DNA from: Geoalkalibacter halelectricus
Lineage (GTDB): Bacteria > Desulfobacterota > Desulfuromonadia > Desulfuromonadales > Geoalkalibacteraceae
DNA length: 64,000 bases
Assembly (NCBI RefSeq): GCF_025263685.1
Contig: NZ_CP092109.1
Coordinates: forward strand, 3,597,001-3,661,000
Direction of reading: 5' to 3'
In this document: positions 1-64,000 of the stretch, in pieces
Layout: every line of letters begins with the position of its first letter
Numbering within the stretch: position 1 is the stretch's first letter
The notes under the pieces: generated by a model
What the model was told of the DNA's origin: nothing
Databases searched by the model: none
Seen by the model: the letters and a program-made list of their open reading frames with translations, nothing else
Translations under genes and position numbers: made by a program

Positions 1-26
1 TTTTTTAATAATTTGAGGGTGGAATT

Positions 27-1139
27 TTGAAAAATATAAACTATTTATCTTCTTCTTCCGACAACCACACCGGCTCGCCCAAGGCTCTGGTCGATCTGGT
101 GGGCAATCTTAACCGGGATCTTTACTCACCTGTACTGGCCGTGCCCGAAGATGCCGCGCTTGCAGAGGATTTCAGGGGTGTTGGCGGAAAAGTTTTCTGT
201 CGTAAAAGCATGAGCCTGGGCCGTGGAAATGTTTTTCAATTTTTTAAAAGCGTAAAAAATTTTAGGGATTTTTATACAGAGAACCATATTGATTTGTTGC
301 ACTTTAATAGTGTCGGCTGGCGCGACAGCGCGGTTGTCGCCGCCAAAATGTGCAGAATTCCCATTGTTTTGCATTTGCATAACAATTATGGGAAAGGGTC
401 GGTTTCTGGCAATTTCAACTTTCACCTGGCCGATAAAATCATCATTGTTTCCGAATCGATGCGCGACAGCTTTTTCGATCATCCGCGAATCCTGAATAAA
501 ATAAGCTGTATTTACAACGGTGTTGACCTTAAGCGGTTCATCGAGGGGCAGGGAGATTTTCGCACATCTTTGCTCCAGAATGATGGTGGCCCCATTATTG
601 GCTATGTCGGTCAGTTGAGCCATCGCAAAGGGGTTGACGTCTTGATTAAGGCTTCTCGGGGTGTTTTGCAGCAGTTCCCTGCCGCCTTGTTCGTTATTGT
701 CGGTGCAGACGGCGTTCGGGAAGAGGGTTACAGCGATGCCATGAAAAAGCTGGCCAATGAGCTTGGGGTAGGAGAGCGATTCGTTTTCCTCGGCAAGCGT
801 GACGATATTCCCGACGTGATGAATGGTTGCGACCTGATGGTAGTGCCGTCTCGCGCCGAACCATTTGGCAAGGTAATCATTGAAGCCATGGCCTGTGGCA
901 CTTGTGTTATCGGTGCTGCCGTCGGTGGCATCCCCGAGATTATTGAAGATGGACAAAATGGGCGTCTTGTACCAACAGATAATGTTGACGCTTTGCAGGG
1001 GGCGATGGTTGAAGTTCTTGGGGACGAGGCATTGCGCACCAGATTGGCCCTAAAGGGCCGGCAGGCTGCTATGGAAAAGTTTTCCATTGATGCATTGGTG
1101 GATAAAACTCAGGCTCTGTATGCGGATCTTCTTAAATGA
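27..1139 (+). CDS. GT4-family glycosyltransferase
   Basis: A 370-residue cytoplasmic glycosyltransferase of the GT4 (GT-B fold) family, expected to transfer a sugar from a nucleotide donor during surface-polysaccharide assembly. The C-terminal donor-binding half is clear: IGYVGQLSHRKGVDVLI near residue 190, then VVPSRAEPFGKVIIEAMACG near residue 275, with the conserved E-x7-E spacing. The start is TTG at 27, preceded by a GAGGGTGGA ribosome-binding site. The end overlaps the next gene, so the two are probably translationally coupled. Sugar and acceptor cannot be read from the sequence. Confidence 0.85.
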   Translation: MKNINYLSSSSDNHTGSPKALVDLVGNLNRDLYSPVLAVPEDAALAEDFRGVGGKVFCRKSMSLGRGNVFQFFKSVKNFRDFYTENHIDLLHFNSVGWRDSAVVAAKMCRIPIVLHLHNNYGKGSVSGNFNFHLADKIIIVSESMRDSFFDHPRILNKISCIYNGVDLKRFIEGQGDFRTSLLQNDGGPIIGYVGQLSHRKGVDVLIKASRGVLQQFPAALFVIVGADGVREEGYSDAMKKLANELGVGERFVFLGKRDDIPDVMNGCDLMVVPSRAEPFGKVIIEAMACGTCVIGAAVGGIPEIIEDGQNGRLVPTDNVDALQGAMVEVLGDEALRTRLALKGRQAAMEKFSIDALVDKTQALYADLLK

Positions 1140-2487
1140 TCGATTCTCGCCCGCGGATCAGGCTGAGGATTGTCTCTTGAGTGGCGCTGAATATAAATCT
1201 GAGGTCTGTGCCATTCCCTGGTTTTCAGCGCTTTATCCCAAGGGGGAGCTTAAGGGGGTTAATGTCGTTCGGTCGTCCTGCGTTGATGAACTGGGAGATG
1301 CGTCCGCGTTATTAAAAGAAGGGTTGGGCCTCCATGTAGTTTTTGAGGAGGGTGGGAGGGTTGCCAGAGCTTTGCGTCTGGCAAAAACTATTCGTAATTT
1401 TTCCCATGCTGGTTTGGCCTGCCAGGTTGTCGGTTTGGTAGGGGCGGTTGAAAGGCCCCAGCTTGCCGCGCCGCTGCGGCGCCCTATTTTGCGTTACGTC
1501 GGTTCTGTCGCTTTTCGGGGTACGGATTCCCCCGCGCGTGCTTTTTTAAAGCGCATTATCGGCTTTTTGCCTATGTCTCTTGTTTGGCAGGGTCCGCTGG
1601 TTCTAGTCGCGGCAAGCTCTTTGGACACATTTGATCGGTTCGCCCTGCTCACTGGTGATCGGCAGATTGTCTTTTTATTCAAACCTGGCGTTGTGGCCCC
1701 CTGGGCTGTATGCAAAAGCGGAAATTTTGAGGCGCTCGATGTAGAGAGGCGCAATCATGCCTGGGCTGTTCGTCTTCTGGGGAAGCGTGTTCCCGCGCTG
1801 CTCAAGGAGGATGTCATGGGTGGGCTGACCATGGAGGCGCTCCCCGAGAGGCTATTGGGGAATATGGTTGCGCAAGCCTGGATGAATCGCCGAGAGGTGT
1901 TTGTCCGCGAAGCGTGTCGGCACTTCGAGTTCTGCCGGGAGGTTTATCAAAGTTTTGTCAAGGGCGGGTCGCTGGAGAGAGCCGAGGTGGGTGCCGGCGA
2001 GATAGATGGGCTGATCGATGGGATTTCGCAGTTACTGCAGGATTCTCCAAATGCTGGCCAACTCACCGATGCTTTGAAAGCGCTGATCGGTGTTTCTCTG
2101 CCACGGATGATTCAGCATTGCGATTTTTGCGTCCGCAATGTTCTGGTGGTCGGTGGCGATCGTGACCGGGTTCTGATCGATTGGGAGGATATGCAGGCGC
2201 GCTGTTGGCCTCTGGCTGACTTTGCCTTGCTGCACCTTTCGCTAAAAGGGGCCTACGCGGCAATGTTTAAAACTCCTCTGAGCGGCATGGAGGATCATCC
2301 TGCGATTTCAAGAGCCATTGCCGAAACCCGGGCGAAGCTTGCCGGGCTGCTGGATCTGGATGAACGGGGGATGCGGCAGGCCACTCTGCTCAGCTTGGCT
2401 TATCTGTGTCGGCAGAATCTCATGAAACAACGTCAGGGAACCGCCCGCAATATTTTTGCGGAATTAGAGCGCATGGCGCGCGGGTAG
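1120..2487 (+). CDS. APH/ChoK-fold kinase-like protein
   Basis: A 455-residue protein with the aminoglycoside-phosphotransferase fold in its C-terminal half. The catalytic loop is HCDFCVRNVLV near residue 340 and the Mg-binding DFG equivalent is IDWEDMQ about 17 residues later. The N-terminal 200 residues have no family I recognise. ATG at 1120 overlaps the preceding glycosyltransferase by 20 bases; a TTG at 1087 is possible but overlaps more. Inside a polysaccharide cluster a sugar, glycerol or choline kinase role is likelier than drug resistance (inference). The stop codon TAG (2485-2487) lies in a copy of the hairpin repeat, so the natural C-terminus may have been altered. Confidence 0.65.
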   Translation: MRIFLNDRFSPADQAEDCLLSGAEYKSEVCAIPWFSALYPKGELKGVNVVRSSCVDELGDASALLKEGLGLHVVFEEGGRVARALRLAKTIRNFSHAGLACQVVGLVGAVERPQLAAPLRRPILRYVGSVAFRGTDSPARAFLKRIIGFLPMSLVWQGPLVLVAASSLDTFDRFALLTGDRQIVFLFKPGVVAPWAVCKSGNFEALDVERRNHAWAVRLLGKRVPALLKEDVMGGLTMEALPERLLGNMVAQAWMNRREVFVREACRHFEFCREVYQSFVKGGSLERAEVGAGEIDGLIDGISQLLQDSPNAGQLTDALKALIGVSLPRMIQHCDFCVRNVLVVGGDRDRVLIDWEDMQARCWPLADFALLHLSLKGAYAAMFKTPLSGMEDHPAISRAIAETRAKLAGLLDLDERGMRQATLLSLAYLCRQNLMKQRQGTARNIFAELERMARG

Positions 2488-2509
2488 GGGCGCACCGATG
2501 TGTGCCCGG
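2484..2509 (+). repeat. Isolated hairpin repeat (family A), GCGCACC type
   Basis: A single copy of the GTAGGGGC...GCCC palindrome with arms GGGCGCAC and GTGTGCCC around a CGAT centre. It lies between two co-oriented polysaccharide genes and supplies the TAG stop of the upstream one. It is the only copy found outside the dense 7.0-9.6 and 17.5-19.9 kb clusters. One arm base differs from the usual GTGCGCCC, leaving a G-T wobble. Confidence 0.8.
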
Positions 2510-2554
2510 GAACCCCACCAGCCCTTATTCATCCAATACGAGGTTCACCGATCC

Positions 2555-3526
2555 ATGCCTTCACAGCTGGACATTTTGACCTTTCACCGCATCATGCCCC
2601 GTGGGGAAAAATATTTTATTCCCCCCATGGCCATGGATGTGCGCACATTTACCCGCTTGATCGAGCGACTTGTGGCGGCGGACCGGGTGGTGGATCTGCA
2701 AGAGGGGGTGAAGTTGCTGCGCAGCGGCGAGTTGATGGGCCGCAAGGTCGCCATCACCTTTGATGACGGCTATTTGGATAATTTCGTATGGGCGCGTGAT
2801 GTTTTGTTGCGTGTCGGGGCGCCCGCCACATTTTTCGTGCCTTTGACGCCCATTGATAATCAGGATGTTTACTGGTGGGATCATCTGTACGATATGGTGA
2901 GTCGAGATGACCAATCGTTTTTTAAATGGGCACTTTCACGCAACAACCCACAGGCTCTGAATAAGGCCCTGGAAAATGCCGCGCTATCCCGATCAAGGTC
3001 GCACGGCGAGCGCTGTCGTGTGCTGGTGCAGGCTGCAAACAGGTTGGGAGAGCAGGATAGGAAGAGCTTTCTTGGCGCTCTGGTCGATGAGTTTGGCCCC
3101 TGCCGGGCGGAGCGTCTGCTGATGAACTGGGATGAATTGCGCCAGATGCAAACGGAAGGCTTCTCCATCGGCTCTCATTCCGTCTCTCACATCCCCCTGA
3201 CTGATCTCGAGCCGCAGGCTGCCCGGTATGAAATTACCGCATCGGCTGACCTTCTCAAGGATCGGCTGGGGTGCCGCCCGGCCGGCTTCTGTTACCCGCG
3301 CGGCGCCTTCAGAGAAAGTCATGCCGAGATGGTGAAAGATTGCGGCTATGATTTTGCCGTAACGACCTGCTTCGGTGGTAACGACGGCGCCTGCGATCCC
3401 TTTGTTCTTAAGCGGCGTAACATGTCAGATTACCAAGGAGTGCGCGCATGGTTTCCGGTAGCCATGCATCTATTCGAACTCAGCGGGCGGCTTGATGGGT
3501 TGCTCGCAGCCCGAAGATCGGCTTGA
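2555..3526 (+). CDS. Polysaccharide deacetylase (NodB domain)
   Basis: A 323-residue carbohydrate esterase 4 protein that should remove acetyl groups from a polysaccharide or lipid-linked intermediate. The NodB metal motif is visible: VAITFDDGYLDNF near residue 66 (catalytic and metal Asp), and GSHSVSHIPL near residue 205 (two metal His, H-x3-H). There is no clear signal peptide. A frame extends upstream to ATG 2498, but those residues are encoded by the hairpin repeat, so ATG 2555 before PSQLDILTFHRI is preferred. It sits 3 bases before the next gene in an apparent operon. Confidence 0.8.
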   Translation: MPSQLDILTFHRIMPRGEKYFIPPMAMDVRTFTRLIERLVAADRVVDLQEGVKLLRSGELMGRKVAITFDDGYLDNFVWARDVLLRVGAPATFFVPLTPIDNQDVYWWDHLYDMVSRDDQSFFKWALSRNNPQALNKALENAALSRSRSHGERCRVLVQAANRLGEQDRKSFLGALVDEFGPCRAERLLMNWDELRQMQTEGFSIGSHSVSHIPLTDLEPQAARYEITASADLLKDRLGCRPAGFCYPRGAFRESHAEMVKDCGYDFAVTTCFGGNDGACDPFVLKRRNMSDYQGVRAWFPVAMHLFELSGRLDGLLAARRSA

Positions 3527-3529
3527 CCC

Positions 3530-4876
3530 ATGTTGCCTTTAAAAACCATCCTCTACCTGGCGCTGTTCCTGACGGCTTTTTTTGCAAGCATCTATAAGCA
3601 CCCCATCATCGGCGTTTATGCCTATCTGGTTACTTATAACATTAACCCGTTGGGTCAATGGTGGGGGCGTTTTTTGCCGGGCTTCGCCACACGTTACGCC
3701 ATGTTGTTGGCCCTTGCCATCGGCCTCGGCGTCTTGTTTCACAAATCCAAGCTTCGCTTCGGTCGTTTTTTCGAGGGTCAGGAGTTGCTGCTAATCTCGT
3801 TTGTCGGGGTTATGTGGCTATCTATTGTGGTCGGCCAGAGCGGCGGCATGGATTACAACATCGACAAGATGACCAAGGTTCTTTTGGTCTTGCTCATGGC
3901 CAGCCATGTAATTACCACCAAACGGTACTTCGAGGGGATGATCTGGGTTTTTGTGATCTGTGGCCTCTATCTTGGTTACGAACTCTACGGAGGCGCGGGT
4001 TCCATGCGGGGCGGGCGTTACCAGTCCGGAGTCGGCGGATCCGATTTCGGTGAGGGCAATTTTCTGGCAGCTCATTTCGGTTTTGTGCTGCCTTTCGTGG
4101 GAGTTCTATTCCTCAAGGGGGGCTGGAAGGTAAGGCTTCTGTGTGTTGTCGCCGCGGCATTTATAGTCAATGCCATTGTCATCACGCTTTCACGCGGCGC
4201 ATTCCTCGGGCTGGCGGTTGGTGGGGTAATGGCTGTGCTTCTCTCCGCACGCCTGTCGCGGTATCGGGGTAAAATCATTGTCCTGCTCATCGTTGGCCTA
4301 TTGGGGGGGCTGTATCTTACCCATGATGGCTTCTGGTATCGCATGACATCTATTCAGGCCGTTGATGGTGAGCGTGATCTCTCCGCTCAGGGTCGCCTTG
4401 ATGCTTGGGATGGGGCTTGGCGCATGGCTCAGGACTATCCATTGGGTGTGGGCGTTGGGAGATTTTTTAATCATATCGGCGAGTATCATTCCCATATTGC
4501 TGGTGTAGATACTCACAACACTTATCTGCGTTGCCTCGCGGAGCTTGGTTTTCATGGCTTTGCAATTCTTGTGCTTATGATATTCACCGCTTTTTTTATG
4601 TTGTGGCAAATAGATAGGAGAGCAAGCGAACTCACGCCGGAAAGGGCGAATTTCTTCCACCTTTACGCCTATGCAACAAAAATTGCACTTTTTGTTTATT
4701 TAACTGCTGCTATGTTTGTTTCATCGGTTTATATCGAAGAGTTCTATTGGCTGCTAATGTTCCCAGTGTTTCTTAAACGGGCATTGGATAATGAATTTCT
4801 GGATGCCGCGACTGAAGATAATCTATCCAAGGTTGCAAAAAGTGCGCAACTTAACAATTTAAAAAGTCATGTTTAG
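3530..4876 (+). CDS. O-antigen ligase/polymerase-like membrane protein
   Basis: A 448-residue inner-membrane protein with about ten hydrophobic helices and a long hydrophilic loop near residues 270-330 containing the VGVGRFFNHIGEY and DTHNTYL segments typical of the Wzy/WaaL O-antigen ligase domain. The N-terminus (KHPIIGVYAYLVTYNINP) resembles the exosortase-A-associated O-glycosylation-ligase group (TIGR03097), a resemblance from memory rather than a search. Expected role: polymerising or ligating lipid-linked oligosaccharide on the periplasmic face. It follows the deacetylase by 3 bases. Confidence 0.75.
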   Translation: MLPLKTILYLALFLTAFFASIYKHPIIGVYAYLVTYNINPLGQWWGRFLPGFATRYAMLLALAIGLGVLFHKSKLRFGRFFEGQELLLISFVGVMWLSIVVGQSGGMDYNIDKMTKVLLVLLMASHVITTKRYFEGMIWVFVICGLYLGYELYGGAGSMRGGRYQSGVGGSDFGEGNFLAAHFGFVLPFVGVLFLKGGWKVRLLCVVAAAFIVNAIVITLSRGAFLGLAVGGVMAVLLSARLSRYRGKIIVLLIVGLLGGLYLTHDGFWYRMTSIQAVDGERDLSAQGRLDAWDGAWRMAQDYPLGVGVGRFFNHIGEYHSHIAGVDTHNTYLRCLAELGFHGFAILVLMIFTAFFMLWQIDRRASELTPERANFFHLYAYATKIALFVYLTAAMFVSSVYIEEFYWLLMFPVFLKRALDNEFLDAATEDNLSKVAKSAQLNNLKSHV

Positions 4877-4953
4877 ATAAAGGCCTAATTTTATATATTT
4901 TTTTGAATATTCATGAAGGGGAAGTTGCGTTTTATATCAAAGGGGGGCATTGG

Positions 4954-5889
4954 ATGAGTGATCTTCTAAAGGGTATTGTAAAAAACTATATAAGACCTCT
5001 GATCATACCGATTTTTCGCTTCTACATTAGATACTTTCCTCTTTCCTTGGGAAAAAAACATGTTTGGAGCGCAGTGGGGTCGTACTTTCAATATGCTAAA
5101 TATCCATACACTGCTAAAACTTTGTTTGGGGGGAAGTTTTCTGGAAATACAGTGGATGTCATCCAAAAGTTTATCTACTACTTCGGTATTTGGGAGCCCG
5201 CTCTGACTTATTGGATTCGGGAACGCCTTAAGCCCGGCGATATTTTCGTCGACGTCGGCGCAAATATTGGATATTTCACAGTTCTTGCTTCGGAAATGGT
5301 AGGGGATGATGGAGGGGTCGTGAGTGTCGAGGCATCACCGAGTATTTTCGAGGAATTGAACAGGACGATTGAACGGAATGGCATCCAAAATGTGAGAACC
5401 TTGAACTTGGCAGTTTCAAATAGTGTCGGCAAGGTTGGGATCTACAAGTCGTCGGAGAAAAATATTGGAGAAACTTCAATCCTTGAGGGGAGGGGAGTCC
5501 TGGAGGCTGAGGTGGACTCGGCTCCATTGCCGGACATCCTGCTTCCTTCTGAAAAGGAGAAGGTCCGTATTGTTAAGATCGACGTGGAGGGGGCAGAGTA
5601 CTTCGTTCTCGACGGAATGCGCGATCTATTGAAGGCTTGCCCCCGTATGGAAGTGGTGGTTGAGATCAACCCCGGTCGATTGAAATCCCTGGGGAAATCC
5701 CTTGAAGAAATCTTTGAAATGTTCGAGCGGGAGGGGTTTCAAGCCTATGTTGTACACAATGATTATTCCGCTGAGAGTTGCTTGACGTCCCGAAAACTTC
5801 TCATGCCTAAACCTCTTAACAAAGAAGGTTTTTCTCGGCAAACGGATGTAATTTTCACAAGAGAGATCCTTGAAGGGGTGCCCTCTTGA
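4954..5889 (+). CDS. FkbM-family methyltransferase
   Basis: A 311-residue SAM-dependent methyltransferase. The SAM motif DVGANIGYFTVLASEMVG lies near residue 98 and the FkbM signature VRIVKIDVEGAEYFVLDGM near residue 205. It probably O-methylates a sugar. A TTG at 4903 is in frame, but ATG 4954 has a good AAGGGGGG ribosome-binding site, so the shorter form is called. The first ~60 residues and the upstream leader are AT-rich compared with the rest. The stop overlaps the TTG start of the next gene. Confidence 0.8.
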   Translation: MSDLLKGIVKNYIRPLIIPIFRFYIRYFPLSLGKKHVWSAVGSYFQYAKYPYTAKTLFGGKFSGNTVDVIQKFIYYFGIWEPALTYWIRERLKPGDIFVDVGANIGYFTVLASEMVGDDGGVVSVEASPSIFEELNRTIERNGIQNVRTLNLAVSNSVGKVGIYKSSEKNIGETSILEGRGVLEAEVDSAPLPDILLPSEKEKVRIVKIDVEGAEYFVLDGMRDLLKACPRMEVVVEINPGRLKSLGKSLEEIFEMFEREGFQAYVVHNDYSAESCLTSRKLLMPKPLNKEGFSRQTDVIFTREILEGVPS

Positions 5890-7028
5890 GCGAAAGGTCA
5901 AACAAGGTTTATGAAAATCGGACGATGAAAGTGAAAAAAGCTGATTTTTCACAAAATATACTTGAAGTGTGTCTCATTTCGCCGTTTCCGCCGCCCTTCG
6001 GCGGCATGGCGATTCAGGCTGAGAAGGTTGCCGATCTGCTGCGCGAGCAGGGCTGCGATGTCGTCGAGGTGCGCACCAATGCGTCCAACGGTCATGACCA
6101 TGTGTTCTCTCGAGTGCCTGGGGTGCGTTCCATCATCAACCTGGTGCGGTTTCTGCGCGACCTTGACGGCGCTTTGCGCAAAACCGATGTGGTCTATTTT
6201 CTGACGGGTTTTTTCAATTTCTATTTCTGGGTCACGTTTCCAGCGCTTGTCCTGATTTATGTCCGTCGCAAACCCGTGGTGCTCAGTGCGCGGGGCGGAG
6301 ATGCCGCACGGTTTTTTCGGCGCTATGGCAAATTGGTAGGGCCTGTGCTGCGTCGGGCGGACAAAATCACCACGCCCTCGGGATTTTTGCGCGATGTTTT
6401 CCGCGACGCTTTCGCCCTGGAAGCGCAGGTCATCCCCAACATAGCCGACCTGGAGCAGTTTGTTTTTTGCCGACGCACCCAGTTCCGCCCCCGGTTTCTG
6501 GTGACGCGCAACCTTGAGCATATTTACGGCATCGACACTGTTTTGCGTGCCTTCGCCCTGGTGCGGGACAAGCATGCCCAGGCGACCCTCGACATCGCCG
6601 GCGGCGGCAGTCTGCGCGCGCCGTTGGAACAACTCACCACCGCTCTCGATATCGCCGATGCCGTCACCTTTCACGGCCCTGTCAATCACGAACAAATTCA
6701 ACGCCTTTATGGGCAATGCGATATCTACGTCAATGCCTCGCGGGTTGATAATTTGCCCGGTTCTCTGCTAGAGGCCTTCGCCAGTGGATTGCCAGTGGTC
6801 TCCACCCGCGCCGGCGGCATTCCCTACATGGTTGAAGAGGGCGTTACGGGGTTGCTGGTCGATGTAGATGATTACCAGGCATTGGCCGATCAGATTTTGC
6901 GCCTTCTCGACAACCCCGCGCTGGGTGCGTCCCTGGCCGATGCCGCCTACGCCGAGTCGCAGAAATACGCCCGCAAAAACGTCGCCCCGCAATTGGTGGG
7001 TTTGTTGGCGAAACACGCCCGGATGTAG
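5886..7028 (+). CDS. GT4-family glycosyltransferase
   Basis: A 380-residue GT-B glycosyltransferase. The N-terminal acceptor half begins LISPFPPPFGGMAIQAEKVADLL; the donor half carries ASRVDNLPGSLLEAFASGLPVVSTRAGGIPYMV with the usual E-x7-E arrangement. Translation probably starts at TTG 5886, overlapping the previous stop, with AAGGGG upstream; ATG 5925 is an alternative. The TAG stop at 7026-7028 is the TAG of a GTAGGGGC hairpin repeat, so the repeat defines the C-terminus (HARM). It is the last polysaccharide gene before the RAYT/hairpin cluster. Confidence 0.85.
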   Translation: MSERSNKVYENRTMKVKKADFSQNILEVCLISPFPPPFGGMAIQAEKVADLLREQGCDVVEVRTNASNGHDHVFSRVPGVRSIINLVRFLRDLDGALRKTDVVYFLTGFFNFYFWVTFPALVLIYVRRKPVVLSARGGDAARFFRRYGKLVGPVLRRADKITTPSGFLRDVFRDAFALEAQVIPNIADLEQFVFCRRTQFRPRFLVTRNLEHIYGIDTVLRAFALVRDKHAQATLDIAGGGSLRAPLEQLTTALDIADAVTFHGPVNHEQIQRLYGQCDIYVNASRVDNLPGSLLEAFASGLPVVSTRAGGIPYMVEEGVTGLLVDVDDYQALADQILRLLDNPALGASLADAAYAESQKYARKNVAPQLVGLLAKHARM

Positions 7029-7103
7029 GGGCACGGCGTGCCGTGCCCAGGCATGGGACAACGGGGAAAAGGAAAGACAGGGCACGGCACGCCGTGCCCC
7101 TAC
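7025..7103. repeat. Hairpin pair (family A) between glycosyltransferase and RAYT 1
   Basis: Two 24-base copies in opposite orientation: 7025-7048 forward and 7080-7103 reverse, each with arms GGGCACGG and CCGTGCCC around a CG-rich centre. The 31-base spacer is not repeat sequence. The pair resembles the BIME arrangement of REP elements, which are the known substrates of RAYT transposases; the RAYT gene starts 35 bases further on. Confidence 0.85.
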
Positions 7104-7137
7104 GTTATGCATTTAATGTTATTCAGGAGGGGGAACC

Positions 7138-7869
7138 ATGTACCACCCCGATGTGCACAACCGGCAGTCCATCCGGTTACGGGATTTTGATTATGGCGTT
7201 GCCGGGGCGTATTTTGTGACGATTTGTACCTGGCGGCGCGAGTGTTTGTTTGGTGATGTGGTGGATGCTGATACGCGATTGAATGATGTTGGGATGGTGG
7301 TGCGGGATGAATGGTTGCGCACCCCGCAGGTACGGCCCAACGTCGTATTGGATGAAATTGTCGTGATGCCGAATCATTTTCACGCGATTTTGTGGATCAT
7401 TGACCCCGTAGGGGCACGGCGTGCCGTGCCCTTGGTGAATCACCCGAAACGTTTCAATGGACAACGCCCAATCGTAGGGGCACGACGCGCCGTGCCCGCA
7501 TTTGACCATGCCGTGGCCTGTCCGAATTTGGCGTTGCAAAACCAGGGTACGGGGCCACGAAACCAAAGCACGTTGTCGCAAAACCAGGGTACGGTGTTAC
7601 GGAGCCAGGGCACGGCACGCCGTGCCCCTACGGTCGAAAAATTCGGGCGGCCCGTTGCGGGTTCTTTGGCGACCATTGTCCGATCATTCAAATCCGCCGC
7701 CACAAAACGCATCAACGCATTGCGCGACAATCCGGGTTGTCCGGTATGGCAACGCAATTATTACGAACACGTGATCCGCGGCGAACGGGATTTGTACGCG
7801 ATCCGGAAATACATCACCGACAACCCGACGCAATGGGAATTGGACACCAACCATCCATCGCGGATTTAA
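7138..7869 (+). CDS. REP-associated tyrosine transposase (RAYT/TnpA_REP), copy 1
   Basis: A 243-residue single-strand DNA transposase of the Y1 HUH class. The HUH motif is VMPNHFHAI (H80, H82) and the catalytic Tyr is in WQRNYYEHVIRG (Y208 or Y209). AGGAGG precedes ATG 7138. Between these two core motifs, residues 91-165 are largely made of translated repeat: VGARRAVP at 91-98 and 113-120 and GTARRAPT at 158-165 are hairpin copies in frame, and residues 134-161 are four 7-residue units of the QNQGTVL type. The catalytic blocks look intact, so it may be active. It probably mobilises the surrounding hairpins. Confidence 0.85.
   Translation: MYHPDVHNRQSIRLRDFDYGVAGAYFVTICTWRRECLFGDVVDADTRLNDVGMVVRDEWLRTPQVRPNVVLDEIVVMPNHFHAILWIIDPVGARRAVPLVNHPKRFNGQRPIVGARRAVPAFDHAVACPNLALQNQGTGPRNQSTLSQNQGTVLRSQGTARRAPTVEKFGRPVAGSLATIVRSFKSAATKRINALRDNPGCPVWQRNYYEHVIRGERDLYAIRKYITDNPTQWELDTNHPSRI
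7408..7631. repeat. Three hairpin copies inside RAYT 1
   Basis: Copies at 7408-7431 (forward), 7474-7497 (forward, with ACGACGCGCCGT centre) and 7608-7631 (reverse). Each is 24 bases, a multiple of three, and contains no stop in the frame used, so the transposase frame stays open. The forward copies read VGARRAVP and the reverse copy reads GTARRAPT. Confidence 0.9.
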
Positions 7870-7882
7870 CGGGTGAAATATC

Positions 7883-7966
7883 GTAGGGGCACGGCGTGCC
7901 GTGCCCTGGGTTGAATCAAACCATCGCAACAGGAAAGGGCCAGGGCGCACATCGGTGCGCCCCTAC
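7883..7966. repeat. Hairpin copies downstream of RAYT 1
   Basis: A forward GCACGG-type copy at 7883-7906 and a reverse GCGCACC-type copy at 7943-7966. The stretch from about 7907 to 7980, including the spacer TGAATCAAACCATCGCAAC, recurs almost identically at 9511-9590, so a larger block has been duplicated here. Confidence 0.85.
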
Positions 7967-8006
7967 GAATATATGGACCGGTGCCGTCGGGACGGCTCAG
8001 GATCAC

Positions 8007-8093
8007 GATTGGCGGGTTGTCTATCTCGTAAAGGAAGAGGCTCTGTTGATTGCAGTCGTGCGAATCGCATCACGGGGAGATGTTTATCGATGA
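8007..8093 (+). pseudogene. RelE/ParE-family toxin, C-terminal remnant
   Basis: The frame reads DWRVVYLVKEEALLIAVVRIASRGDVYR then stop. It aligns well with the last third of the intact RelE-type toxin at 17801-18067 (SYRVVYEINETEILVLILRVSHRKDVYR). The preceding two thirds of the toxin are missing and are replaced by hairpin-repeat DNA ending at 7966. The TGA overlaps the antitoxin ATG in the ATGA arrangement typical of toxin-first TA operons. The fragment lacks the toxin core and should be inactive. Confidence 0.75.
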
Positions 8094-8464
8094 AAGCACA
8101 GATTATCGAAAAAAACGGTAAGCCGGAATACGCCGTCATTCCCTATGAAGATTACCTTCGAATGCTTGCGCAAATTGAGGATAAGGTTGATGCACAGGCC
8201 GTTGCTGAATTTCACGAAAACTATGTCGCCGGCCGCGAACAGCTTGTCCCCGCCGAAATTCTCCGGCGCGAGCTTGAGGGTGAATCGCCCATTAAACTTT
8301 GGCGTGAGCATCGTGGCTTGATTCAGCAGGAACTCGCCGACAGGGTTGGTATCAGCAAGCCGTATCTCTCCCAGATCGAGTCCGGAAAGCGTCAAGGTAC
8401 CATAGAAACCCTTTCTGCCATTGCTCGCGCACTTGATGTGTCGTTGGAATTGCTGACTGATTAA
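8090..8464 (+). CDS. XRE-family helix-turn-helix antitoxin (HigA-like)
   Basis: A 124-residue protein with a C-terminal XRE helix-turn-helix (RGLIQQELADRVGISKPYLSQIESGKRQ, residues ~75-102) and an N-terminal segment beginning MKAQIIEKNGKPEYAVIPYEDY that resembles the short extension of some TA antitoxins. It should bind DNA and neutralise the toxin that overlaps its start. GGGGAG lies about 9 bases upstream of ATG 8090. The partner toxin is only a remnant, so this is an orphan antitoxin that may survive as a regulator or as protection against related toxins (inference). Confidence 0.75.
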   Translation: MKAQIIEKNGKPEYAVIPYEDYLRMLAQIEDKVDAQAVAEFHENYVAGREQLVPAEILRRELEGESPIKLWREHRGLIQQELADRVGISKPYLSQIESGKRQGTIETLSAIARALDVSLELLTD

Positions 8465-8475
8465 GGGCGACGCAA

Positions 8476-8499
8476 GGGCACGGCACGCCGTGCCCTTGC
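8476..8499 (-). repeat. Reverse hairpin upstream of RAYT 2
   Basis: A reverse GCACGG-type copy ending CCCTTGC instead of CCCCTAC. The following 26 bases, through the AGGAGG ribosome-binding site, match the leader of RAYT 1 (7104-7129), so hairpin, leader and gene were duplicated together. Confidence 0.85.
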
Positions 8500-8533
8500 G
8501 TTATGCATTTAATGTTATTCAGGAGGGGAACCC

Positions 8534-9244
8534 ATGCACAACCCCGGTGCGCACAACCGGCAATCCATCTGGTTGCGGGATTTCGATTATGCCGGCACCG
8601 GCGGGTATTTCGTAACGGTGTGCACCTGGCGGCGCGAATATTTGTTTGGAGATGTGGTGGATGGTGATATGCGGTTGAATGATGTTGGGATGGTGGTGCG
8701 GGACCAATGGTTGCGCACCCCGCAAATTCGCACCAATGTTGCATTGGATGAATTTGTCGTGATGCCGAATCATTTTCACGCGATTATGTGGATCATTGAC
8801 CCCGTAGGGGCACGGCGTGCCGTGCCCTTGGTGAATCACCCGAAACGTTTCAATGGACAACGCCCACCCGTAGGGGCACGGCGTGCCGTGCCCGCATTTG
8901 ACCATGCCGTGGTTTGTCCAAATATCGCGTCGCAAAACCAGGGCACGGTGTCGCAAAACCAGGGTACGGTGTTGCGGAGCCAGGGCACGGCACGCCGTGC
9001 CCCTACGGTCGAAAAATTCGGGCGGCCCGTTGCGGGTTCTTTGGCGACCATTGTCCGATCATTCAAATCCGCCGCCACCAAACGCATCAACACATTGCGC
9101 GGCAATCCTGGTTCTCCGGTATGGCAACGCAATTATTACGAACACGTGATTCGCGGCGACCGCGATTTGTACGCGGCCCGTCAATACATCACCGACAACC
9201 CGACGAAATGGGAATTGGATATCAACCATCCAACGCAAATTTAA
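8534..9244 (+). CDS. REP-associated tyrosine transposase (RAYT/TnpA_REP), copy 2
   Basis: A 236-residue near-duplicate of the RAYT at 7138-7869. The HUH motif VMPNHFHAI (H80, H82) and the NYYEHVIRG Tyr motif are conserved. It carries the same in-frame hairpin peptides, VGARRAVP twice and GTARRAPT once, but three instead of four 7-residue QNQGTVx units, which accounts exactly for the 7-residue length difference. AGGAGG precedes ATG 8534. Both copies look intact, so duplication is recent or both are maintained. Confidence 0.85.
   Translation: MHNPGAHNRQSIWLRDFDYAGTGGYFVTVCTWRREYLFGDVVDGDMRLNDVGMVVRDQWLRTPQIRTNVALDEFVVMPNHFHAIMWIIDPVGARRAVPLVNHPKRFNGQRPPVGARRAVPAFDHAVVCPNIASQNQGTVSQNQGTVLRSQGTARRAPTVEKFGRPVAGSLATIVRSFKSAATKRINTLRGNPGSPVWQRNYYEHVIRGDRDLYAARQYITDNPTKWELDINHPTQI
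8804..9006. repeat. Three hairpin copies inside RAYT 2
   Basis: Copies at 8804-8827 and 8870-8893 (forward) and 8983-9006 (reverse), in the same codon positions as in RAYT 1. The second forward copy has the standard GGCGTGCC centre where RAYT 1 has GACGCGCC. Confidence 0.9.
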
Positions 9245-9257
9245 CGGATGAAATATC

Positions 9258-9281
9258 GAAGGGGCACGGCGTGCCGTGCCC
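9258..9281 (+). repeat. Forward hairpin downstream of RAYT 2
   Basis: A GAAGGGGC variant of the GCACGG-type hairpin, 13 bases after the RAYT 2 stop, matching the position of 7883-7906 after RAYT 1. It closes the duplicated unit 8476-9281. Confidence 0.85.
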
Positions 9282-9322
9282 TGGTATAGAACCGTGGACA
9301 AGGCTGAGAGAGGGGATCGAAA

Positions 9323-9490
9323 ATGACACTCAGCGATAAGGAATTGCTTGAGCGCGATGCAAAGCGGAATATCGGAGAAGAACTGCTTGAAGCGGTTAGG
9401 GATATTAAAGCCGGCAAGATCGGCAGGGTCAGGACGGCAGCGGTTTCTCAGGTTGCTGAAGCCAGACACAGTCTTGATCTGACCACATAG
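9323..9490 (+). pseudogene. HigA/XRE-type antitoxin truncated before its DNA-binding domain
   Basis: A 55-codon frame, MTLSDKELLERDAKRNIGEE onward, then LLEAVRDIKAGKIGRVRTAA and VAEARHSLDL. This is the N-terminal arm usual in HigA-type antitoxins encoded beside RelE-like toxins, where ARxxTGLSQ normally leads into the helix-turn-helix. Here the frame stops two residues later at a TAG belonging to the hairpin at 9487-9510. The DNA-binding domain and any toxin are absent. Confidence 0.6.
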
Positions 9491-9614
9491 GGGCACGGCG
9501 TGCCGTGCCCTGGTATGAATCAAACCATCGCAACAGGAAAGGGCCAGGGCGCACATCGGTGCGCCCCTACGAAATAAATGAACCGGCGCCGTAGGGGCGC
9601 ACCGATGTGCGCCC
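9487..9614. repeat. Hairpin cluster before the 9.6 kb deacetylase
   Basis: Copies at 9487-9510 (forward, ATAGGGGC variant, GCACGG type), 9547-9570 (reverse, GCGCACC type) and 9591-9614 (forward, GCGCACC type). The last two are separated by 20 bases. The forward GCGCACC copy contains an in-frame ATG that artificially extends the next gene upstream. Confidence 0.85.
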
Positions 9615-9646
9615 TGGTTTTAACGCCCCAACGAGAACGCCACACA

Positions 9647-10636
9647 ATGCCCAAACCCAACATCTTCATCACCATCGACACCGAACACAGCATCGGCGGT
9701 GCGTTTGCCGACCCGGCCCTCAAGCCCGTGGGCAACGACAAACGCATTTATGGGCGGGTTGACGGCAAGGAATACGGCATACCGCTGATCATGGACATCG
9801 CGGATCGCTACGGCATCCCCCTCACGTTTTTTGTCGAGGTGCTGAATAAGTATTATTTCGGCGAGAATGAAACCCGCGAGGTGTGCGAATACATTCTTGG
9901 GCGCGGGCATGATGTGCAATTACACCTGCATCCCAACTATCTTAATTTCAGAGAAGAAAACCCTGGGGCGCAGCGCTATCGGGATAATATGTCGGCGTAT
10001 TCGCTGGAGGAGCAATCCGCCCTGATTGCAGAGGGCAAAGAGCTGCTGACCCGCTATTGCGGGCGCGCGCCCATTGCCTTTCGTGCCGGCAATTACGGGG
10101 CGGATGCCAATACCCTCAAGGCGCTTAAAGAGAATGGTTTTGTCATTGATAGCTCATACAATGCGGCATTTCCAAAACATAGTCGGCGCATCTGTGAAGA
10201 TCAGATCAACGATGCTGTGCATTTACACGGTGTTTGGGAATTACCCATAACCAATTTTATTGAGGATGTTCCCTTTAAGGGGCGCAGGCTCAAGCCCCTC
10301 GATCTCAACGGCGTGAGCTTTGCTGAAATGAAGTCAGTTATCGACCAATCATGTCCTGGCCAGGGGCTGGAAAATTTGACGATTATTCTGCATTCATTCA
10401 GCTTTGTCAAAGCATTGGATGTCCAATATTCCCGTTGTAAAATTCGAAATTATGTTGTGCAGCGGTTTGAAAACCTGTGCCGGTTTCTGCATGAGCGCCG
10501 AGATGCGTTGGCTTGTTCGAACTTGGCCGATTTTTCGAGTAAAGGACAATTCAAAAATGGTGCAGCGGAATTTTTCAAAGTTGCCCCGCACTTATCGGTT
10601 CTACGTGGTATCGAGCAGAAAGTTTTCGAATTTTAA
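9647..10636 (+). CDS. Polysaccharide deacetylase-like protein
   Basis: A 329-residue protein of the NodB/CE4-like superfamily. It begins NIFITIDTEHSIGGAF, with the metal-binding TIDTEHS motif typical of the WalW/polysaccharide-deacetylase subgroup, followed by HDVQLHLHPNYLNF near residue 88 (candidate metal His) and FRAGNYGADANTLKAL near residue 145. The frame is open back to 9578, but those codons come from a hairpin repeat, so ATG 9647 is preferred. Its role is likely deacetylation of a glycan or sugar intermediate. It resumes the polysaccharide locus after the RAYT cluster. Confidence 0.7.
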   Translation: MPKPNIFITIDTEHSIGGAFADPALKPVGNDKRIYGRVDGKEYGIPLIMDIADRYGIPLTFFVEVLNKYYFGENETREVCEYILGRGHDVQLHLHPNYLNFREENPGAQRYRDNMSAYSLEEQSALIAEGKELLTRYCGRAPIAFRAGNYGADANTLKALKENGFVIDSSYNAAFPKHSRRICEDQINDAVHLHGVWELPITNFIEDVPFKGRRLKPLDLNGVSFAEMKSVIDQSCPGQGLENLTIILHSFSFVKALDVQYSRCKIRNYVVQRFENLCRFLHERRDALACSNLADFSSKGQFKNGAAEFFKVAPHLSVLRGIEQKVFEF

Positions 10637-10672
10637 ATGTGTTCGCGATTGATTTAAAAGGACATTGTTAAC

Positions 10673-12826
10673 ATGACTTTGAAGGTATCACCGTCAGTAA
10701 GTATCCGCATCGGGTTTGTCGGCACCGGTTTTATTGCCGATTTGCATATGGAAGCCATAAAGCGCATCAAGGGTGTTCAGGTTGTTGCCTGTTGCGACTT
10801 GAATCGCTGGCGTGCCGACAATTTTGCGAAACGTTGGAATATCGTTAAAGCATATGACGATCTCGACAGTTTCATCGAAGAACAAGCCTTGGATGTGGTG
10901 CATGTCCTGGTGCCGCCCGACAAACATGTGCCGATTGCCAAGCGTTTCATTGAAAGAGGCGTCAAGGTCTTTCTCGAAAAACCGATGGCTCCGACCATCG
11001 CCGAATGTCAAGATCTGGTGGATGCCGCCCGCGGCCAAGGGATTGACGTCGGGGTGAATCACAACTTTGTTTTCTATCCTCTTTTCCAGCGGCTGAAAAA
11101 GGACTTGGCCTCCGGAATGATCGGCCGTCCCGAATATGTGACCGCTTTTTACGGCGGGCCCTTAGGCCAATTGGATTTCGGCAAATTCGGCCACTGGATG
11201 TTCGCTCAACCTGGCAATGTCCTTCTGGAACAGGGACCCCATCCCATTTCCCAGGTGATGGATATTCTGGGCGATGTGACAGCCGTCAACGGCAAAGCCG
11301 GTGAGCGGCGCGAACTGGGCAAGGATCAGTTTTTTTACGGACGCTGGGAGGCGTTGCTGGAATGTGAGCGGGGCAACGCGTTTGTGCACCTGTCGTTTGG
11401 CGCCAAACATTCCCCGCAACGTCTGATTGGTGTTTACGGACAGGATGGCGCCATTCTGGTCGATCTCCTCAACAATCGCTACCTGCGTCAGCCTAAATCC
11501 ATATTTCCCGACTACCTCGACCCCACCGCTCGCGCTATGCGCTATTTTGGGCCGGCCCTGGAGGGGTTCAAGGATTTCGGTGCATACTTTCTCGGCAAGG
11601 TCAAACTCAAGGACCGCTCCGATCCGTTTTTCATGACCATGAAAAATGCGATCGCCGCATTTTATCATGCATTGCTCAGCCACCGGCCTGTGCCGTGTTC
11701 GGCGGAAAACGGGCTCAAGGTCATTCAGACCTGTGAACAGTGGATCCGTTCTGCAAACCTGCCGCCCAACCCCGTTTCCGAGATTGCTCTGCCCGAGATC
11801 GGGGCTGGGCCTGATGATGAGGTGCTGGTGACCGGGGCCACTGGTTTTGTCGGCAAGGCGGTGGTGGAAAAGCTGATCTCCCAAGGGAAAAAAGTGCGCA
11901 TCTTCGTGCGCAGCGCCCGGGGGCTGCCGGCCAGCCTTCAGGTGCCCGAAGTGCGTGCCGTGGTGGGTGACATGACCGATACCGAGGCTTTGCGGCAAGC
12001 GGTCTCTGGCGTGAAGTCCGTTGTTCATCTGGCCCACAGTCTGGGCAGCAACTGGCGCGAGTTTGAACAACTCAACATCGTGCCGGCCGAAACGCTGGCT
12101 CGAGCCTGTATGGAATTTGGCGTTGAGCGATTTGTCTTTGCCAGCACCATCGCGGCTTTTTGTTATGCCGACCTGCCCCAGACACCGAGCGGCCTGGGTA
12201 TGGTCAACGCAGAATCGCCGGTCGACCAGAAACCTCTGGAGCGCAACCACTATGCGCGATCCAAAATTTTAATCGAAGAGCGCCTTTTGCAGATGGTGCC
12301 CGAAGGGTTGCCGCTGGTGATTGCCCGACCTGGCATCGTTGTCGGGCGTGACGGAATCCTTACACACAGCGGGGTGGGGCAATGGTCGCGCGACAACGTG
12401 TGTGCATTCTGGGGGATGGGTCATAATGCGCTGCCCTTTGTGCTGGTGGACGATGTCGCCGATGCCCTGGTTGCGATGCTCGAACGCGACGGGGTGGTTG
12501 GAAAAACATTGAACCTGATCGGTGATGTGCGGCTGTCTGCCCGTGAGTATATTCGCGAACTGAATGCCATCAGCGGGCGTCGCATCAAGAGTTTTCCTTA
12601 TCCCACCAGGCTGTGCTTTGCTTCGGATGCTTTGAAGTATGGTATCAAGTGGGTCACCGGCGACCGCGAAGGTCTGCTGAGCTATCGTGACCTAGCCAAT
12701 CGCTCCGCCCTCTCGGATTTTGACTGTAGCGCAGAGAAAGAACTTTTGAGCTGGGAGCCCTGCAAGGATCCGAAGGTTTTTGTCCAGCAGGCCATCGGTT
12801 GGGCCTTTAAAGAGGATGGGAAATGA
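10673..12826 (+). CDS. Gfo/Idh/MocA oxidoreductase fused to extended SDR
   Basis: A 717-residue two-enzyme fusion. Residues ~10-370 are a Gfo/Idh/MocA NAD(P)-dependent sugar dehydrogenase (GFVGTGFIADLH near 14, FLEKPMAPT with the conserved EKP at 102-104). Residues ~385-717 are an extended short-chain dehydrogenase/epimerase (LVTGATGFVGKAVVEKL near 387, then HYARSK with Tyr and Lys of the YxxxK pair near 526-530). Both cofactor sites look intact. The fusion suggests sequential oxidation and epimerisation or reduction of a sugar nucleotide. AAAGGA precedes the ATG, and the 3' end overlaps the next gene by 4 bases. Confidence 0.85.
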   Translation: MTLKVSPSVSIRIGFVGTGFIADLHMEAIKRIKGVQVVACCDLNRWRADNFAKRWNIVKAYDDLDSFIEEQALDVVHVLVPPDKHVPIAKRFIERGVKVFLEKPMAPTIAECQDLVDAARGQGIDVGVNHNFVFYPLFQRLKKDLASGMIGRPEYVTAFYGGPLGQLDFGKFGHWMFAQPGNVLLEQGPHPISQVMDILGDVTAVNGKAGERRELGKDQFFYGRWEALLECERGNAFVHLSFGAKHSPQRLIGVYGQDGAILVDLLNNRYLRQPKSIFPDYLDPTARAMRYFGPALEGFKDFGAYFLGKVKLKDRSDPFFMTMKNAIAAFYHALLSHRPVPCSAENGLKVIQTCEQWIRSANLPPNPVSEIALPEIGAGPDDEVLVTGATGFVGKAVVEKLISQGKKVRIFVRSARGLPASLQVPEVRAVVGDMTDTEALRQAVSGVKSVVHLAHSLGSNWREFEQLNIVPAETLARACMEFGVERFVFASTIAAFCYADLPQTPSGLGMVNAESPVDQKPLERNHYARSKILIEERLLQMVPEGLPLVIARPGIVVGRDGILTHSGVGQWSRDNVCAFWGMGHNALPFVLVDDVADALVAMLERDGVVGKTLNLIGDVRLSAREYIRELNAISGRRIKSFPYPTRLCFASDALKYGIKWVTGDREGLLSYRDLANRSALSDFDCSAEKELLSWEPCKDPKVFVQQAIGWAFKEDGK

Positions 12827-13950
12827 ATTCCCGCAAGGTGCTGCATGTCATAGAGCGCTTCAATGTCGCTGGCGCTGAAATCGTGGTGCGAGATCTGCTT
12901 CATCTTTTTGCAGAGACGCCTTGGCAACTGCATGTCTGCGTCCTGCACGACAAGGGGATCATTGGCACCGAAATGTTTGAAAAGGGTTTTCCCGTTCATC
13001 ATCTGGATTGGACCAAGGATGGTCTCGATGATGCTGGAGTTGTGAGCCGGATGCGCAAGGTCATTGATGAGGTTCAGCCAGACATCATCCACGCCCACAA
13101 TGTTACGCCCTGGTATTTTGCGACACGCTCAACATGGGGGAAGGGTCAATCCAGGCGTTGTGCTACCTTGCATGGATTTTTAACGGGGGAGGGGGCGTGG
13201 AAAAAGAAGTGCCTTTATACCTTGCTATCTCGCACCGCGGAGCGTATTGCCATCGTCTCACCCCGCATCCGCGAACAGTTAAGCACCATCCCCTTGTTTC
13301 CATTGCAGCGGGTCGAAGTGATACCGAATGGTATTCAGACAGCAGAACCCGCTGATTTTGACATCTCTTCTAAAAAAGAGGAACTGGGGCTTGATAAAGG
13401 CGATTTTGTCATCGGTACGGTCGGGCGCATGTTCGCCGAGAAAAACATCGAAATGCAAATCCGTCTGATGGCGCGGTTGCGGGACGACTATCCGCGGCTA
13501 AAATTGGTGGTCGTGGCTAAGAAATACGATTATTTCAAGGTGCTCGAAGATCTGGTCGATTCCTTGGGCGTGCAGGATCAGGTCATATTCACCGGTTTGC
13601 GCCGTGACGTCCCGGAATTACTCAGAATTTTCGATCTTTTTGTCATGTCTTCATTTTCCGAGGGAACATCCATTGCTTTACTTGAAGCCATGGCGGCAGG
13701 GTTACCGGTTGTCGTTAGCGATGTCGGCGGCAACGGGGATGTCGTAAGGCATGGGGAAAACGGTTTGTTGTTCGACGTGCATAATCTCGATCAGTTTGTC
13801 GAGCAGGTCGGTGTGCTCATAAACGACGAAAAAAGGCGCAGACAACTTGCGACCGAGGCGAGAAAAACCGCGGAAACCTATAGCCTTGAATCCATGAAGG
13901 TCAAATATCAATCGTTCTACCAAACGATTATGGGGCGGCATGGAAACTGA
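12823..13950 (+). CDS. GT4-family glycosyltransferase
   Basis: A 375-residue GT-B glycosyltransferase. The acceptor half starts VLHVIERFNVAGAEIVVRDLL; the donor half has IGTVGRMFAEKNIEMQIRLM and MSSFSEGTSIALLEAMAAGLPVVVSDVGGNGDVV, with the E-x7-E motif of GT4 enzymes. ATGA overlap with the SDR fusion upstream and an 11-base overlap with the ATP-grasp gene downstream indicate one operon and tight coupling. Substrate unknown. Confidence 0.85.
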   Translation: MNSRKVLHVIERFNVAGAEIVVRDLLHLFAETPWQLHVCVLHDKGIIGTEMFEKGFPVHHLDWTKDGLDDAGVVSRMRKVIDEVQPDIIHAHNVTPWYFATRSTWGKGQSRRCATLHGFLTGEGAWKKKCLYTLLSRTAERIAIVSPRIREQLSTIPLFPLQRVEVIPNGIQTAEPADFDISSKKEELGLDKGDFVIGTVGRMFAEKNIEMQIRLMARLRDDYPRLKLVVVAKKYDYFKVLEDLVDSLGVQDQVIFTGLRRDVPELLRIFDLFVMSSFSEGTSIALLEAMAAGLPVVVSDVGGNGDVVRHGENGLLFDVHNLDQFVEQVGVLINDEKRRRQLATEARKTAETYSLESMKVKYQSFYQTIMGRHGN

Positions 13951-15175
13951 CCGGCAGGCAAAACCTTACGCCATTATCCCTAATTGCGAAACCAGGGCGA
14001 TGGAGGGGATTATCGGTTCCCTGGGAAGACGGGGCATGCCGCTGATCGGGTTGAGCACCGACCCCAAATGTACGGCATTCCATTCAAAATTCCTGACGCA
14101 AAAACTCATTTCTCCCGAGCCTAAAGACGAAGCTCGCTTTATTTCCTACCTGGTTGAAAAGGTGCCGAAAGGCGTCTTACTGACCAGCAATGACCAGACG
14201 GCCGTTCTTTTTGCGCGCCATGAAGGATTGCTGCGTCAGCACGGCTTTTTGCTAAATGTACCCCCCCTTGAAAAACTTCTCGACGGTTTTGATAAATGGC
14301 AATGCTATCTCAACGCAAAGCGGTTGGGTATTCCAACGGCTGAAACGCTGTTGATCAACAGCAGGGAAGAAGCCCTCGCCGCTGCTGATAGGCTGGGCTT
14401 TCCCCATATCATCAAGGCTACACGGTTGGCGGGCGGAAACTACAAACGCATCAATACGCCTGAAGAGGTTCTGCCGGCTTTTGATCAGATGCAGGCTTTG
14501 GTGACAAGCCCTCAGAACCTGGTCATGGATGCCAGCCTGATCGCGCAGAAGTGGCTAAATTATGAAGTCGAGAATATCTGGTGCGTTGAGTCTTATTACG
14601 ATACCCAAGGTAAGGCGCGTGGTTTCTGGCCGATTCGTAAATGGCGCACAGTTATTTACAAAGATGGAACGTTCGGCAGCAGGTTGTACGCAGGGGAATG
14701 CGTGGAACAGCCTGAGTTGACCGAACTCAGCAGAAAACTCCTCGATGGGCTTGAATGGAGAGGTTTCGCCCATCTGGACTGGGTCTATTTGCCGCAGGAG
14801 AAAACCTTTAGCCTGACAGAGATCAATCCGCGCTTGCCCGGTTTCAGTTTTTTTCCGTCCAATGCAGGTTTTGAGATGGCTTATTTTTATTATGCCGATT
14901 TGGTGGGAGAGGATTTCGAGGTACCTTCGTTGAAGAGATCAGTTTACTTTGAGACATTGCGACACCCAGGGGATTTGACGTCAACTTTTGTGGCTTGCTT
15001 TAAAAAACAATATGATTTCAGAACTTTCTTCACCAGTTATGCGAATTCAATATTCAGCAGTAAACCAATTGTCATAGATTTTTTTGATAAAAATGAAAAA
15101 AATATGACATGGAATAATTTTTTAAAAATATTAATGGGTACAGCATCTGAATTAAAAAAAATTTTTAAGAGATAA
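13940..15175 (+). CDS. ATP-grasp ligase-like protein 1
   Basis: A 411-residue protein with an ATP-grasp fold: N-terminal pre-ATP-grasp domain (AIIPNCETRAMEGIIGSLGRRG), ATP-binding FPHIIKATRLAGGNYKRI near residue 152, and metal-binding LTEINPRLPGFSFF near residue 293. Members ligate a carboxylate to an amine or thiol through an acyl phosphate. In this locus it could attach an amino acid or other acid to a sugar (inference). The last ~60 codons become AT-rich and lysine-rich, unlike the body, as if the 3' end joins foreign DNA that continues into the next gene. Confidence 0.7.
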   Translation: METDRQAKPYAIIPNCETRAMEGIIGSLGRRGMPLIGLSTDPKCTAFHSKFLTQKLISPEPKDEARFISYLVEKVPKGVLLTSNDQTAVLFARHEGLLRQHGFLLNVPPLEKLLDGFDKWQCYLNAKRLGIPTAETLLINSREEALAAADRLGFPHIIKATRLAGGNYKRINTPEEVLPAFDQMQALVTSPQNLVMDASLIAQKWLNYEVENIWCVESYYDTQGKARGFWPIRKWRTVIYKDGTFGSRLYAGECVEQPELTELSRKLLDGLEWRGFAHLDWVYLPQEKTFSLTEINPRLPGFSFFPSNAGFEMAYFYYADLVGEDFEVPSLKRSVYFETLRHPGDLTSTFVACFKKQYDFRTFFTSYANSIFSSKPIVIDFFDKNEKNMTWNNFLKILMGTASELKKIFKR

Positions 15176-15181
15176 ATCAAT

Positions 15182-16309
15182 ATGTCTGACAATAATATCT
15201 TAATGGTTGGAAATTTTTCTTCAGGTACCGGCTACGCCTGGAATATGATTAATTCGTGTTTTTACGCTCTTGGAAGAGCATTTATTGACAAAGAAAATGA
15301 GGCATATGTTTGCTATCCGGTTGTAGATAAAATAAACGACATTTTTATTGATAGTAATATTAATATTTTAGAGTTTGATTTTGAAAGATATTCTTTTCTA
15401 AAAATATACAAATTTTTAAAGGACAAAAAAATAAAAAATTTGTATCTAATAAATTATTCAACATTTTCTCCACTCTATTTAGTTGCGAGGTTTGCTGGCG
15501 TAAGAAAAATTATTGTTCATGACCATGCATCTTCTGGAATATTGTTGCCTAACAACATTTTAAAGAAGGCTTTAAAGACAGTGTTTAATCGTATCCCTGT
15601 TTTTAATCCAGATAAAATTTTAGTCATATCGAAATTCGTCAAAAAAAGAAAGGTTGAAGGATCTTGTTTTCCAGAAGGAAAAATTGAAGTTGTATACAAT
15701 GGAGTTGATTTAGATTCTTTTAAGGGTGAGGCAAGTTTTGATTTGCATGATCGTTTTAATATTCCTAAAGATAGGAAAATTGTTTTTTGTGCAGCTAGAG
15801 CTAATACGCATAAAGGAATCCAATTTTTTATTGAGGCTTCCCGTTTATTGATACATGAAAAGAACAGAACGGATCTCTTTTTTCTTTACTGTGGTGATGG
15901 TCCAGATATGAAAAATTTCCAAAAGTTGGTTTCAGAATGTCAGCTTTCTGAGTTTTTTTGTTTTGCTGGAAACTCGAATCATATTAGCGAAATATTGAAG
16001 GGTGTTCATGTTTGCGTAGTGCCTTCTGTTTGGCTCGAGGGGTTTGGTATGATGGTTATCGAATCGATGGCCGCTGAGGTGCCTGTAATCGCGAGTCGAG
16101 TTGGTGGAATGGCTGAGATAATCGATGATGGTGTTGACGGAATTTATGTTGACCCGGGTGATCCTAACGCAATTGCCGACGCGATAGAGAATCTGGTTAA
16201 TGATGTGCAATTGAAAGAAAAAATCAAGATTAAAGGGAAGGAAAAAGTTGCACAAGTCTATTCTAGTGATGAACAAAAACAAAGAATTATTAATAGTTTT
16301 TTTGAATAG
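15182..16309 (+). CDS. GT4-family glycosyltransferase, AT-rich
   Basis: A 375-residue GT-B glycosyltransferase with KIVFCAARANTHKGIQFFIEA and VVPSVWLEGFGMMVIESMAAEVPVIASRVGGMAEII (E-x7-E type). Base use is strikingly AT-rich, with many AAA/TTT/ATA codons, compared with the GC-rich genes on both sides, which is strong evidence of separate acquisition. It lies 6 bases after the ATP-grasp gene and is co-oriented, so it has been built into the operon. Start ATG 15182; no strong ribosome-binding site is visible. Confidence 0.85.
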   Translation: MSDNNILMVGNFSSGTGYAWNMINSCFYALGRAFIDKENEAYVCYPVVDKINDIFIDSNINILEFDFERYSFLKIYKFLKDKKIKNLYLINYSTFSPLYLVARFAGVRKIIVHDHASSGILLPNNILKKALKTVFNRIPVFNPDKILVISKFVKKRKVEGSCFPEGKIEVVYNGVDLDSFKGEASFDLHDRFNIPKDRKIVFCAARANTHKGIQFFIEASRLLIHEKNRTDLFFLYCGDGPDMKNFQKLVSECQLSEFFCFAGNSNHISEILKGVHVCVVPSVWLEGFGMMVIESMAAEVPVIASRVGGMAEIIDDGVDGIYVDPGDPNAIADAIENLVNDVQLKEKIKIKGKEKVAQVYSSDEQKQRIINSFFE

Positions 16310-16329
16310 TTAGCTGGATTTCAAATTAA

Positions 16330-17517
16330 ATGCTTAAACTGAATCTCGTTCTCATCTCCCAATTCGGCCCGCCCTCGCTTGCCTCCATCCGCAGTTGGGG
16401 GCGCCGTGGCGCGCGGGTCGGGTTGATTCAAATCGTCTCTGCAGGCGAGCCCGTCCCACGTTCGCGTTATTTAGCAGACCATATCGCCGTCACCGCTGAC
16501 GAATTTATGAGCGGTGACGGCTTTGCGCGTGCACTGACCTTCATTCGCGATTTTAACGCCGACCTGCTGCTGACCATCAGCGAACAATTCGCTTGCCTGT
16601 TGGATGAAAACCGACACCTTCTTCCGGACAACATGCAACTGATGTTTTCCGGCGCTGAAACCACCCGCGCCATCCTTTCAAAAAGCCGACAAATTGCAAT
16701 GGCTGGCAAGTTAGGCATGAAGTTGCTGCCCACCTGGGAGATCGGGGGGAGGGACTTTGATTGGTCTCAAATATCTCCAAAGGATTTTCCTCTGTGCCTG
16801 AGACCGTCAAAGCCGGGCGGGATAAGACCATCCTTCAAGGTAAGAATCGTACGATCCGCCGAGGAGCTTGACGCGTTCATCAAAACCATCGAGCAATTCA
16901 ACAGCCCGGTGCTGGCCCAGCCCTTCACCAACGTGCCTAACCTTGTCGTGCACGGTGCCCGCGGCCCGGACGGAACCGCCTGCGGGGTGGAAGGTTTCCT
17001 GGTAGAGCGTAAATTCGAGGGCGTGACGCTGACCATCCGCCCCTTTGCCATCAGCGATGAATTGCGACGACAGTGCATGGCTTTTGTGGAGGAGTTCGGA
17101 GTCATCGGCCCCTATCATTTCGAATTTCTCTATGATCCCGAGACTCAGACCCCCTGGTTTCTTGAACTGAACAGCCGCCTGGGCGGCACCACCGCCAAGG
17201 TGCTGGCTTGCGGCTATGACGAACCGGCCTGGGCGCTGAAAGCTTTTGGTTATGATGTGGACCCCGGCCGCACACGCAATGGCGTGACGGCCTCAAGTAA
17301 AAAAGCCATCGGCAAATTTCTTCTCGGTGCCCTTAAGGGTAAGCTCACCCCTCTCGATTATCCTGATGAGCCGCGCTGGAAACGTGTCGTCATGGCGCTC
17401 TACGGCTTTGCCGCCTGGCGCGATGATGTTTTTGCCTGGGATGATTTGCCGGCTGCAATGGCGCTGTATGGTTTGACATTCGACGGGAAGAAGCAGGCGG
17501 AAAAGGTTAGGACGTAG
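16330..17517 (+). CDS. ATP-grasp ligase-like protein 2
   Basis: A 395-residue ATP-grasp protein. The N-terminal domain has LISQFGPPSLASIRSWGRRG; the metal-binding end of the fold is FEFLYDPETQTPWFLELNSRLGG near residue 262-284 (E and N ligands). It is only distantly similar to the ATP-grasp protein at 13940, so two ligation steps are encoded close together. Base composition returns to GC-rich after the AT-rich glycosyltransferase. The TAG stop at 17515-17517 is part of a GTAGGGGC hairpin, so the last residues may not be original. Confidence 0.65.
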   Translation: MLKLNLVLISQFGPPSLASIRSWGRRGARVGLIQIVSAGEPVPRSRYLADHIAVTADEFMSGDGFARALTFIRDFNADLLLTISEQFACLLDENRHLLPDNMQLMFSGAETTRAILSKSRQIAMAGKLGMKLLPTWEIGGRDFDWSQISPKDFPLCLRPSKPGGIRPSFKVRIVRSAEELDAFIKTIEQFNSPVLAQPFTNVPNLVVHGARGPDGTACGVEGFLVERKFEGVTLTIRPFAISDELRRQCMAFVEEFGVIGPYHFEFLYDPETQTPWFLELNSRLGGTTAKVLACGYDEPAWALKAFGYDVDPGRTRNGVTASSKKAIGKFLLGALKGKLTPLDYPDEPRWKRVVMALYGFAAWRDDVFAWDDLPAAMALYGLTFDGKKQAEKVRT

Positions 17518-17792
17518 GGGCGAGGCGTTGCCTCGCCCTGGGCGACGCATGCGTCGCCCCTACGGGGGGTGGTTGGTTGAATTGGTGATGCGTGGGGATG
17601 ATTGACCGCAGGGGCGCACTGATGTGCGCCCTGGTTGTTATGTGTTGCTCGGTCGTTATTGATTGGATGGCGATGTAGGGGCAAGGCATGCCTTGCCCTG
17701 GGCGCAGCACGCTGCGCCCCTACGGGTGCCGGTTGGGGGAATCGGATAATGCGTGGAGATGATTGACCGTAGGGGCGCACCGATGTGCGCCC
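17514..17792. repeat. Composite hairpin array, block 1
   Basis: Six hairpins: 17514-17538 (GCGAGG arms, forward), 17540-17563 (GCGACGC, reverse), 17608-17631 (GCGCACT, forward), 17675-17698 (GCAAGGC, forward), 17700-17723 (GCGCAGC, reverse), 17769-17792 (GCGCACC, forward). Two linkers of about 43-46 bases alternate: one containing GATGCGTGGGGATGATTGAC, the other containing GGTCGTTATTGATTGGATGG. Forward-reverse pairs abut with one base between them. Confidence 0.9.
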
Positions 17793-17800
17793 TGGTTGTC

Positions 17801-18067
17801 TTAGGTGCGTTTGCCGCGATAGACATCCTTGCGGTGGGAAACACGCAGAATCAGGACGAGGATTTCTGTTTCATTGATTTCGTAAACGACTCTGTAAGAC
17901 CCCGCGCGAATGCGGCGCAGGCCCGAGAGGTCGCCTTTGAGAAGCTTGCCGACATGGGGGTTTTGGGCGAGTTGGTCGATGGCTGCAACAAGGTGCGCGC
18001 GGGTCGGCTTATCGAGACGCTGGAGTTCCTTGAGAGCGCTTTTTTTAATCCTGATCGAGTAGGGCAC
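17801..18067 (-). CDS. RelE/ParE-family toxin
   Basis: An 88-residue toxin of the RelE/ParE fold (PYSIRIKKSALKELQRLDKP, LRRIRAGSYRVVYEINE, LRVSHRKDVYRGK). RelE-type members cleave ribosome-bound mRNA and ParE-type members poison gyrase; the sequence alone does not decide. GTG 18067 is preceded by a perfect AGGAGG on the minus strand. It overlaps the antitoxin by 23 bases and ends 8 bases from a hairpin repeat. It is the only apparently complete TA pair inside the hairpin array. Confidence 0.85.
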   Translation of the reverse strand: MPYSIRIKKSALKELQRLDKPTRAHLVAAIDQLAQNPHVGKLLKGDLSGLRRIRAGSYRVVYEINETEILVLILRVSHRKDVYRGKRT

Positions 18068-18266
18068 GCCGCGCCTCCTGCCAGTCGACCGTTTCATCCG
18101 CAGGATCTCGTAATCTCTCGATGGCGAGGGTTAGATCATTGAAGTCTTCGAGGTAGGCTTCAATGGCCTGCCGGATTACATCGGCGCGGGAGCGGTGCAG
18201 GGCGTTCGCGGCGCGATCAAGCTCGTTGATCATTTCCTCGGGAAGACGTGCAGTGATTTGGGACAT
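18045..18266 (-). CDS. Ribbon-helix-helix antitoxin (RelB/ParD/CopG type)
   Basis: A 73-residue protein whose N-terminus SQITARLPEEMINELDRAAN is a ribbon-helix-helix DNA-binding domain with ALHRSRADVIRQAIEAYLED completing it; the C-terminal DPADETVDWQEARRALLDQD is the toxin-binding tail. ATG 18266 is preferred to upstream in-frame ATGs. It is the first gene of the two-gene operon and should repress its own promoter. Confidence 0.85.
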   Translation of the reverse strand: MSQITARLPEEMINELDRAANALHRSRADVIRQAIEAYLEDFNDLTLAIERLRDPADETVDWQEARRALLDQD

Positions 18267-18354
18267 GCGGCCTCCGGCATGAATGTCGTTGACATTTATT
18301 GACATTATTGCTGGGGCATGGGTGATTTGCAAGGGGGATGGTGAAACTTCATTC

Positions 18355-18582
18355 GGGCGCACAACAGTCCGCCCCTACCGATATTGGTTGGATGGCGATG
18401 TAGGGGCAAGGCATGCCTTGCCCAGGGCGACGCATGCGTCGCCCCTACGGGGGCGGTTGGGTGAATTGGTAATGCGTGAGGGTGATTTACCGTAGGGGCG
18501 CACCGACGTGCGCCCTGGTTGTTATGTGTTGCCCGGTCGTTATTGATTGGATGTGGATGTAGGGGCGACGCATGCGTCGCCC
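18355..18582. repeat. Composite hairpin array, block 2
   Basis: Five hairpins: 18355-18378 (reverse, imperfect arms), 18400-18423 (GCAAGGC, forward), 18425-18448 (GCGACGC, reverse), 18492-18515 (GCGCACC with CGACG centre, forward), 18559-18582 (GCGACGC, forward). The linkers are those of block 1 in the same order. This block fills the interval between the RelBE pair and the DUF4160/DUF2442 genes. Confidence 0.9.
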
Positions 18583-18632
18583 TTGGCGGCATTGCCGTTC
18601 CCGTGCGCGAGTCAGATAGTGTTGTAAAATGA

Positions 18633-18767
18633 ATGAGGAGGGATATTTCAAATTCAAAAACCCGATTGGTTCAGGCCTGGATTGAAATTCATCGAGATTC
18701 TTTGTTGGCTGATTGGGAATTGGCGATCAACGGCCAACCTCTTTTTCCCATCGACCCTCTGCGTTAG
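18633..18767 (+). pseudogene. DUF4160-like protein, C-terminal remnant
   Basis: A 44-codon frame beginning ATG 18633, ending LVQAWIEIHRDSLLADWELA then INGQPLFPIDPLR. This is the conserved C-terminus of DUF4160 proteins, which usually have another ~45 residues in front and are encoded immediately before DUF2442. The missing front lies where hairpin DNA ends (18582), leaving about 50 bases of unassigned sequence between them. Whether the fragment is translated is unknown. The match to DUF4160 is from memory of the family. Confidence 0.6.
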
Positions 18768-18775
18768 GAGGTTTT

Positions 18776-19036
18776 ATGGAATCAGTGATCCGGGTTGTTG
18801 CACGTGATGATTTTCATTTGGAATTATGGTTCAGAAATGGAGAACATCGTATTTTTGATGCCCGTCCCTATTTGGATCGGGGTGTGTTCCAGCGATTAAA
18901 GAATGTTTCCTTGTTCAAGCAGGCGTATGTTGCCATGGACACGGTTTGTTGGCCTGGTGATCTGGATATGGCACCGGAAACCCTCTATGACCGGTCAGTG
19001 TCGGTAAGTCGTAGCGAAAAACATGCGTGTTGTTGA
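18776..19036 (+). CDS. DUF2442-family small protein
   Basis: An 86-residue DUF2442 protein: VIRVVARDDFHLELWFRNGE near the start and CWPGDLDMAPETLYDRS near the end, the family signature. ATG 18776 has a perfect AGGAGG 6 bases upstream and follows the DUF4160 remnant by 8 bases. DUF4160/DUF2442 pairs are suspected to be TA-like modules, but the function is unproven. The tail SVSVSRSEKHACC is atypical, and a hairpin begins 8 bases after the stop. Confidence 0.75.
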   Translation: MESVIRVVARDDFHLELWFRNGEHRIFDARPYLDRGVFQRLKNVSLFKQAYVAMDTVCWPGDLDMAPETLYDRSVSVSRSEKHACC

Positions 19037-19043
19037 TTGTGGC

Positions 19044-19220
19044 GTAGGGGCGAGGCGGTGCCTCGCCCTGGGCGACCCAGCGAGTCGCCCCTACGGGGGA
19101 TGGTTGTGTAAATTGGTAATGCGTGGTGATGATTGACCGTAGGGGCGCAGCATGCTGCGCCCAGGTTGTCATGCGTCGCCCGGTCGTATCTGGTTGGATG
19201 GCGATGTAGGGGCGGGGCGG
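19044..19220. repeat. Composite hairpin array, block 3
   Basis: Hairpins at 19044-19068 (GCGAGG, forward), 19070-19094 (GCGAC with CAGC centre, reverse), 19139-19162 (GCGCAGC, forward) and a truncated forward copy starting at 19206 that loses its second arm after GGGGCGGGGCGG. The truncation point is where the HepT-like remnant on the minus strand ends. Confidence 0.85.
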
Positions 19221-19221
19221 C

Positions 19222-19278
19222 TCAGGGGTGGAATGTCTTGCTTGACAGTATCAGATAGACGCAATCATCGCGTCTCAT
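19222..19278 (-). pseudogene. Possible HepT (DUF86) remnant
   Basis: An 18-codon frame starts at ATG 19278 in an ATGA overlap with the nucleotidyltransferase stop, exactly where the HepT toxin normally starts in MntA/HepT operons. It reads MRRDDCVYLILSSKTFHP and stops. The first nine residues resemble HepT N-termini; the rest does not, and a truncated hairpin follows at once. The call rests mainly on position, so it is tentative. Confidence 0.4.
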
Positions 19279-19559
19279 TGGTAGATAACCCGCATTTCGG
19301 CTTTGATGCGGTCTATGAGGCGGGGGCTGATAGCGGCTTCGGTGAGTAAGTCGACGTGAATTCCTAAGGCTTCGCTTAATTCCCGTTGGATTTTGACCAG
19401 GGTGAGGAAACTTTTGCGATTTTTGAAATCCACCAGAAGGTCAAGGTCGCTGTCCGGGCCGGCCTCGCCGCGGGCATGTGAGCCGAAAATGCCGATTCGG
19501 GCGGCATCATGATTTTTCAAGAGGGTGATGAGGGTGGATTCCATATCCTTGGATATCAT
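19275..19559 (-). CDS. MNT-domain nucleotidyltransferase (MntA-like antitoxin)
   Basis: A 94-residue minimal nucleotidyltransferase. The signature GIFGSHARGEAGPDSDLDLL (residues ~22-41) has the GS motif and both metal Asp of the DxD pair. In MntA/HepT modules such enzymes AMPylate and silence the HEPN toxin. Here the partner is reduced to a possible remnant, so this is an orphan antitoxin. It lies on the minus strand between blocks 3 and 4 of the hairpin array. Confidence 0.8.
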   Translation of the reverse strand: MISKDMESTLITLLKNHDAARIGIFGSHARGEAGPDSDLDLLVDFKNRKSFLTLVKIQRELSEALGIHVDLLTEAAISPRLIDRIKAEMRVIYQ

Positions 19560-19627
19560 GGTTGCTCCTGATTTTACGGCACTGTTTGGATGCTATCAAA
19601 AGACATGGCATGAATCAAAACAAAACC

Positions 19628-19872
19628 GGGCGCAGCACGCTGCGCCCCTACGGGTTCCGGTTGGGTGAATCGGTAATGCGTGGGGATGATGGAACGTAGG
19701 GGCGCACCGGTGTGCGCCCTGGTTGTCATGCGTTGCCGGTCGATGTCGATTGGATGGCGGCGTAGGGTCAAGGCATGCCTTGCCCAGGGCGACGCATGCG
19801 TCGTCCCTACGGGGCGGCATTTGCGGGAATTCGCGTTTTTGTTAAGGTGTAGGGGCGCACCGACGTGCTCCC
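19628..19872. repeat. Composite hairpin array, block 4
   Basis: Hairpins at 19628-19651 (GCGCAGC, reverse), 19696-19719 (GCGCACC with CCGGTG centre, forward), 19762-19785 (GTCAAGGC, forward), 19787-19810 (GCGACGC, reverse), 19849-19872 (GCGCACC, forward, arm ending GTGCTCCC). The same two linkers separate them. It accounts for most of the gene-free stretch 19560-19900. Confidence 0.9.
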
Positions 19873-19900
19873 AATCATTTCCCGCCATTCAGAGGCGCTC

Positions 19901-22732
19901 ATGGCACTGCCCGGAAATCTTTTGAAATTTCTTTTTTATTTGGCTCCCTTTGTCCTTCTTTTAGCCCTCGATCATCATGCGCTCGGCGCAGCAGCTCAGC
20001 CCTTGGCGGCAACGCCTATTCAGGTGAACGGGGCTGCCGACCTCCCCGTAACCCTCACCGTCCGTGATACCGCGCCCGGCGGCCGGGCGCGCGCACTCGA
20101 ACCGGTGACTTCCGGTGTGCCGCTGCCTATGCGGGCGGGCGTTGTCGATCCGGACTCGCTGGTGCTGACGGATGACCAGGGCAATGTGGTGCCGGCGCAA
20201 TTCACCGTTTTGGCTCGCTGGAATGGGCCGATTACGAATGAAACCCTGAAGATTCGCTGGGTGTTGGTGGATTTTCAGGCGGATGTTTCAGCAAGCGGTG
20301 CCAGAGACTATGTGCTCAGCAAGATCGAGGATGCGCGGAGTAAGGTTGAGAATCCGATTGAAATTACCGAACACGCGGATCGATTTCTCATCGATACGGG
20401 GGCGGCGCGTTTTTCCGTCAGCCGCAGGTATTTCAACCTGTTTGATCAGGTATGGGCTGGGCGGGGAGAGGGCGCGCTGGTGGTGGATCAGGTGGGGCGC
20501 GGCGGCGTTGTGTTGGTCGACGGGGAGGGCAAGCGTTTTTCATCGCTGAATGCGCCGCCGGAATCCATCGAAGTCGAAGAAAGCGGGCCCTTGCGTTCGG
20601 TGGTGCGGGTGCGTGGGGTGTTGCGCGCCGAAGATGGTACCTATTTTGCCCCGCCGGTCAACAACAGTAAGGATTGGCCGCGCTTCAGCCAGCCTTATGA
20701 ACACTCCTTCGTCTATTACAACTGCCGTATTCATTTCTATGCCGGCAAGGATTATGTGCGGGTGTTTTTCACCCTGGAAAACAATGGTGCCAACGGTCGC
20801 ACCAATCCCGAGCAGTATTTTGCGCCCATTCAGGCGGTCTATTTCGACAGCCTCAGCCTGGAATTGAATTTGGCGGAACAAAAGCCGGCTCTGGTGACCA
20901 GCGCCGGCCTCCAGGAACGCCTTGAAAAAGACGACCTTCTCAGCATTTTGCAGAATTGGCGCGAAACCGATGAACCAAACCGCAACGGGACTCTTGAGTC
21001 TTCCTTTGCCAAGGGGGCTTTTTTCTCGATGCGAAAGGGCGAGGAAAAGGTCAAGGAGGGACAGACTCATCCTGGTTGGCTGCGGCTAAAGGGGGACAGC
21101 GCCGAAGTGGGGTTGGCGGTGCGCCATTACTGGCAGAACTTCCCGAAAAAAATTGTTGCCGGCCCTGGGCGATTGCGGGTGGATCTGTGGCCGGAGGAGG
21201 GTTATTACCCGCACTGCCGAAGCGAGGATTTTCCTGAAGAACAGCATGACATGTACTGCCGACAGGCGGGCCGGGATGTCGGGCTGTATCTTTTTGACGG
21301 CGGCCGCCACAAAACACATGAAATGCTTCTGGCCTTTGCCGTGCCGGGTGAGGGGACTGACCCGGAAGCTCTTCATGCCGCAGTTGAGCATCCGCTGATG
21401 GCTTTGGCGTCGCCTGCCTGGTACAGCGACACCGGAGGGCTGGGAATGATCGCACCGGGCGGCTTGAGCATCGGCGACGCAGCACTCGATGAGGCGCTGG
21501 ATCGCTATGATCGCCTGCAGGTTGCCATGGTGGATGAGGACGTTTCGCAAAATGAGTGGACCATCAACACGCTCAAGACCCGCTATCCGGCGCGATGGAG
21601 TTATACCCGCCAATATCGGTATTTCGGGTGGATGGGATTCGGCGATCTGCTCTGGTCGAACCAGACGGGCAGCGCCCTGCATTATGACTGGCCTTACAGC
21701 ATGCTGCTGCACTATCTGCGCACCGGCCATCGCGGTTTGTTTGATGCCGGAGTGGAGATGGCGAAACATCGCTACGATATCGACCAGTATCATGGCGAGC
21801 GACGCGACAGCCGCGGCAACCATGTGTGGACCAACCATATGGCTTTTTACGAACTGGACCGGCATTCGGACCCGTCCATCGGTACTCACGCACCGGCGCG
21901 GGTGTCCATGAACAGTCACACCTGGAACGGGGGACTGGTGCTTTATTACCTATTGACGGGGGACCGCAAGGCTTGGGAGGCGGCCAAAGCCAATGGGCAA
22001 GCAGCCTTCAATCGCCTGGAGCGGCGTTCGCTGAGCCAGGGCTGCGCCGACCACGAAACCCGCCAGGAAACCTGGCCGATTCTCAACCTGGTCAATCTCT
22101 ATCGCGTCAATGGCGATCCGGGGCATCTGGAGGTGGCACGCAACATCGCCGTCAATCGCGTTCTTTATCGCGAACAGCGTGCCGGGGGGCGTGGGTTGTT
22201 CGGCGCCGGGCGCGACTGCGATGCAATTGACGGCAGCCGTCAGTCGAGCGTGATGTTTTCTTATGCCATTGATCCTTTGATCCAAATCCATTATGAGACC
22301 GGGGATGGGGAGCTGGGAGAACTGTTGGTGCGCATGGCTGATTTCACCAAGGACTTGTTTCTGTTCGGAGGTGATGTCGACGGCGAAGGGAAATATCGGC
22401 CTTTGCAAAGCCCCACCAGTTGGCGGCAGGGCGATGCTGAAGACGATAAAAAAGGTGAACCGATAAAAAACGTATTTTGGGCGGATCTTTTAGCCTATGC
22501 GTATCATTTAACCGGTGAGGTGGATTATCTGCACTGGGCCCGGCACGTTTTTCGCGATGCCATGTTTTATTACACCATTGGTGGAAACCGTTATATCGAC
22601 CCCACGAGGCGGTCGCGTATCAGCTTTATTGACGGTATGTTTGCATCCAGTGAAACCAAGGCCCACGGTTGGATCGGCCGGACCAACCAGGTTTATCTGC
22701 ATACCGAGTACACCCTGGGGACGGATCGGTAG
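19901..22732 (+). CDS. Exported exo-rhamnogalacturonan-lyase-like protein (PcRGLX/YetA type)
   Basis: A 943-residue protein with a signal peptide (hydrophobic FLFYLAPFVLLLALDHHALG, residues ~12-31). The N-terminal domain has RARALEPVTSGVPLPMRAG and a beta-rich stretch to ~residue 480; the C-terminal half (from ~550) is helical with HTWNGGLVLYYLLTGDRKAW and CADHETRQETWPILNLVNLY, like the alpha/alpha-barrel of PcRGLX/YetA lyases. It may trim or remodel the exported polymer. AGAGG precedes ATG 19901; the frame extends upstream only into a hairpin. Family assignment is from remembered motifs. Confidence 0.55.
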   Translation: MALPGNLLKFLFYLAPFVLLLALDHHALGAAAQPLAATPIQVNGAADLPVTLTVRDTAPGGRARALEPVTSGVPLPMRAGVVDPDSLVLTDDQGNVVPAQFTVLARWNGPITNETLKIRWVLVDFQADVSASGARDYVLSKIEDARSKVENPIEITEHADRFLIDTGAARFSVSRRYFNLFDQVWAGRGEGALVVDQVGRGGVVLVDGEGKRFSSLNAPPESIEVEESGPLRSVVRVRGVLRAEDGTYFAPPVNNSKDWPRFSQPYEHSFVYYNCRIHFYAGKDYVRVFFTLENNGANGRTNPEQYFAPIQAVYFDSLSLELNLAEQKPALVTSAGLQERLEKDDLLSILQNWRETDEPNRNGTLESSFAKGAFFSMRKGEEKVKEGQTHPGWLRLKGDSAEVGLAVRHYWQNFPKKIVAGPGRLRVDLWPEEGYYPHCRSEDFPEEQHDMYCRQAGRDVGLYLFDGGRHKTHEMLLAFAVPGEGTDPEALHAAVEHPLMALASPAWYSDTGGLGMIAPGGLSIGDAALDEALDRYDRLQVAMVDEDVSQNEWTINTLKTRYPARWSYTRQYRYFGWMGFGDLLWSNQTGSALHYDWPYSMLLHYLRTGHRGLFDAGVEMAKHRYDIDQYHGERRDSRGNHVWTNHMAFYELDRHSDPSIGTHAPARVSMNSHTWNGGLVLYYLLTGDRKAWEAAKANGQAAFNRLERRSLSQGCADHETRQETWPILNLVNLYRVNGDPGHLEVARNIAVNRVLYREQRAGGRGLFGAGRDCDAIDGSRQSSVMFSYAIDPLIQIHYETGDGELGELLVRMADFTKDLFLFGGDVDGEGKYRPLQSPTSWRQGDAEDDKKGEPIKNVFWADLLAYAYHLTGEVDYLHWARHVFRDAMFYYTIGGNRYIDPTRRSRISFIDGMFASSETKAHGWIGRTNQVYLHTEYTLGTDR

Positions 22733-23973
22733 TGGGGGAGGCGAGCGGTTCTCGAAAACTTCTGGGTTTTTCATCCACGGCGATTAGTACCGCGGCAATT
22801 GTTTACACCCTGATGCTTATTTACGGTACGCTCTACCCCTTTCGTGGCTGGGAGGTGCCGAGGGGAGGGTTTGCTCACAACTTTCTCGTTGTTGGCGCGG
22901 ATACCCTGTCGAAACCGGATCTGATCACCAACTTTGTCGTGTATCTGCCTTTTGGCCTGCTGTGGGGCGGGCTGTTCTTGGCGTCGCGACGCTGGTTTTC
23001 GGCGGTTCTCCTGGCCGGCCTGATGGGAGCCGGCCTGAGCTTTTGCCTGGAAACCGTGCAGGTTTTTTTGCCAGCGCGGGTTTCGGCGGTGTCTGATCTG
23101 GTGTTGAACGGGCTGGGGGCGGTGGCCGGTGGCGGACTTGCGGTGCTGTTGGTCGGTCGAGCGGGGTGGGGCGCCAGCCTGCGCCGTTTTCGCCAGGAGC
23201 AGTTTTTCTCGGGCTCTCTGGCAAATATTGGTTTGCTCGCCGCATGCTTCTGGATCTTGTCGCAGCTTAGTCCGCTGGTCCCGTCCCTGGGGGTGAGCAA
23301 TCTGCGACATGGCCTAAAGCCCCTTTGGCACTCCCTTAGCGGGCAGGCGGGCTTGGTGCCTCTGCAAGCTCTGGGTTATGTGTTCAGCGTTGCGGGGCTT
23401 GGTGCCATTGTTTTGAGCCTGGGGCGCTCGCGAAGATTCGTCCTTGGATTTTTTGCCATGGCCCTGGGAATGGTTTTGCTGCTCAAGGTTCCCGTTCTCA
23501 GCCGCCAGCTCTCTTTGGAGGCGGTTCTCGGGTGCTTTGGTGCCCTGGTGTTGTTGTTTGCTTTGTTGCACGCCTCGACGCGAACTCTGGCCTTTTGCGC
23601 CGCGGGTTTTCTGGTGCTGGGCTTTCTGGCCGAATCCTTGCGCCCGGGAACGTCGACATCGCTGTTTGCGTTCAACTGGGTGCCATTCAAGGGACATATG
23701 CGCAACCTGGTCGGGTTGGCCGGTATCCTTTGGAGCAGTTGGATTTTTCTCGGGCTGGGCTTTGCGGTGCGCTCCCTGAGTTCGGCTTCGAATTGGCGCC
23801 CTTATTTTCTGTGGGGAATGCTGGGGGTTTTCTGCCTGGCGTTTGGCGTTGAGTGGCTGCAACGCTCGATTCCCGGCCGCTCACCCGATATGACCGATGT
23901 CCTCATTGCCCTGGTTGCCTGGACGGTTGCCTGGACGGGAGTGAACGAGCGGGCGATGAGGAGTGAGAGATGA
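22732..23973 (+). CDS. VanZ-like membrane protein with two VanZ-type halves
   Basis: A 413-residue polytopic membrane protein. The N-terminal half holds NFVVYLPFGLLWGGLFLASR and ETVQVFLPARVSAVSDLVLN, the VanZ core; the C-terminal half repeats the pattern with FNWVPFKGHMRNLVGLAGIL and EWLQRSIPGRSPDMTDVLIA. So the protein looks like an internal VanZ duplication. VanZ-like proteins are common in exopolysaccharide clusters, with unknown function. GTG 22732 overlaps the lyase stop by one base and has GGGGA upstream. Confidence 0.7.
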   Translation: MGEASGSRKLLGFSSTAISTAAIVYTLMLIYGTLYPFRGWEVPRGGFAHNFLVVGADTLSKPDLITNFVVYLPFGLLWGGLFLASRRWFSAVLLAGLMGAGLSFCLETVQVFLPARVSAVSDLVLNGLGAVAGGGLAVLLVGRAGWGASLRRFRQEQFFSGSLANIGLLAACFWILSQLSPLVPSLGVSNLRHGLKPLWHSLSGQAGLVPLQALGYVFSVAGLGAIVLSLGRSRRFVLGFFAMALGMVLLLKVPVLSRQLSLEAVLGCFGALVLLFALLHASTRTLAFCAAGFLVLGFLAESLRPGTSTSLFAFNWVPFKGHMRNLVGLAGILWSSWIFLGLGFAVRSLSSASNWRPYFLWGMLGVFCLAFGVEWLQRSIPGRSPDMTDVLIALVAWTVAWTGVNERAMRSER

Positions 23974-24000
23974 GCAATAATGGGCGCGGAAGACTTTTGG

Positions 24001-24170
24001 GGACACGGATCAAATCTGATCAAGGCGGATTGAGCAAAAAATAGAAAAAGCAAAGGGTTTTTGAGATTTTTTTTAAGATTTTAAAATCCGTGAAAATCAA
24101 ATTTGATCCGTGTCCAATGGTTTTATGATTTTGGTTTGAAATCCGCGTCCATCCTGAAAATCTGCGTCCC
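24001..24170. repeat. Inverted-repeat element, family B copy 1
   Basis: Terminal inverted repeats GGACACGGATCAAATCTGAT (from 24001) and its near-complement ending at 24115 (one mismatch in 20) enclose an AT-rich centre. A second right-arm-like tract with ATCCGCGTCCATCCTGAAAA follows to about 24170. This fills the gap between the VanZ and methyltransferase genes. No coding potential seen. Confidence 0.7.
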
Positions 24171-24193
24171 ATTGAAAAAAAAGGCATGAGTCA

Positions 24194-25018
24194 ATGAGTA
24201 AACCCCTGCCTTCTCGCCGCAAAACCTCCTCGCGCGAGGCCTATTGGCGCGAGATGTTCAACGATTTTTCGGCGCTGGAATCAGATCACGCCATTTCCGG
24301 TTGGTCGCCCCAGGGGTTGAGCCTGCGCATGAAATCCTACCTGCGGGCGCTGCCGACGCTCAATCTGGCGCCGGGTGCCCTGGTGCTCGATCTGGGCTGC
24401 GGCGCGGGGGCCTATTCGCGCGTTTTGGGCAAGGCTGGTTTTCGCGTGGTGGGGGTGGATTTTGCCTGGCTGGTGGCGGGGCAGGCCCGCAAGCGCACCA
24501 CGGAAGGCGCGGTGGATTATGTGTCGGGGGATGCGACCTGTCTGCCCTTTGCCGACGATCTCTTTGACCATGTGGTGTGCATCGGGCTGTTTCAGTCGCT
24601 GCACAAGCATCGCGAGGCCATGCGGGAAATTCACCGTGTGCTCAAGCCCGGCGGGGTGCTGTGCCTGATGACCCTGAACCGCCGCAATCTCAAGGCGACG
24701 CTGGATCGCAAGCTGAAGCGCGAGGAAATCATCCTGGTCGAGGGCCAACCCCAGGCGCGGCTTAATACCTATGATCCGGCGCTTTTTACCGGCGAACTGG
24801 AAGAAGCGGGGTTTCGCAACTTGCGGCGTGAGCCGGTGCAGATTTATCCGGAAAAGCTTAACGGCGCGGCAGGGTTGATATGGCTGTGGAGCCGGCTGCC
24901 GGGGTTGGGTTACTTGACGGCGCGTTCGTTTATGGTGATTGGGGAGAAGGCAGGGGGTAAGGCGGGTTCACCGCGGAGGCGCGGAGGGCGCAGAGAAAAT
25001 CCTGAGGAACAACAATAA
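24194..25018 (+). CDS. Class I SAM-dependent methyltransferase
   Basis: A 274-residue methyltransferase with the full set of class I motifs: VLDLGCGAGAYSRVLGKAGF (motif I, residue ~65), VVGVDFAWLVAGQAR (motif II), and DYVSGDATCLPFADDLFDHV (motifs III-IV). It probably methylates a small molecule or sugar of the polysaccharide pathway. The last ~17 residues (SPRRRGGRRENPEEQQ) are encoded by the left arm of a family C repeat beginning at 24967, so the C-terminus is repeat-derived. Confidence 0.8.
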   Translation: MSKPLPSRRKTSSREAYWREMFNDFSALESDHAISGWSPQGLSLRMKSYLRALPTLNLAPGALVLDLGCGAGAYSRVLGKAGFRVVGVDFAWLVAGQARKRTTEGAVDYVSGDATCLPFADDLFDHVVCIGLFQSLHKHREAMREIHRVLKPGGVLCLMTLNRRNLKATLDRKLKREEIILVEGQPQARLNTYDPALFTGELEEAGFRNLRREPVQIYPEKLNGAAGLIWLWSRLPGLGYLTARSFMVIGEKAGGKAGSPRRRGGRRENPEEQQ

Positions 25019-25062
25019 GAACAAAGATTTTTCTCGGCGTTCTCAGCGGGCTCTGCGGTGAA
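24967..25062. repeat. Inverted-repeat element, family C copy 1
   Basis: Left arm TTCACCGCGGAGGCGCGGAG, right arm ending GGGCTCTGCGGTGAA, about 96 bases overall, imperfectly complementary. The left arm overlaps the methyltransferase 3' end and carries its stop codon. Further copies lie at 25852, 28060 (half), 39995 and 43876. Confidence 0.75.
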
Positions 25063-25102
25063 AAAAAAGGTTGAAGTCCAGAAGTTTTTTTCCGCCGGAT
25101 TT

Positions 25103-25507
25103 TTACTGCATGGCCAAAAACTCCGCCGGTGTCAGGGCTTGATTGTTTGACTGGGTAAAGTCTTTGGTGTTGCGGGTGATGATGAAGCGGCAATGGTGCT
25201 CTTGGGCGGAGGCGCACACCACGGCGTCTTCGAAATCGGAAAATCCCAGGCTGCGCGCACGAAGAAAGACGGTTTTGTCGGCGGGCACGACGGTGAAGTT
25301 TTGCAGCAGCCAGTCGATGAGGTCGTCGGCCTGCTGTTTTTCGGCATATTTGGTAACGAGATAGTGCATGGTGGTCAGCATATGGGCCGCGATGCAGCCG
25401 CAATTGTTTTTGAGGGCAAAATCGAGAACGGCGGCCGAAGCTCTGTAGTGGGACCGGCGTTGCTGAACGACGTCGAGAAGGACGTTGAGATCGAGCATGA
25501 GTTTCAC
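25103..25507 (-). CDS. PIN-domain toxin
   Basis: A 134-residue PIN-domain ribonuclease-like toxin (VapC-like superfamily). Acidic metal ligands are visible at D6 (MKLMLDLNVLLD), D91/D94 (FSDFEDAVV) and D116 (TRNTKDF). It should cleave RNA when released from its antitoxin. It overlaps the antitoxin gene by 4 bases (ATGA). The downstream side abuts a family C repeat after ~40 bases. Confidence 0.8.
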   Translation of the reverse strand: MKLMLDLNVLLDVVQQRRSHYRASAAVLDFALKNNCGCIAAHMLTTMHYLVTKYAEKQQADDLIDWLLQNFTVVPADKTVFLRARSLGFSDFEDAVVCASAQEHHCRFIITRNTKDFTQSNNQALTPAEFLAMQ

Positions 25508-25740
25508 CGGTGTTTTTCCTCCATGGCGTCACGGTATTCGTCGCGCATGTCGCGATCACCGGGGATGATGCCGCTGAAGCGAAGGATGTCGGGGTGGATG
25601 TCCCCCTGGGGGGCCTGGCGCAGTTTTTTCAAATAACGATCCAGCAGTTGCGTCAGGGTCAGGCCGTGGTCTGATGCGTATTTCTTCGCGAATTCGATGT
25701 CTTCTTCGGGAAGACGCACGGTGAGTTTACGGGTCGGCAT
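25504..25740 (-). CDS. DUF6364-type antitoxin
   Basis: A 78-residue protein starting MPTRKLTVRLPEEDIEFAKK, a ribbon-helix-helix-like arm typical of DUF6364 antitoxins encoded before PIN toxins, with an acidic C-terminal tail for toxin binding. It is the first gene of the minus-strand operon. Codons and composition match the chromosome. Confidence 0.75.
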   Translation of the reverse strand: MPTRKLTVRLPEEDIEFAKKYASDHGLTLTQLLDRYLKKLRQAPQGDIHPDILRFSGIIPGDRDMRDEYRDAMEEKHR

Positions 25741-25820
25741 GGGAGTTTTCCTTTTGTTCGTTGCTGTACGGCTATTTTAGCTTTGGCGTACGGCAGTGTC
25801 AACGCCGTGGTTGTTGTGTG

Positions 25821-26074
25821 GGGGACGCGGGCCAGGTCTGATAGAGGCGGGTTCACCGCTGAGGCGCGAAGGGCGCGGAGAAAATCTTGAGGAACAACAA
25901 ATAGAACGCAGAAAAGGCGGATTTTTCAGGATAAGGGCGGATTAAGCTTTCGGATACGGAGGATTTATTTCTGCGTTTCGACCTGGTTTTGCTCTCTCAG
26001 CGCGCTCAGCGCACTCTGCGGTAAAAAGGGTTTAAGAGTTTTAGATCCGCGTTCATCCTGAAAATCCGCGTCCC
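25821..26074. repeat. Family B element with family C element nested inside
   Basis: Outer arms GGGGACGCGGGCCAGGTCTG (25821) and a right arm ending AAATCCGCGTCCC (26074); inside is a family C copy, 25852-26025, with left arm TTCACCGCTGAGGCGCGAAG and right arm ending CACTCTGCGGTAAA. This explains nearly all of the gene-free interval 25741-26122. Confidence 0.7.
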
Positions 26075-26122
26075 ATTTGAGGTTTTCATGTCGTTATCCT
26101 TTGGAGTCAGGATCGTCTTCTG

Positions 26123-28015
26123 ATGTGCGGTATCAGCGGTATTCTTCATTTTGATCAACGCCCCGTCGATTCTGATCTTCTGCGGCGTATGAACGACACG
26201 ATGGTGCATCGCGGGCCGGACGGCAGCGGCCTGTTTGTGAATGGTCCCATCGGGCTGGGCCATCGGCGCCTCTCCATCATCGACCTGCATACGGGCGATC
26301 AACCGATGGCGACGCCCGAGGGTGACGTGCAGGTGGTGTTCAACGGCGAGATCTATAATTTTCTCGAAATCAAGGCGGAGTTGGAAAAGCGCGGTCACGT
26401 GTTTCGCACCCGCAGCGACACCGAAACCCTGCTGCACGGCTATCGCGAATGGGGCGAGAATTTTGTCGATCATCTGCGCGGCATGTTCGCCATCGCCCTC
26501 TGGGATACACGCGCGCAAAAGCTGTTGCTGGTGCGTGATCGGTTGGGCAAGAAGCCGCTGTATTATTATTTCGACGGGGCGCGCCTGGTTTTCGGCTCGG
26601 AGATGAAGGCGCTGCTGGCGGATCCTTCTATCCCCCGGGATCTGGATGCGCGGGCCCTCGATGCGTACTTGAGCTTTGGTTACGTGCCTTCGCCTCTGAG
26701 TATTTTTCAGGGAATTCGCAAATTGCCGCCGGCGCATTTGGCCGTTTGTGCGGATGGGCGCCTGGATATCCGCTCTTATTGGGACCTGGATATGAGCCAC
26801 GGCGGCGATGACATCTCCGAGGCTCAAGCCGTGGAAGAGCTGCGCGAGGTTTTTGATGCCTCGGTGCGCCTGCGCATGATCAGTGACGTGCCCCTGGGGG
26901 CTTTTTTGAGCGGCGGGGTGGATTCGTCGGCGGTGGTGGCGGCCATGGCGGGAATGACCAGCGAGCCGGTGCGCACGGCGGCCATCGGTTTTGCCGAGAA
27001 GCGTTTCAACGAGTTGGAATATGCGCGCGTGGTGGCCGAGCGCTACGGCACCGATCACGGTGAATTTGTGGTCGAACCTGATGCCCTGGGGATTCTCGAT
27101 CGGCTGGTGTGGCATTTCGATGAACCTTTCGCGGATTCGTCGGCCATTCCCACCTGGTATGTGTCGCAGATGGCGCGCCGGAAAGTGACGGTGGCCCTGT
27201 CGGGTGACGGCGGCGATGAAACCTTCGCCGGTTATACTCAGCGCTATGCCATGAATCGCTTTGAGAATGATTGGCGCAACCGGATTCCGGGATTCGTGCG
27301 ACGCGGCCTGTTGGGGCCCCTGGCGGCCTGTTATCCGCGCGCTGATTTCCTGCCGCGGCCTTTGCGCCTGAAGTCGTTCATGACCAATCTGTCCCTGCCG
27401 GTGGAGCAGGCGTATTTTCGCGATATGTCCTTTTATTTCAAGCCCGAAGCCAAGACGCGGCTGCTGCTCCCCGAGATTGCCGAAGCCGTGCGGGGCGGGG
27501 CCGAGGATTATCTGGGGCGGTATTTTGCGCGAAACATTAACCCGGATGTGACCAGCCGGGTGCAGTACGTGGATATCAAGAGCTATCTGCCCGAGGACAT
27601 CCTGGTCAAGGTCGACCGCATGAGCATGGCGCATTCCCTGGAGGTGCGCGCGCCGATTCTCGACCACAGGGTGATGGAGTACGCGGCGCGTTTGCCTTCG
27701 CGTCTCAAACTGCGCGGTAATGAGGGCAAGTACATCTTCAAGAAGATGAATGAGACGCGCCTGCCCCACGACATCCTCTACCGCAAGAAGCAGGGCTTTT
27801 GCGTGCCCCTGGCCGCCTGGCTGCGCGGCGGCCTCAAGGATAAGGCCCAGGAGGCGGTTTTCGGCAAGACTGCGGATCTGGGTGAATTGTTTGACATGAA
27901 TTATGTCGCTGGTCTTTGGGATCGCCACCAATCGGGTCGCGAGGACAACGCCACGCCGATTTGGGGTTTGGTGATGCTGGGGTTGTGGCGTGAGATGGTG
28001 AAAAAAACATGTTGA
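26123..28015 (+). CDS. asnB: Glutamine-hydrolysing asparagine synthase-like amidotransferase
   Basis: A 630-residue AsnB-type enzyme. The class II glutaminase starts with the catalytic Cys2 (MCGISGILHF), with RRMNDTMVHRGPDGSG and FNGEIYNFLEIK; the synthetase half has the PP-loop LSGGVDSSAVVAAM near residue 262. Inside a polysaccharide locus it more likely amidates a sugar acid or another carboxylate than makes free asparagine. It resembles the amidotransferase 1 group linked to exosortase-A loci (TIGR03108), from memory. ATG 26123 is fixed by the Cys requirement. Confidence 0.85.
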   Translation: MCGISGILHFDQRPVDSDLLRRMNDTMVHRGPDGSGLFVNGPIGLGHRRLSIIDLHTGDQPMATPEGDVQVVFNGEIYNFLEIKAELEKRGHVFRTRSDTETLLHGYREWGENFVDHLRGMFAIALWDTRAQKLLLVRDRLGKKPLYYYFDGARLVFGSEMKALLADPSIPRDLDARALDAYLSFGYVPSPLSIFQGIRKLPPAHLAVCADGRLDIRSYWDLDMSHGGDDISEAQAVEELREVFDASVRLRMISDVPLGAFLSGGVDSSAVVAAMAGMTSEPVRTAAIGFAEKRFNELEYARVVAERYGTDHGEFVVEPDALGILDRLVWHFDEPFADSSAIPTWYVSQMARRKVTVALSGDGGDETFAGYTQRYAMNRFENDWRNRIPGFVRRGLLGPLAACYPRADFLPRPLRLKSFMTNLSLPVEQAYFRDMSFYFKPEAKTRLLLPEIAEAVRGGAEDYLGRYFARNINPDVTSRVQYVDIKSYLPEDILVKVDRMSMAHSLEVRAPILDHRVMEYAARLPSRLKLRGNEGKYIFKKMNETRLPHDILYRKKQGFCVPLAAWLRGGLKDKAQEAVFGKTADLGELFDMNYVAGLWDRHQSGREDNATPIWGLVMLGLWREMVKKTC

Positions 28016-28018
28016 CTC

Positions 28019-28109
28019 GGGGCGTGGATCGGATCTGGTAACGGCTGGAGCAAGGCGGGTTCACCGCGGAGGCGCGAAGGGCGCGGAGAATACCCTGAGA
28101 AAAAAATAA
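28019..28109. repeat. Partial family B plus left half of family C
   Basis: GGGCGTGGATCGGATCTG resembles a family B left arm; the family C left arm TCACCGCGGAGGCGCGAAGG starts at 28060. No right arms follow: the copy is cut off by the gene fragment and group II intron tail just downstream. Confidence 0.6.
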
Positions 28110-28116
28110 CTGAAGT

Positions 28117-28233
28117 TTAGAGTTTCGCGATCTTTGAAAATTTGCCGAAGTCGTAAAAATAGTGCTTGACAGGACGACCACCTTGTGTGGCCGCGCCTTC
28201 AAAGCGATTGATATTGGAGGTTCCCCGGCTCTC
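28117..28233 (-). pseudogene. Unrecognised C-terminal gene fragment
   Basis: On the minus strand an open stretch reads ESRGTSNINRFEGAATQGG, then RPVKHYFYDFGKFSKIAKL, then stop at 28117. The well-formed C-terminus and absence of a start suggest the tail of a lost gene. I do not recognise the family. It is wedged between a half repeat and the group II intron end. Confidence 0.35.
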
Positions 28234-28327
28234 ATAACCTCAACTTCTCGAACCGCCCGGTGCGGACCCGCATGCCGGGTGGTGTGGGAGGGGAGCGGTC
28301 AGAGAGCCTGACCGCCCCCTATCCCGA
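28234..28327 (+). mobile_element. Group II intron 3'-end remnant (domains V-VI)
   Basis: GAACCGCCCGGTGCGG followed by CCCGCATGCCGGGTGGTG (28250-28284) folds as the short domain V hairpin of bacterial group II introns, and GAGCGGTCAGAGAGCCTGACCGC with a flanking GGGG/CCCC stem (28286-28318) fits domain VI, ending CCCTATCCCGAT. Upstream SHNLNFSNRPVRTRMPGG in the plus frame is the usual conceptual translation across this junction. The reverse transcriptase and 5' part are missing, so the intron is dead. Confidence 0.7.
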
Positions 28328-28348
28328 TTTCAGGTCCAGGTTCGCCTC

Positions 28349-28392
28349 TTGACATCTGTCCACTCGTGGCGCATCATGTCCAAAAATGTCCA
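28349..28392 (+). promoter_or_regulatory. Putative promoter and phased TGTCCA operator for the Ehr operon
   Basis: TTGACA (28349-28354), a 17-base spacer and CATCAT (28372-28377) form a sigma-70-like promoter. Three direct TGTCCA hexamers start at 28357, 28377 and 28387, i.e. 20 and 10 bases apart, all on one face of the helix. This fits cooperative binding by a regulator, possibly the helix-turn-helix/IIA protein encoded 34 bases downstream. Confidence 0.5.
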
Positions 28393-28425
28393 ATACGTGA
28401 GACAAATGCTAGAGCCGGAGGACAG

Positions 28426-29103
28426 ATGAACCTTTCCGTCAAGGACGCCGCGCAGTTGCTGACGGTGTCGGAAAAAACCATTTACCGCTGGATCAAGCAG
28501 GAGATCATTCCCGCCTACAAGGTCCACGAAAGTTACAGGTTCAATCGCGCCGAGCTGCTGGAGTGGGCGACTTCCAGGCGCATGGGACTGCCGCCGGAGG
28601 CCTTCAGCGAGCCCGAGACCGACGCCCTGCCGCTGCCCCGGCTCCATGAGGCCCTGGAAGCGGGGGGTATTTTCTACCGCATCGAAGGCGCCACGCGTGA
28701 GAAGGTGCTTGCCGACACCGTCGAGCACTTGCGGCTTGGGGCCGAAGTCGACCGCGACTATCTTTATAAAGTGCTCCTTGCCCGGGAAAAGCTCTCCAGC
28801 ACCGCCGTCGGCGACGGCATTGCCGTGCCCCGCCCGCGCAACCCAGCGCTGTTGCATCTCGACCGCACCACTCTCACCCTCTGCTTTCTCGAACAGCCGG
28901 CCGATTTCGCCGCCCTCGACGGCCAACCGGTGCGCATGCTGTTCACCCTGCTGGCTCCCACCCTGCGGTTTCACCTGCACCTTCTGTCCAAGCTCTCCTT
29001 TGTCCTGCGGGATCCGACTTTTATGCAAACCCTGCAGAATCAGGGCAGTCGGGAGGAAATATTCACGGCCTTGCGCCATGCCGAGGAGGCCTTGAGGAGC
29101 TGA
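28426..29103 (+). CDS. Excisionase-type HTH fused to PTS EIIA-like domain
   Basis: A 225-residue predicted regulator. Residues 1-52 are an excisionase/MerR-like helix (MNLSVKDAAQLLTVSEKTIY), residues ~70-222 a PTS EIIA type 2 (PtsN-like) domain with STAVGDGIAV and LDGQPVRMLFTLLAP. PtsN-type enzymes have His directly after the conserved Pro (IPH); here it is GIAVPRPR with R136, so phosphorylation is unlikely and the domain may only sense or bind. ATG 28426 with GGAG upstream. The next gene overlaps its stop, so it heads the Ehr operon. Confidence 0.75.
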   Translation: MNLSVKDAAQLLTVSEKTIYRWIKQEIIPAYKVHESYRFNRAELLEWATSRRMGLPPEAFSEPETDALPLPRLHEALEAGGIFYRIEGATREKVLADTVEHLRLGAEVDRDYLYKVLLAREKLSSTAVGDGIAVPRPRNPALLHLDRTTLTLCFLEQPADFAALDGQPVRMLFTLLAPTLRFHLHLLSKLSFVLRDPTFMQTLQNQGSREEIFTALRHAEEALRS

Positions 29104-31100
29104 TGGCCGCGCATCTGGTGCTCTGTGCAGTGGCGATGTGTCTGGCGGGGGGCATGCTTGCCCTTCTGTGCGGGCGCAGCCCAGCCAGAGCCGCGGCGGT
29201 GGCCACCCTCGCTCTTGGCCTGGCCGCCATCCCCGGCGTGGGGGCGGCCTGGCTCGGTCTCCAAGGCCAGGCAGCGGTGCCGGTGCACTGGCCCTGGCAG
29301 GTTCCCGGCGGAGCCTTGGTGTTGCAGGTGGATGCCTTGAGCAGCGTGTTTCTGCTGGCGATTTTCCTGGTCGCTCCCCTGTGCGCCCTTTATGGCTCCG
29401 CCTATCTCAAGGCCCAGGACCGGCGGCGCGCCCTGGGCGTCCACTGGTTTTTCTTCTGCGCCTTGACGGCCTGCCTGGCGCTGGTCGTGACGGCGGCGCA
29501 TGTTCTGATGTTCCTGGCCGCTTGGGAACTGATGTCCATCACTTCTTTTTTCCTGGTTGCTCATGATCAGCAGAAGCCCGAGGTGCGGCACGCCGCCTGG
29601 TTGTATCTGCTGGCCTGTCATCTCGGCGCCGCCGTGGTGTTCGGGCTGCTGCTCTATGCCGCCGAGGTGAGCGGCAGCCTTCATTTCCAGGAGTTTTACG
29701 CGCTAGGCGCCCTGGAGCCGCGTGCCGCCGCGTTGGTCTTCTTGGCGGCTCTTATCGGGTTCGGTACCAAGGCCGGGTTGGCGCCCCTGCACGTTTGGCT
29801 GCCCGAGGCCCACCCCGCCGCGCCCAGCCATGTGTCGGCCCTGATGTCGGCGCTCATGGTGAAAACCGGGCTCTACGGCATTGTGCGGGTGCTCACCTGG
29901 CTGCCCGCGCCGCCCCCCTGGTGGGGGCTGTTGCTGGCCGGCATCGGCGTCGGCGGCGCGCTCTACGCCATCGCCATGGCGGCGCTGCAAAGCGATGTCA
30001 AACGCTGCCTGGCCTATTCGACCATCGAGAACGTCGGCATCATCGGCCTGGGCCTGGGATTGGGCCTTTATGCCTCCGCCCTCGGGCAGCCCCTGATGGC
30101 GGCTCTGGGTTTTGCCGGGGCGCTGCTGCATGTCTGGAACCATGCGCTGTTCAAGGCGCTGCTGTTTCTCGGCGCCGGCTCGCTGCTCCATGCTACCGGA
30201 ACCTGCAACCTCAATCGCCTGGGAGGATTGCTCAAGGCCATGCCGGTGACCGGCGTCCTGCTCATCGGCGGGAGCCTGGCCGCCGCTGCCCTGCCGCCTT
30301 TGAATGGCTTTTTCGGTGAGTGGCTGATCTACCTGGGCCTTTTGCAAGCGGCGCTGGCGCTGCCCGGTGGGGGCGCCTTGCCGCCGCTGTTGCTGGTGGG
30401 CCTGCTGGCCCTGACCGGAGCCTTGGCCTTGCTGGTTTTTGTGCGGTTGATCGGGATCGCCCTGCTCGGCACGCCACGCTCGGCTGCCGCAGCAGCCGCC
30501 CACGACGGGCGCGGCGCCCTGCTTGTGGCTCCGGCCTTGTTGCTGCTGGGCTGTCTGGTCCTGGGCCTGGCGCCCGCTGGCGCCCTGGACCTGCTAAGCG
30601 CCCCGGTGAGCCTGCTGTGCCGCACCGATGTCCATTCCCTCCCTTTTCCCTCGCACTATGCCTGGCCGGGATTCGGCGGCCTGCTTCTGATGATGAGCGT
30701 TGTTGCCGCCGCGCTGGTGCTGCTCTGGCTGCGTCGCCGCCGCCCTTGTGCAGCGGATGCGACCTGGGGTTGTGGATTCACCCGCCCCAGCGCCCGTATG
30801 AGCTACAGTGCCATGGGGTTTGCCGAATTGGCGCAAAACCGCGTGTTGCCGTCCTTCCTGCGCCCTGAGGGCGCGGTTCAAGCGCCCCAGGATTTGTTCG
30901 CGCCGGGCCAAAGCCTGCATCTGACACCCAGGGATCCGGTGCTCGCGCGCCTGTTTCAGCCGCTGTTCGCCTTCCTGGGCGAGCGCTGCGTGCGCCTGCG
31001 CTGGTTGCAGCAGGGCAAGCCGGCGATCTATCTGGCCTATATCTTCCTGACCGGAGCGGCGCTCATGCTCTGGTCCCTGTGGGCCTTGGGCGGGGGCTGA
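29103..31100 (+). CDS. Ehr antiporter-like membrane subunit (HyfB/NuoL type) 1
   Basis: A 665-residue polytopic protein of the proton-translocating NADH-quinone oxidoreductase/Mrp antiporter family, with a long C-terminal extension as in HyfB. Channel residues are in place: Glu in FLAAWELMSITSF, Lys in GFGTKAGLAPLHVWLPEAHP, Lys in WNHALFKALLFLGAGSLLH. It should couple electron transfer in the Ehr complex to ion movement. It overlaps the regulator by one base and is followed after one base by a paralogue of similar length. Confidence 0.85.
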   Translation: MAAHLVLCAVAMCLAGGMLALLCGRSPARAAAVATLALGLAAIPGVGAAWLGLQGQAAVPVHWPWQVPGGALVLQVDALSSVFLLAIFLVAPLCALYGSAYLKAQDRRRALGVHWFFFCALTACLALVVTAAHVLMFLAAWELMSITSFFLVAHDQQKPEVRHAAWLYLLACHLGAAVVFGLLLYAAEVSGSLHFQEFYALGALEPRAAALVFLAALIGFGTKAGLAPLHVWLPEAHPAAPSHVSALMSALMVKTGLYGIVRVLTWLPAPPPWWGLLLAGIGVGGALYAIAMAALQSDVKRCLAYSTIENVGIIGLGLGLGLYASALGQPLMAALGFAGALLHVWNHALFKALLFLGAGSLLHATGTCNLNRLGGLLKAMPVTGVLLIGGSLAAAALPPLNGFFGEWLIYLGLLQAALALPGGGALPPLLLVGLLALTGALALLVFVRLIGIALLGTPRSAAAAAAHDGRGALLVAPALLLLGCLVLGLAPAGALDLLSAPVSLLCRTDVHSLPFPSHYAWPGFGGLLLMMSVVAAALVLLWLRRRRPCAADATWGCGFTRPSARMSYSAMGFAELAQNRVLPSFLRPEGAVQAPQDLFAPGQSLHLTPRDPVLARLFQPLFAFLGERCVRLRWLQQGKPAIYLAYIFLTGAALMLWSLWALGGG

Positions 31101-31101
31101 G

Positions 31102-33075
31102 ATGGGCTGGTTCGTCGCGGGATTGCTGCTGTTGGGATTTTCCGGGGTGCCCGGACTGTTCGCCGCGCGCTCCGGCGGCGGGGCGGAAAAGCTCGCTTGC
31201 CTGCTGGTCTGGGCGGGCGCGGCCTGCGGCACGCTGGCGGTGTGGGAGGTGCTGGCGCGGGGTGTGCCGCTGGTCCTTGACCTGCCCTGGGCGATTCCCG
31301 GTGGCGCCCTGGCGCTGCGCGTCGACGCCCTGGCGGCGGTGTTTCTCCTGCCCCTGTTCCTGGTGGCGGCAAGCGGCGCCCTCTATGGACTGGCGTACTG
31401 GCCGCAGCGTGCCCATCCGGCCAACGGCCGCAGTTTTCGCCTGTTCTTCGGCCTGATCAGCGCCGGGGTGATGCTGCTGCTGAGCGCCGCCAACAGCCTG
31501 CTATTTCTCCTGGCCTGGGAATTGATGGCCCTCTCGGGCTTTTTTCTCATCACCACCGAGGAGCACAAGAGCGAGGCGCGCGAGGCCGGTTTCATCTACC
31601 TGGTCGCCACCCACACCGGCACCCTGGCTCTGTTCGCCCTCTTCGCCCTGCTCGAACTGGCGGCGGGCAGCCTGCTGTTTCCCGGCGCGGGGAGTTTGGC
31701 GCTCAAGGGCGGCCAGGCCACGGCCATCTTTCTTCTTGCGCTGTTCGGCTTTGGCCTCAAGGCGGGCCTGGTGCCGCTGCACATCTGGCTGCCCGGCGCC
31801 CATGCCGCCGCTCCCAGTCATGCCTCGGCACTGCTCTCGGGGGTGATGATCAAGACCGGCATCTACGGGCTGACGCGCCTGACCTCCTTTTTCGCCGAGA
31901 TTCCCCCCTGGTGGGGCGCCACCCTGCTCGCCCTGGGCATCCTCTCGGGGATTCTCGGCGTGGCCCTGGCCCTCGCCCAGCACGACCTCAAGCGCCTGCT
32001 CGCCTACCACAGTGTGGAGAACATCGGCATCATCGCCCTGGGCCTGGGCATGGCCCTGCTCGGGCGCAGTTACGGGGTCGAGGCGCTGGTGGCGCTGGGC
32101 CTGGCCGGGGCGCTGCTGCACGTGGTCAATCACGGCCTGTTCAAATCGCTGCTGTTTCTGAGCGCGGGTGCGGTGATTCATGCCACGGGCACGCGCGAGA
32201 TTGATCATTACGGCGGGCTGCTCAAGGTGCAGCCCTGGACCGGCGCTCTGTTTCTGGGCGGCGCGGTGGCCATCAGCGGCCTGCCGCCCTTTAACGGCTT
32301 CGTCAGCGAATGGCTGCTTTACCTGGGGGCGTTTCGCGCCGCCCAGGCAGAGGACCAGGGACTGGTGGCGGCACTGCTGGTCGCGCCGGCCCTGGCGCTC
32401 ATCGGTGGTCTGGCCCTGGCCTGCTTCGTCAAGGTCTTCGGCCTGGCCTTTCTCGGCGCGCCGCGCAGCGAGGCGGCCCGCCACGCCCATGAGGCGCCAT
32501 CCATGATGCTGGCGCCCATGGGCGCGCTGCTTTTCGCCTGTGCCTGGATCGGCCTGCTGCCCCAGACCCTGGTGCCGCTGCTGCACCAGGCAGTCGCCCA
32601 CTGGGGGGCGGTGAGCGGTTCCGCACACCTCGCCTCGCCCCTGGCGCCCCTGAGCTGGATCACCGCCCTGGCCTGGGTGCTTTTGCTGGCTCTGGCGCTG
32701 GGCGTCTGGTGGCTGCGGCGTCGCGCTCGGGGGGCGGCGCGTGTCGAGACCTGGGGCTGCGGCTATGCCCTGCCCAGCGCGCGCATGCAGTACAGCGCCA
32801 GTTCCTTTGCCGATTTTCTGGTGCGTCTGCTGCGCTTCGGCTTGTGGAGCGAACGCCACGGCGGCGCGCCGCGCGGACTGTTTCCGGCGCCGGGGCAGTT
32901 TGCCAGCCACACCCCGGATCTGGTGCTCGATCGCGGCCTGCGCCCCGCCTTTTCCGGCCTGGCCTGGCTGTTCCGCCGGATGCGGGCGCTCATTCAGAAC
33001 GGCCTGAGCGCCTGCTATCTGCTTTACGTGGCGCTGACCCTGATCGTTCTGCTGCTGCTCGGCGGTTTTTTCTGA
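31102..33075 (+). CDS. Ehr antiporter-like membrane subunit (HyfB/NuoL type) 2
   Basis: A 657-residue paralogue of the preceding gene, with the same architecture: Glu in FLLAWELMALSGFF, Lys in GFGLKAGLVPLHIWLPGAHA, Lys in VNHGLFKSLLFLSAGAVIH, and a C-terminal segment ETWGCGYALPSARMQYSASS matching TWGCGFTRPSARMSYSAMG in its neighbour. Tandem duplication of the long HyfB-type subunit, rather than one long and one short (HyfD) form, appears to be the arrangement here. Both keep the ion-path residues. Confidence 0.85.
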   Translation: MGWFVAGLLLLGFSGVPGLFAARSGGGAEKLACLLVWAGAACGTLAVWEVLARGVPLVLDLPWAIPGGALALRVDALAAVFLLPLFLVAASGALYGLAYWPQRAHPANGRSFRLFFGLISAGVMLLLSAANSLLFLLAWELMALSGFFLITTEEHKSEAREAGFIYLVATHTGTLALFALFALLELAAGSLLFPGAGSLALKGGQATAIFLLALFGFGLKAGLVPLHIWLPGAHAAAPSHASALLSGVMIKTGIYGLTRLTSFFAEIPPWWGATLLALGILSGILGVALALAQHDLKRLLAYHSVENIGIIALGLGMALLGRSYGVEALVALGLAGALLHVVNHGLFKSLLFLSAGAVIHATGTREIDHYGGLLKVQPWTGALFLGGAVAISGLPPFNGFVSEWLLYLGAFRAAQAEDQGLVAALLVAPALALIGGLALACFVKVFGLAFLGAPRSEAARHAHEAPSMMLAPMGALLFACAWIGLLPQTLVPLLHQAVAHWGAVSGSAHLASPLAPLSWITALAWVLLLALALGVWWLRRRARGAARVETWGCGYALPSARMQYSASSFADFLVRLLRFGLWSERHGGAPRGLFPAPGQFASHTPDLVLDRGLRPAFSGLAWLFRRMRALIQNGLSACYLLYVALTLIVLLLLGGFF

Positions 33076-33182
33076 GACGTGCCAGGCGCCGCGGGGCGGG
33101 GCGGTTGAGCATCGCGGCAAATGTCCGAGCCGTAGGCGAGTTTTTGCCGCAAAGCGATGCCGCCCCGCCTCGCGGCGCGTCC
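33076..33182 (+). repeat. Long GC-rich hairpin inside the Ehr operon
   Basis: Arms GCCGCGGGGCGGGGCGG (33088-33104) and CCGCCCCGCCTCGCGGC (33160-33176) pair with one mismatch in 17; an inner GCATCG/CGATGC pair extends the stem, with a loop containing TAGGCGAGTTTTTGCCGC. It starts right at the stop codon and occupies most of the 148-base gap, the only large gap in the operon. It may separate expression of upstream and downstream subunits through termination or mRNA stability. Confidence 0.65.
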
Positions 33183-33223
33183 CGAACCCTGAGGTTGCTC
33201 ATGTTCCGCGCAAGGAGTCGTGC

Positions 33224-34138
33224 ATGATTGCTCATTTGCTGCTTCATCTGCTGGTGCTGCTGCTCTTCGCCCCGCTGCTGCCGGGGGTGATCGCCCGCAC
33301 CAAGGCGCGCTTCGCCGGGCGCCAGGGGCCGCCCCTGCTGCAACCCTATTACGACCTGCTGCGCCTGTGGCGCAAGGGCTTCGTCCTGAGCCGCACCACC
33401 ACCTGGGTGTTCAGCGCCGGTCCGGTGGTCGGGCTGGTGGTGCCGCTGCTGGCCGCGCTGCTGCTGCCCTTCGGCGCCCTGCCGGCGCCCCTGTCCTTCG
33501 AGGGCGACCTCATCCTCTTCGTTTATCTCTTCGCCCTGGCGCGCTTTTTCACCGCGGCGGCGGCCCTGGATACCGGCTCGAGCTTCGAGGGCATGGGCGC
33601 GGCGCGCGAGGTGACTTTTTCCTGTCTGGCCGAGCCGACCCTGATGTTCGCCCTGCTGGTGCTGGCCAAGCTCTCCGGGGGCTTGTCCCTGCAAGCCCTG
33701 TTCGGCACGCATCTGCCCGCCTCCTGGGGGTCCGGCGCGGGTCCGGCCCTGGGCCTGATCCTGGTGTGCCTGTTCGTGGTGCTGCTGGTGGAGAACTCGC
33801 GCATTCCCTTCGACGATCCCAACACCCATCTGGAGCTGACCATGATCCACGAGGTGATGGTGCTCGATCACAGCGGTCCGGCCTTCGGCATGATCCTCTA
33901 CGGCGCGGCCCTGAAGCTCATGGTGCTCGGCTCGTTGCTGGTGCGCCTGGCCTTGCCTTGGAACAGCGGTTTCTGGCTCTTCGATCTGCTCATCTATCTC
34001 GGCGGGCTGCTGCTGCTCGCGGTGCTGATCGGCGTGGTCGAGTCGGTCATGGCGCGGCTGCGCCTGGTGCGCGTTCCCCAGGTGCTGATCGGCACCTCCC
34101 TGGTTTCGGTGTTTGCCCTGGTCCTGGTGCTGCGCTGA
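33224..34138 (+). CDS. Ehr membrane subunit, HyfC/NuoH-like
   Basis: A 304-residue membrane protein of the complex I subunit 1 (NuoH/HycD/HyfC/EchB) family: GVIARTKARFAGRQGPPLLQPYYDLLRLWRK near the start, VLLVENSRIPFDDPNTHLELTMIHEVMVLDHS in the middle. These are the family's two signature loops, where the peripheral arm contacts the membrane arm. ATG 33224 follows AAGGAG. It anchors the electron-transfer subunits to the antiporter-like subunits. Confidence 0.9.
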   Translation: MIAHLLLHLLVLLLFAPLLPGVIARTKARFAGRQGPPLLQPYYDLLRLWRKGFVLSRTTTWVFSAGPVVGLVVPLLAALLLPFGALPAPLSFEGDLILFVYLFALARFFTAAAALDTGSSFEGMGAAREVTFSCLAEPTLMFALLVLAKLSGGLSLQALFGTHLPASWGSGAGPALGLILVCLFVVLLVENSRIPFDDPNTHLELTMIHEVMVLDHSGPAFGMILYGAALKLMVLGSLLVRLALPWNSGFWLFDLLIYLGGLLLLAVLIGVVESVMARLRLVRVPQVLIGTSLVSVFALVLVLR

Positions 34139-34151
34139 GGAGAATAAGTCC

Positions 34152-34790
34152 ATGTCCGATGTGAACAGCGTCATTCTGCTGGTGGTCATCCTGCTTAATT
34201 TCTTCACCCTGGGCAGCGCCCGGCTGGTCGCCTGCATTCGCGCCGTGGCCCTGCAGGGCGCGCTGCTCGCCCTGCTGCCGGTGACGGTGCACGGGCTGTC
34301 GGGGCATTCCCTGATCCTCGCCCTGGGCGCCTTAACCCTCAAGGGACTGTTCATCCCCTGGTTGCTGCTGCGCGCCATCCGCGAGGTGCGCATCCGTCGC
34401 GAGATGGAACCCCTCATCGGTCTGGTGCCGACCCTGTTTCTCGGCGTGCTGGCGACGGTCGCCGCCTTTCTCTTCGCCGATCGCCTGCCGCTACTCCTCG
34501 AACATCAGGAGGGGCTGTTGGTGCCGGCCTCCCTGGCCACCATGCTCACCGGCTTTCTGCTGCTCATGACGCGGCGCAAGGCCATCACCCAGGTGGTGGG
34601 CTATCTGATCCTGGAAAACGGCATCTTCGTCTTCGGCGTGCTGCTGTCCACCGCCATGCCCCTGGTGGTCGAGGCCGGGGTGCTGCTGGACCTGCTGGTG
34701 GCGGTGTTCGTCATGGGCATCGTGCTCAACCAGATCAACCGGGAGTTTGCCACCATCAACACCGAGCGCCTCTCGGCGCTCAAGGAATGA
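34152..34790 (+). CDS. Ehr membrane subunit, HyfE-like
   Basis: A 212-residue membrane protein with about seven helices. It matches the HyfE family, whose N-terminal half resembles NuoK/MrpC: TLKGLFIPWLLLRAIREVRIRREME is the characteristic charged loop, and ITQVVGYLILENGIFVFGVL resembles NuoK. AGGAG precedes ATG 34152. Only 4 bases separate it from the next gene. Confidence 0.8.
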   Translation: MSDVNSVILLVVILLNFFTLGSARLVACIRAVALQGALLALLPVTVHGLSGHSLILALGALTLKGLFIPWLLLRAIREVRIRREMEPLIGLVPTLFLGVLATVAAFLFADRLPLLLEHQEGLLVPASLATMLTGFLLLMTRRKAITQVVGYLILENGIFVFGVLLSTAMPLVVEAGVLLDLLVAVFVMGIVLNQINREFATINTERLSALKE

Positions 34791-34794
34791 CGCC

Positions 34795-36219
34795 ATGCTC
34801 GTCGCCCTGATTCTGCTGCCCCTGCTGCCCGCCGCCCTCTCCCTGGTACTGCCATGGTACCAGCTGCGTTCCTGGCTGCTGCCCGCGACCGGCGCCGCCC
34901 ATCTGGGCCTGGTGCTGCTGCTGGTGAGCGGTGCGCCGCCGACTCCTAATCCCTGGATCGGCCTCGACGCCCTGTCGCGCTTGGTGCTGCTGGTGACCAG
35001 CCTGCTGTTCCTGGGCTGCGCCTTCTACGCCGTGGATTATCTCGCCATGCGCCGCGATCGCGGCAACCGGGTGATGGTGCCCTGCCTGCTGGTGTTTCTC
35101 TCCGCCATGACCCTGGCCATCAGCGCCCGTCACCTGGGCCTGCTGTGGGTGGCGGTGGAGACCACCACCCTGGTGAGCGCGCCGCTTATCTATTTCAATC
35201 GCAACCGCCTGTCCATCGAGGCGACCTGGAAATACCTGCTGCTCTGCTCGGTGGGCATCGCCCTGGCCTTGCTCGGCATGATGTTCGTCGCCTATTCGGC
35301 CCTGGGCGGCGGCGAGCCGGCGAGCCTGCACCTCGACTGGCTGCTGATGCAGGCGCCGGGTCTGAGCCGCCCCTGGCTGCATGCCGGCTTCGTGTTCCTG
35401 CTGGTGGGCTTCGGCACGAAAATGGGCCTGGCGCCCCTGCACAGCTGGAAGCCCGATGCCTACGGCGAGGCGCCGGCCCTGGTCGGCGCGCTCCTCGCCG
35501 GGGGGCTGACCAGCGTCGCCTTTTTGGCCATCCTGCGCGCCGTGCAGATCATGGCGGCCGCCGGTGATGTGCATATTGCCCGTCAAGCCCTGGTCGGCTT
35601 GGGATTACTGTCCTTGGTGCTGGCGGCGGTGTTCATGGTGCGCCAGCCCGACATCAAGCGCATGCTCGCCTATTCCTCGGTTGAGCACATGGGCATTCTC
35701 GCCCTGGGCGTGGGCATCGGCGGCCTGGCGACCTTCGGCGCCCTGCTGCACCTGATCAACAACGCCCTGACCAAGGGCTGCCTGTTTCTCACCGCAGGCA
35801 ATATCCAGCGCGCCTTCGCCAGCAAGCATCTTTCCGAGGTGCGCGGCGCCCTGAGCGTCCTGCCCCTGTCCGGCGGGCTGTTCCTGGCCGGATTTCTCGC
35901 CATCACCGGCGCACCGCCCTTTGGCCCTTTTCTCTCCGAGTTCACCATCCTGCGCGGCCTGTTCGCCGCCGACCGGCCGCTCATCGCCGCGGCCTTTCTG
36001 GTGCTGCTCGCGGTGATCTTCATCGGCATGGGCGCCACGGTACTCGCCGCCACCCAGGGCGAAGCCGGCGAGCCGCCGGGGCGCTTCAAGGATCGGCTGC
36101 TGCTGGTGGCGCCGCCCCTGATCATGCTGCTGCTGGTGCTGGGCCTGGGCCTCTACCTGCCCGAGCCCCTGCGGCAACTGCTCGAAGCAGGCGCGCATCT
36201 GCTGGAGGTGCGCTCATGA
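34795..36219 (+). CDS. Ehr antiporter-like membrane subunit, HyfF type
   Basis: A 474-residue NuoM/HyfF-like subunit. Ion-path residues: Glu in LLWVAVETTTLVSAP, Lys in GFGTKMGLAPLHSWKPDAYG, Lys in INNALTKGCLFLTAGNIQ. WKPDAYGEAPALVGALLAG is characteristic of the HyfF subgroup (WKPDAH/Y instead of WLPDAH). It is the third antiporter-like subunit of the complex. It overlaps the large-subunit gene by 4 bases. Confidence 0.85.
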   Translation: MLVALILLPLLPAALSLVLPWYQLRSWLLPATGAAHLGLVLLLVSGAPPTPNPWIGLDALSRLVLLVTSLLFLGCAFYAVDYLAMRRDRGNRVMVPCLLVFLSAMTLAISARHLGLLWVAVETTTLVSAPLIYFNRNRLSIEATWKYLLLCSVGIALALLGMMFVAYSALGGGEPASLHLDWLLMQAPGLSRPWLHAGFVFLLVGFGTKMGLAPLHSWKPDAYGEAPALVGALLAGGLTSVAFLAILRAVQIMAAAGDVHIARQALVGLGLLSLVLAAVFMVRQPDIKRMLAYSSVEHMGILALGVGIGGLATFGALLHLINNALTKGCLFLTAGNIQRAFASKHLSEVRGALSVLPLSGGLFLAGFLAITGAPPFGPFLSEFTILRGLFAADRPLIAAAFLVLLAVIFIGMGATVLAATQGEAGEPPGRFKDRLLLVAPPLIMLLLVLGLGLYLPEPLRQLLEAGAHLLEVRS

Positions 36220-37724
36220 GCGCGCTCACCCTGAAAAACGGCGGGCTGGTGCCCCTCGCCGAGCTGGAGATCCTCGACTTTGCCGCCTTTGCCGCCGCCC
36301 TGCGCCAAGAGGTCGACGCCCAGGGCCGCATCGCCGCGCTGTTTGCCGCTCCCGCCGGGGAGCAGTTCGATCTCTTCGCCCTGGTCGCCCGCGACCGGCA
36401 GGGGCAGCTCGCGGTACTGCGCAGCCGGGTCGGAACGCGCTTTGCGTCCCTGACTCCGGAGCTACCGCAGGTCCATCTCTTCGAGCGCGAGATCGCCGAG
36501 CAGTACGGCCTGGTGCCCGAGGGCCATCCCTGGTTCAAGCCGCTGCGTTTTCATCCCAGTTGGACGGGCCGCGACGCCTGGGGCCGCGATCCGCGCCGCC
36601 ATCCCCTGGTGGGCGAGATGGACTATTACCGCGTCGCGGGCGAGGAGGTGCACGAGGTGGCGGTGGGGCCGGTGCACGCCGGCATCATCGAGCCGGGCCA
36701 TTTTCGTTTTCAGTGCCACGGCGAGCAGGTTCTGCACCTGGAGATCTCCTTGGGCTACCAGCATCGCGCCGTCGAGGCGCTGCTGCCCGGCACTCCCGCC
36801 GCAAAAATCGCCCATCAGATGGAAACCCTCGCCGGCGACAGCACCATCGCCCATGCCAGCGCCTACGCCCAGATCTGCGAGGCCCTCGCCGGAACGCCGG
36901 CGCCGCCGCGTGCCCTGGCCATCCGCGCCCTGGCCCTGGAGCTCGAACGGCTGGCCAACCACGTGGGGGATATCGGCGGGCTGGCCACGGACGTAGGCTT
37001 TTTGCCCACGGCGTCCTTCTGCGGACGCATTCGCGGCGACTACCTCAACCTGAGCGCGGAACTCTGCGGCAGCCGCTTCGGCCGCGGCCTGGTGCGTCCG
37101 GGCGGCACGGCCTTTGATCTGGACGCCTCCCTCGCCGCCAGGATGCTGGAGCGCCTGGAGGCCGTCGCCCGCGACACGCGTGGCGCCCTGGAGATCTTCT
37201 TCGACAGTCCCTCGGTGCTCGCCCGCCTGGAAGGCACCGGCCGCGTCGCCGCACAGGATGCCGCGGCCCTCGGGCTGGTCGGCGTGGCGGCGCGCGCCTG
37301 CGGTCTGAACATCGACGCCCGCCGTCACCACCCCTGGGGCGCCTACCTGGATCGTTTCGATCATCTGGTGACCGAGGACAGCGGCGATGTGTTCGCCCGT
37401 GCTCGGGTCCGCCGCCGCGAGATCAATGACTCGCTGCGCTGGGTGCGTGACGCCCTGCGCGATCTGCCCGCGGGGCCCTCGCGCCTGAGCCTGCCGGCGC
37501 GCGCCGCGCGGCATCTGGCTGTGGCCCTGGTGGAAGGTTGGCGCGGCGAGGTGGTGCACCTGGCCCTCACCGATCAGGACGGGCGTTTTTCCCGTTACAA
37601 GATCGTCGATCCCTCTTTCCGCAACTGGAGCGGGTTGGCCATGGCGCTGCGCGGCGAGCAGATCTCCGATTTTCCCTTGTGCAACAAAAGCTTCAACCTC
37701 TCCTACTGCGGCTTTGACCTCTAA
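36216..37724 (+). CDS. Ehr large subunit (30 kDa + 49 kDa fusion) lacking Ni ligands
   Basis: A 502-residue fusion of a complex I 30 kDa domain (residues ~15-115; EREIAEQYGLVPEGHPWFKP) and a 49 kDa/NiFe large-subunit domain (~140-502; GPVHAGIIEPGHFRFQCHGE). In group 4 hydrogenases the active site needs two CxxC motifs. Here the first position reads METLAGDSTIAH (202-213) and the second DPSFRNW (465-471), so all four Cys are absent. A different pair, C489 and C498, sits at the C-terminus. It therefore acts as an electron-transfer or unknown catalytic subunit, not a hydrogenase. Confidence 0.85.
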   Translation: MSALTLKNGGLVPLAELEILDFAAFAAALRQEVDAQGRIAALFAAPAGEQFDLFALVARDRQGQLAVLRSRVGTRFASLTPELPQVHLFEREIAEQYGLVPEGHPWFKPLRFHPSWTGRDAWGRDPRRHPLVGEMDYYRVAGEEVHEVAVGPVHAGIIEPGHFRFQCHGEQVLHLEISLGYQHRAVEALLPGTPAAKIAHQMETLAGDSTIAHASAYAQICEALAGTPAPPRALAIRALALELERLANHVGDIGGLATDVGFLPTASFCGRIRGDYLNLSAELCGSRFGRGLVRPGGTAFDLDASLAARMLERLEAVARDTRGALEIFFDSPSVLARLEGTGRVAAQDAAALGLVGVAARACGLNIDARRHHPWGAYLDRFDHLVTEDSGDVFARARVRRREINDSLRWVRDALRDLPAGPSRLSLPARAARHLAVALVEGWRGEVVHLALTDQDGRFSRYKIVDPSFRNWSGLAMALRGEQISDFPLCNKSFNLSYCGFDL

Positions 37725-37738
37725 AGGACACCTGCGCC

Positions 37739-38506
37739 ATGTTCAAAATCCTTCGCGAACGCATCCGCCAGGGTCATCGAACCTACCCCTATCCAGTCCA
37801 GGCGCCGGTGCTGCCCGAGCGCTTTCGCGGTCGCCCGCGCATTGATCCCAAGCGCTGTCCGCCCGGTTGCCGGGGCTGTGAGGATCTGTGCCCCTACGGC
37901 GCCTTGCAGGTGCGCGACGGTCAGCCGCGCATCGACCTGGGCCTGTGCCTGTTCTGCGGCGAATGTGCCGCCGCCTGTCCCGCCGGGGCGGTGACTTTTA
38001 CCCGCGACCACCGCCTGGCCGTGCGCCACCGCGAGGATCTGCTGAGCGGCGCCGACGAGCCGCGCCTCGCTCAAGCCCTGGATGCCCGCATGAAAAAACT
38101 CTTCGGTCGCTCCCTCAAGCTGCGCCAGGTGTCGGCGGGGGGCTGCAACGCCTGCGAGGCCGATCTCAACGTGCTCTCCACCCTGGTGTTCGACCTGGGG
38201 CGCTTCGGCATCCAGTTCGTCGCCTCGCCGCGCCACGCCGACGGCATCCTGGTCACCGGGCCGGTGACGGAAAACATGAAGAGCGCGTTGCTCGACACCT
38301 ACGCCGCGGTTCCCGAACCCAAACTGGTGATCGCCTCGGGGGCCTGCGCCATCGGCGGCGGACCCTTTCGCGGCAGCCCCGAGGTCCATAACGGCATCGG
38401 CGATCTGCTGCCCGTCGACCTCTACATCCCCGGCTGTCCGCCCCATCCCTGGACGGCCCTCGATGGCCTGCTGCGTTTGCTGGGACGCTTGACGCAGAAA
38501 TCCTGA
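37739..38506 (+). CDS. Ehr small subunit (ferredoxin domain + NuoB domain)
   Basis: A 255-residue fusion. Residues ~35-85 hold two 4Fe-4S sites: CPPGCRGCEDLCP (C40, C44, C47, C51, with an unusual first C-x3-C spacing) and CLFCGECAAACP (C70, C73, C76, C80). The rest is a NuoB-like domain with the proximal cluster ligands GGCNACEADL, GACAIGGG and PGCPPHP intact. A complete iron-sulfur wire therefore leads to a large subunit that has no NiFe site. It ends the operon. Confidence 0.88.
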   Translation: MFKILRERIRQGHRTYPYPVQAPVLPERFRGRPRIDPKRCPPGCRGCEDLCPYGALQVRDGQPRIDLGLCLFCGECAAACPAGAVTFTRDHRLAVRHREDLLSGADEPRLAQALDARMKKLFGRSLKLRQVSAGGCNACEADLNVLSTLVFDLGRFGIQFVASPRHADGILVTGPVTENMKSALLDTYAAVPEPKLVIASGACAIGGGPFRGSPEVHNGIGDLLPVDLYIPGCPPHPWTALDGLLRLLGRLTQKS

Positions 38507-38602
38507 AGGGGCAGCCGTTGCCAAAAAAACGCTCTTAGTCGTTAATGGCAGCTACCCGGAATTTTCTTGCCAGAGCCCCAAATTCAACTAAAATCCAAAG
38601 TT

Positions 38603-38983
38603 ATGGTGGATATTTCCAAACACATTGGTCATTGGCGCGCGGGAGCCCGGGAGGATTGGGAGGTCGCCCAAGATCTCCTTCGCCGCGGCAGGACGCGCCA
38701 TGGCCTTTTCTTCGCGCATCTGGCCGTGGAAAAAGCCCTGAAGGCTGAGGTTTGCCAAAAGACCAACCAGCTTGCTCCACCCATCCACAACCTGGTACGT
38801 CTTGCCGACCTGGCTGGGCTGTCCTTGTCGGACGAGCGGCGAGAACTCTTGGCGGAGGTCAATAGTTTCAATATCGAGGGACGCTACCCGGAATTATTCT
38901 TCCCCTTGCCGTCGCGTCACGAAGTGGAAAGCTATCTTAAACGCATTGAGGATTTGCTGACATGCTTGCACCAGACATCCTGA
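38603..38983 (+). CDS. HEPN-domain protein (putative toxin)
   Basis: A 126-residue HEPN protein. The typical motif block RRGRTRHGLFFAHLAVEKALKA (residues ~28-49) contains an R-x4-6-H arrangement used by HEPN ribonucleases. Together with the overlapping nucleotidyltransferase it forms a HEPN/MNT module, usually a TA or defence-related pair. ATG 38603 chosen; the frame is open to 38567. Confidence 0.75.
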   Translation: MVDISKHIGHWRAGAREDWEVAQDLLRRGRTRHGLFFAHLAVEKALKAEVCQKTNQLAPPIHNLVRLADLAGLSLSDERRELLAEVNSFNIEGRYPELFFPLPSRHEVESYLKRIEDLLTCLHQTS

Positions 38984-39288
38984 TGGCGGTGAAAAGCTAT
39001 CTGGCGGCCCTCCGGAAGGCCGGCGTCGACCCCGAGTTTGCCGTAGTGTTCGGCTCGCAGGTTTCCGGCCGCGCCACGTCCTGGAGCGACATTGATGTGC
39101 TGGTCGTGGCCCCGCAGTTCGATTCGATGACGGACCGGCGCCTGATCAATCTTCTCTGGCGTCTGGCCGCCCGGGTGGACAGTCGCATCGAGCCTATCCC
39201 CTGCGGCTCCCGACAGTGGCGGGAGAACGATTCGAGCGCGATCATCGAGGTTGCGCGACGCACCGGGGAGATCCTTTCGGCCGCCTGA
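38962..39288 (+). CDS. Nucleotidyltransferase-domain protein (MNT partner of HEPN)
   Basis: A 108-residue nucleotidyltransferase fold protein: AVVFGSQVSGRATSWSDIDV has the GS motif and DxD metal pair, followed by RRTGEILSAA at the end. It overlaps the HEPN gene by 22 bases, toxin first. It probably modifies or neutralises the HEPN partner. Unlike the MNT gene at 19275, its HEPN partner is complete. Confidence 0.75.
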   Translation: MLAPDILMAVKSYLAALRKAGVDPEFAVVFGSQVSGRATSWSDIDVLVVAPQFDSMTDRRLINLLWRLAARVDSRIEPIPCGSRQWRENDSSAIIEVARRTGEILSAA

Positions 39289-39378
39289 GGACCGGTGGTT
39301 CAGGGACTATGCTCGGGGAACCGGCCGTTTTGTTGGATCTGTGTGTCTCCCCGGCGAAAGATGGGACTCAGCTCAGCT

Positions 39379-39411
39379 AAAAAAACCGTTGCAGCTGTTT
39401 GCCGCAACGGT
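39379..39411 (-). terminator. Intrinsic terminator after the Hsp20 genes
   Basis: On the minus strand ACCGTTGC, an 11-base loop and GCAACGGT form a perfect 8-bp stem followed by seven T residues. It lies 34 bases past the stop of the last Hsp20 gene and faces the end of the HEPN/MNT operon. Confidence 0.85.
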
Positions 39412-39444
39412 CCTCGGATGTCAGAGCGCTTTTGGCGCCTTTGT

Positions 39445-39945
39445 TTAGCTGATGGAAATTTTCTTGCGTTCCTTCTGCGCGGCAGGCGATTTGGGCAGCT
39501 TGACCTTCAGCATGCCTTTCTTGTAGGTCGCCTCGACCTGGTCCTCAACCACCTCGGCGGGCAGAGGAATGGTGCGCTGGAAGCTGCCGTAGTAGCTTTC
39601 CTTGCGGTAATACTGCTCTTCCTTGTTCTCTTTTTCCGCTTTTTTCTCGCCGCGGATGCTCAGATACCCGCCGCTCAGGCTCACGTCGATATCCTTTTCG
39701 TCGAGGCCGGGGAGTTCGGCGGTGACCAAAACTTCCTTATCCGTTTCGGCCACGTCCACCGCCGGGAACAAGCCGCCCCACAGGTCCTCCCGTTCCATCA
39801 GTTCGCCACCGCCGCCGAAGCTGCGGGAGAAGCGCTCGAAAATTTCATTCAGATCGCGCCGCAGGCTCCACAGGGGACTTTCCTCGTCCCGGCGCGCGGG
39901 TGATAAGTCTTTTTTCCTCCAAGGCATGAGTTCTCGCAGTGCCAT
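39445..39945 (-). CDS. Small heat-shock protein (Hsp20/alpha-crystallin) 1
   Basis: A 166-residue ATP-independent holdase. The alpha-crystallin domain spans residues ~60-160: VDVAETDKEVLVTAELPGLD, DVSLSGGYLSIRGEKKAEKE, with the YYRKESYYGSFQRTIPLP strand and a basic tail. The C-terminal IxI motif is weak (KKISIS). It is the most divergent of three sHsp genes lying in tandem, separated from the next by a family C repeat. ATG 39945 follows a GGAGG sequence on the minus strand. Confidence 0.85.
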   Translation of the reverse strand: MALRELMPWRKKDLSPARRDEESPLWSLRRDLNEIFERFSRSFGGGGELMEREDLWGGLFPAVDVAETDKEVLVTAELPGLDEKDIDVSLSGGYLSIRGEKKAEKENKEEQYYRKESYYGSFQRTIPLPAEVVEDQVEATYKKGMLKVKLPKSPAAQKERKKISIS

Positions 39946-39994
39946 AAGATCACCTCCTTGTTCTTGCTCTGATCACGGCGCAACGAGTCATCTT

Positions 39995-40103
39995 TTTACC
40001 GCAGAGAACGCTGAGTGCGCGGAGGGAGATCCTGAAAAAACCTTATTTTTCATCAATTTTCACCTGGTTTCTCTCAGCGTCCTCGGCGCCCTCGGCGGTG
40101 AAA
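39995..40103. repeat. Inverted-repeat element, family C copy 4
   Basis: Arms TTTACCGCAGAGAACGCTGA and, at the right, CCTCGGCGCCCTCGGCGGTG. It fills the 166-base gap between the first two Hsp20 genes. Its hairpin in the mRNA could affect relative expression. Confidence 0.7.
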
Positions 40104-40111
40104 GACCTTTT

Positions 40112-40501
40112 TTAGTGCTTGATCTCGATCCGCCGCGGTTTGGCCGCCGCCGACTTGGGCATGGTCAGGGTCAGCACGCCTTTCTTGAGTTCGGCCGCGG
40201 TTTTCTCGGCGTCGATCTCATCGGGCAACTGGAATTGCCGGAAATAGTTGCCCAGGGTGAACTCGCGAAACACCGCCTTGCCCGGAGCGCCACCCTTGAC
40301 CGCGCCCTTGATGGTCAGAATGCCGCGCTCCAAATTGATGTCCAGATCCTCCTTGGCCACCCCCGGCAGGTCGGCGACCAGGGTCAGGTTCTCGTCCGTT
40401 TCAAAGATGTCGACCGCGGGCCGCACGTAGGTGTCGGGAGCGCGTACGCCCTCGCGGGCCAGGGATGTATTCTCACGGGAGACCATTTCCTTGTTTGCCA
40501 T
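40112..40501 (-). CDS. Small heat-shock protein (Hsp20/alpha-crystallin) 2
   Basis: A 129-residue sHsp: AVDIFETDENLTLVADLPGV, DLDINLERGILTIKGAVKGG, FREFTLGNYFRQFQLPDEID, then GVLTLTMPKSAAAKPRRIEI with the C-terminal IEI (IxI) motif that mediates oligomer assembly. A long alanine/lysine tail is absent. GGAGG lies upstream of ATG 40501. It is 37 bases downstream of the third sHsp and probably co-transcribed with it. Confidence 0.88.
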   Translation of the reverse strand: MANKEMVSRENTSLAREGVRAPDTYVRPAVDIFETDENLTLVADLPGVAKEDLDINLERGILTIKGAVKGGAPGKAVFREFTLGNYFRQFQLPDEIDAEKTAAELKKGVLTLTMPKSAAAKPRRIEIKH

Positions 40502-40538
40502 GACGTCAATCCTCCTTTCTCAGCTCTTTTTCGCGCCC

Positions 40539-40985
40539 TTAGTTGGCACGCACGGTGATTTTTCTCGGTTTGACTTCCTCGGCCTTGGGCAGGGTGATGG
40601 CGAGCACGCCGTTGTGATACTCGGCGCTTACTTGGTCCGCGTCCACCGCCGCCGGCAGCTCGATGGTGCGCAGGAATTTGCCCATGCCCCGCTCACGCCG
40701 ATGCCAGGTGCGCTGGTTGGTGGCCGCTTCCTTGCGCTCGCCGGACAGGGTCAGGGTGCCCTGCATGACGTTGAGCTCGATGTCCTGGGGCTCAATGCCG
40801 GGCACCAGGGCTTCGACGTAAAAGCCGTTGTCGTCCTCGCTCAGGTTGATGCGCGGATAGTCGCCGGTGCCGATGCCGGGAATAAACGCGGGCCCGAGCA
40901 GCTGTCCCATGCCGAAGCTGCGAAACGCCTCATCCACTTCCCGACGCAGCATGTCCATTTCCCTGAAAAGATCCCATCTTGCCAT
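40539..40985 (-). CDS. Small heat-shock protein (Hsp20/alpha-crystallin) 3
   Basis: A 148-residue sHsp, first gene of the minus-strand run. It starts MARWDLFREMDMLRREVDEA and has the classic NLSEDDNGFYVEALVPGIEP and NGVLAITLPKAEEVKPRKIT segments. AAAGGAGGA precedes ATG 40985. Three non-identical sHsps in a row suggest hetero-oligomers or distinct clients. Confidence 0.88.
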   Translation of the reverse strand: MARWDLFREMDMLRREVDEAFRSFGMGQLLGPAFIPGIGTGDYPRINLSEDDNGFYVEALVPGIEPQDIELNVMQGTLTLSGERKEAATNQRTWHRRERGMGKFLRTIELPAAVDADQVSAEYHNGVLAITLPKAEEVKPRKITVRAN

Positions 40986-41050
40986 GATCCGTCCTCCTTT
41001 CTCAGGTAAGAGTTCAGTTGGCCTTGAGCAGGCCTTGCACTCTTTCTATT

Positions 41051-41067
41051 AACAAAGGACGTGCCAA
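41051..41067 (-). promoter_or_regulatory. Possible sigma-54-type promoter upstream of the Hsp20 genes
   Basis: On the minus strand TTGGCACGTCCTTTGTT matches TGGCACG-N4-TTGCW except that the -12 GC reads GT. It lies about 65 bases before the first sHsp start. No good sigma-32 or sigma-70 promoter was seen in the same interval. The imperfect -12 element makes this tentative. Confidence 0.3.
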
Positions 41068-41149
41068 ATGCCAGGGGCTGGGATAGCCAAGAAAAGCCAC
41101 GTAAAATTAAAGGTTTACAGATTGTTGGCGAGGTGGGGGGGCTGCGGCG

Positions 41150-41182
41150 GCTGGTTGCGACGTCGTTGCGACGTCGCAACCA
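41150..41182. repeat. Perfect 15-bp inverted repeat with GTTGCGAC motif
   Basis: CTGGTTGCGACGTCG, TTG, CGACGTCGCAACCAG: a perfect 15-bp stem with a 3-base loop, containing the 16-bp palindrome GTTGCGACGTCGCAAC. It has no T-tract, so it is not an obvious terminator. It lies between the tupA stop and the Hsp20 leader and could be an operator or a small repeat. Confidence 0.7.
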
Positions 41183-41260
41183 GCGTTGCCGGCGACAACT
41201 GCGGAAGGAATCCTGGGCCCGGGCATGATCCGGGCATGGGAAGGCACCGGTCAGGCCGGC

Positions 41261-42070
41261 TCAGGGAGAGACGAAAAACAGCTGCTGACCGTTGATCTGA
41301 AAGCCGGTGATCAACTCCCTGGCTTCATCGGAAAGCAGAAAATCGATGAATTTTTCCGCCAGGGTGGCGTTGACGTGGGCATGGCGCGCGGGATTGACCG
41401 CGATGACTCCATAGGGATTGAACAGGCGCTCGTCGCTTTCGCAGAGCACCTTGAGGTTGGTTCTGCCCTGATAGGCGAGGTAGGTGCCGCGATCGGCAAG
41501 GGTGTAGGCGCTGAGTTCGGTGGCCATGTGGATGACCTCGCCCATGCCGCGCCCGGCTTCGATATACCAGCGCCCCGCCGGAGCAACCCCGGCCTGTTTC
41601 CAGAGATCTTTTTCCATGACATGGGTGCCGGACTGGTCGGCGCGGGAAACGAAGCGCGCGCGGCTTGCGGCGATTTTGGCGAATGCCGCGTTGGCATCCC
41701 GCAGGCCGCCTATGGCGGCGGGATCGCTCGGCGGGCCGAGGATGACGAAGTCGTTGTACATCAGGTCATGGCGCTTGAGTCCGTAGCCGGCGGCGACAAA
41801 GGCGTCTTCCTGGGCGCGGGCATGCACCATGACCACCTCGGCATCGCCGGCTTGCCCGAGCCGCAGGGCCTGGCCGGTGCCGACGGCGATGACATCGACG
41901 CGCACGGCGTATCTATTTTCGAAGGGCGGCAGAAGAACTTCAAGGAGTCCCGAAGCCTGGGTCGAAGTGGTGGTGGCCAGAATCAGGCGCTCGCGCGCTT
42001 GGGCCGGCGCCGCCAGAATCACGACGCAGCAGAAGATGGCCAGAAAGAGACAAGCTGTACGGCGGATCAT
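41261..42070 (-). CDS. Tungstate/molybdate ABC substrate-binding protein (TupA-like)
   Basis: A 269-residue exported protein. Residues 1-25 are a signal peptide ending APAQA; the mature start RERLILATTTSTQASGLLEV contains the TTTSTQ motif that binds the oxyanion in TupA. Also seen: SRADQSGTHVMEKDLWKQAG. ATG 42070 follows GGAGG. No TupB permease or TupC ATPase gene lies nearby, so the transporter must be encoded elsewhere or this is a stand-alone receptor. Tungstate would serve W-enzymes such as aldehyde:ferredoxin oxidoreductases (inference). Confidence 0.8.
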   Translation of the reverse strand: MIRRTACLFLAIFCCVVILAAPAQARERLILATTTSTQASGLLEVLLPPFENRYAVRVDVIAVGTGQALRLGQAGDAEVVMVHARAQEDAFVAAGYGLKRHDLMYNDFVILGPPSDPAAIGGLRDANAAFAKIAASRARFVSRADQSGTHVMEKDLWKQAGVAPAGRWYIEAGRGMGEVIHMATELSAYTLADRGTYLAYQGRTNLKVLCESDERLFNPYGVIAVNPARHAHVNATLAEKFIDFLLSDEARELITGFQINGQQLFFVSP

Positions 42071-42118
42071 CGGGTCGCCTCCGCGCCTGAGGGGTTCGCG
42101 TTTGCTATAGCACGGATC

Positions 42119-42300
42119 GCCCCGGCGCGCCACAATCGGTAGCGATCCTGGTCAATCTGGTGTCTGCGTTCGGGATTCAGGGCGAGGGCTTGTCGGTACA
42201 CCTTGATGCCCTGGGCGTGGGCTTTTCCTCATCGGAGACGACCTTGTCGAAATAGCCCTTACGCAAACGCCCGAAACGCGGGAACAGCCTGAATCAGGAA
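42119..42300 (-). pseudogene. Decayed TPR-like gene fragment
   Basis: On the minus strand one frame reads AQGIKVYRQALALNPERRHQ (about 42150-42210), typical of a tetratricopeptide helix pair, and another frame just upstream reads LFPRFGRLRKGYFDKVVSDE; a frameshift joins them. No intact start or long frame exists. Probably the remains of a small gene between comM and tupA. Confidence 0.3.
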
Positions 42301-42309
42301 GTTCTTCGG

Positions 42310-43839
42310 TCAGCCGGGCCTGCGGTCCAGACTTCGGTATTGGATGGCCTCGGAGAGATGCGCCTGGGTGAGGGTTTCGCTGGCGGCGAGATCGGCGATG
42401 GTGCGGGCCAGCTTGAGGATGCGGGCGTAAGAGCGCGCCGAGAGGCCGAGGCGGTCAGTGACCATTTCGAGCAGTTTGTGGCCGGCTTCGTCCACGGCGC
42501 AGAAGCGGCGGATATGGCGCGCCTGCATCTGCGCGTTGCAGTGCAGGCCGAAAGGGGCCAGGCGCTCACGCTGCACGGCGCGCGCCGCCTCAACGCGGGC
42601 GCGGATGGCGGCGGAGGGCTCGGCGTCGCGCGGGTCGGAGAGGTCCTTGTGCGCAACGCGCGGAACTTCGACGTGCAGGTCGATGCGATCGAGGAGCGGC
42701 CCGGAAAGCCGCGTTTTATAGCGCTGGAGCATGAGGGGCGTACATGAACATTGTTGCAGGGAGTCGCCGTAAAATCCGCAGTTGCACGGATTCATGGCGG
42801 CCACCAGCATGAAGTCGGCGGGGTAGGTGAGGCTGGTTGCGGCGCGCGCGATGGTCACCTGGCCGTCCTCGAGGGGCTGGCGCAGCATCTCCAGGACGTT
42901 TTTCTTGAATTCCGGCAGTTCGTCGAGAAACAGCACGCCGTTGTGGGCGAGACTCACCTCGCCGGGGCGCGGGTAGCTGCCGCCGCCGATCAATCCCGCA
43001 TCGGAGATGGTGTGGTGGGGATGGCGAAAGGGTCGCCGCGCGATGAGCGCCTGCTTTTCCGGCAGCAGGCCCATCACCGAATGAATCTTGGTGGTCTCCA
43101 GGGCCTCGGGGAAACTCAGGTCGGGCAGGATGGTGGAGATGCGGCGCGCCAGCATGGTTTTGCCGCTGCCGGGTGGGCCGACCATGAGGATGTTGTGGCC
43201 CCCGGCGGCGGCGACTTCCAGGGCGCGCTTGGCGTGCTCCTGGCCGCGCACCTCGGCGAAATCCTCGGCGCCCTGGCGGGCCTGGGCGAAGAGTTCGGGT
43301 ACCGGCAGGGCGCAGGGGGATAGCTGGTGGGCGCCGTTGAGAAAGGAGATCACCTCCCCGAGGTCGCGCACCCCGTAAACCTTGAGTCCCTCGACGATGG
43401 CCCCTTCCGGGGTGTTTTCCGCGGGCAGGATCAGCCCCTGGGTTTGCCAGTCGCGCGCCGCCACCGCCACCGGCAGCACCCCGCGCACCGGCTTGACGCG
43501 CCCGTCGAGGGAGAGTTCGCCCATCATGACGAAACGGCCGGCCGCGCCTTCCTTGACCAACCCCGTCGCGGTGAGCAGCCCCACGGCCATGGGCAGGTCA
43601 AAGGCGGCGCCGTCTTTTTTGATGTCGGCGGGGGCCAGGTTGATGGTGATGCGGCGGGCGGGAAATTCGTAACCGGAATTCTTGATGGCGGAGATGACGC
43701 GGTCCTTGCTTTCCTTGACCGCGCCCTCGGGCAGGCCCACGGTGGAAAACTGCGGCAGGCCCTGGGCGATATCGACCTCGACTTCCACCGGATAGGCATC
43801 GATGCCGAGCAGCGCGCCCGACAGAACTTTGGCAAGCAT
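42310..43839 (-). CDS. comM: YifB/ComM-family Mg-chelatase-like AAA+ ATPase
   Basis: A 509-residue ComM-type protein. The N-terminal domain has VGLPEGAVKESKDRVISAIK (Lon-like fold); the AAA+ core has Walker A VGPPGSGKTMLARRISTILP and Walker B GVLFLDELPEF, with HPHHTISDAGLIGGGSYPRP between; the C-terminal Mg-chelatase domain has ICRRFCAVDEAGHKLLEM-like helices. ComM is a branch-migration helicase needed for natural transformation in some bacteria. The gene is complete, with ATG 43839. Confidence 0.88.
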   Translation of the reverse strand: MLAKVLSGALLGIDAYPVEVEVDIAQGLPQFSTVGLPEGAVKESKDRVISAIKNSGYEFPARRITINLAPADIKKDGAAFDLPMAVGLLTATGLVKEGAAGRFVMMGELSLDGRVKPVRGVLPVAVAARDWQTQGLILPAENTPEGAIVEGLKVYGVRDLGEVISFLNGAHQLSPCALPVPELFAQARQGAEDFAEVRGQEHAKRALEVAAAGGHNILMVGPPGSGKTMLARRISTILPDLSFPEALETTKIHSVMGLLPEKQALIARRPFRHPHHTISDAGLIGGGSYPRPGEVSLAHNGVLFLDELPEFKKNVLEMLRQPLEDGQVTIARAATSLTYPADFMLVAAMNPCNCGFYGDSLQQCSCTPLMLQRYKTRLSGPLLDRIDLHVEVPRVAHKDLSDPRDAEPSAAIRARVEAARAVQRERLAPFGLHCNAQMQARHIRRFCAVDEAGHKLLEMVTDRLGLSARSYARILKLARTIADLAASETLTQAHLSEAIQYRSLDRRPG

Positions 43840-43875
43840 GGTTCCCCTCCTTCAATGCAAAACTGCAAAAACTCA

Positions 43876-43974
43876 TTACACCGCTGAGACGCTGAGGACG
43901 CGAAGAAAAAAAGAAAAAGTTAAAAAATTCGTTTTCGGGTTTTTCTCGGCGCCCTCCGCGCTCTTTGCGGTAAA
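43876..43974. repeat. Inverted-repeat element, family C copy 5
   Basis: Left arm TTACACCGCTGAGACGCTGA, right arm ending CGCGCTCTTTGCGGTAAA, about 99 bases, between trxB and comM on the minus strand. It ends 6 bases before the trxB stop, so it may act as trxB 3' stabiliser or terminator. Confidence 0.7.
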
Positions 43975-43979
43975 GCGGG

Positions 43980-44912
43980 TTATTGTTCCTCGTCCATCAG
44001 ATACTTCTCCGCCATGATGGCGGCCACGGCGCCGTCGCCGACGGCGGTGGCGATCTGCTTGAGGATTTTCTTGCGCACGTCGCCGGCGGCGAAAACCCCG
44101 GGCATGGAGGTGCGGCATTCGGCGTCGGTGAGAATGTAGCCCTCCTCGGTGAGCTTGAGCACCTCGGCGAGAAAATGCGCCTTGGGCGTGACGCCGATGG
44201 CCATGAAAACACCTTCCACGGCCAGTGACTCTTTCTGGCAGCCCTTGAGGTTACGCAGCTCGATGGCCTTGACCCCGCGGGCGTCGCCCTCGATGCGCTC
44301 CACCTCGCAATCCCAGAGAATTTCAATCTTGTCGTTGGCGAACAGGCGCTCCTGCAAAATCTTGGTGGCGCGCAACTGGTCGCGACGGTGGATGAGGTAG
44401 ACCTTGTCCGCAAAGCGGGTCAGAAACAGGGCTTCCTCGGCGGCCGTATCACCGCCGCCGATGATGGCCACGGGCACGTTCTTGAAGAAGGCGCCGTCGC
44501 AGGTGGCGCAATAAGAGACGCCGCGGCCGGTCAGGGCCTGTTCGCCGGGCACCCCGAGCTTGCGCGGCTCGGCGCCTGTGGTAATAATGACAGTACGGGT
44601 CAGAATTTCCTCGCCATCGACGCGTACCGCCTTGAGGTGGCCCTGGTCGACGAGGTTTTCCACCTCGCCGTAACGCACTTCAAGGCCGAACTCCTGGCAG
44701 TGCTCCTGAAAGCGCACCATGAGGTCGGGGCCGTCGATGCCGCCGGGAAAGCCCGGATAATTCTCGACCTTGGTGGTGGTCATGACTTGGCCGCCGAGGA
44801 TCATTCGCTCGACCATGAGGCTGCGCAGCTTGGCGCGCGAGGTATAGAGGCCCGCGGTGAGACCGGCGGGGCCGCCGCCGATAATGAGAACGTCATAATG
44901 CTTCTGCGACAT
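43980..44912 (-). CDS. trxB: Thioredoxin-disulfide reductase
   Basis: A 310-residue FAD/NADPH enzyme that reduces thioredoxin. FAD site VLIIGGGPAGLTAGLYTSRA at the N-terminus, redox-active C135/C138 in SYCATCDGAF, NADPH site AIIGGGDTAAEEALFLTRFA, and the C-terminal FAD loop TSMPGVFAAGDVRKKI. Length and motif order are normal for low-molecular-weight TrxB. ATG 44912 follows AAGGAG on the minus strand. Confidence 0.95.
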   Translation of the reverse strand: MSQKHYDVLIIGGGPAGLTAGLYTSRAKLRSLMVERMILGGQVMTTTKVENYPGFPGGIDGPDLMVRFQEHCQEFGLEVRYGEVENLVDQGHLKAVRVDGEEILTRTVIITTGAEPRKLGVPGEQALTGRGVSYCATCDGAFFKNVPVAIIGGGDTAAEEALFLTRFADKVYLIHRRDQLRATKILQERLFANDKIEILWDCEVERIEGDARGVKAIELRNLKGCQKESLAVEGVFMAIGVTPKAHFLAEVLKLTEEGYILTDAECRTSMPGVFAAGDVRKKILKQIATAVGDGAVAAIMAEKYLMDEEQ

Positions 44913-45066
44913 GCTGATGGCTCCTTAAGGCGATGTGGGCGAGGGCAAAATAGCACAGGGCGGCGCAAAAGAAAACCTCCGGCGTCCGCCCCTAGTGGGT
45001 CGAGGGCGTTGCGCAAATCCGTGAAGGCGGATAGAATGTGCGCGCCTTGCGACGGGAGAGCGGCCT

Positions 45067-46029
45067 ATGGCAACGGGCAATCACTTCGACCAGAAAATCA
45101 CCCGCGGCTTCATCTTTGCCATCATCCTGACCAGCGTGACTTTCGTCGCCGAGCTGATCGGCGGCCTCTGGACCAACTCCCTGGCGCTGCTCTCCGACGC
45201 GGCGCATGTGTTCAGCGATCTGTTCGCCCTGGCCCTGTCGCTCATGGCGATCAAACTCGCTTCAAGACCGGCCACGGATCGGCGCACCTATGGCTGGCAC
45301 CGTGCCGAGATTCTCGCCTCGCTGATCAACGGCACCACCCTGCTGATCATCGCCGGGGGGATTCTTTTCGAGGCCTGGCGGCGCATCCTCGATCCCCAGG
45401 AGGTGCGCAGCCTGGAAATGTTCATCATCGCCACCATGGGGTTGGTGATGAACCTCATCGTGGCCTCGCGCCTGCATGGCCACTCCCACGATGATCTCAA
45501 CGTACGCAGCGCCTTTCTTCACGTGATCGGCGACGCCATGGCCTCGGTGGGGGTGATCATCGGCGGGGTGGTGATGCTGCTGACCGGCTGGTACGTGGTG
45601 GACGCCCTGGTGTCGGTGGTCATCGTGGTGATCATCGGCTTCGGCGCCTTGCGCATCATTCGCGCGGCCCTGCATATCCTGCTTGAAGGGGTGCCGGCGC
45701 ATATCGACATCAACGAGGTGGTGGAGCGGATGCGCGCCATTGAGGGCGTCAACGACGTGCATCACGTGCATTGCTGGTCCATCTGCTCACACATCACTTC
45801 ACTGTCGGCGCACATCGACGTCGAGCCCCACTACCGGTTGCGCCAGGGGCAGATCGTCGGTGAGATCGAGGAGTTGCTCGCCCATGATTACCATATCACC
45901 AACACCACCCTGCAATGCGAGTGCTCAAGCTGCCTGAGCGGGCCGGTGATCCAGCAGTTGCAGCATCGGCCGCGCCGCTCGAGCCTGTGCAGCCACGGGC
46001 ACGGCTCGCACGAGCACCATCATTCCTGA
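45067..46029 (+). CDS. Cation diffusion facilitator metal exporter
   Basis: A 320-residue CDF transporter with six membrane helices. The metal site H/D residues are in LALLSDAAHVFSDLFALALS (helix 2) and FLHVIGDAMASVGVIIGG (helix 5). The cytoplasmic C-terminal domain ends with CECSSC and a His-rich tail CSHGHGSHEHHHS that can bind Zn, Ni or Co. It exports divalent metal in exchange for protons. Divergent from trxB with a 154-base gap; ATG 45067. Confidence 0.9.
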   Translation: MATGNHFDQKITRGFIFAIILTSVTFVAELIGGLWTNSLALLSDAAHVFSDLFALALSLMAIKLASRPATDRRTYGWHRAEILASLINGTTLLIIAGGILFEAWRRILDPQEVRSLEMFIIATMGLVMNLIVASRLHGHSHDDLNVRSAFLHVIGDAMASVGVIIGGVVMLLTGWYVVDALVSVVIVVIIGFGALRIIRAALHILLEGVPAHIDINEVVERMRAIEGVNDVHHVHCWSICSHITSLSAHIDVEPHYRLRQGQIVGEIEELLAHDYHITNTTLQCECSSCLSGPVIQQLQHRPRRSSLCSHGHGSHEHHHS

Positions 46030-46038
46030 GGTCTTTGA

Positions 46039-46380
46039 ATGAAGAAAATCGCCGGATTTGTTCTCTGGAGCCTGCTCTTCGTGCTGTTGCTGGCGGGATT
46101 GGATCAGCTGTTGCTGCGCGCCGACCTGGACGTGCCGGCCTATCGCGAAACGCGCCGTTTCTACGTGGATTTTCGCGCCCGCCTGATCGAGCGGCCCGCC
46201 CCGTCACGAACCCTGAGCATCGAAGACATCATTGAGCAGGCCCCAGCGGCGCCCCGGGCCACCAAGGACTCCTCCGGCGGCTATGTCTACGTCGACGAGC
46301 AGGGCGTGCTGCACATGGCGGACAGTCTCGAAGAGGTGCCGCCGCACCTGCGCCGCGAGGCCAGGCGGCTCAACCGCTGA
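46039..46380 (+). CDS. Small membrane-anchored protein with YVYVDEQG motif
   Basis: A 113-residue protein with one N-terminal helix (FVLWSLLFVLLLAGLDQLLL) and a periplasmic tail ending GGYVYVDEQGVLHMADSLEE. That tail resembles the DUF4124-like pattern (Y-x-D-x-x-G-x-x-H) seen in small envelope proteins. It starts 9 bases after the CDF gene and is probably co-transcribed. Function unknown. Confidence 0.6.
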   Translation: MKKIAGFVLWSLLFVLLLAGLDQLLLRADLDVPAYRETRRFYVDFRARLIERPAPSRTLSIEDIIEQAPAAPRATKDSSGGYVYVDEQGVLHMADSLEEVPPHLRREARRLNR

Positions 46381-46392
46381 AGGCGCCGGGCT

Positions 46393-46463
46393 GGGAGTCT
46401 GTCGGACTATCCGGGCCAAACCGCCGGATTTGCAACCGGCTCATGGACAGTCCGACAGCCTCC
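46393..46463. terminator. Hairpin element between convergent genes
   Basis: GGAGTCTGTCGGACT (46394-46408) pairs with AGTCCGACAGCCTCC (46449-46463), one mismatch in 15. The 40-base middle contains CCGG blocks. It fills the gap between two converging genes, touching the last base of the nitrilase gene, and probably ends both transcripts. No T-tract is present, so it may stabilise 3' ends instead. Confidence 0.6.
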
Positions 46464-47254
46464 TAGGGCAGGATGCCGTAAATTTCCGGGCGCCGATCCT
46501 CGAAGCAGCGGATTTTGCTGCGAAAACTCGTCATCTGCTCGTAGTCGAGAAGGGCCGTCGGGGTGCAGTCTTCCGCGCCGCCCTCGGCGAGAACTTCCCC
46601 CCAGGGTGAGATAAGCAGGCTCATGCCGAAAAAATCCAGTTTACCCTGGATGCCGCAGCAGTTGGCGGCGACCACGAATTGCTGATTTTCGATGGCGCGC
46701 GCCCGCAGCAGAGTGCGCCAGTGCTCCTGGCGGGGCTTGGGCCATTCCGCCGGCAGGCACAGAATTTCGGCCCCTTCCAGAGCCAGCTTGCGAAACAGCT
46801 CGGGAAAGCGCAGGTCGTAGCAGATGGCCACGCCCAGTCGCCCCAGTGAGGTCGACGCCACCAGGGTGCGGTCGCCGGCGGCGAGAAAGCGATCCTCGCC
46901 CATGGTGGAAAACAGGTGCAGTTTGCGGTAGCTGCCGCGGATTTCGCCGCGATCAATGACCCTGGCCGTGTTGTAGAGCTTGCCGTTTTCGCTCTCCGGC
47001 AGGCTGCCCACCACCACCAGCCCGAGGCGTGCCGCCTCCTTCTGCAAATCCTCCACGATCCTGGGCGTTTCCAGCGCCAGTTCGGCCAGGCGGCGGTAGT
47101 CGTAACCGGTGCTCCACATCTCCGGCAAAACCGCCAGTTCAACGCCTTGGTCGGCCAGCCGTTGCAGGGCGGAAAAAGCCTTGGCGCGGTTGCGCGCGAT
47201 ATCGCCGAGGGTAATATTGAACTGCACCGCGGCGGCGTGGATTTGTCGATTCAT
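46463..47254 (-). CDS. Carbon-nitrogen hydrolase (nitrilase superfamily, omega-amidase-like)
   Basis: A 263-residue cytoplasmic amidase with the full catalytic triad: E45 in VLPEMWSTGY, K111 in YRKLHLF, C145 in VAICYDLRFPELF. The sequence CYDLRFPELFR and length fit omega-amidase/YafV-type members that hydrolyse 2-oxo-acid amides or repair deaminated metabolites such as deaminated glutathione. The exact substrate is not determined by the sequence. ATG 47254 follows AAGGAGA on the minus strand. Confidence 0.85.
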   Translation of the reverse strand: MNRQIHAAAVQFNITLGDIARNRAKAFSALQRLADQGVELAVLPEMWSTGYDYRRLAELALETPRIVEDLQKEAARLGLVVVGSLPESENGKLYNTARVIDRGEIRGSYRKLHLFSTMGEDRFLAAGDRTLVASTSLGRLGVAICYDLRFPELFRKLALEGAEILCLPAEWPKPRQEHWRTLLRARAIENQQFVVAANCCGIQGKLDFFGMSLLISPWGEVLAEGGAEDCTPTALLDYEQMTSFRSKIRCFEDRRPEIYGILP

Positions 47255-47573
47255 CTTGTCTCCTTAATAACAATGTTTTATTTATTTCGAGCGGCCGTTT
47301 TTTCTGCTTTTCGTCGCGTGGGATTATAGAAGAAGCAGGCTCCCCCGGCAAGACCAAAGGAACCGGCTTTTGATGGGTTTTTTGCCGGTTTTTCTTGACA
47401 CCCGTCGGGTGCCTGTCTACCCTTAACCCCGTTTTCATTTTTCCACCGTTCCTGATTGGTTCTGATTTTGCACCAGGAGCGGTTCGCGCCATTCAGCTTC
47501 TGCCGGGATCCGAGAGACGATCCAGCGCGGGGGTGTTTCTTGGGTCAGTTCGCCGGATTATTTCCGCCGACAA
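47255..47573 (+). promoter_or_regulatory. Leader region of the Mrp/Mbh-type operon
   Basis: A gene-free stretch between divergent genes. TTGACA at 47395-47400, 17-base spacer, TACCCT at 47418 is a plausible promoter; CACCCGTCGGGTG (47400-47412) is a small palindrome inside the spacer, a candidate operator. AACCGGC/GCCGGTT followed by TTTCTT (47371-47396) could be a terminator just upstream. The following ~150-base leader has no open frame and no riboswitch class I recognise. Confidence 0.45.
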
Positions 47574-48074
47574 ATGATGGATGAAATTATGAGCAGGCTT
47601 GTAACTTTTTTGATCTTGTTCGCCTTCTGGATGATGCTGTCCGGCATGTTCGACGCCTTTCACCTGTTTCTGGGCGTGATCGCCTGTGGGGCCGTCGCCT
47701 ACTTCTCCGCCCATTTGCTGTTTCCCGACGGCAAGGTCGGCCTCTCCGGGCGCAATGTGCTGGGCATGGCCCTCTATCTGCCCTGGCTGTTCTGGCAGAT
47801 CGTGGTCGCCAATCTGCAGGTGGCCAAGATCGTTCTGCACCCACGCATGCTGGATCTCATCAATCCGCAAATCGTGCGCTTCAAGACCTCAATTAAGTCC
47901 CCTTTTGCGCGGGTGACCTTCGGCCAGTCCATCACCCTGACTCCCGGTACCATCACCATCAACATCGACCGGGACGAATTTACCGTCTATGCCCTGACCG
48001 ACGACACTGCGGCGAGCCTGCCCGGTGAGATGGAGAAGCGGGTGGCGGCGGCGCTGGAAAAGGAGCAAGGCTGA
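47574..48074 (+). CDS. mnhE: Cation/proton antiporter subunit MrpE/MbhA-like
   Basis: A 166-residue membrane protein of the MnhE/MrpE family: FLGVIACGAVAYFSAHLLFP, PWLFWQIVVANLQVAKIVLH, and the soluble tail VTFGQSITLTPGTITINIDR, the family signature. First gene of an eleven-gene operon. Start ATG 47574; ATG 47589 would give 161 residues and is equally possible. It overlaps the next gene by one base. Confidence 0.85.
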   Translation: MMDEIMSRLVTFLILFAFWMMLSGMFDAFHLFLGVIACGAVAYFSAHLLFPDGKVGLSGRNVLGMALYLPWLFWQIVVANLQVAKIVLHPRMLDLINPQIVRFKTSIKSPFARVTFGQSITLTPGTITINIDRDEFTVYALTDDTAASLPGEMEKRVAAALEKEQG

Positions 48075-48379
48075 TGCATACCTTTTTCCTTGCGGTCGCC
48101 ATCGTGCTGACCTTGTTGATCCTGCTCACCCTGTACCGGGTGGTGGCCGGGCCGACGGTGCTCGATCGCATCGTCGGACTCACGGTGCTTGGCGCCAAGA
48201 CCACGGTTCTGCTGCTACTCATCGGTCTGCTGTTCGACGATGTCGGCATGTTCGTCGATATCGCCTTGGCCTATGCCCTGCTCAACTTTATCGCGGTGCT
48301 CGGCGCCACGCGCTTTTTCCTGCGCCGGCGCAGCGTCAATCTCGAGGACGAGCAAACCGCCAAAGAGGAGGTGCGCTGA
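48074..48379 (+). CDS. mnhF: Cation/proton antiporter subunit MrpF/MbhB-like
   Basis: A 101-residue protein with three helices. LYRVVAGPTVLDRIVGLTVL is the conserved MrpF motif between helices 1 and 2, with the conserved Asp in the DRI segment. It ends with a charged tail. Starts on the last base of mnhE. Confidence 0.88.
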   Translation: MHTFFLAVAIVLTLLILLTLYRVVAGPTVLDRIVGLTVLGAKTTVLLLLIGLLFDDVGMFVDIALAYALLNFIAVLGATRFFLRRRSVNLEDEQTAKEEVR

Positions 48380-48381
48380 AC

Positions 48382-48705
48382 ATGTCGATCATCGTTGCCC
48401 TGCTGCTGCTGGCGGCTCTGTTTTTTTTCGTCGTCGGCACCGTCGGCATTCTGCGTTTCCCCGATTTCTACACGCGCCTGCATGCCGCCGGTAAGTGCGA
48501 CACCCTGGCCAGCATGCTGGCTCTCTTCGGTGTGGCGCTCTACACCCTTTATGGCTTCAATCTCGGGGATGTGCTGACGGCGCTCAAGATCCTGGCCATC
48601 GCCGCCTTCGTCTTCGTCGCCAGCCCCACCGCCACCCACGCCATCACCCGTGCCGCCCTGGCGACGGGCGTTGAGCCCTGGATGCGCCCGGAGAAACGCA
48701 AATGA
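48382..48705 (+). CDS. mnhG: Cation/proton antiporter subunit MrpG/MbhC-like
   Basis: A 107-residue protein; GTVGILRFPDFYTRLHAAGK is the MrpG signature (helix 1-2 loop), followed by DTLASMLALFGVALYT and FVASPTATHAITRAAL. ATG 48382 lies 2 bases after the mnhF stop with GAGGTG upstream. The order E-F-G first matches the archaeal Mbh/Mbx and bacterial Mrp-Mbh-like operons. Confidence 0.9.
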   Translation: MSIIVALLLLAALFFFVVGTVGILRFPDFYTRLHAAGKCDTLASMLALFGVALYTLYGFNLGDVLTALKILAIAAFVFVASPTATHAITRAALATGVEPWMRPEKRK

Positions 48706-48947
48706 TCTGGCAACTCGATCTGATTATTCTGACCATGCTCGTGATCTGCGCCGTCGGGGCCATCACGGTGCGCGACCTGCTCAGCGCCGCCCTGATCTTC
48801 GGTGCCTACAGCTTTCTCATGTGCCTGCTGTGGGCCGGCATGGGCGGCGTCGACGTGGCCTTCACCGAGGCGACGGTCGGCGCCGGGGTCAGCACCATTT
48901 TGTTCATCGCCGCGATCTACCGCACCAGCCGAAGGAGTAAGGATTGA
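48702..48947 (+). CDS. MbhD-like (DUF4040) subunit, MrpA C-terminal piece 1
   Basis: An 81-residue membrane protein with about three helices: VICAVGAITVRDLLSAALIF and GGVDVAFTEATVGAGVSTIL, the DUF4040/MbhD signature with the conserved Glu in FTEA. In canonical Mrp this segment is the C-terminal part of MrpA. Here it is a stand-alone gene, as in Mbh hydrogenases. ATGA overlap with mnhG. Confidence 0.8.
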   Translation: MIWQLDLIILTMLVICAVGAITVRDLLSAALIFGAYSFLMCLLWAGMGGVDVAFTEATVGAGVSTILFIAAIYRTSRRSKD

Positions 48948-49216
48948 AGCTGCTCGCTCTTGCCGCCACTCTTCTCACCGGTGCCCTGCTGCTCTACGGC
49001 ACCGCCGATTTTCCCGCCTGGGGCGATCCTCAGTCGCCGGCCAGCACCCATGTGTCCGCGGGCTACATCGAAACCGCGGTGCAGGAAACCCACACGCCCA
49101 ACCTGGTGGCCGCGGTGCTGGGTGACTACCGCGCCTACGATACCATGTTCGAGCTGGTGGTCATCTATTGCGCCGGCATCGGCGTCGTCGGCGTCCTGCG
49201 GAGGGTTCGGGAATGA
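48944..49216 (+). CDS. MbhE-like subunit, MrpA C-terminal piece 2
   Basis: A 90-residue membrane protein with helices at both ends and a periplasmic middle YIETAVQETHTPNLVAAVLG. DYRAYDTMFELVVIYCAGIG near the end is the conserved MbhE/MrpA-tail motif (DYRGFDTxxE). TTG 48944 overlaps the previous stop, with AAGGAG upstream. It overlaps the mnhB-like gene by 4 bases. Confidence 0.75.
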   Translation: MKLLALAATLLTGALLLYGTADFPAWGDPQSPASTHVSAGYIETAVQETHTPNLVAAVLGDYRAYDTMFELVVIYCAGIGVVGVLRRVRE

Positions 49217-49692
49217 AACGACTTCAGGAACAGGCGCGTAGCGGAAATCTGGGCGAGGACCTGATCATCCGCACCGCGGTGCGCATCATGGTGCCCTTCA
49301 TCCAGCTGTTTTCCCTCTACGTCCTCGCTCACGGGCATTACAGCCCCGGCGGCGGATTCCAGGGCGGGGTGCTGCTCGGCGCGTCCTTTTTGCTCATGGC
49401 CCTGGCCTTTGACCTGAAAAGCTCCAAGGAGCTGTTTCCGCCCAAGGTCATCATGGCTTCCAGCAACGTCGGCGTGTTGATCTTCGCCGGCATCGGGGTG
49501 GTCTGCGCCCTGCTCGGCGGCTATTTCATGGATTACGCCGCTTTTGCCAAGGTGATTCCCCTGGCGGTCCCCGATTGGCGCTCCCTGGGCATTCTGCTGG
49601 TCGAAGTGGGCGTGCAGATCGGGGTGGCCTGCATCATGCTCGTGCTGTACTGGGAATTGTCTTCCGCCGGCACCCTTGAGGAAGGACTCTGA
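49213..49692 (+). CDS. mnhB: Cation/proton antiporter subunit MrpB/MbhF-like
   Basis: A 159-residue membrane protein. HGHYSPGGGFQGGVLLGASF is the MrpB/MnhB signature loop. It has four helices and a short cytoplasmic tail. ATG 49213 overlaps the previous stop; the next gene begins one base after its stop. Confidence 0.9.
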   Translation: MKRLQEQARSGNLGEDLIIRTAVRIMVPFIQLFSLYVLAHGHYSPGGGFQGGVLLGASFLLMALAFDLKSSKELFPPKVIMASSNVGVLIFAGIGVVCALLGGYFMDYAAFAKVIPLAVPDWRSLGILLVEVGVQIGVACIMLVLYWELSSAGTLEEGL

Positions 49693-49693
49693 G

Positions 49694-50083
49694 ATGGAAG
49701 GCCTGCTCGAAGAGATCGTCGCCAAATATAATTACTGGATCTACGTGGTTCTGATGATGATCGGCTTCTACGCCATGATCGCCAAGCGCAACCTGGTGAA
49801 AAAACTCATCGGCATGAACATCTTTCAGACCGCCATCATCTTGTTTTTCGTTTCCACCGGAGTCAAGCGCGATGCCGGCCTGCCGATTGTCGACAAGGAC
49901 CTGGCCCTGGCCGGCGCCATCGACGTGGCCACGGTGGTCAACCCTCTGCCCCACGTGCTCATGCTGACCGCCATCGTCGTCGGCGTCAGCGTCACCGGGA
50001 TCGCCCTGGCGGTGATCATGCGCGTCTACCGTGAGTACGGCACCCTGGAAGAGGATGAAATTCTGGAGAAAATCGGTCGATGA
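49694..50083 (+). CDS. mnhC: Cation/proton antiporter subunit MrpC/MbhG/NuoK-like
   Basis: A 129-residue NuoK-like subunit with three helices: IGFYAMIAKRNLVKKLIGMN is the family motif, followed by QTAIILFFVSTG and PHVLMLTAIVVGVSVTGIAL. Start ATG 49694. It overlaps the next gene by 4 bases. Confidence 0.9.
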   Translation: MEGLLEEIVAKYNYWIYVVLMMIGFYAMIAKRNLVKKLIGMNIFQTAIILFFVSTGVKRDAGLPIVDKDLALAGAIDVATVVNPLPHVLMLTAIVVGVSVTGIALAVIMRVYREYGTLEEDEILEKIGR

Positions 50084-51570
50084 TCAGCGCCAACCTTCCT
50101 GCCTATTCCGTCGCCGCCCCCCTGCTCATGGCGGTGGTGGTCAATCTGCTGGGTGGTCGCCGCGCCGCCCTGATCCCGCCCCTGGCCATGGTGTCCCTGG
50201 GCATCTCGACCCTGTGCGCGGCTTTTCTGCTGCCGCAGGTGCTGCGCGACGGCCCCCTGAGCTACACCATGGGCGGCTGGGAGCCGCCCTGGGGCATCGA
50301 GCTCATCGTCGATCCGCTCTCGGCGTTGATGCTGCTGCTGGTCTCCGCCGTGGCCCTGGTCGCCACCTGGTCGGCCGGCGCCAGCGTCGCCAAGGACATG
50401 CCGGGACGCGAGCACCACTTCTTCGCCCTGTATCTGATCCTGATCTCGGGGTTGCTGGCCCTGACCATGACCGGAGATACCTTCAATCTCTACGTCATGC
50501 TTGAAATCACCGCCATCACCACTTACGGCCTTATCGCCATGGGCCGCGAGCGCGCGCCCCTGGCCAGCTTCAACTACATCATCATGGGCACCATCGGCGC
50601 CTGCTTCCTGCTGCTGGGCACCGGCTATCTCTATATCCTCACCGGTTCCCTCAACATGGTCGACATCGGCCGCATCCTGCCCGAGCTCTACGGCGGCGCG
50701 GCGGTGGCCACCGCCTTCGCCTTCCTGATGGTGGGCATCTGGATCAAGACCGCCTTCTTCCCCCTGCACAGCTGGCTGCCCAACGCCTACACCTATGCGC
50801 CCTCGGGCACCAGCGTGCTGATCGCGCCGCTCATGACCAAGGTGTCGGTGTATCTGATGATTCGCCTCATCTACACGGTTTATTCGCCGGAATATGCTTT
50901 CGTACTGCATCCGGCGGTGCCGCACCTCATCGTCTGGGCGGCGGCCATCGGCATTTTCATCGCCTCGTCCCTGGCCCTGGCGCAGGTGGAATTCAAGAAG
51001 ATGCTCACCTATATCGTCGTCGCCGAGGTCGGCTACATGGTCGGCGCGGTGTGGCTGATCAACGAGCAGGCCCTCACCGGCGCGGTGCTGCACATCGTCA
51101 ATGACGCCCTCATGACCCTGTGCCTGTTCCTGGTCGCCTCGGCGGTCGTCTATCAGCAGGGCAGTTGTCGTTTCGAGGATTTTCGCGGCCTCTACCGGCG
51201 CATGCCCTGGACCATGGCCGCCTTTACCGTCGGCGCTTTCTCCATGATCGGCATACCGCCCACCGCCGGCTTTTTCAGCAAGTGGTACCTGATTCTCGGC
51301 GGTATCGAGGCGGGCCAGTATCTCTATGTCGCGGCGCTGGTGTTCAGCAGCCTGGTCAATGCCATTTTGTTCTTCCGTATCATCGAGATCGCCTTTTTCG
51401 ACGGCGCCGACCAGGCCCTCGACGCCAACGGCCGGGTCATCCGTGCCGAGGCGCCGGGTGCGCTGGTGCAGCCCCTGCTGCTAACCGCGGTGGCCCTGAT
51501 CGTGGTCGGGCTCTCCGCCGGGCCGCTGGTTTCGGGCGTCATTGTTCCGGCGTTGGCGTGGCTGCATTGA
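50080..51570 (+). CDS. mnhD: Antiporter subunit MrpD/MbhH-like 1
   Basis: A 496-residue antiporter-like subunit. Glu in NLYVMLEITAITTYGLIAMG and Lys in GIWIKTAFFPLHSWLPNAYT are present. The helix 8 position that carries Lys in relatives (HALMK/HALFK) reads IVNDALMTLCLF near residue 340, with Thr in place of Lys. If the alignment holds, its proton path differs from its two paralogues in this operon. Start ATG 50080 within an ATGA overlap. Confidence 0.85.
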   Translation: MISANLPAYSVAAPLLMAVVVNLLGGRRAALIPPLAMVSLGISTLCAAFLLPQVLRDGPLSYTMGGWEPPWGIELIVDPLSALMLLLVSAVALVATWSAGASVAKDMPGREHHFFALYLILISGLLALTMTGDTFNLYVMLEITAITTYGLIAMGRERAPLASFNYIIMGTIGACFLLLGTGYLYILTGSLNMVDIGRILPELYGGAAVATAFAFLMVGIWIKTAFFPLHSWLPNAYTYAPSGTSVLIAPLMTKVSVYLMIRLIYTVYSPEYAFVLHPAVPHLIVWAAAIGIFIASSLALAQVEFKKMLTYIVVAEVGYMVGAVWLINEQALTGAVLHIVNDALMTLCLFLVASAVVYQQGSCRFEDFRGLYRRMPWTMAAFTVGAFSMIGIPPTAGFFSKWYLILGGIEAGQYLYVAALVFSSLVNAILFFRIIEIAFFDGADQALDANGRVIRAEAPGALVQPLLLTAVALIVVGLSAGPLVSGVIVPALAWLH

Positions 51571-51633
51571 GGCGCCGCGGTTCGATGCCGTTTTTTTGCT
51601 TTTTCATTTTCGTGAAGTGAGTTGAGTCTGACC

Positions 51634-53103
51634 ATGGATCTTCACCCTTCGTTCTGGCCTTTGGCCGCCGTTTTGATTTCCCTGCTGGGCGCGATTCCCA
51701 TCATGCTGTCGGGACGCAACCCCAATGTGCGCGAGGGCTGGACGCTGATCATCGCGGTGGGCAAGTTTCTCATCGTCGCCTCCATGCTGCCCACGGTGCT
51801 CGCCGGCGGCGGGTTCGTCTTCACCCTGGTCGAGGCCTTTCCCGGGGTCCCCATTCAGTTGCGCGTCGATCCCATGGGGATGTTTTTCGCCCTGATCGCG
51901 TCGTTTCTGTGGATTCTGACCTCGATCTATTCCATCGGCTACATGCGCTCCCTCGAGGAGCATGATCAGACCCGCTACTTCGCCTCCTTCGCGGTGGCCA
52001 TCGGCGCCACCATCGGCGTGGCTTTTTCCGCCAACCTGCTCACCCTCTATCTGTTCTACGAGGTGCTTTCCCTCTCCACCTATCCCCTGGTGGCCCATGA
52101 GCGCAATGCGGAATCCCGCGCTTCGGGACGTCGCTACCTGACCTTTCTGCTCGGCGCCTCCATCGCCTTCGCCCTGCCCGGCATGCTGCTGTGCTACAGC
52201 CTGGTCGGGACCCTCGATTTCACCCAGGGCGGCATCGTCGCCGGCGCCGCCTCGCCGGGGGTGCTCGGCCTGATGCTGGTGATGCTGGTGGCGGGTTTCG
52301 CCAAGGCCGGCATCATGCCCTTTCACCCCTGGCTGCCCGCCGCCATGGTGGCGCCCACCCCGGTCAGCAGCTTCCTGCACGGCGTGGCGGTGGTCAAGGT
52401 CGGGGTCTTCTCGATTGTACGCGTGCTGCTCGACATCTTCGGCCTCGATGTGCTCGGCACCCTGTCGGTGGGCGCGCTGCTGCCCTATTTCGTGAGCCTC
52501 ACCATCATCGTCGCCTCGCTCATCGCCCTGACCCAGGACAACCTCAAGCGGCGCCTGGCCTATTCGACGGTGGGGCAGCTCTCCTACATCATCCTCGGCG
52601 TCTCCATGCTCGCCCCCGCGGCGGTCACCGGCGGCATCATGCACATCGCCAGCCACGCCTTCGGCAAGGTGACGCTCTTTTACTGCGCCGGGGCCATCTA
52701 TGTCGCCGCCCACAAAAAATATATTTCCCAAATGAGCGGCCTGGGCCGCGTCATGCCCTTTACCTTCGGCGCCTTCGCCCTGGCCTCCCTGACCATGATC
52801 GGGGCGCCGCCCACCGCGGGTTTCGTCTCCAAATGGCTGATGCTCAACGGCGCCCTTGATTCGGATCAACTGGCCCTGCTGGCGGTGCTGCTCAGCAGTA
52901 CCCTGCTCAACGCCGCCTATTTCGTACCCATCGTCTATCAGGGTTTCTTCGGCAAGCCCTCGGAGGAGGTCGCCGCGATCTCCGGCATCAAGGAGGCGCC
53001 CCTGACCCTGGTGGTGCCCCTGTGCCTCACCGCGACCATCTCCCTGCTCATCGGTCTCTACCCCTATTTCTTCCTGAACTTGGCTCAATTGGTGGTGCCA
53101 TGA
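51634..53103 (+). CDS. Antiporter subunit MrpD-like 2
   Basis: A 489-residue antiporter-like subunit with all usual ion-path residues: Glu in LYLFYEVLSLSTYPLVAHER, Lys in GFAKAGIMPFHPWLPAAMVA, Lys in IASHAFGKVTLFYCAGAIY. ATG 51634 is chosen; a TTG 12 bases upstream is in frame. Some members of this subgroup are annotated as NuoL/M-like. It overlaps the next small gene by 4 bases. Confidence 0.85.
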   Translation: MDLHPSFWPLAAVLISLLGAIPIMLSGRNPNVREGWTLIIAVGKFLIVASMLPTVLAGGGFVFTLVEAFPGVPIQLRVDPMGMFFALIASFLWILTSIYSIGYMRSLEEHDQTRYFASFAVAIGATIGVAFSANLLTLYLFYEVLSLSTYPLVAHERNAESRASGRRYLTFLLGASIAFALPGMLLCYSLVGTLDFTQGGIVAGAASPGVLGLMLVMLVAGFAKAGIMPFHPWLPAAMVAPTPVSSFLHGVAVVKVGVFSIVRVLLDIFGLDVLGTLSVGALLPYFVSLTIIVASLIALTQDNLKRRLAYSTVGQLSYIILGVSMLAPAAVTGGIMHIASHAFGKVTLFYCAGAIYVAAHKKYISQMSGLGRVMPFTFGAFALASLTMIGAPPTAGFVSKWLMLNGALDSDQLALLAVLLSSTLLNAAYFVPIVYQGFFGKPSEEVAAISGIKEAPLTLVVPLCLTATISLLIGLYPYFFLNLAQLVVP

Positions 53104-53360
53104 ATCTCGTGCAAATGCTCGAAGCGCTCAATCAGCGCTGGAAACTTCTGGTGCGGCTCTTTCTCCTGGTGCTCGCCCTGCTGGTGGTCATCGACGCCAT
53201 TCCGGCGCTGGTCGACAAGGAAAAGGCCCACACGGCCATGGAACTGCTGCCCGGCTTTTGGTCGGTGTACGGCTTCATCAGCTGCGTGCTGATTGTGTAC
53301 GTCTCAAAATGGTTCGGCGATATCGGTATTATGCGCCGTGAGGATTTCTACGATGACTGA
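53100..53360 (+). CDS. Small two-helix protein of the antiporter operon
   Basis: An 86-residue protein with two helices (LFLLVLALLVVIDAIPALVD and FWSVYGFISCVLIVYVSKWF) joined by a charged loop DKEKAHTAMELLPG and ending DIGIMRREDFYDD. It overlaps both neighbours by a few bases, so it is surely part of the operon. I do not recognise a named Mrp or Mbh subunit; an accessory or assembly role is a guess. Confidence 0.6.
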   Translation: MNLVQMLEALNQRWKLLVRLFLLVLALLVVIDAIPALVDKEKAHTAMELLPGFWSVYGFISCVLIVYVSKWFGDIGIMRREDFYDD

Positions 53361-55140
53361 TTTGTGGATTCATCCCGCACTGATTCTGCTGCTCGGCGCC
53401 GCCCTGCTGCCCCTGATTCCCGAGCGGGTGCGTCCGGGTTATCTGCTGCTGGTGCCGATCCTGGTCTTTGCGCGGGTTCACACCATGGCGCCGGGCACCT
53501 ACGGTGAAGTGCCCTTTTTGTCCTGGACGCTGACCTTCGGGCGCGTCGACGCCCTGGCGTCGGTGTTCGGCTACATCATGGCGCTGATGGCCATCATCGG
53601 CACCCTTTATGCGCTCAAGGTCAAGAAAAAGGGTGAGTTCGCCGCCGCCTGGGTCTATGTCGCCGGATCCCTGGGCGCCATCTACGCGGGCGATCTCATC
53701 ACGCTCTTCGTGTTCTGGGAGATGATGGCTTTCTCCTCGGTGTTTCTCATCTGGTTTCGCGGCCGCAAGGAATCCCTGGAAGCAGGGTTTCGCTATCTTC
53801 TGGTGCATGCCGCGGGCGGGGTGTCCCTGCTGGCCGGCATCCTGCTTTACAGCCGGGGGGCGGAGAATCTGGCCTTTGTGGGTTTCAACGTCCAGAGCCC
53901 CGGCCTCGGCGAGTGGCTGATCCTCATCGGCTTTATGCTCAACGCCGCGGTGCCGCCCCTGCACGCCTGGCTGCCCGACGGCTACGGCGAGGCGACCTTC
54001 AGCGGCGCGGTGTTTCTGTGCGCCTTCACCACCAAGACCGCGGTTTACGCCCTGGCGCGCGGCTTCGCCGGGTTGGAAATCCTCATCTGGCTCGGTGTCA
54101 TCATGGCCCTCTACGGGGTGGTCTACGCGGTGCTGGAAAATGACAGCCGGCGGCTGCTCGCCTATCACATCATCAGTCAGGTGGGCTACATGGTGGCCGG
54201 GGTGGGCATCGGCACGCAGTTGGCCATCAACGGGGTGTGCGCCCACGCCTTCGCCCACATTCTCTACAAGGGGCTGCTGTTCATGGGCTGCGGCGCGGTG
54301 CTGCACATGACCGGCCAGAGCAAGTTCACCGAACTCGGCGGGCTCTACCGCAAGATGCCCTGGACCTTTGTCTTTACCCTGATCGGCGGCCTTTCCATTT
54401 CGGCCTTTCCGCTGTTCAGCGGCTTCGTCAGCAAGGCCATGACGGTGCAGGCGGGCTTCGACGAACATATGCTGTGGGCGGCCTTTCTGCTCATGCTGGC
54501 CTCGGCGGGGACCTTCCTCCATACCGGCCTCAAGGTGCCTTACTTCATCTGGTTCGGCAAGAACAACTGCAAGCCCGAGACCTGGGAGCGCGCCGCCGAT
54601 CCGCCCTGGAACATGAACGCCGCCATGGCCATCACCGCGGCACTGTGCATCTTCATCGGGGTCTATACGCCCTATCTCTACGACATGCTGCCTTACCCAA
54701 CGGATTATAATCCGTACACCTCCTATCATCTGTCAGAGACGATGCAGTTGTTGTTGTTCACCATGCTCGGGTTTTTCCTGTTGCTGAAGAAACTCGAACC
54801 CAAGGCCGCCATCGCCGTGGATACGGATTGGTTCTACCGGCGCGGCGGGCAGTTTTTCTACCGCGCCGCCGACAAGGGCCTCAACGGGCTCAACCAGACC
54901 GGCGACAAGCTCGCCATGCGGCGTCTGCCGTCGAGTCTGACGCGTTTCTTCGCCAAGCCCGGCGCACATCTGCAATGGCTTTTGTTGCGACCCTTCGTGC
55001 GCGGCGGGGAGGGCGAGATCGCGCAGGTACGCGAGTCCATCGATCGGCGCAGCCGCCACGGCAGTTATCCCGTGGGCACCAGCGTGCTGTTGTCCGTATT
55101 GTTTCTGTCGCTGATGTCGCTGCTGTTTTTTCTCTTTTAG
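53353..55140 (+). CDS. Antiporter subunit MrpD-like 3 with C-terminal extension
   Basis: A 595-residue antiporter-like subunit. Glu in LFVFWEMMAFSSVFLIWFRG and Lys in FAHILYKGLLFMGCGAVLHM are present, but the helix 7 Lys position reads FMLNAAVPPLHAWLPDGYGE, Asn in place of Lys. Beyond ~residue 490 an amphipathic stretch with DTDWFYRRGGQFFYRAADKG precedes a last helix, like the NuoL lateral helix. ATG 53353 overlaps the small gene. The stop is directly followed by a MITE-like element. Confidence 0.82.
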   Translation: MTDLWIHPALILLLGAALLPLIPERVRPGYLLLVPILVFARVHTMAPGTYGEVPFLSWTLTFGRVDALASVFGYIMALMAIIGTLYALKVKKKGEFAAAWVYVAGSLGAIYAGDLITLFVFWEMMAFSSVFLIWFRGRKESLEAGFRYLLVHAAGGVSLLAGILLYSRGAENLAFVGFNVQSPGLGEWLILIGFMLNAAVPPLHAWLPDGYGEATFSGAVFLCAFTTKTAVYALARGFAGLEILIWLGVIMALYGVVYAVLENDSRRLLAYHIISQVGYMVAGVGIGTQLAINGVCAHAFAHILYKGLLFMGCGAVLHMTGQSKFTELGGLYRKMPWTFVFTLIGGLSISAFPLFSGFVSKAMTVQAGFDEHMLWAAFLLMLASAGTFLHTGLKVPYFIWFGKNNCKPETWERAADPPWNMNAAMAITAALCIFIGVYTPYLYDMLPYPTDYNPYTSYHLSETMQLLLFTMLGFFLLLKKLEPKAAIAVDTDWFYRRGGQFFYRAADKGLNGLNQTGDKLAMRRLPSSLTRFFAKPGAHLQWLLLRPFVRGGEGEIAQVRESIDRRSRHGSYPVGTSVLLSVLFLSLMSLLFFLF

Positions 55141-55315
55141 CCCGGATTATTCATGAGGCTTTGTCGCGAAACCGGCCAGTGTACGTCAGATCAAGCCAAG
55201 CGCAGAGAGTTGCCCTACAGGCGTACTTGCAGTACGTCGAAGCGCAAGGAGCGAGCACGGCTTGAGATGGCGCGCAATGGACGGTTGCAGCAAAAGTCAT
55301 CATGAATAAACCGGG
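55141..55315. mobile_element. MITE-like element with terminal inverted repeats
   Basis: CCCGGATTATTCATGA at the left end and the complement of CCCGGTTTATTCATGA at the right end (15 of 16 match) enclose ~140 bases containing the inner palindrome GTACTTGCAGTAC. No open frame. It starts on the base after the last antiporter stop codon. No transposase with these ends is in the window. Confidence 0.6.
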
Positions 55316-55367
55316 TTGGGATATTCGCGGCTGCTGAGGTCGCCTCTTCGTTCAAGGGAGCTCGCTC

Positions 55368-55841
55368 ATGCTCAAGATCCTTCTGGCTCTGGATCTCTCG
55401 CCCCATTCCCTGCGCGCCGCCGAATATGTGGCGCGCGTCGCCCCGCATCTGGACGGCTGCCAAGTGACCGCTCTGGTGGTCAGTTCGGGCATTCCCTACA
55501 GCGCTCAGCAGGTGCCCCCGCCACAGGCTGAAGAGACGGAGCCGGAACTGCACGGCGACGAAGATCATCTGCAGGAGATGCGGGAAGTGCGCAGCCTGCT
55601 CGATGAGGTCAGGAGCCTGCTGCTCAAGAGCGGGTTGCCCGAGGAGCGCCTGCAAACGCGCATCAAGCCCCTGGGGCGCGGCATCGCCCTGGATATTCTC
55701 GATGAGGCGCGCAACCACGACTGCGACACCATCGTCGTCGGGCGCCGCGGCCTCTCCAAGGTCAAATCCCTGCTGCTGGGCAGCATTTCGTCGACCATCG
55801 TGCAGAATGCCGAGGGTCTGACCGTGTGGGTGGTGGAATAA
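55368..55841 (+). CDS. Universal stress protein (UspA family)
   Basis: A 157-residue USP domain: MLKILLALDLSPHSLRAAEY at the N-terminus and the ATP-binding loop GRRGLSKVKSLLLGSISSTI (G-x2-G-x9-G-S) at the C-terminus, so it is of the ATP-binding type. AAGGGAG precedes ATG 55368. Its placement next to ion-transport genes could suggest a regulatory link to energy state, but this is only proximity. Confidence 0.88.
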   Translation: MLKILLALDLSPHSLRAAEYVARVAPHLDGCQVTALVVSSGIPYSAQQVPPPQAEETEPELHGDEDHLQEMREVRSLLDEVRSLLLKSGLPEERLQTRIKPLGRGIALDILDEARNHDCDTIVVGRRGLSKVKSLLLGSISSTIVQNAEGLTVWVVE

Positions 55842-55875
55842 ACCCCGCCCCGGCCCCCAGGGGTGGTCGCGCCCG

Positions 55876-57009
55876 GTGAGTTCGCTCTACATTCACGTTC
55901 CCTTCTGTCGCCGCAAGTGTCCCTACTGCGACTTTTTCTCCGTCGCGGCCACCCCGGCACACCTTGAGGCCTACGCCGACCTGCTGGCGGCGCAGCTGCG
56001 CTGGGTGCCACGCGAGGGGTTTTTTCACGGCCCGCTCGCAACGGTTTTCTTCGGCGGCGGAACCCCATCCCTGCTCTCCGCTCAAGCGGTCGGCGCGGTC
56101 CTCGCGGCCGCCGCTCAATACCTGGGCATTGCCGCGCAGGCCGAAATCAGCCTGGAAGCCAACCCCGGCACCCTCGATCCCCGCACCCTTTCCGGTTATC
56201 GCGCCGCCGGCGTCAACCGCCTCTCCCTCGGTGTGCAGTCCCTGGATGCAGAATCGCTCCAGCGTTTGGGGCGGCTTCATGGCCCCGCGGAAGCGCGCCG
56301 GGCGGTGGCTGAGGCGCGCGCGGCGGGTTTTGATTCTCTCTCCCTGGATCTGATGTTTGCCCTCCCCGGGCAGAGTCTTGAGGGTCTGGAGCGCGACATC
56401 GATGCCTTTCTCGCCCTTGAGCCCGACCATCTTTCCTGCTACGGCCTCAGCATCGAGGAGCACACCTCCTTTCACCAGGCCTGCGCGCGCGGCGAACTGC
56501 TCCTCCCCGATGAGGACACTTATGCGGCGGCCTTCAACCTGGTGCATGCGCGCCTCACGGTTGCGGGATTCGAGCACTACGAAATCTCCAACTATGCGCG
56601 TCCGGGCCACTTCTGTCGCCATAATCAGGTCTACTGGCAGCGCCGGCCCTACCTGGGCATTGGTGCCGGCGCCCACTCCTTTCGCGATCGCGGTTGGGGC
56701 GAGCGCTGGGCGGTTGAAGGCGACCTTGAGGAGTTTCGCCGCCGGTTGGAGGCCGGCCGCAACCCCTCCGACCTGCTGGAAACCTTCGAGCGCCAGGGGG
56801 CCATGGCCGAAACCCTGTATCTGGGCCTGCGCACCCGCGCTGGTGTTGAGATCGCGGAATTTCAGCGGCGCTTCGGCTGCACGCCCGCTCAAGCCTTTCC
56901 CCAGGCGCTGCGCCGCATCGCCTCACATCTGCGCCCCGAGCCTGGGAGGCTGTGCCTGGGCGTGGACGGCTGGCTGCTTTACGACCATCTGATCGAAGCC
57001 TTTTTTTAG
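55876..57009 (+). CDS. hemW: HemW-like radical SAM heme chaperone
   Basis: A 377-residue radical SAM protein. YIHVPFCRRKCPYCDFFSVA has the CxxxCxxC 4Fe-4S motif; FFGGGTPSLL and NPGTLD follow; the HemW C-terminal domain has ISNYARPGHFCRHNQVYWQR and YLGIGAGAHSF. HemW inserts heme into respiratory proteins; it lacks the extra N-terminal Cys of HemN. GTG 55876 with AGGGG upstream. Often sits next to hrcA/dnaK in related bacteria. Confidence 0.88.
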   Translation: MSSLYIHVPFCRRKCPYCDFFSVAATPAHLEAYADLLAAQLRWVPREGFFHGPLATVFFGGGTPSLLSAQAVGAVLAAAAQYLGIAAQAEISLEANPGTLDPRTLSGYRAAGVNRLSLGVQSLDAESLQRLGRLHGPAEARRAVAEARAAGFDSLSLDLMFALPGQSLEGLERDIDAFLALEPDHLSCYGLSIEEHTSFHQACARGELLLPDEDTYAAAFNLVHARLTVAGFEHYEISNYARPGHFCRHNQVYWQRRPYLGIGAGAHSFRDRGWGERWAVEGDLEEFRRRLEAGRNPSDLLETFERQGAMAETLYLGLRTRAGVEIAEFQRRFGCTPAQAFPQALRRIASHLRPEPGRLCLGVDGWLLYDHLIEAFF

Positions 57010-57044
57010 GCCGATTCGTGCCGGTTTTTCATCCCCGCCGACCC

Positions 57045-57108
57045 TTGACAAAGGGCAACCCCATTGTTAAGTTGTTCACCGTTAGCACTCCTGGCCTTTG
57101 AGTGCTAA
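57045..57108 (+). promoter_or_regulatory. Promoter and CIRCE operator of the hrcA-grpE-dnaK-dnaJ operon
   Basis: TTGACA at 57045-57050 and a TAAGTT/TTAAGT-like -10 at 57067-57073 precede a perfect CIRCE element: TTAGCACTC (57082-57090), 9-base spacer, GAGTGCTAA (57100-57108). HrcA binds CIRCE and represses the operon, which is relieved when GroEL is occupied by unfolded proteins. Confidence 0.93.
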
Positions 57109-57165
57109 CGGGTCGGGCCGCATCGCGGCACCTCCGCCTTGGGGTCCGGGGAAGCTTTTAAAGTC

Positions 57166-58206
57166 ATGAGCGAAACTCTTAACGAGCGCAGCCGCAAAAT
57201 TCTCGAAGCCATCATCGAGGACCACATCGCCTCGGCCGAGCCCGTGGGTTCGCGTTCCATCACGCGCCGCCACGGCATCGGCCTCTCACCGGCCACGGTG
57301 CGCAACGTCATGGCCGATCTCGAGGAGATGGGTTATCTGGCGGCACCCCATACCTCATCGGGGCGTGTGCCCACGGAAAAAGGCTATCGCTTCTACATCG
57401 ATTCGCTCCTCCAGGTGCGGGCCCTGACCCCCCAGCAAAAGGAGCGTATCCGGCGTTATTGCCGACGCCGCGGCCTGCGCGCCGACGAGCTGTTGCGCGA
57501 GGCCGGGCGGGTGTTGAGCAATCTCTCGCACTACACCGGCATCGTCATGGCGCCTCAGTTCACCGCCTCGGTGTTTCGCCACATCGAGTTCGTGCGGTTG
57601 TCTCAGGGGCGCATCCTGGCGATCTTCGTCGCCGAAAGCGGTCTGGTGCAGAACAAGATCATCGAAACCGATGAGGATCTGAGCCGCGGCGATCTCGAGC
57701 AGATGAACAATTATCTCAACCACTCCTACGCCGGGCTCTCCTTGCCGGAAATCAAGCGGCGGCTGGTCGAGGACATGTCGCGGGACAAAGCTCTTTACGA
57801 GCGCCTGCTCAAGCGCACCATGCCGTTGTTCAACGCGGCGTTATGCGAGGAAGAGAGCCGCGAGGTGTTCATCGAAGGGCTCAGCCGCATGTTCGAGCAG
57901 CCCGAATTCAGTGACCTGGAGCGCATGAAGCGGCTGTTCAAGGCCTTTGAGCAGAAAAGCCTGCTCGTTGAGTTTCTCGACAAGTGCCGCGAGAGCCAGG
58001 GCGTGCGCATTTTTATCGGCAGCGAGACCGAATATCGCGAGATCGAGGGATGCAGTCTGATCACCGCCGGCTATCGCAACGCGGACGGGCGCACCATCGG
58101 AACCCTGGGCGTCATCGGTCCGACGCGCATGGCCTATTCCCAGGTCATCCCCATCGTCGACTATACCGCCCAGTTGATGAGTCAGTTGTTTGAATCCGAG
58201 AAATAA
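57166..58206 (+). CDS. hrcA: Heat-inducible transcription repressor HrcA
   Basis: A 346-residue HrcA. The N-terminal winged helix reads RSRKILEAIIEDHIASAEPV and GIGLSPATVRNVMADLEEMG; PHTSSGRVPTEKGYRFYIDS is the family signature; the C-terminal GAF-like domain has YRNADGRTIGTLGVIGPTRM. It represses from the CIRCE site 58 bases upstream, i.e. its own operon. ATG 57166 is preferred over an upstream in-frame GTG. Confidence 0.95.
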   Translation: MSETLNERSRKILEAIIEDHIASAEPVGSRSITRRHGIGLSPATVRNVMADLEEMGYLAAPHTSSGRVPTEKGYRFYIDSLLQVRALTPQQKERIRRYCRRRGLRADELLREAGRVLSNLSHYTGIVMAPQFTASVFRHIEFVRLSQGRILAIFVAESGLVQNKIIETDEDLSRGDLEQMNNYLNHSYAGLSLPEIKRRLVEDMSRDKALYERLLKRTMPLFNAALCEEESREVFIEGLSRMFEQPEFSDLERMKRLFKAFEQKSLLVEFLDKCRESQGVRIFIGSETEYREIEGCSLITAGYRNADGRTIGTLGVIGPTRMAYSQVIPIVDYTAQLMSQLFESEK

Positions 58207-58223
58207 ACAGGAGAACAGGTAAA

Positions 58224-58847
58224 GTGTCGAAGAAAGAGAAGAAAGAAACGACCACCGCCCCCGAGGCGCCCCAGGAAGCCGCCGTCGAGGAACCCGAGGA
58301 AGAATCAGGCGGCGGCGCGCCCAACGACGAGGAGTCGGGCGAAGTTGCCGAGTTGGCGCGTGCCCTCGACGAGTGCCGTCAGGAAGCGCGGCGCAATCAC
58401 GATCTTTATTTGCGCATGGCCGCCGATTTGGATAACTTTCGCAAGCGCGCCCAGCGTGAGCGCGAGGATCTGGCCAAGTTCGCCAATGAGAAGATCCTGC
58501 GCGAGGTTCTGCCGGTCATCGACAACCTTGAGCGGGCCGTGGAGCATGCCCGTCAGGAAGGCGGCAATTCCAAGGGCCTGGTCGAAGGCGTGGAAATGAC
58601 GCTCAGCCAGTTTGCCAAGGTGCTGGAAAAGTTCGGCGTGGCGCCGCTGGAAAGCGTCGGCAAGCCCTTCGATCCGGCGCGCCACGAGGCCATGGGGCAG
58701 TTGGAAAGCGCCCAGCACCCGGCCAATACCGTTGCGCAGGAACTGCAGAAGGGCTATGTTCTGCACGAACGGCTGCTGCGCCCGGCCCTGGTCATGGTGA
58801 CCAAGGTCCCCGCCGCTGGCGGTGAGGGCGAACAGAGCAGCGAGTGA
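58224..58847 (+). CDS. grpE: Nucleotide exchange factor GrpE
   Basis: A 207-residue GrpE with an acidic disordered N-terminus (residues 1-45), a long coiled coil ([20 protein letters not shown]) and the beta-domain signature [20 protein letters not shown]. It releases ADP from DnaK. GTG 58224. It follows hrcA by 17 bases. Confidence 0.95.
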
Positions 58848-58902
58848 GCAAATAATCGATAAGAGTTCGCGAAATAGTACATACCAAGGAGGAAACAAGG
58901 TT

Positions 58903-60822
<1,920 letters not shown>

Positions 60823-60829
60823 AGGAATG

Positions 60830-60861
60830 ACGCCGGGGCACTCACAGCGGTGCCCCGGCGT
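60830..60861 (+). terminator. Stem-loop between dnaK and dnaJ
   Basis: ACGCCGGGGCAC, 8-base loop, GTGCCCCGGCGT: a perfect 12-bp stem starting 8 bases after the dnaK stop and followed by TTGAG rather than a clean T-run. It likely attenuates transcription or protects the dnaK message, lowering DnaJ relative to DnaK. Confidence 0.75.
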
Positions 60862-60938
60862 TTGAGTCTGTTTGGAGTGAGCCTGGGCAGGGGCGCCGCG
60901 CGCGACCTCTGCTCTTTGCGTTGCGAAGGATCGATATT

Positions 60939-62057
60939 TTGGCAAACGGCAGCAAACGCGACTATTACGAGGTGCTCGGGGTTAATCGCAACGCCAGCGA
61001 GACCGAGATCAAAAAGGCCTATCGCAAGTTGGCCCTGCAACATCATCCGGACAAGAATCCCGGTGACAAGCAGGCGGAGGAGAAGTTCAAGGAAGCCTCC
61101 GAGGCCTACGCGGTGCTCTCCGATTCCCAGAAGCGCGCCCAGTACGACCAGTTCGGCCATGCCGGCATGGGTGGGGGCGGTTTCAGCGAGGGCTTCGGCG
61201 GCTTCGGCGGCACCCCCTTCGAGGATATCTTCGGTGATATTTTCGGCGACATCTTCGGTGGCGGCGCGCGCCGCGGACGGGGCCGTCGCGGGGATGATCT
61301 GCGCTACAATCTGACCATCTCCTTCGAGGAGGCCGCCTTCGGCACCGAAACCAAGATCCAGGTGCCGCGCACCCAGCAGTGTGGTACCTGCCAGGGTTCG
61401 GGCGCGCGCGCCGGTACCCAGCCGGAAACTTGCGGCACCTGTCGCGGTGCCGGCCAGGTGCGCTATCAGCAGGGTTTTTTCTCCCTGACCCGGCCCTGTC
61501 CCGACTGCAACGGGGAAGGGCGGGTGGTGCGCGATCCCTGTCCGGAATGTCGCGGCAGCGGCCGGGTGCGCGAGCAGCGCACCCTCTCCATCCGCGTGCC
61601 CGCCGGGGTGGAGACCGGCAGCCGCCTCAAGCTCAGCAATGAAGGCGAAAGCGGCAGCCACGGCGGTCCCCCGGGCGATCTCTACGTAGTCATCACCGTC
61701 AAGGATCATCCCATCTTCCAGCGCGAGGGACGCGACGTCATCTGCGAGGTGCCCATCTCCTTCGCCCAGGCCGCCTTGGGGCACGAGCTCGAGGTGCCGA
61801 CCCTGGAAGGCAAGGTCAAACTCAAAATCCCCGCCGGCACCCAGTCCGGCAAAATTTTACGCATGACCGGCAAGGGCATAGCCTCGCTGCAGGGCTATGG
61901 GCGCGGGGATCAGTTGGTGGTGGTGCGGGTGGAAACTCCCACGCGCCTCACTCCCCGGCAGCGCGAGCTGCTGGAGGAATTCGCCCGCGAAAGTGGAGAA
62001 GAAGTTCATCCCCTCGGCAAGGGGTTTTTTGACAAGGTCAAGGAACTCTTCGGCTGA
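60939..62057 (+). CDS. dnaJ: Chaperone DnaJ (type I Hsp40)
   Basis: A 372-residue DnaJ: J domain with [10 protein letters not shown] (HPD), Gly/Phe-rich linker [12 protein letters not shown], four zinc motifs [32 protein letters not shown], and the C-terminal domains. TTG 60939 (reading [14 protein letters not shown]) has AAGGA 8 bases upstream and fits family N-termini better than the TTG at 60921. Confidence 0.95.
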
Positions 62058-62073
62058 GGGCGGGAGCCCAGGC

Positions 62074-63942
62074 ATGCATAGATTGTCCCCCCTCGTTTTG
62101 CTTTTCTTCACGCTCAGCCTGCTGTGGACGGCGGCACCCGGCGCAGGTCCGGTGTCGGCTTCCCAGCGCGACGGTGATTTTCAGGCCGGCATCGAGCTCT
62201 ACCACGCCGGGCGCCTCGACGAGAGCCTGACCCGCCTGCGCGGTTTCGTCATCCGCAACCCCGGATCACCGCTGCTGCCCCAGGCCCATGAGTACCTGGC
62301 GCGGATTTTCCACGATCGGGACGACTGCGATACCGCCCTGCTTTATCTGGATCGCCTGCCGCCCGGCGAGCTGAGCCCCGAGGCGCGGATGGTGCGGGGC
62401 TCGTGCCTGGTGCGCCTGGGCGAAGCGCGCGCCGGGGCCGAAATTCTGCTGCCGTTGCAGGATGCGGCCCTCACCGAGGCCGAGCTGGCCCTGGTCTTCG
62501 GGCGCCTGGGGCAGGCCTACGCCGCCCTCGACGAGCCGCTGCGCGCGCTGCTGTTCTACCGCCAGGCGCTCTCTCTGGAGGGCGGAATGCAGGCGTGGCT
62601 GGCGCAGGTCCACGCGCTGCTGCGCGGTCCGCTCTCGGAGACGGTTTTGGCCGAGGCGGCCTTTATGTTCCAGGGCAGCGCCATCGCCCAGGACGCGCGG
62701 CTGCAATTGGCCCTGCGCGCCCTCAACCGCGGTGACCGCGCGCGTGCCGCCGAACTGGTGGCGCAGGTGATGAACGATCCCACCCCGTTCCCGTACCGGG
62801 ATCAGGCCCGCGGCCTGTTTGAGCAATTGCATGGCGGAACCCCCGCCGAAACGGCCACCCTCGGCGCCATCCTGCCCCTGTCGGGGCGTTTTGCCCCCTT
62901 TGGCGAGCGGATGCGCCGCGGCATGGAACTGGCCCTGTCCCTGCACAACCAGGGCAGCCACCAGGCGCGTTTCGTCTATCGCGACAGCGGCGCCGAGGCC
63001 GAGACCAGCGCCGACAGCGTCACCACCCTGGTCAACATGGATCGGGTCATGGCCATCGCCGGGCCCCTGACCGGTGCTGCCGCGCACAGCGCCGCCCAAC
63101 GCGCCCAGCGCGAGGGCGCACCCCTGCTCACCTTGTCGCCCCGTGAGGGCTTGCCCCAGCAGGGCCCCTGGGTGTTTCGCACTTCCCTGACCCATCGCCA
63201 GCAGGCTCGCGCCCTGGCCCAGTACGCCGTGAACGGCGCCGGCCATCGCACCTTCGGAGTGCTCTTTCCCGAAAACCGCCTCGGTGAGGAGATGCTGGCC
63301 CTGTTCGCCCAGGAAGTCCAGCGCCTCGGCGGGCGGGTGGTGAGACAGCAGAGTTACGGCGAGGAGGTGACGGACTTTCGCGCCCAGATCCACGGGCTGC
63401 TCGGCTACGATCCCAGCCGTGCCGAAAATCGCGAGAAAAAACGCCCCTTGCCCTTTGATGCTCTGTTCATCCCCGACTTTGCCGACCGGGTGGGGGTGAT
63501 CGCGCCGCAGTTGACCTACTACGGCATCGAGAATGCGCCGCTGCTCGGCATCAACGGCTGGAATTCCCCGGAGCTGCTGCGCCTGGGCGGACGCTTTGTC
63601 GAAGGCGCGGTGTTCGTCGACGGATTTTTCGTCGACAGTCCGCAACCTATGGTGCGCGAATTCGTCGCACTTTATCGCGACGCTTTCGACGAGGATCCGA
63701 CCATCCTCGAGGCTCAGGCCTTCGACAGCGCCGGCATCCTGCTCTACCTGCTCAGCCGTGCCGACGTGCGCAGCCGCGAGGATCTGCGCCGCGCTCTGAG
63801 CCAGTTGCGCAATTTCCCCGGCGTGACCGGCAATCTCAGCGTCGATCCCGACGGGGAGATCGAGCGCGAGTTGTTTCTGATTCGCGTATCCAACGGGCGC
63901 TTGGTACAGATCAGCGAGGATCGGCCGCTGTGGATGCCCTGA
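62074..63942 (+). CDS. Exported penicillin-binding-protein-activator/LpoA-like protein
   Basis: A 622-residue periplasmic protein. Residues 1-30 are a signal peptide (LLFFTLSLLWTAAPGAGPVSA, no lipobox Cys). Residues ~30-265 are TPR-like helices (GIELYHAGRLDESLTRLRGF); residues ~270-620 form a type I periplasmic-binding-protein domain (GAILPLSGRFAPFGERMRRG, AIAGPLTGAAAHSAAQRAQR). The layout matches LpoA/YraM, the PBP1A activator in gamma-proteobacteria, but lacking the lipoprotein Cys. ATG 62074 lies 16 bases after dnaJ. Confidence 0.7.
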   Translation: MHRLSPLVLLFFTLSLLWTAAPGAGPVSASQRDGDFQAGIELYHAGRLDESLTRLRGFVIRNPGSPLLPQAHEYLARIFHDRDDCDTALLYLDRLPPGELSPEARMVRGSCLVRLGEARAGAEILLPLQDAALTEAELALVFGRLGQAYAALDEPLRALLFYRQALSLEGGMQAWLAQVHALLRGPLSETVLAEAAFMFQGSAIAQDARLQLALRALNRGDRARAAELVAQVMNDPTPFPYRDQARGLFEQLHGGTPAETATLGAILPLSGRFAPFGERMRRGMELALSLHNQGSHQARFVYRDSGAEAETSADSVTTLVNMDRVMAIAGPLTGAAAHSAAQRAQREGAPLLTLSPREGLPQQGPWVFRTSLTHRQQARALAQYAVNGAGHRTFGVLFPENRLGEEMLALFAQEVQRLGGRVVRQQSYGEEVTDFRAQIHGLLGYDPSRAENREKKRPLPFDALFIPDFADRVGVIAPQLTYYGIENAPLLGINGWNSPELLRLGGRFVEGAVFVDGFFVDSPQPMVREFVALYRDAFDEDPTILEAQAFDSAGILLYLLSRADVRSREDLRRALSQLRNFPGVTGNLSVDPDGEIERELFLIRVSNGRLVQISEDRPLWMP

Positions 63943-64000
63943 GAGAGGCCACACGCCGGGTGCGTTTCGCACTGATCGGCCTTATGTCTGTGCTTCTGGC
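63930..64000 (+). CDS. Start of a further gene, cut by the window edge
   Basis: GTG 63930 opens a frame VDALREATRRVRFALIGLMS continuing past the right edge; AGGA lies about 9 bases upstream and it overlaps the previous gene by 13 bases. A hydrophobic helix begins within the first 20 residues, so a membrane or exported protein is likely. Too short to name. Confidence 0.45.
   Translation, partial: MDALREATRRVRFALIGLMSVLL

Follow-up and report, generated by a model that had tools for sequence, protein, structure and literature searches.

In-frame REP hairpins in two RAYT genes of Geoalkalibacter halelectricus as probable substrates of the encoded enzymes

The RAYT locus and its hairpins

The window, a stretch of 64,000 nucleotides of the Geoalkalibacter halelectricus genome, carries two genes, RAYT1 and RAYT2 (Table 1), whose reading frames are open and retain the motifs MPNHFH and WQRNYYEH, in agreement with an earlier note on this DNA which had called the catalytic blocks intact. 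The second histidine and the presumed catalytic tyrosine are separated by 126 amino acids in RAYT1 and by 119 in RAYT2. Both proteins match the NCBIfam profile NF047646 (REP_Tyr_transpos), in each case over two stretches on either side of the linker; the scores of 62.2 bits for RAYT1 and 65.6 bits for RAYT2 lie below the 80-bit cut-off, which is a criterion of the profile library and not a biological one. No Pfam match was found up to an E-value of 0.001. RAYT1 and RAYT2 are paralogues (core dN 0.087, dS 0.262), and the RAYT1 protein was matched in 3 of 72,556 plasmid records.

Table 1. Features of the two RAYT genes and their surroundings (positions within the window)
Feature	Position	Strand	Basis or remark
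Inverted REP pair 5' of RAYT1	7025..7103	7025-7048 +, 7080-7103 -	ends 34 nt before ATG
RAYT1 (TnpA_REP), 243 aa	7138..7869	+	ORF; NCBIfam profile; fold
RAYT1 HUH motif (His80-Phe81-His82)	7375..7383	+	H80 and H82 invariant in 47 aligned relatives
RAYT1 in-gene REP 1	7408..7431	+	VGARRAVP in translation
RAYT1 in-gene REP 2	7474..7497	+	two synonymous changes, weaker stem
Imperfect 21-nt tandem repeats (QNQGT type) in RAYT1 linker	7530..7614	+	resemble REP half-arms (reading by eye)
RAYT1 in-gene REP 3	7608..7631	-	GTARRAPT in + strand translation
Helix C of RAYT1, residues 177-196	7666..7725	+	predicted model
RAYT1 presumed catalytic Tyr208	7759..7761	+	Y208 invariant in 47 aligned relatives; catalytic role presumed
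REP with same stem, directly 3' of RAYT1	7883..7906	+	
Same-stem hairpin without GTAG tag	8475..8498	-	35 nt before RAYT2 ATG
RAYT2, 236 aa, RAYT1 paralogue	8534..9244	+	ORF; NCBIfam profile
RAYT2 HUH motif	8771..8779	+	
RAYT2 in-gene REP 1	8804..8827	+	
RAYT2 in-gene REP 2	8870..8893	+	
RAYT2 in-gene REP 3	8983..9006	-	
RAYT2 presumed catalytic Tyr201	9134..9136	+	
Same-stem hairpin, GAAG tag, 3' of RAYT2	9258..9281	+	
Same-stem hairpin, ATAG tag, 3' of RAYT2	9487..9510	+	

Between MPNHFH and WQRNYYEH, each gene contains three GTAG hairpins in frame, in the order +,+,-. The earlier note had counted three per gene between the HUH motif and the tyrosine, and all six were located; as it had also stated for the 24-base unit, all six are free of stop codons and read VGARRAVP in forward and GTARRAPT in reverse orientation. 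Five hairpins match the 24-mer exactly, and the exception, the second hairpin of RAYT1, carries two changes, both synonymous, with a calculated single-stranded DNA folding energy of -8.2 kcal/mol as against -10.1 kcal/mol for the exact 24-mer. Examples of stems foreign to RAYT1 and RAYT2 are GACGCATGCGTC and GAAAAATTTTTC.

The 21-mer hairpin occurs in 24 exact copies in the 4.13 Mb genome, whereas a reversed-pattern control gave no genome match even with three mismatches allowed, which excludes chance as the source of the hairpins. The window cluster accounts for ten of the exact copies and a second cluster (3927-3931 kb) for 13, while one copy stands alone. The second cluster contains a third, broken RAYT with a linker that is likewise +,+,-; because of this shared set and the paralogy of RAYT1 and RAYT2, the hairpins of the two genes do not represent independent insertions. 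By eye, the insertion that splits this third gene resembles an IS3-type element. Two further stretches of the second cluster read like decayed linkers, and 16 of the 24 exact hairpins were assigned, again by eye, to RAYT linkers or linker-like remnants. GTAG-tagged REPs are also present in the flanks of the window genes. At seven further RAYT-like loci in this genome, each scanned over 2.0-2.6 kb of DNA, no GTAGGGGC was present, and GTAG REPs with other stems gave 161 pattern matches genome-wide, compared with 32 for the reversed control.

REPINs are inverted REP pairs, and the in-gene REPs likewise form a + then - inverted pair. This pair differs from a REPIN in sitting within a coding sequence and in having a stem that is not dispersed genome-wide: a search for REPIN-like dispersal of the window hairpin placed 23 of the 24 exact copies in the two RAYT clusters.

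In the predicted structure of RAYT1, pLDDT is mostly above 90 in the core and below 50 at residues 92-106 and 108-164. A loop of 89 residues (88-176) separates the strand at residues 80-87 from helix C (177-196), and a relative without the tag (L079) has the same elements joined by an 11-residue loop. Foldseek matched the RAYT1 fold to E. coli TnpA_REP (4er8) at an E-value of 6.9e-5, and VIA-align gave a Z of 11.9 over 126 residues (rmsd 3.2, 24% identity), with which IS608 chains tie. Core dN/dS is 0.33 between RAYT1 and RAYT2, and 0.19 and 0.24 between these genes and their closest intact relative, L063; other pairs of intact genes range from 0.09 to 0.36, and comparison with the broken copy gives 0.44. 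These values show that the genes, inserts included, have been maintained as coding sequences. The core is thus under purifying selection and the linker is predicted to be disordered. The earlier proposal that the linker tolerates insertion is supported by this combination of low pLDDT in the linker, high pLDDT in the core and core dN/dS of 0.19-0.33.

Quentin et al. 2018 (PMC6006769) describe REPs inside tnpA_REP genes as peculiar to subclass 2.4, which they equate with RAYT group 4 of Bertels 2017. According to the passages of that paper on subclass 2.4, the in-gene REPs keep the frame and generally lie between HuH and Y, their predominance is mentioned, and the HuH-to-Y distance is long and variable, with a median of 88 aa. 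The window genes share with this description the HUH-Y1 type with in-frame REPs between HuH and Y, the variable insertion between strand beta3 and helix alphaC, canonical GGG/CCC-based and double-foot REPs, and REPs in the flanks as well. As in-gene REPs are described there for subclass 2.4, the window genes belong to a known kind and are no different from it in the features described; the reading as a new phenomenon was rejected. What the earlier note had not foreseen is that a published RAYT subclass shows this feature as a whole (PMC6006769). As part of our best overall explanation, RAYT1 and RAYT2 are probably RAYTs (TnpA_REP, HUH-Y1 enzymes) of the subclass 2.4 kind, with a predicted enzyme activity.

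Linker REPs in related genes

Relatives were collected in two ways. For the window's order, the N-terminal 90 residues served as query; 44 of 136 genomes contained a match, with 69 matches in all. We kept the 54 with both motifs in one open frame, corresponding to 48 genes at 85% core identity; the matches dropped were cut by contig ends, broken, or without a motif by the patterns used. An independent scan of named genomes used core peptides only, and 78 of the best 80 of 572 relatives listed were parsed. Pooling yielded 132 genes, or 122 after removal of near-copies, among which 106 had an element passing the hairpin test, 104 had complete halves and 101 carried a phylum label.

GTAGGG is present in 110 of the 122 non-redundant linkers, compared with a mean of 10.6 and a maximum of 20 in 200 codon shuffles. 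In the order sample, a strict linker REP was found in 44 of 48 genes (+ in 39, - in 37, both in 32), with 83 strict REPs in 10,629 bp of linker versus 6 in 18,225 bp of core. The 78 genes parsed from the best 80 listed gave the same picture: 64 linkers contain a GTAG hairpin, 51 of them in both orientations, with 123 REPs in 14,562 bp of linker versus 19 in 31,176 bp of core, and 14 linkers had no GTAG hairpin by the criteria used. The named relatives listed come from Proteobacteria, Nitrospirae, Cyanobacteria, Chloroflexi, Planctomycetes, Bacteroidales, Spirochaetia, Gemmatimonadetes and several candidate phyla. To describe the window as two genes with an anecdotal insertion was thus rejected as overstated, the feature being general among the sampled relatives. 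Genes that lack the tag do not as a rule have a linker of equal length, the pattern which the earlier note had set against its own reading: the median HUH-to-W distance is 48.5 residues without the tag (n=12) and 65.5 with it (n=110; P=0.0008), though 4 of the 12 tagless genes still measure 56-76 residues.

Wherever both orientations occur, + precedes - (32 of 32 clusters in the order sample, 51 of 51 among the best 80 named relatives listed). The idea that this order (83 of 83) points to one ancestral event was rejected: inversion leaves the order of an inverted pair unchanged, which makes the order uninformative on single versus repeated entry. Plus-oriented REPs occupy frames 0, 1 and 2 in 35, 8 and 0 cases in the order sample and in 39, 20 and 0 cases among the best 80 named relatives listed; frame 2 is the one that would bring TAG into frame. 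One and the same stem is translated in different frames and on different strands between genes (VGARRAVP, RGTACRAL, GTARRAPT), and its presence in different frames of related genes favours repeated entry.

What recurs is the hairpin structure and not one peptide. We therefore regard it as very improbable that the arginine-rich runs VGARRAVP and GTARRAPT matter as a functional part of the protein. Both changes in the second RAYT1 hairpin are synonymous and the linker dN/dS between RAYT1 and RAYT2 is 0.046/0.103, as such a role would lead one to expect, but the frame and strand of a given stem differ between genes, stems vary freely while their pairing is kept, and the region is predicted to be disordered.

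Stems, flanking REPs and helix C

For a measure of pairing, elements were chosen by their ends alone (GTAGGGGC, 12 free bases, GCCC), which gave 57 genes with 26 distinct middles. The five inner pairs are 96.8% paired in these elements, compared with 48.7% when the 3' arms are shuffled (maximum 58.9% of 2000). In-gene stems resemble those of their own flank (within 800 nt) with a similarity of 0.93, versus 0.59 for the flanks of other genes; the own-flank similarity is at least 0.9 in 32 of 38 cases, and none of 20,000 permutations reaches 0.93. Within a gene, the first + and the last - stem have a similarity of 0.82, and across genes 0.55 (n=27; 0 of 20,000 permutations). L063 is an exception, with ACGGC-type REPs in its linker and GACCC-type REPs in its upstream flank.

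The stem also varies together with the protein. For this comparison we used MAFFT alignments of 104 genes, with the 36 columns before WQRN as the helix segment and with statistics that ignore phylogeny. The nearest neighbour of a gene by the helix C segment has a stem similarity of 0.89 (at least 0.8 in 85 of 104 genes), compared with a permuted mean of 0.54 and maximum of 0.60. With neighbours chosen from the N-terminal core, stem similarity is 0.56 for its first half, within permutation, and 0.73 for its second half (permuted maximum 0.59); the tail gives 0.60, which equals the permutation maximum. The partial Mantel correlation of helix C with the stem given the N half is 0.43 (0 of 1000 permutations), and that of the N half with the stem given helix C is -0.02 (689 of 1000). 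The RAYT1 columns with the strongest stem co-variation, T179, A187, S186 and S183, lie on one face of the helix, and the mean z against the stem is 4.8 for the helix segment, 0.8 for the N half and 0.2 for the tail. Helix C is not the sole part associated with the stem, since the second half of the N core carries signal and, within the N half, residues 62 and 66 score a z of about 10.

The association extends across phyla: when neighbours are sought in other phyla (101 labelled genes), helix C gives a stem similarity of 0.78, with at least 0.8 in 52 of 101, compared with 0.63 for the N half, 0.54 for the tail and 0.53 at random. Among the relatives listed, the stem GGTTCGCGAACC and the helix LGRLIGAFKTVS occur together in Nitrospirota, Chloroflexota, a cyanobacterium, Calditrichota and the window's order. 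Module exchange at the linker, with a C half that tracks the REP stem and an N half that does not, was considered and rejected on the MAFFT alignments: the correlation is 0.07 between the two parts of the N half and 0.18 between the N half and helix C, and as the former is as low as the latter, no boundary is apparent at the linker. Of this proposal only the link between helix C and the stem stands.

E. coli TnpA_REP (4er8; PMC8266576) shares the fold, and a GTAG-tagged single-stranded DNA hairpin is its substrate; it differs in that its REPs are long and bulged, in-gene REPs being unique to subclass 2.4 in the account of PMC6006769. In the E. coli enzyme, helix alpha3 binds DNA and K82 contacts the hairpin (PMC8266576). 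We infer that helix C is the counterpart of this hairpin-contacting helix, from its position after the HUH strand and before the WQ block and from the shared fold, and not from a residue-level superposition. For RAYT group 3, the same paper states that contacts are no more than a matter of speculation as long as structures are lacking (PMC8266576).

Because their stems match the flanking REPs and co-vary with helix C, the in-gene hairpins are very probably the substrate of the RAYT in whose gene they lie, and binding is predicted. The suggestion of the earlier note that a RAYT gene contains its own recognition hairpins is thereby supported. A correction of the palindromes by template switching, which would maintain arm symmetry with no role for the enzyme, would likewise produce high pairing, and half-arms repeated in tandem in several linkers point to slippage at hairpins; we nevertheless hold it to be highly unlikely as the explanation, because the match with helix C, the match with the gene's own flanks and the GTAG tag would all be unexplained.

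In the passages of PMC6006769 on subclass 2.4 we found no match between in-gene REP and flank, no conserved pairing within coding sequences and no association of helix C with the stem. This last association was not found in the open-licence literature searched either, which does not prove its absence there.

Origin and retention of the in-gene REPs

The explanation that we consider probable is that cognate REPs were inserted in cis into a loop that tolerates them and were then inherited with the gene. The enzyme would move or copy REPs as single-stranded DNA near its own gene, and REPs would thereby also enter the gene itself; insertion by the enzyme in cis is what this reading presumes. Only frame-keeping insertions in this loop would survive, and never those in the TAG frame. 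Once in the linker, the REPs would be passed on with the gene and would change together with helix C. Entry may have been repeated in places, as the different frames suggest, and inheritance may be exemplified by L101 and L105, which have an unequal stem pair in common at a core dS of 0.33. For REPs that are retained, passive retention would be the default.

That selection maintains the in-gene inverted REP pair as a working part, with which the gene would have a built-in, heritable substrate copy co-evolving with helix C, seems to us rather unlikely. If it were true, the match between enzyme and substrate would be kept through a change of host and the enzyme would act on its own single-stranded gene; each gene would hold both a reader and its word, and the recognition code could be read from sequences alone.

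A resident master copy, i.e. an in-gene inverted REP pair that selection keeps so that enzyme and substrate match across hosts and that seeds the REPs of the genome, appears unlikely. Stem and helix C are linked across phylum labels, and the 16 exact hairpins assigned to linkers or remnants would suit such a source, but passive co-inheritance predicts the same pattern, and there is little sign of seeding because the stem is scarcely dispersed beyond the two RAYT clusters.

It is possible, yet still less likely, that the RAYT binds the hairpins in its own gene, as single-stranded DNA at the fork or as mRNA, and thereby limits its expression or copy number. A probable substrate lies within the gene itself in 110 of the 122 sampled relatives, the in-gene hairpin matches the reading helix, the hairpins fold stably as single-stranded DNA, and between RAYT1 and L063 the hairpins are identical at 48 of 48 positions, as against 62 of 69 in other linker DNA. 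This excess conservation is weak in the ten pairs compared and hardly exists outside RAYT1-L063 (L101-L105: hairpins 30 of 31, other linker 47 of 50). Furthermore, two synonymous changes have weakened the second RAYT1 hairpin, and same-stem REPs about 35 nt before both start codons would offer a simpler control site for such autoregulation.

Rickettsia palindromic elements and other intragenic REPs are palindromes in frame inside protein genes (PMC3733652); those occur in many unrelated genes, whereas here the host gene encodes the presumed enzyme of the element. Through its in-gene REPs, each such RAYT gene is a labelled pair of an enzyme and its presumed substrate, and the listed stem and helix pairs turn stem recognition by RAYTs with palindromic REPs into testable swaps. 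Runs such as VGARRAVP and GTARRAPT in annotated proteins are explained as REP translations.

Surroundings of RAYT1 and RAYT2

RAYT1 and RAYT2 are each preceded by a hairpin of the same stem, which ends about 35 nt upstream of the start codon and is a possible site for translation control. A small HTH gene, antitoxin-like when judged by eye, lies between the two genes, and a short ORF is located downstream of RAYT2.

Positions of features in the window (nt)
Feature	Position
Same-stem hairpin upstream of RAYT1	7080-7103
Half-arm tandem repeats in linker	7530-7614
Small HTH gene	8091-8464
Same-stem hairpin upstream of RAYT2	8475-8498
Short ORF	9324-9490
Other-stem GTAG REPs	17494-19875

Repeats within RAYT reading frames

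Tandem repeats of REP half-arms are held in coding linkers, both in the window and at the RAYT loci L072, L165 and L207; they encode the peptides QNQGT, NQGAM, RAGLE and GQARDAGK, and appear as if generated by slippage at hairpins. At locus L087 (genome G066, contig C64), the RAYT reading frame extends far past its usual end to 840 codons, and this extension crosses additional REP-like repeats.

Further RAYT and REP loci in the genome

The genome's third RAYT copy (L052 2138-4555; G000 3928.6-3931.1 kb) is interrupted by an insertion, which looks like an IS3-type element, and is flanked on both sides by more linker-like arrays, one of which comprises four + and two - hairpins.

GTAG REPs with other stems occur in the window and genome-wide as inverted pairs, whose members are often unlike (e.g., GCACCGATGTGC paired with GGACTGCGTCC). 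These stems are absent from the linkers of all RAYT loci that were read in the genome, and the REPs may represent leftovers of lost RAYTs.
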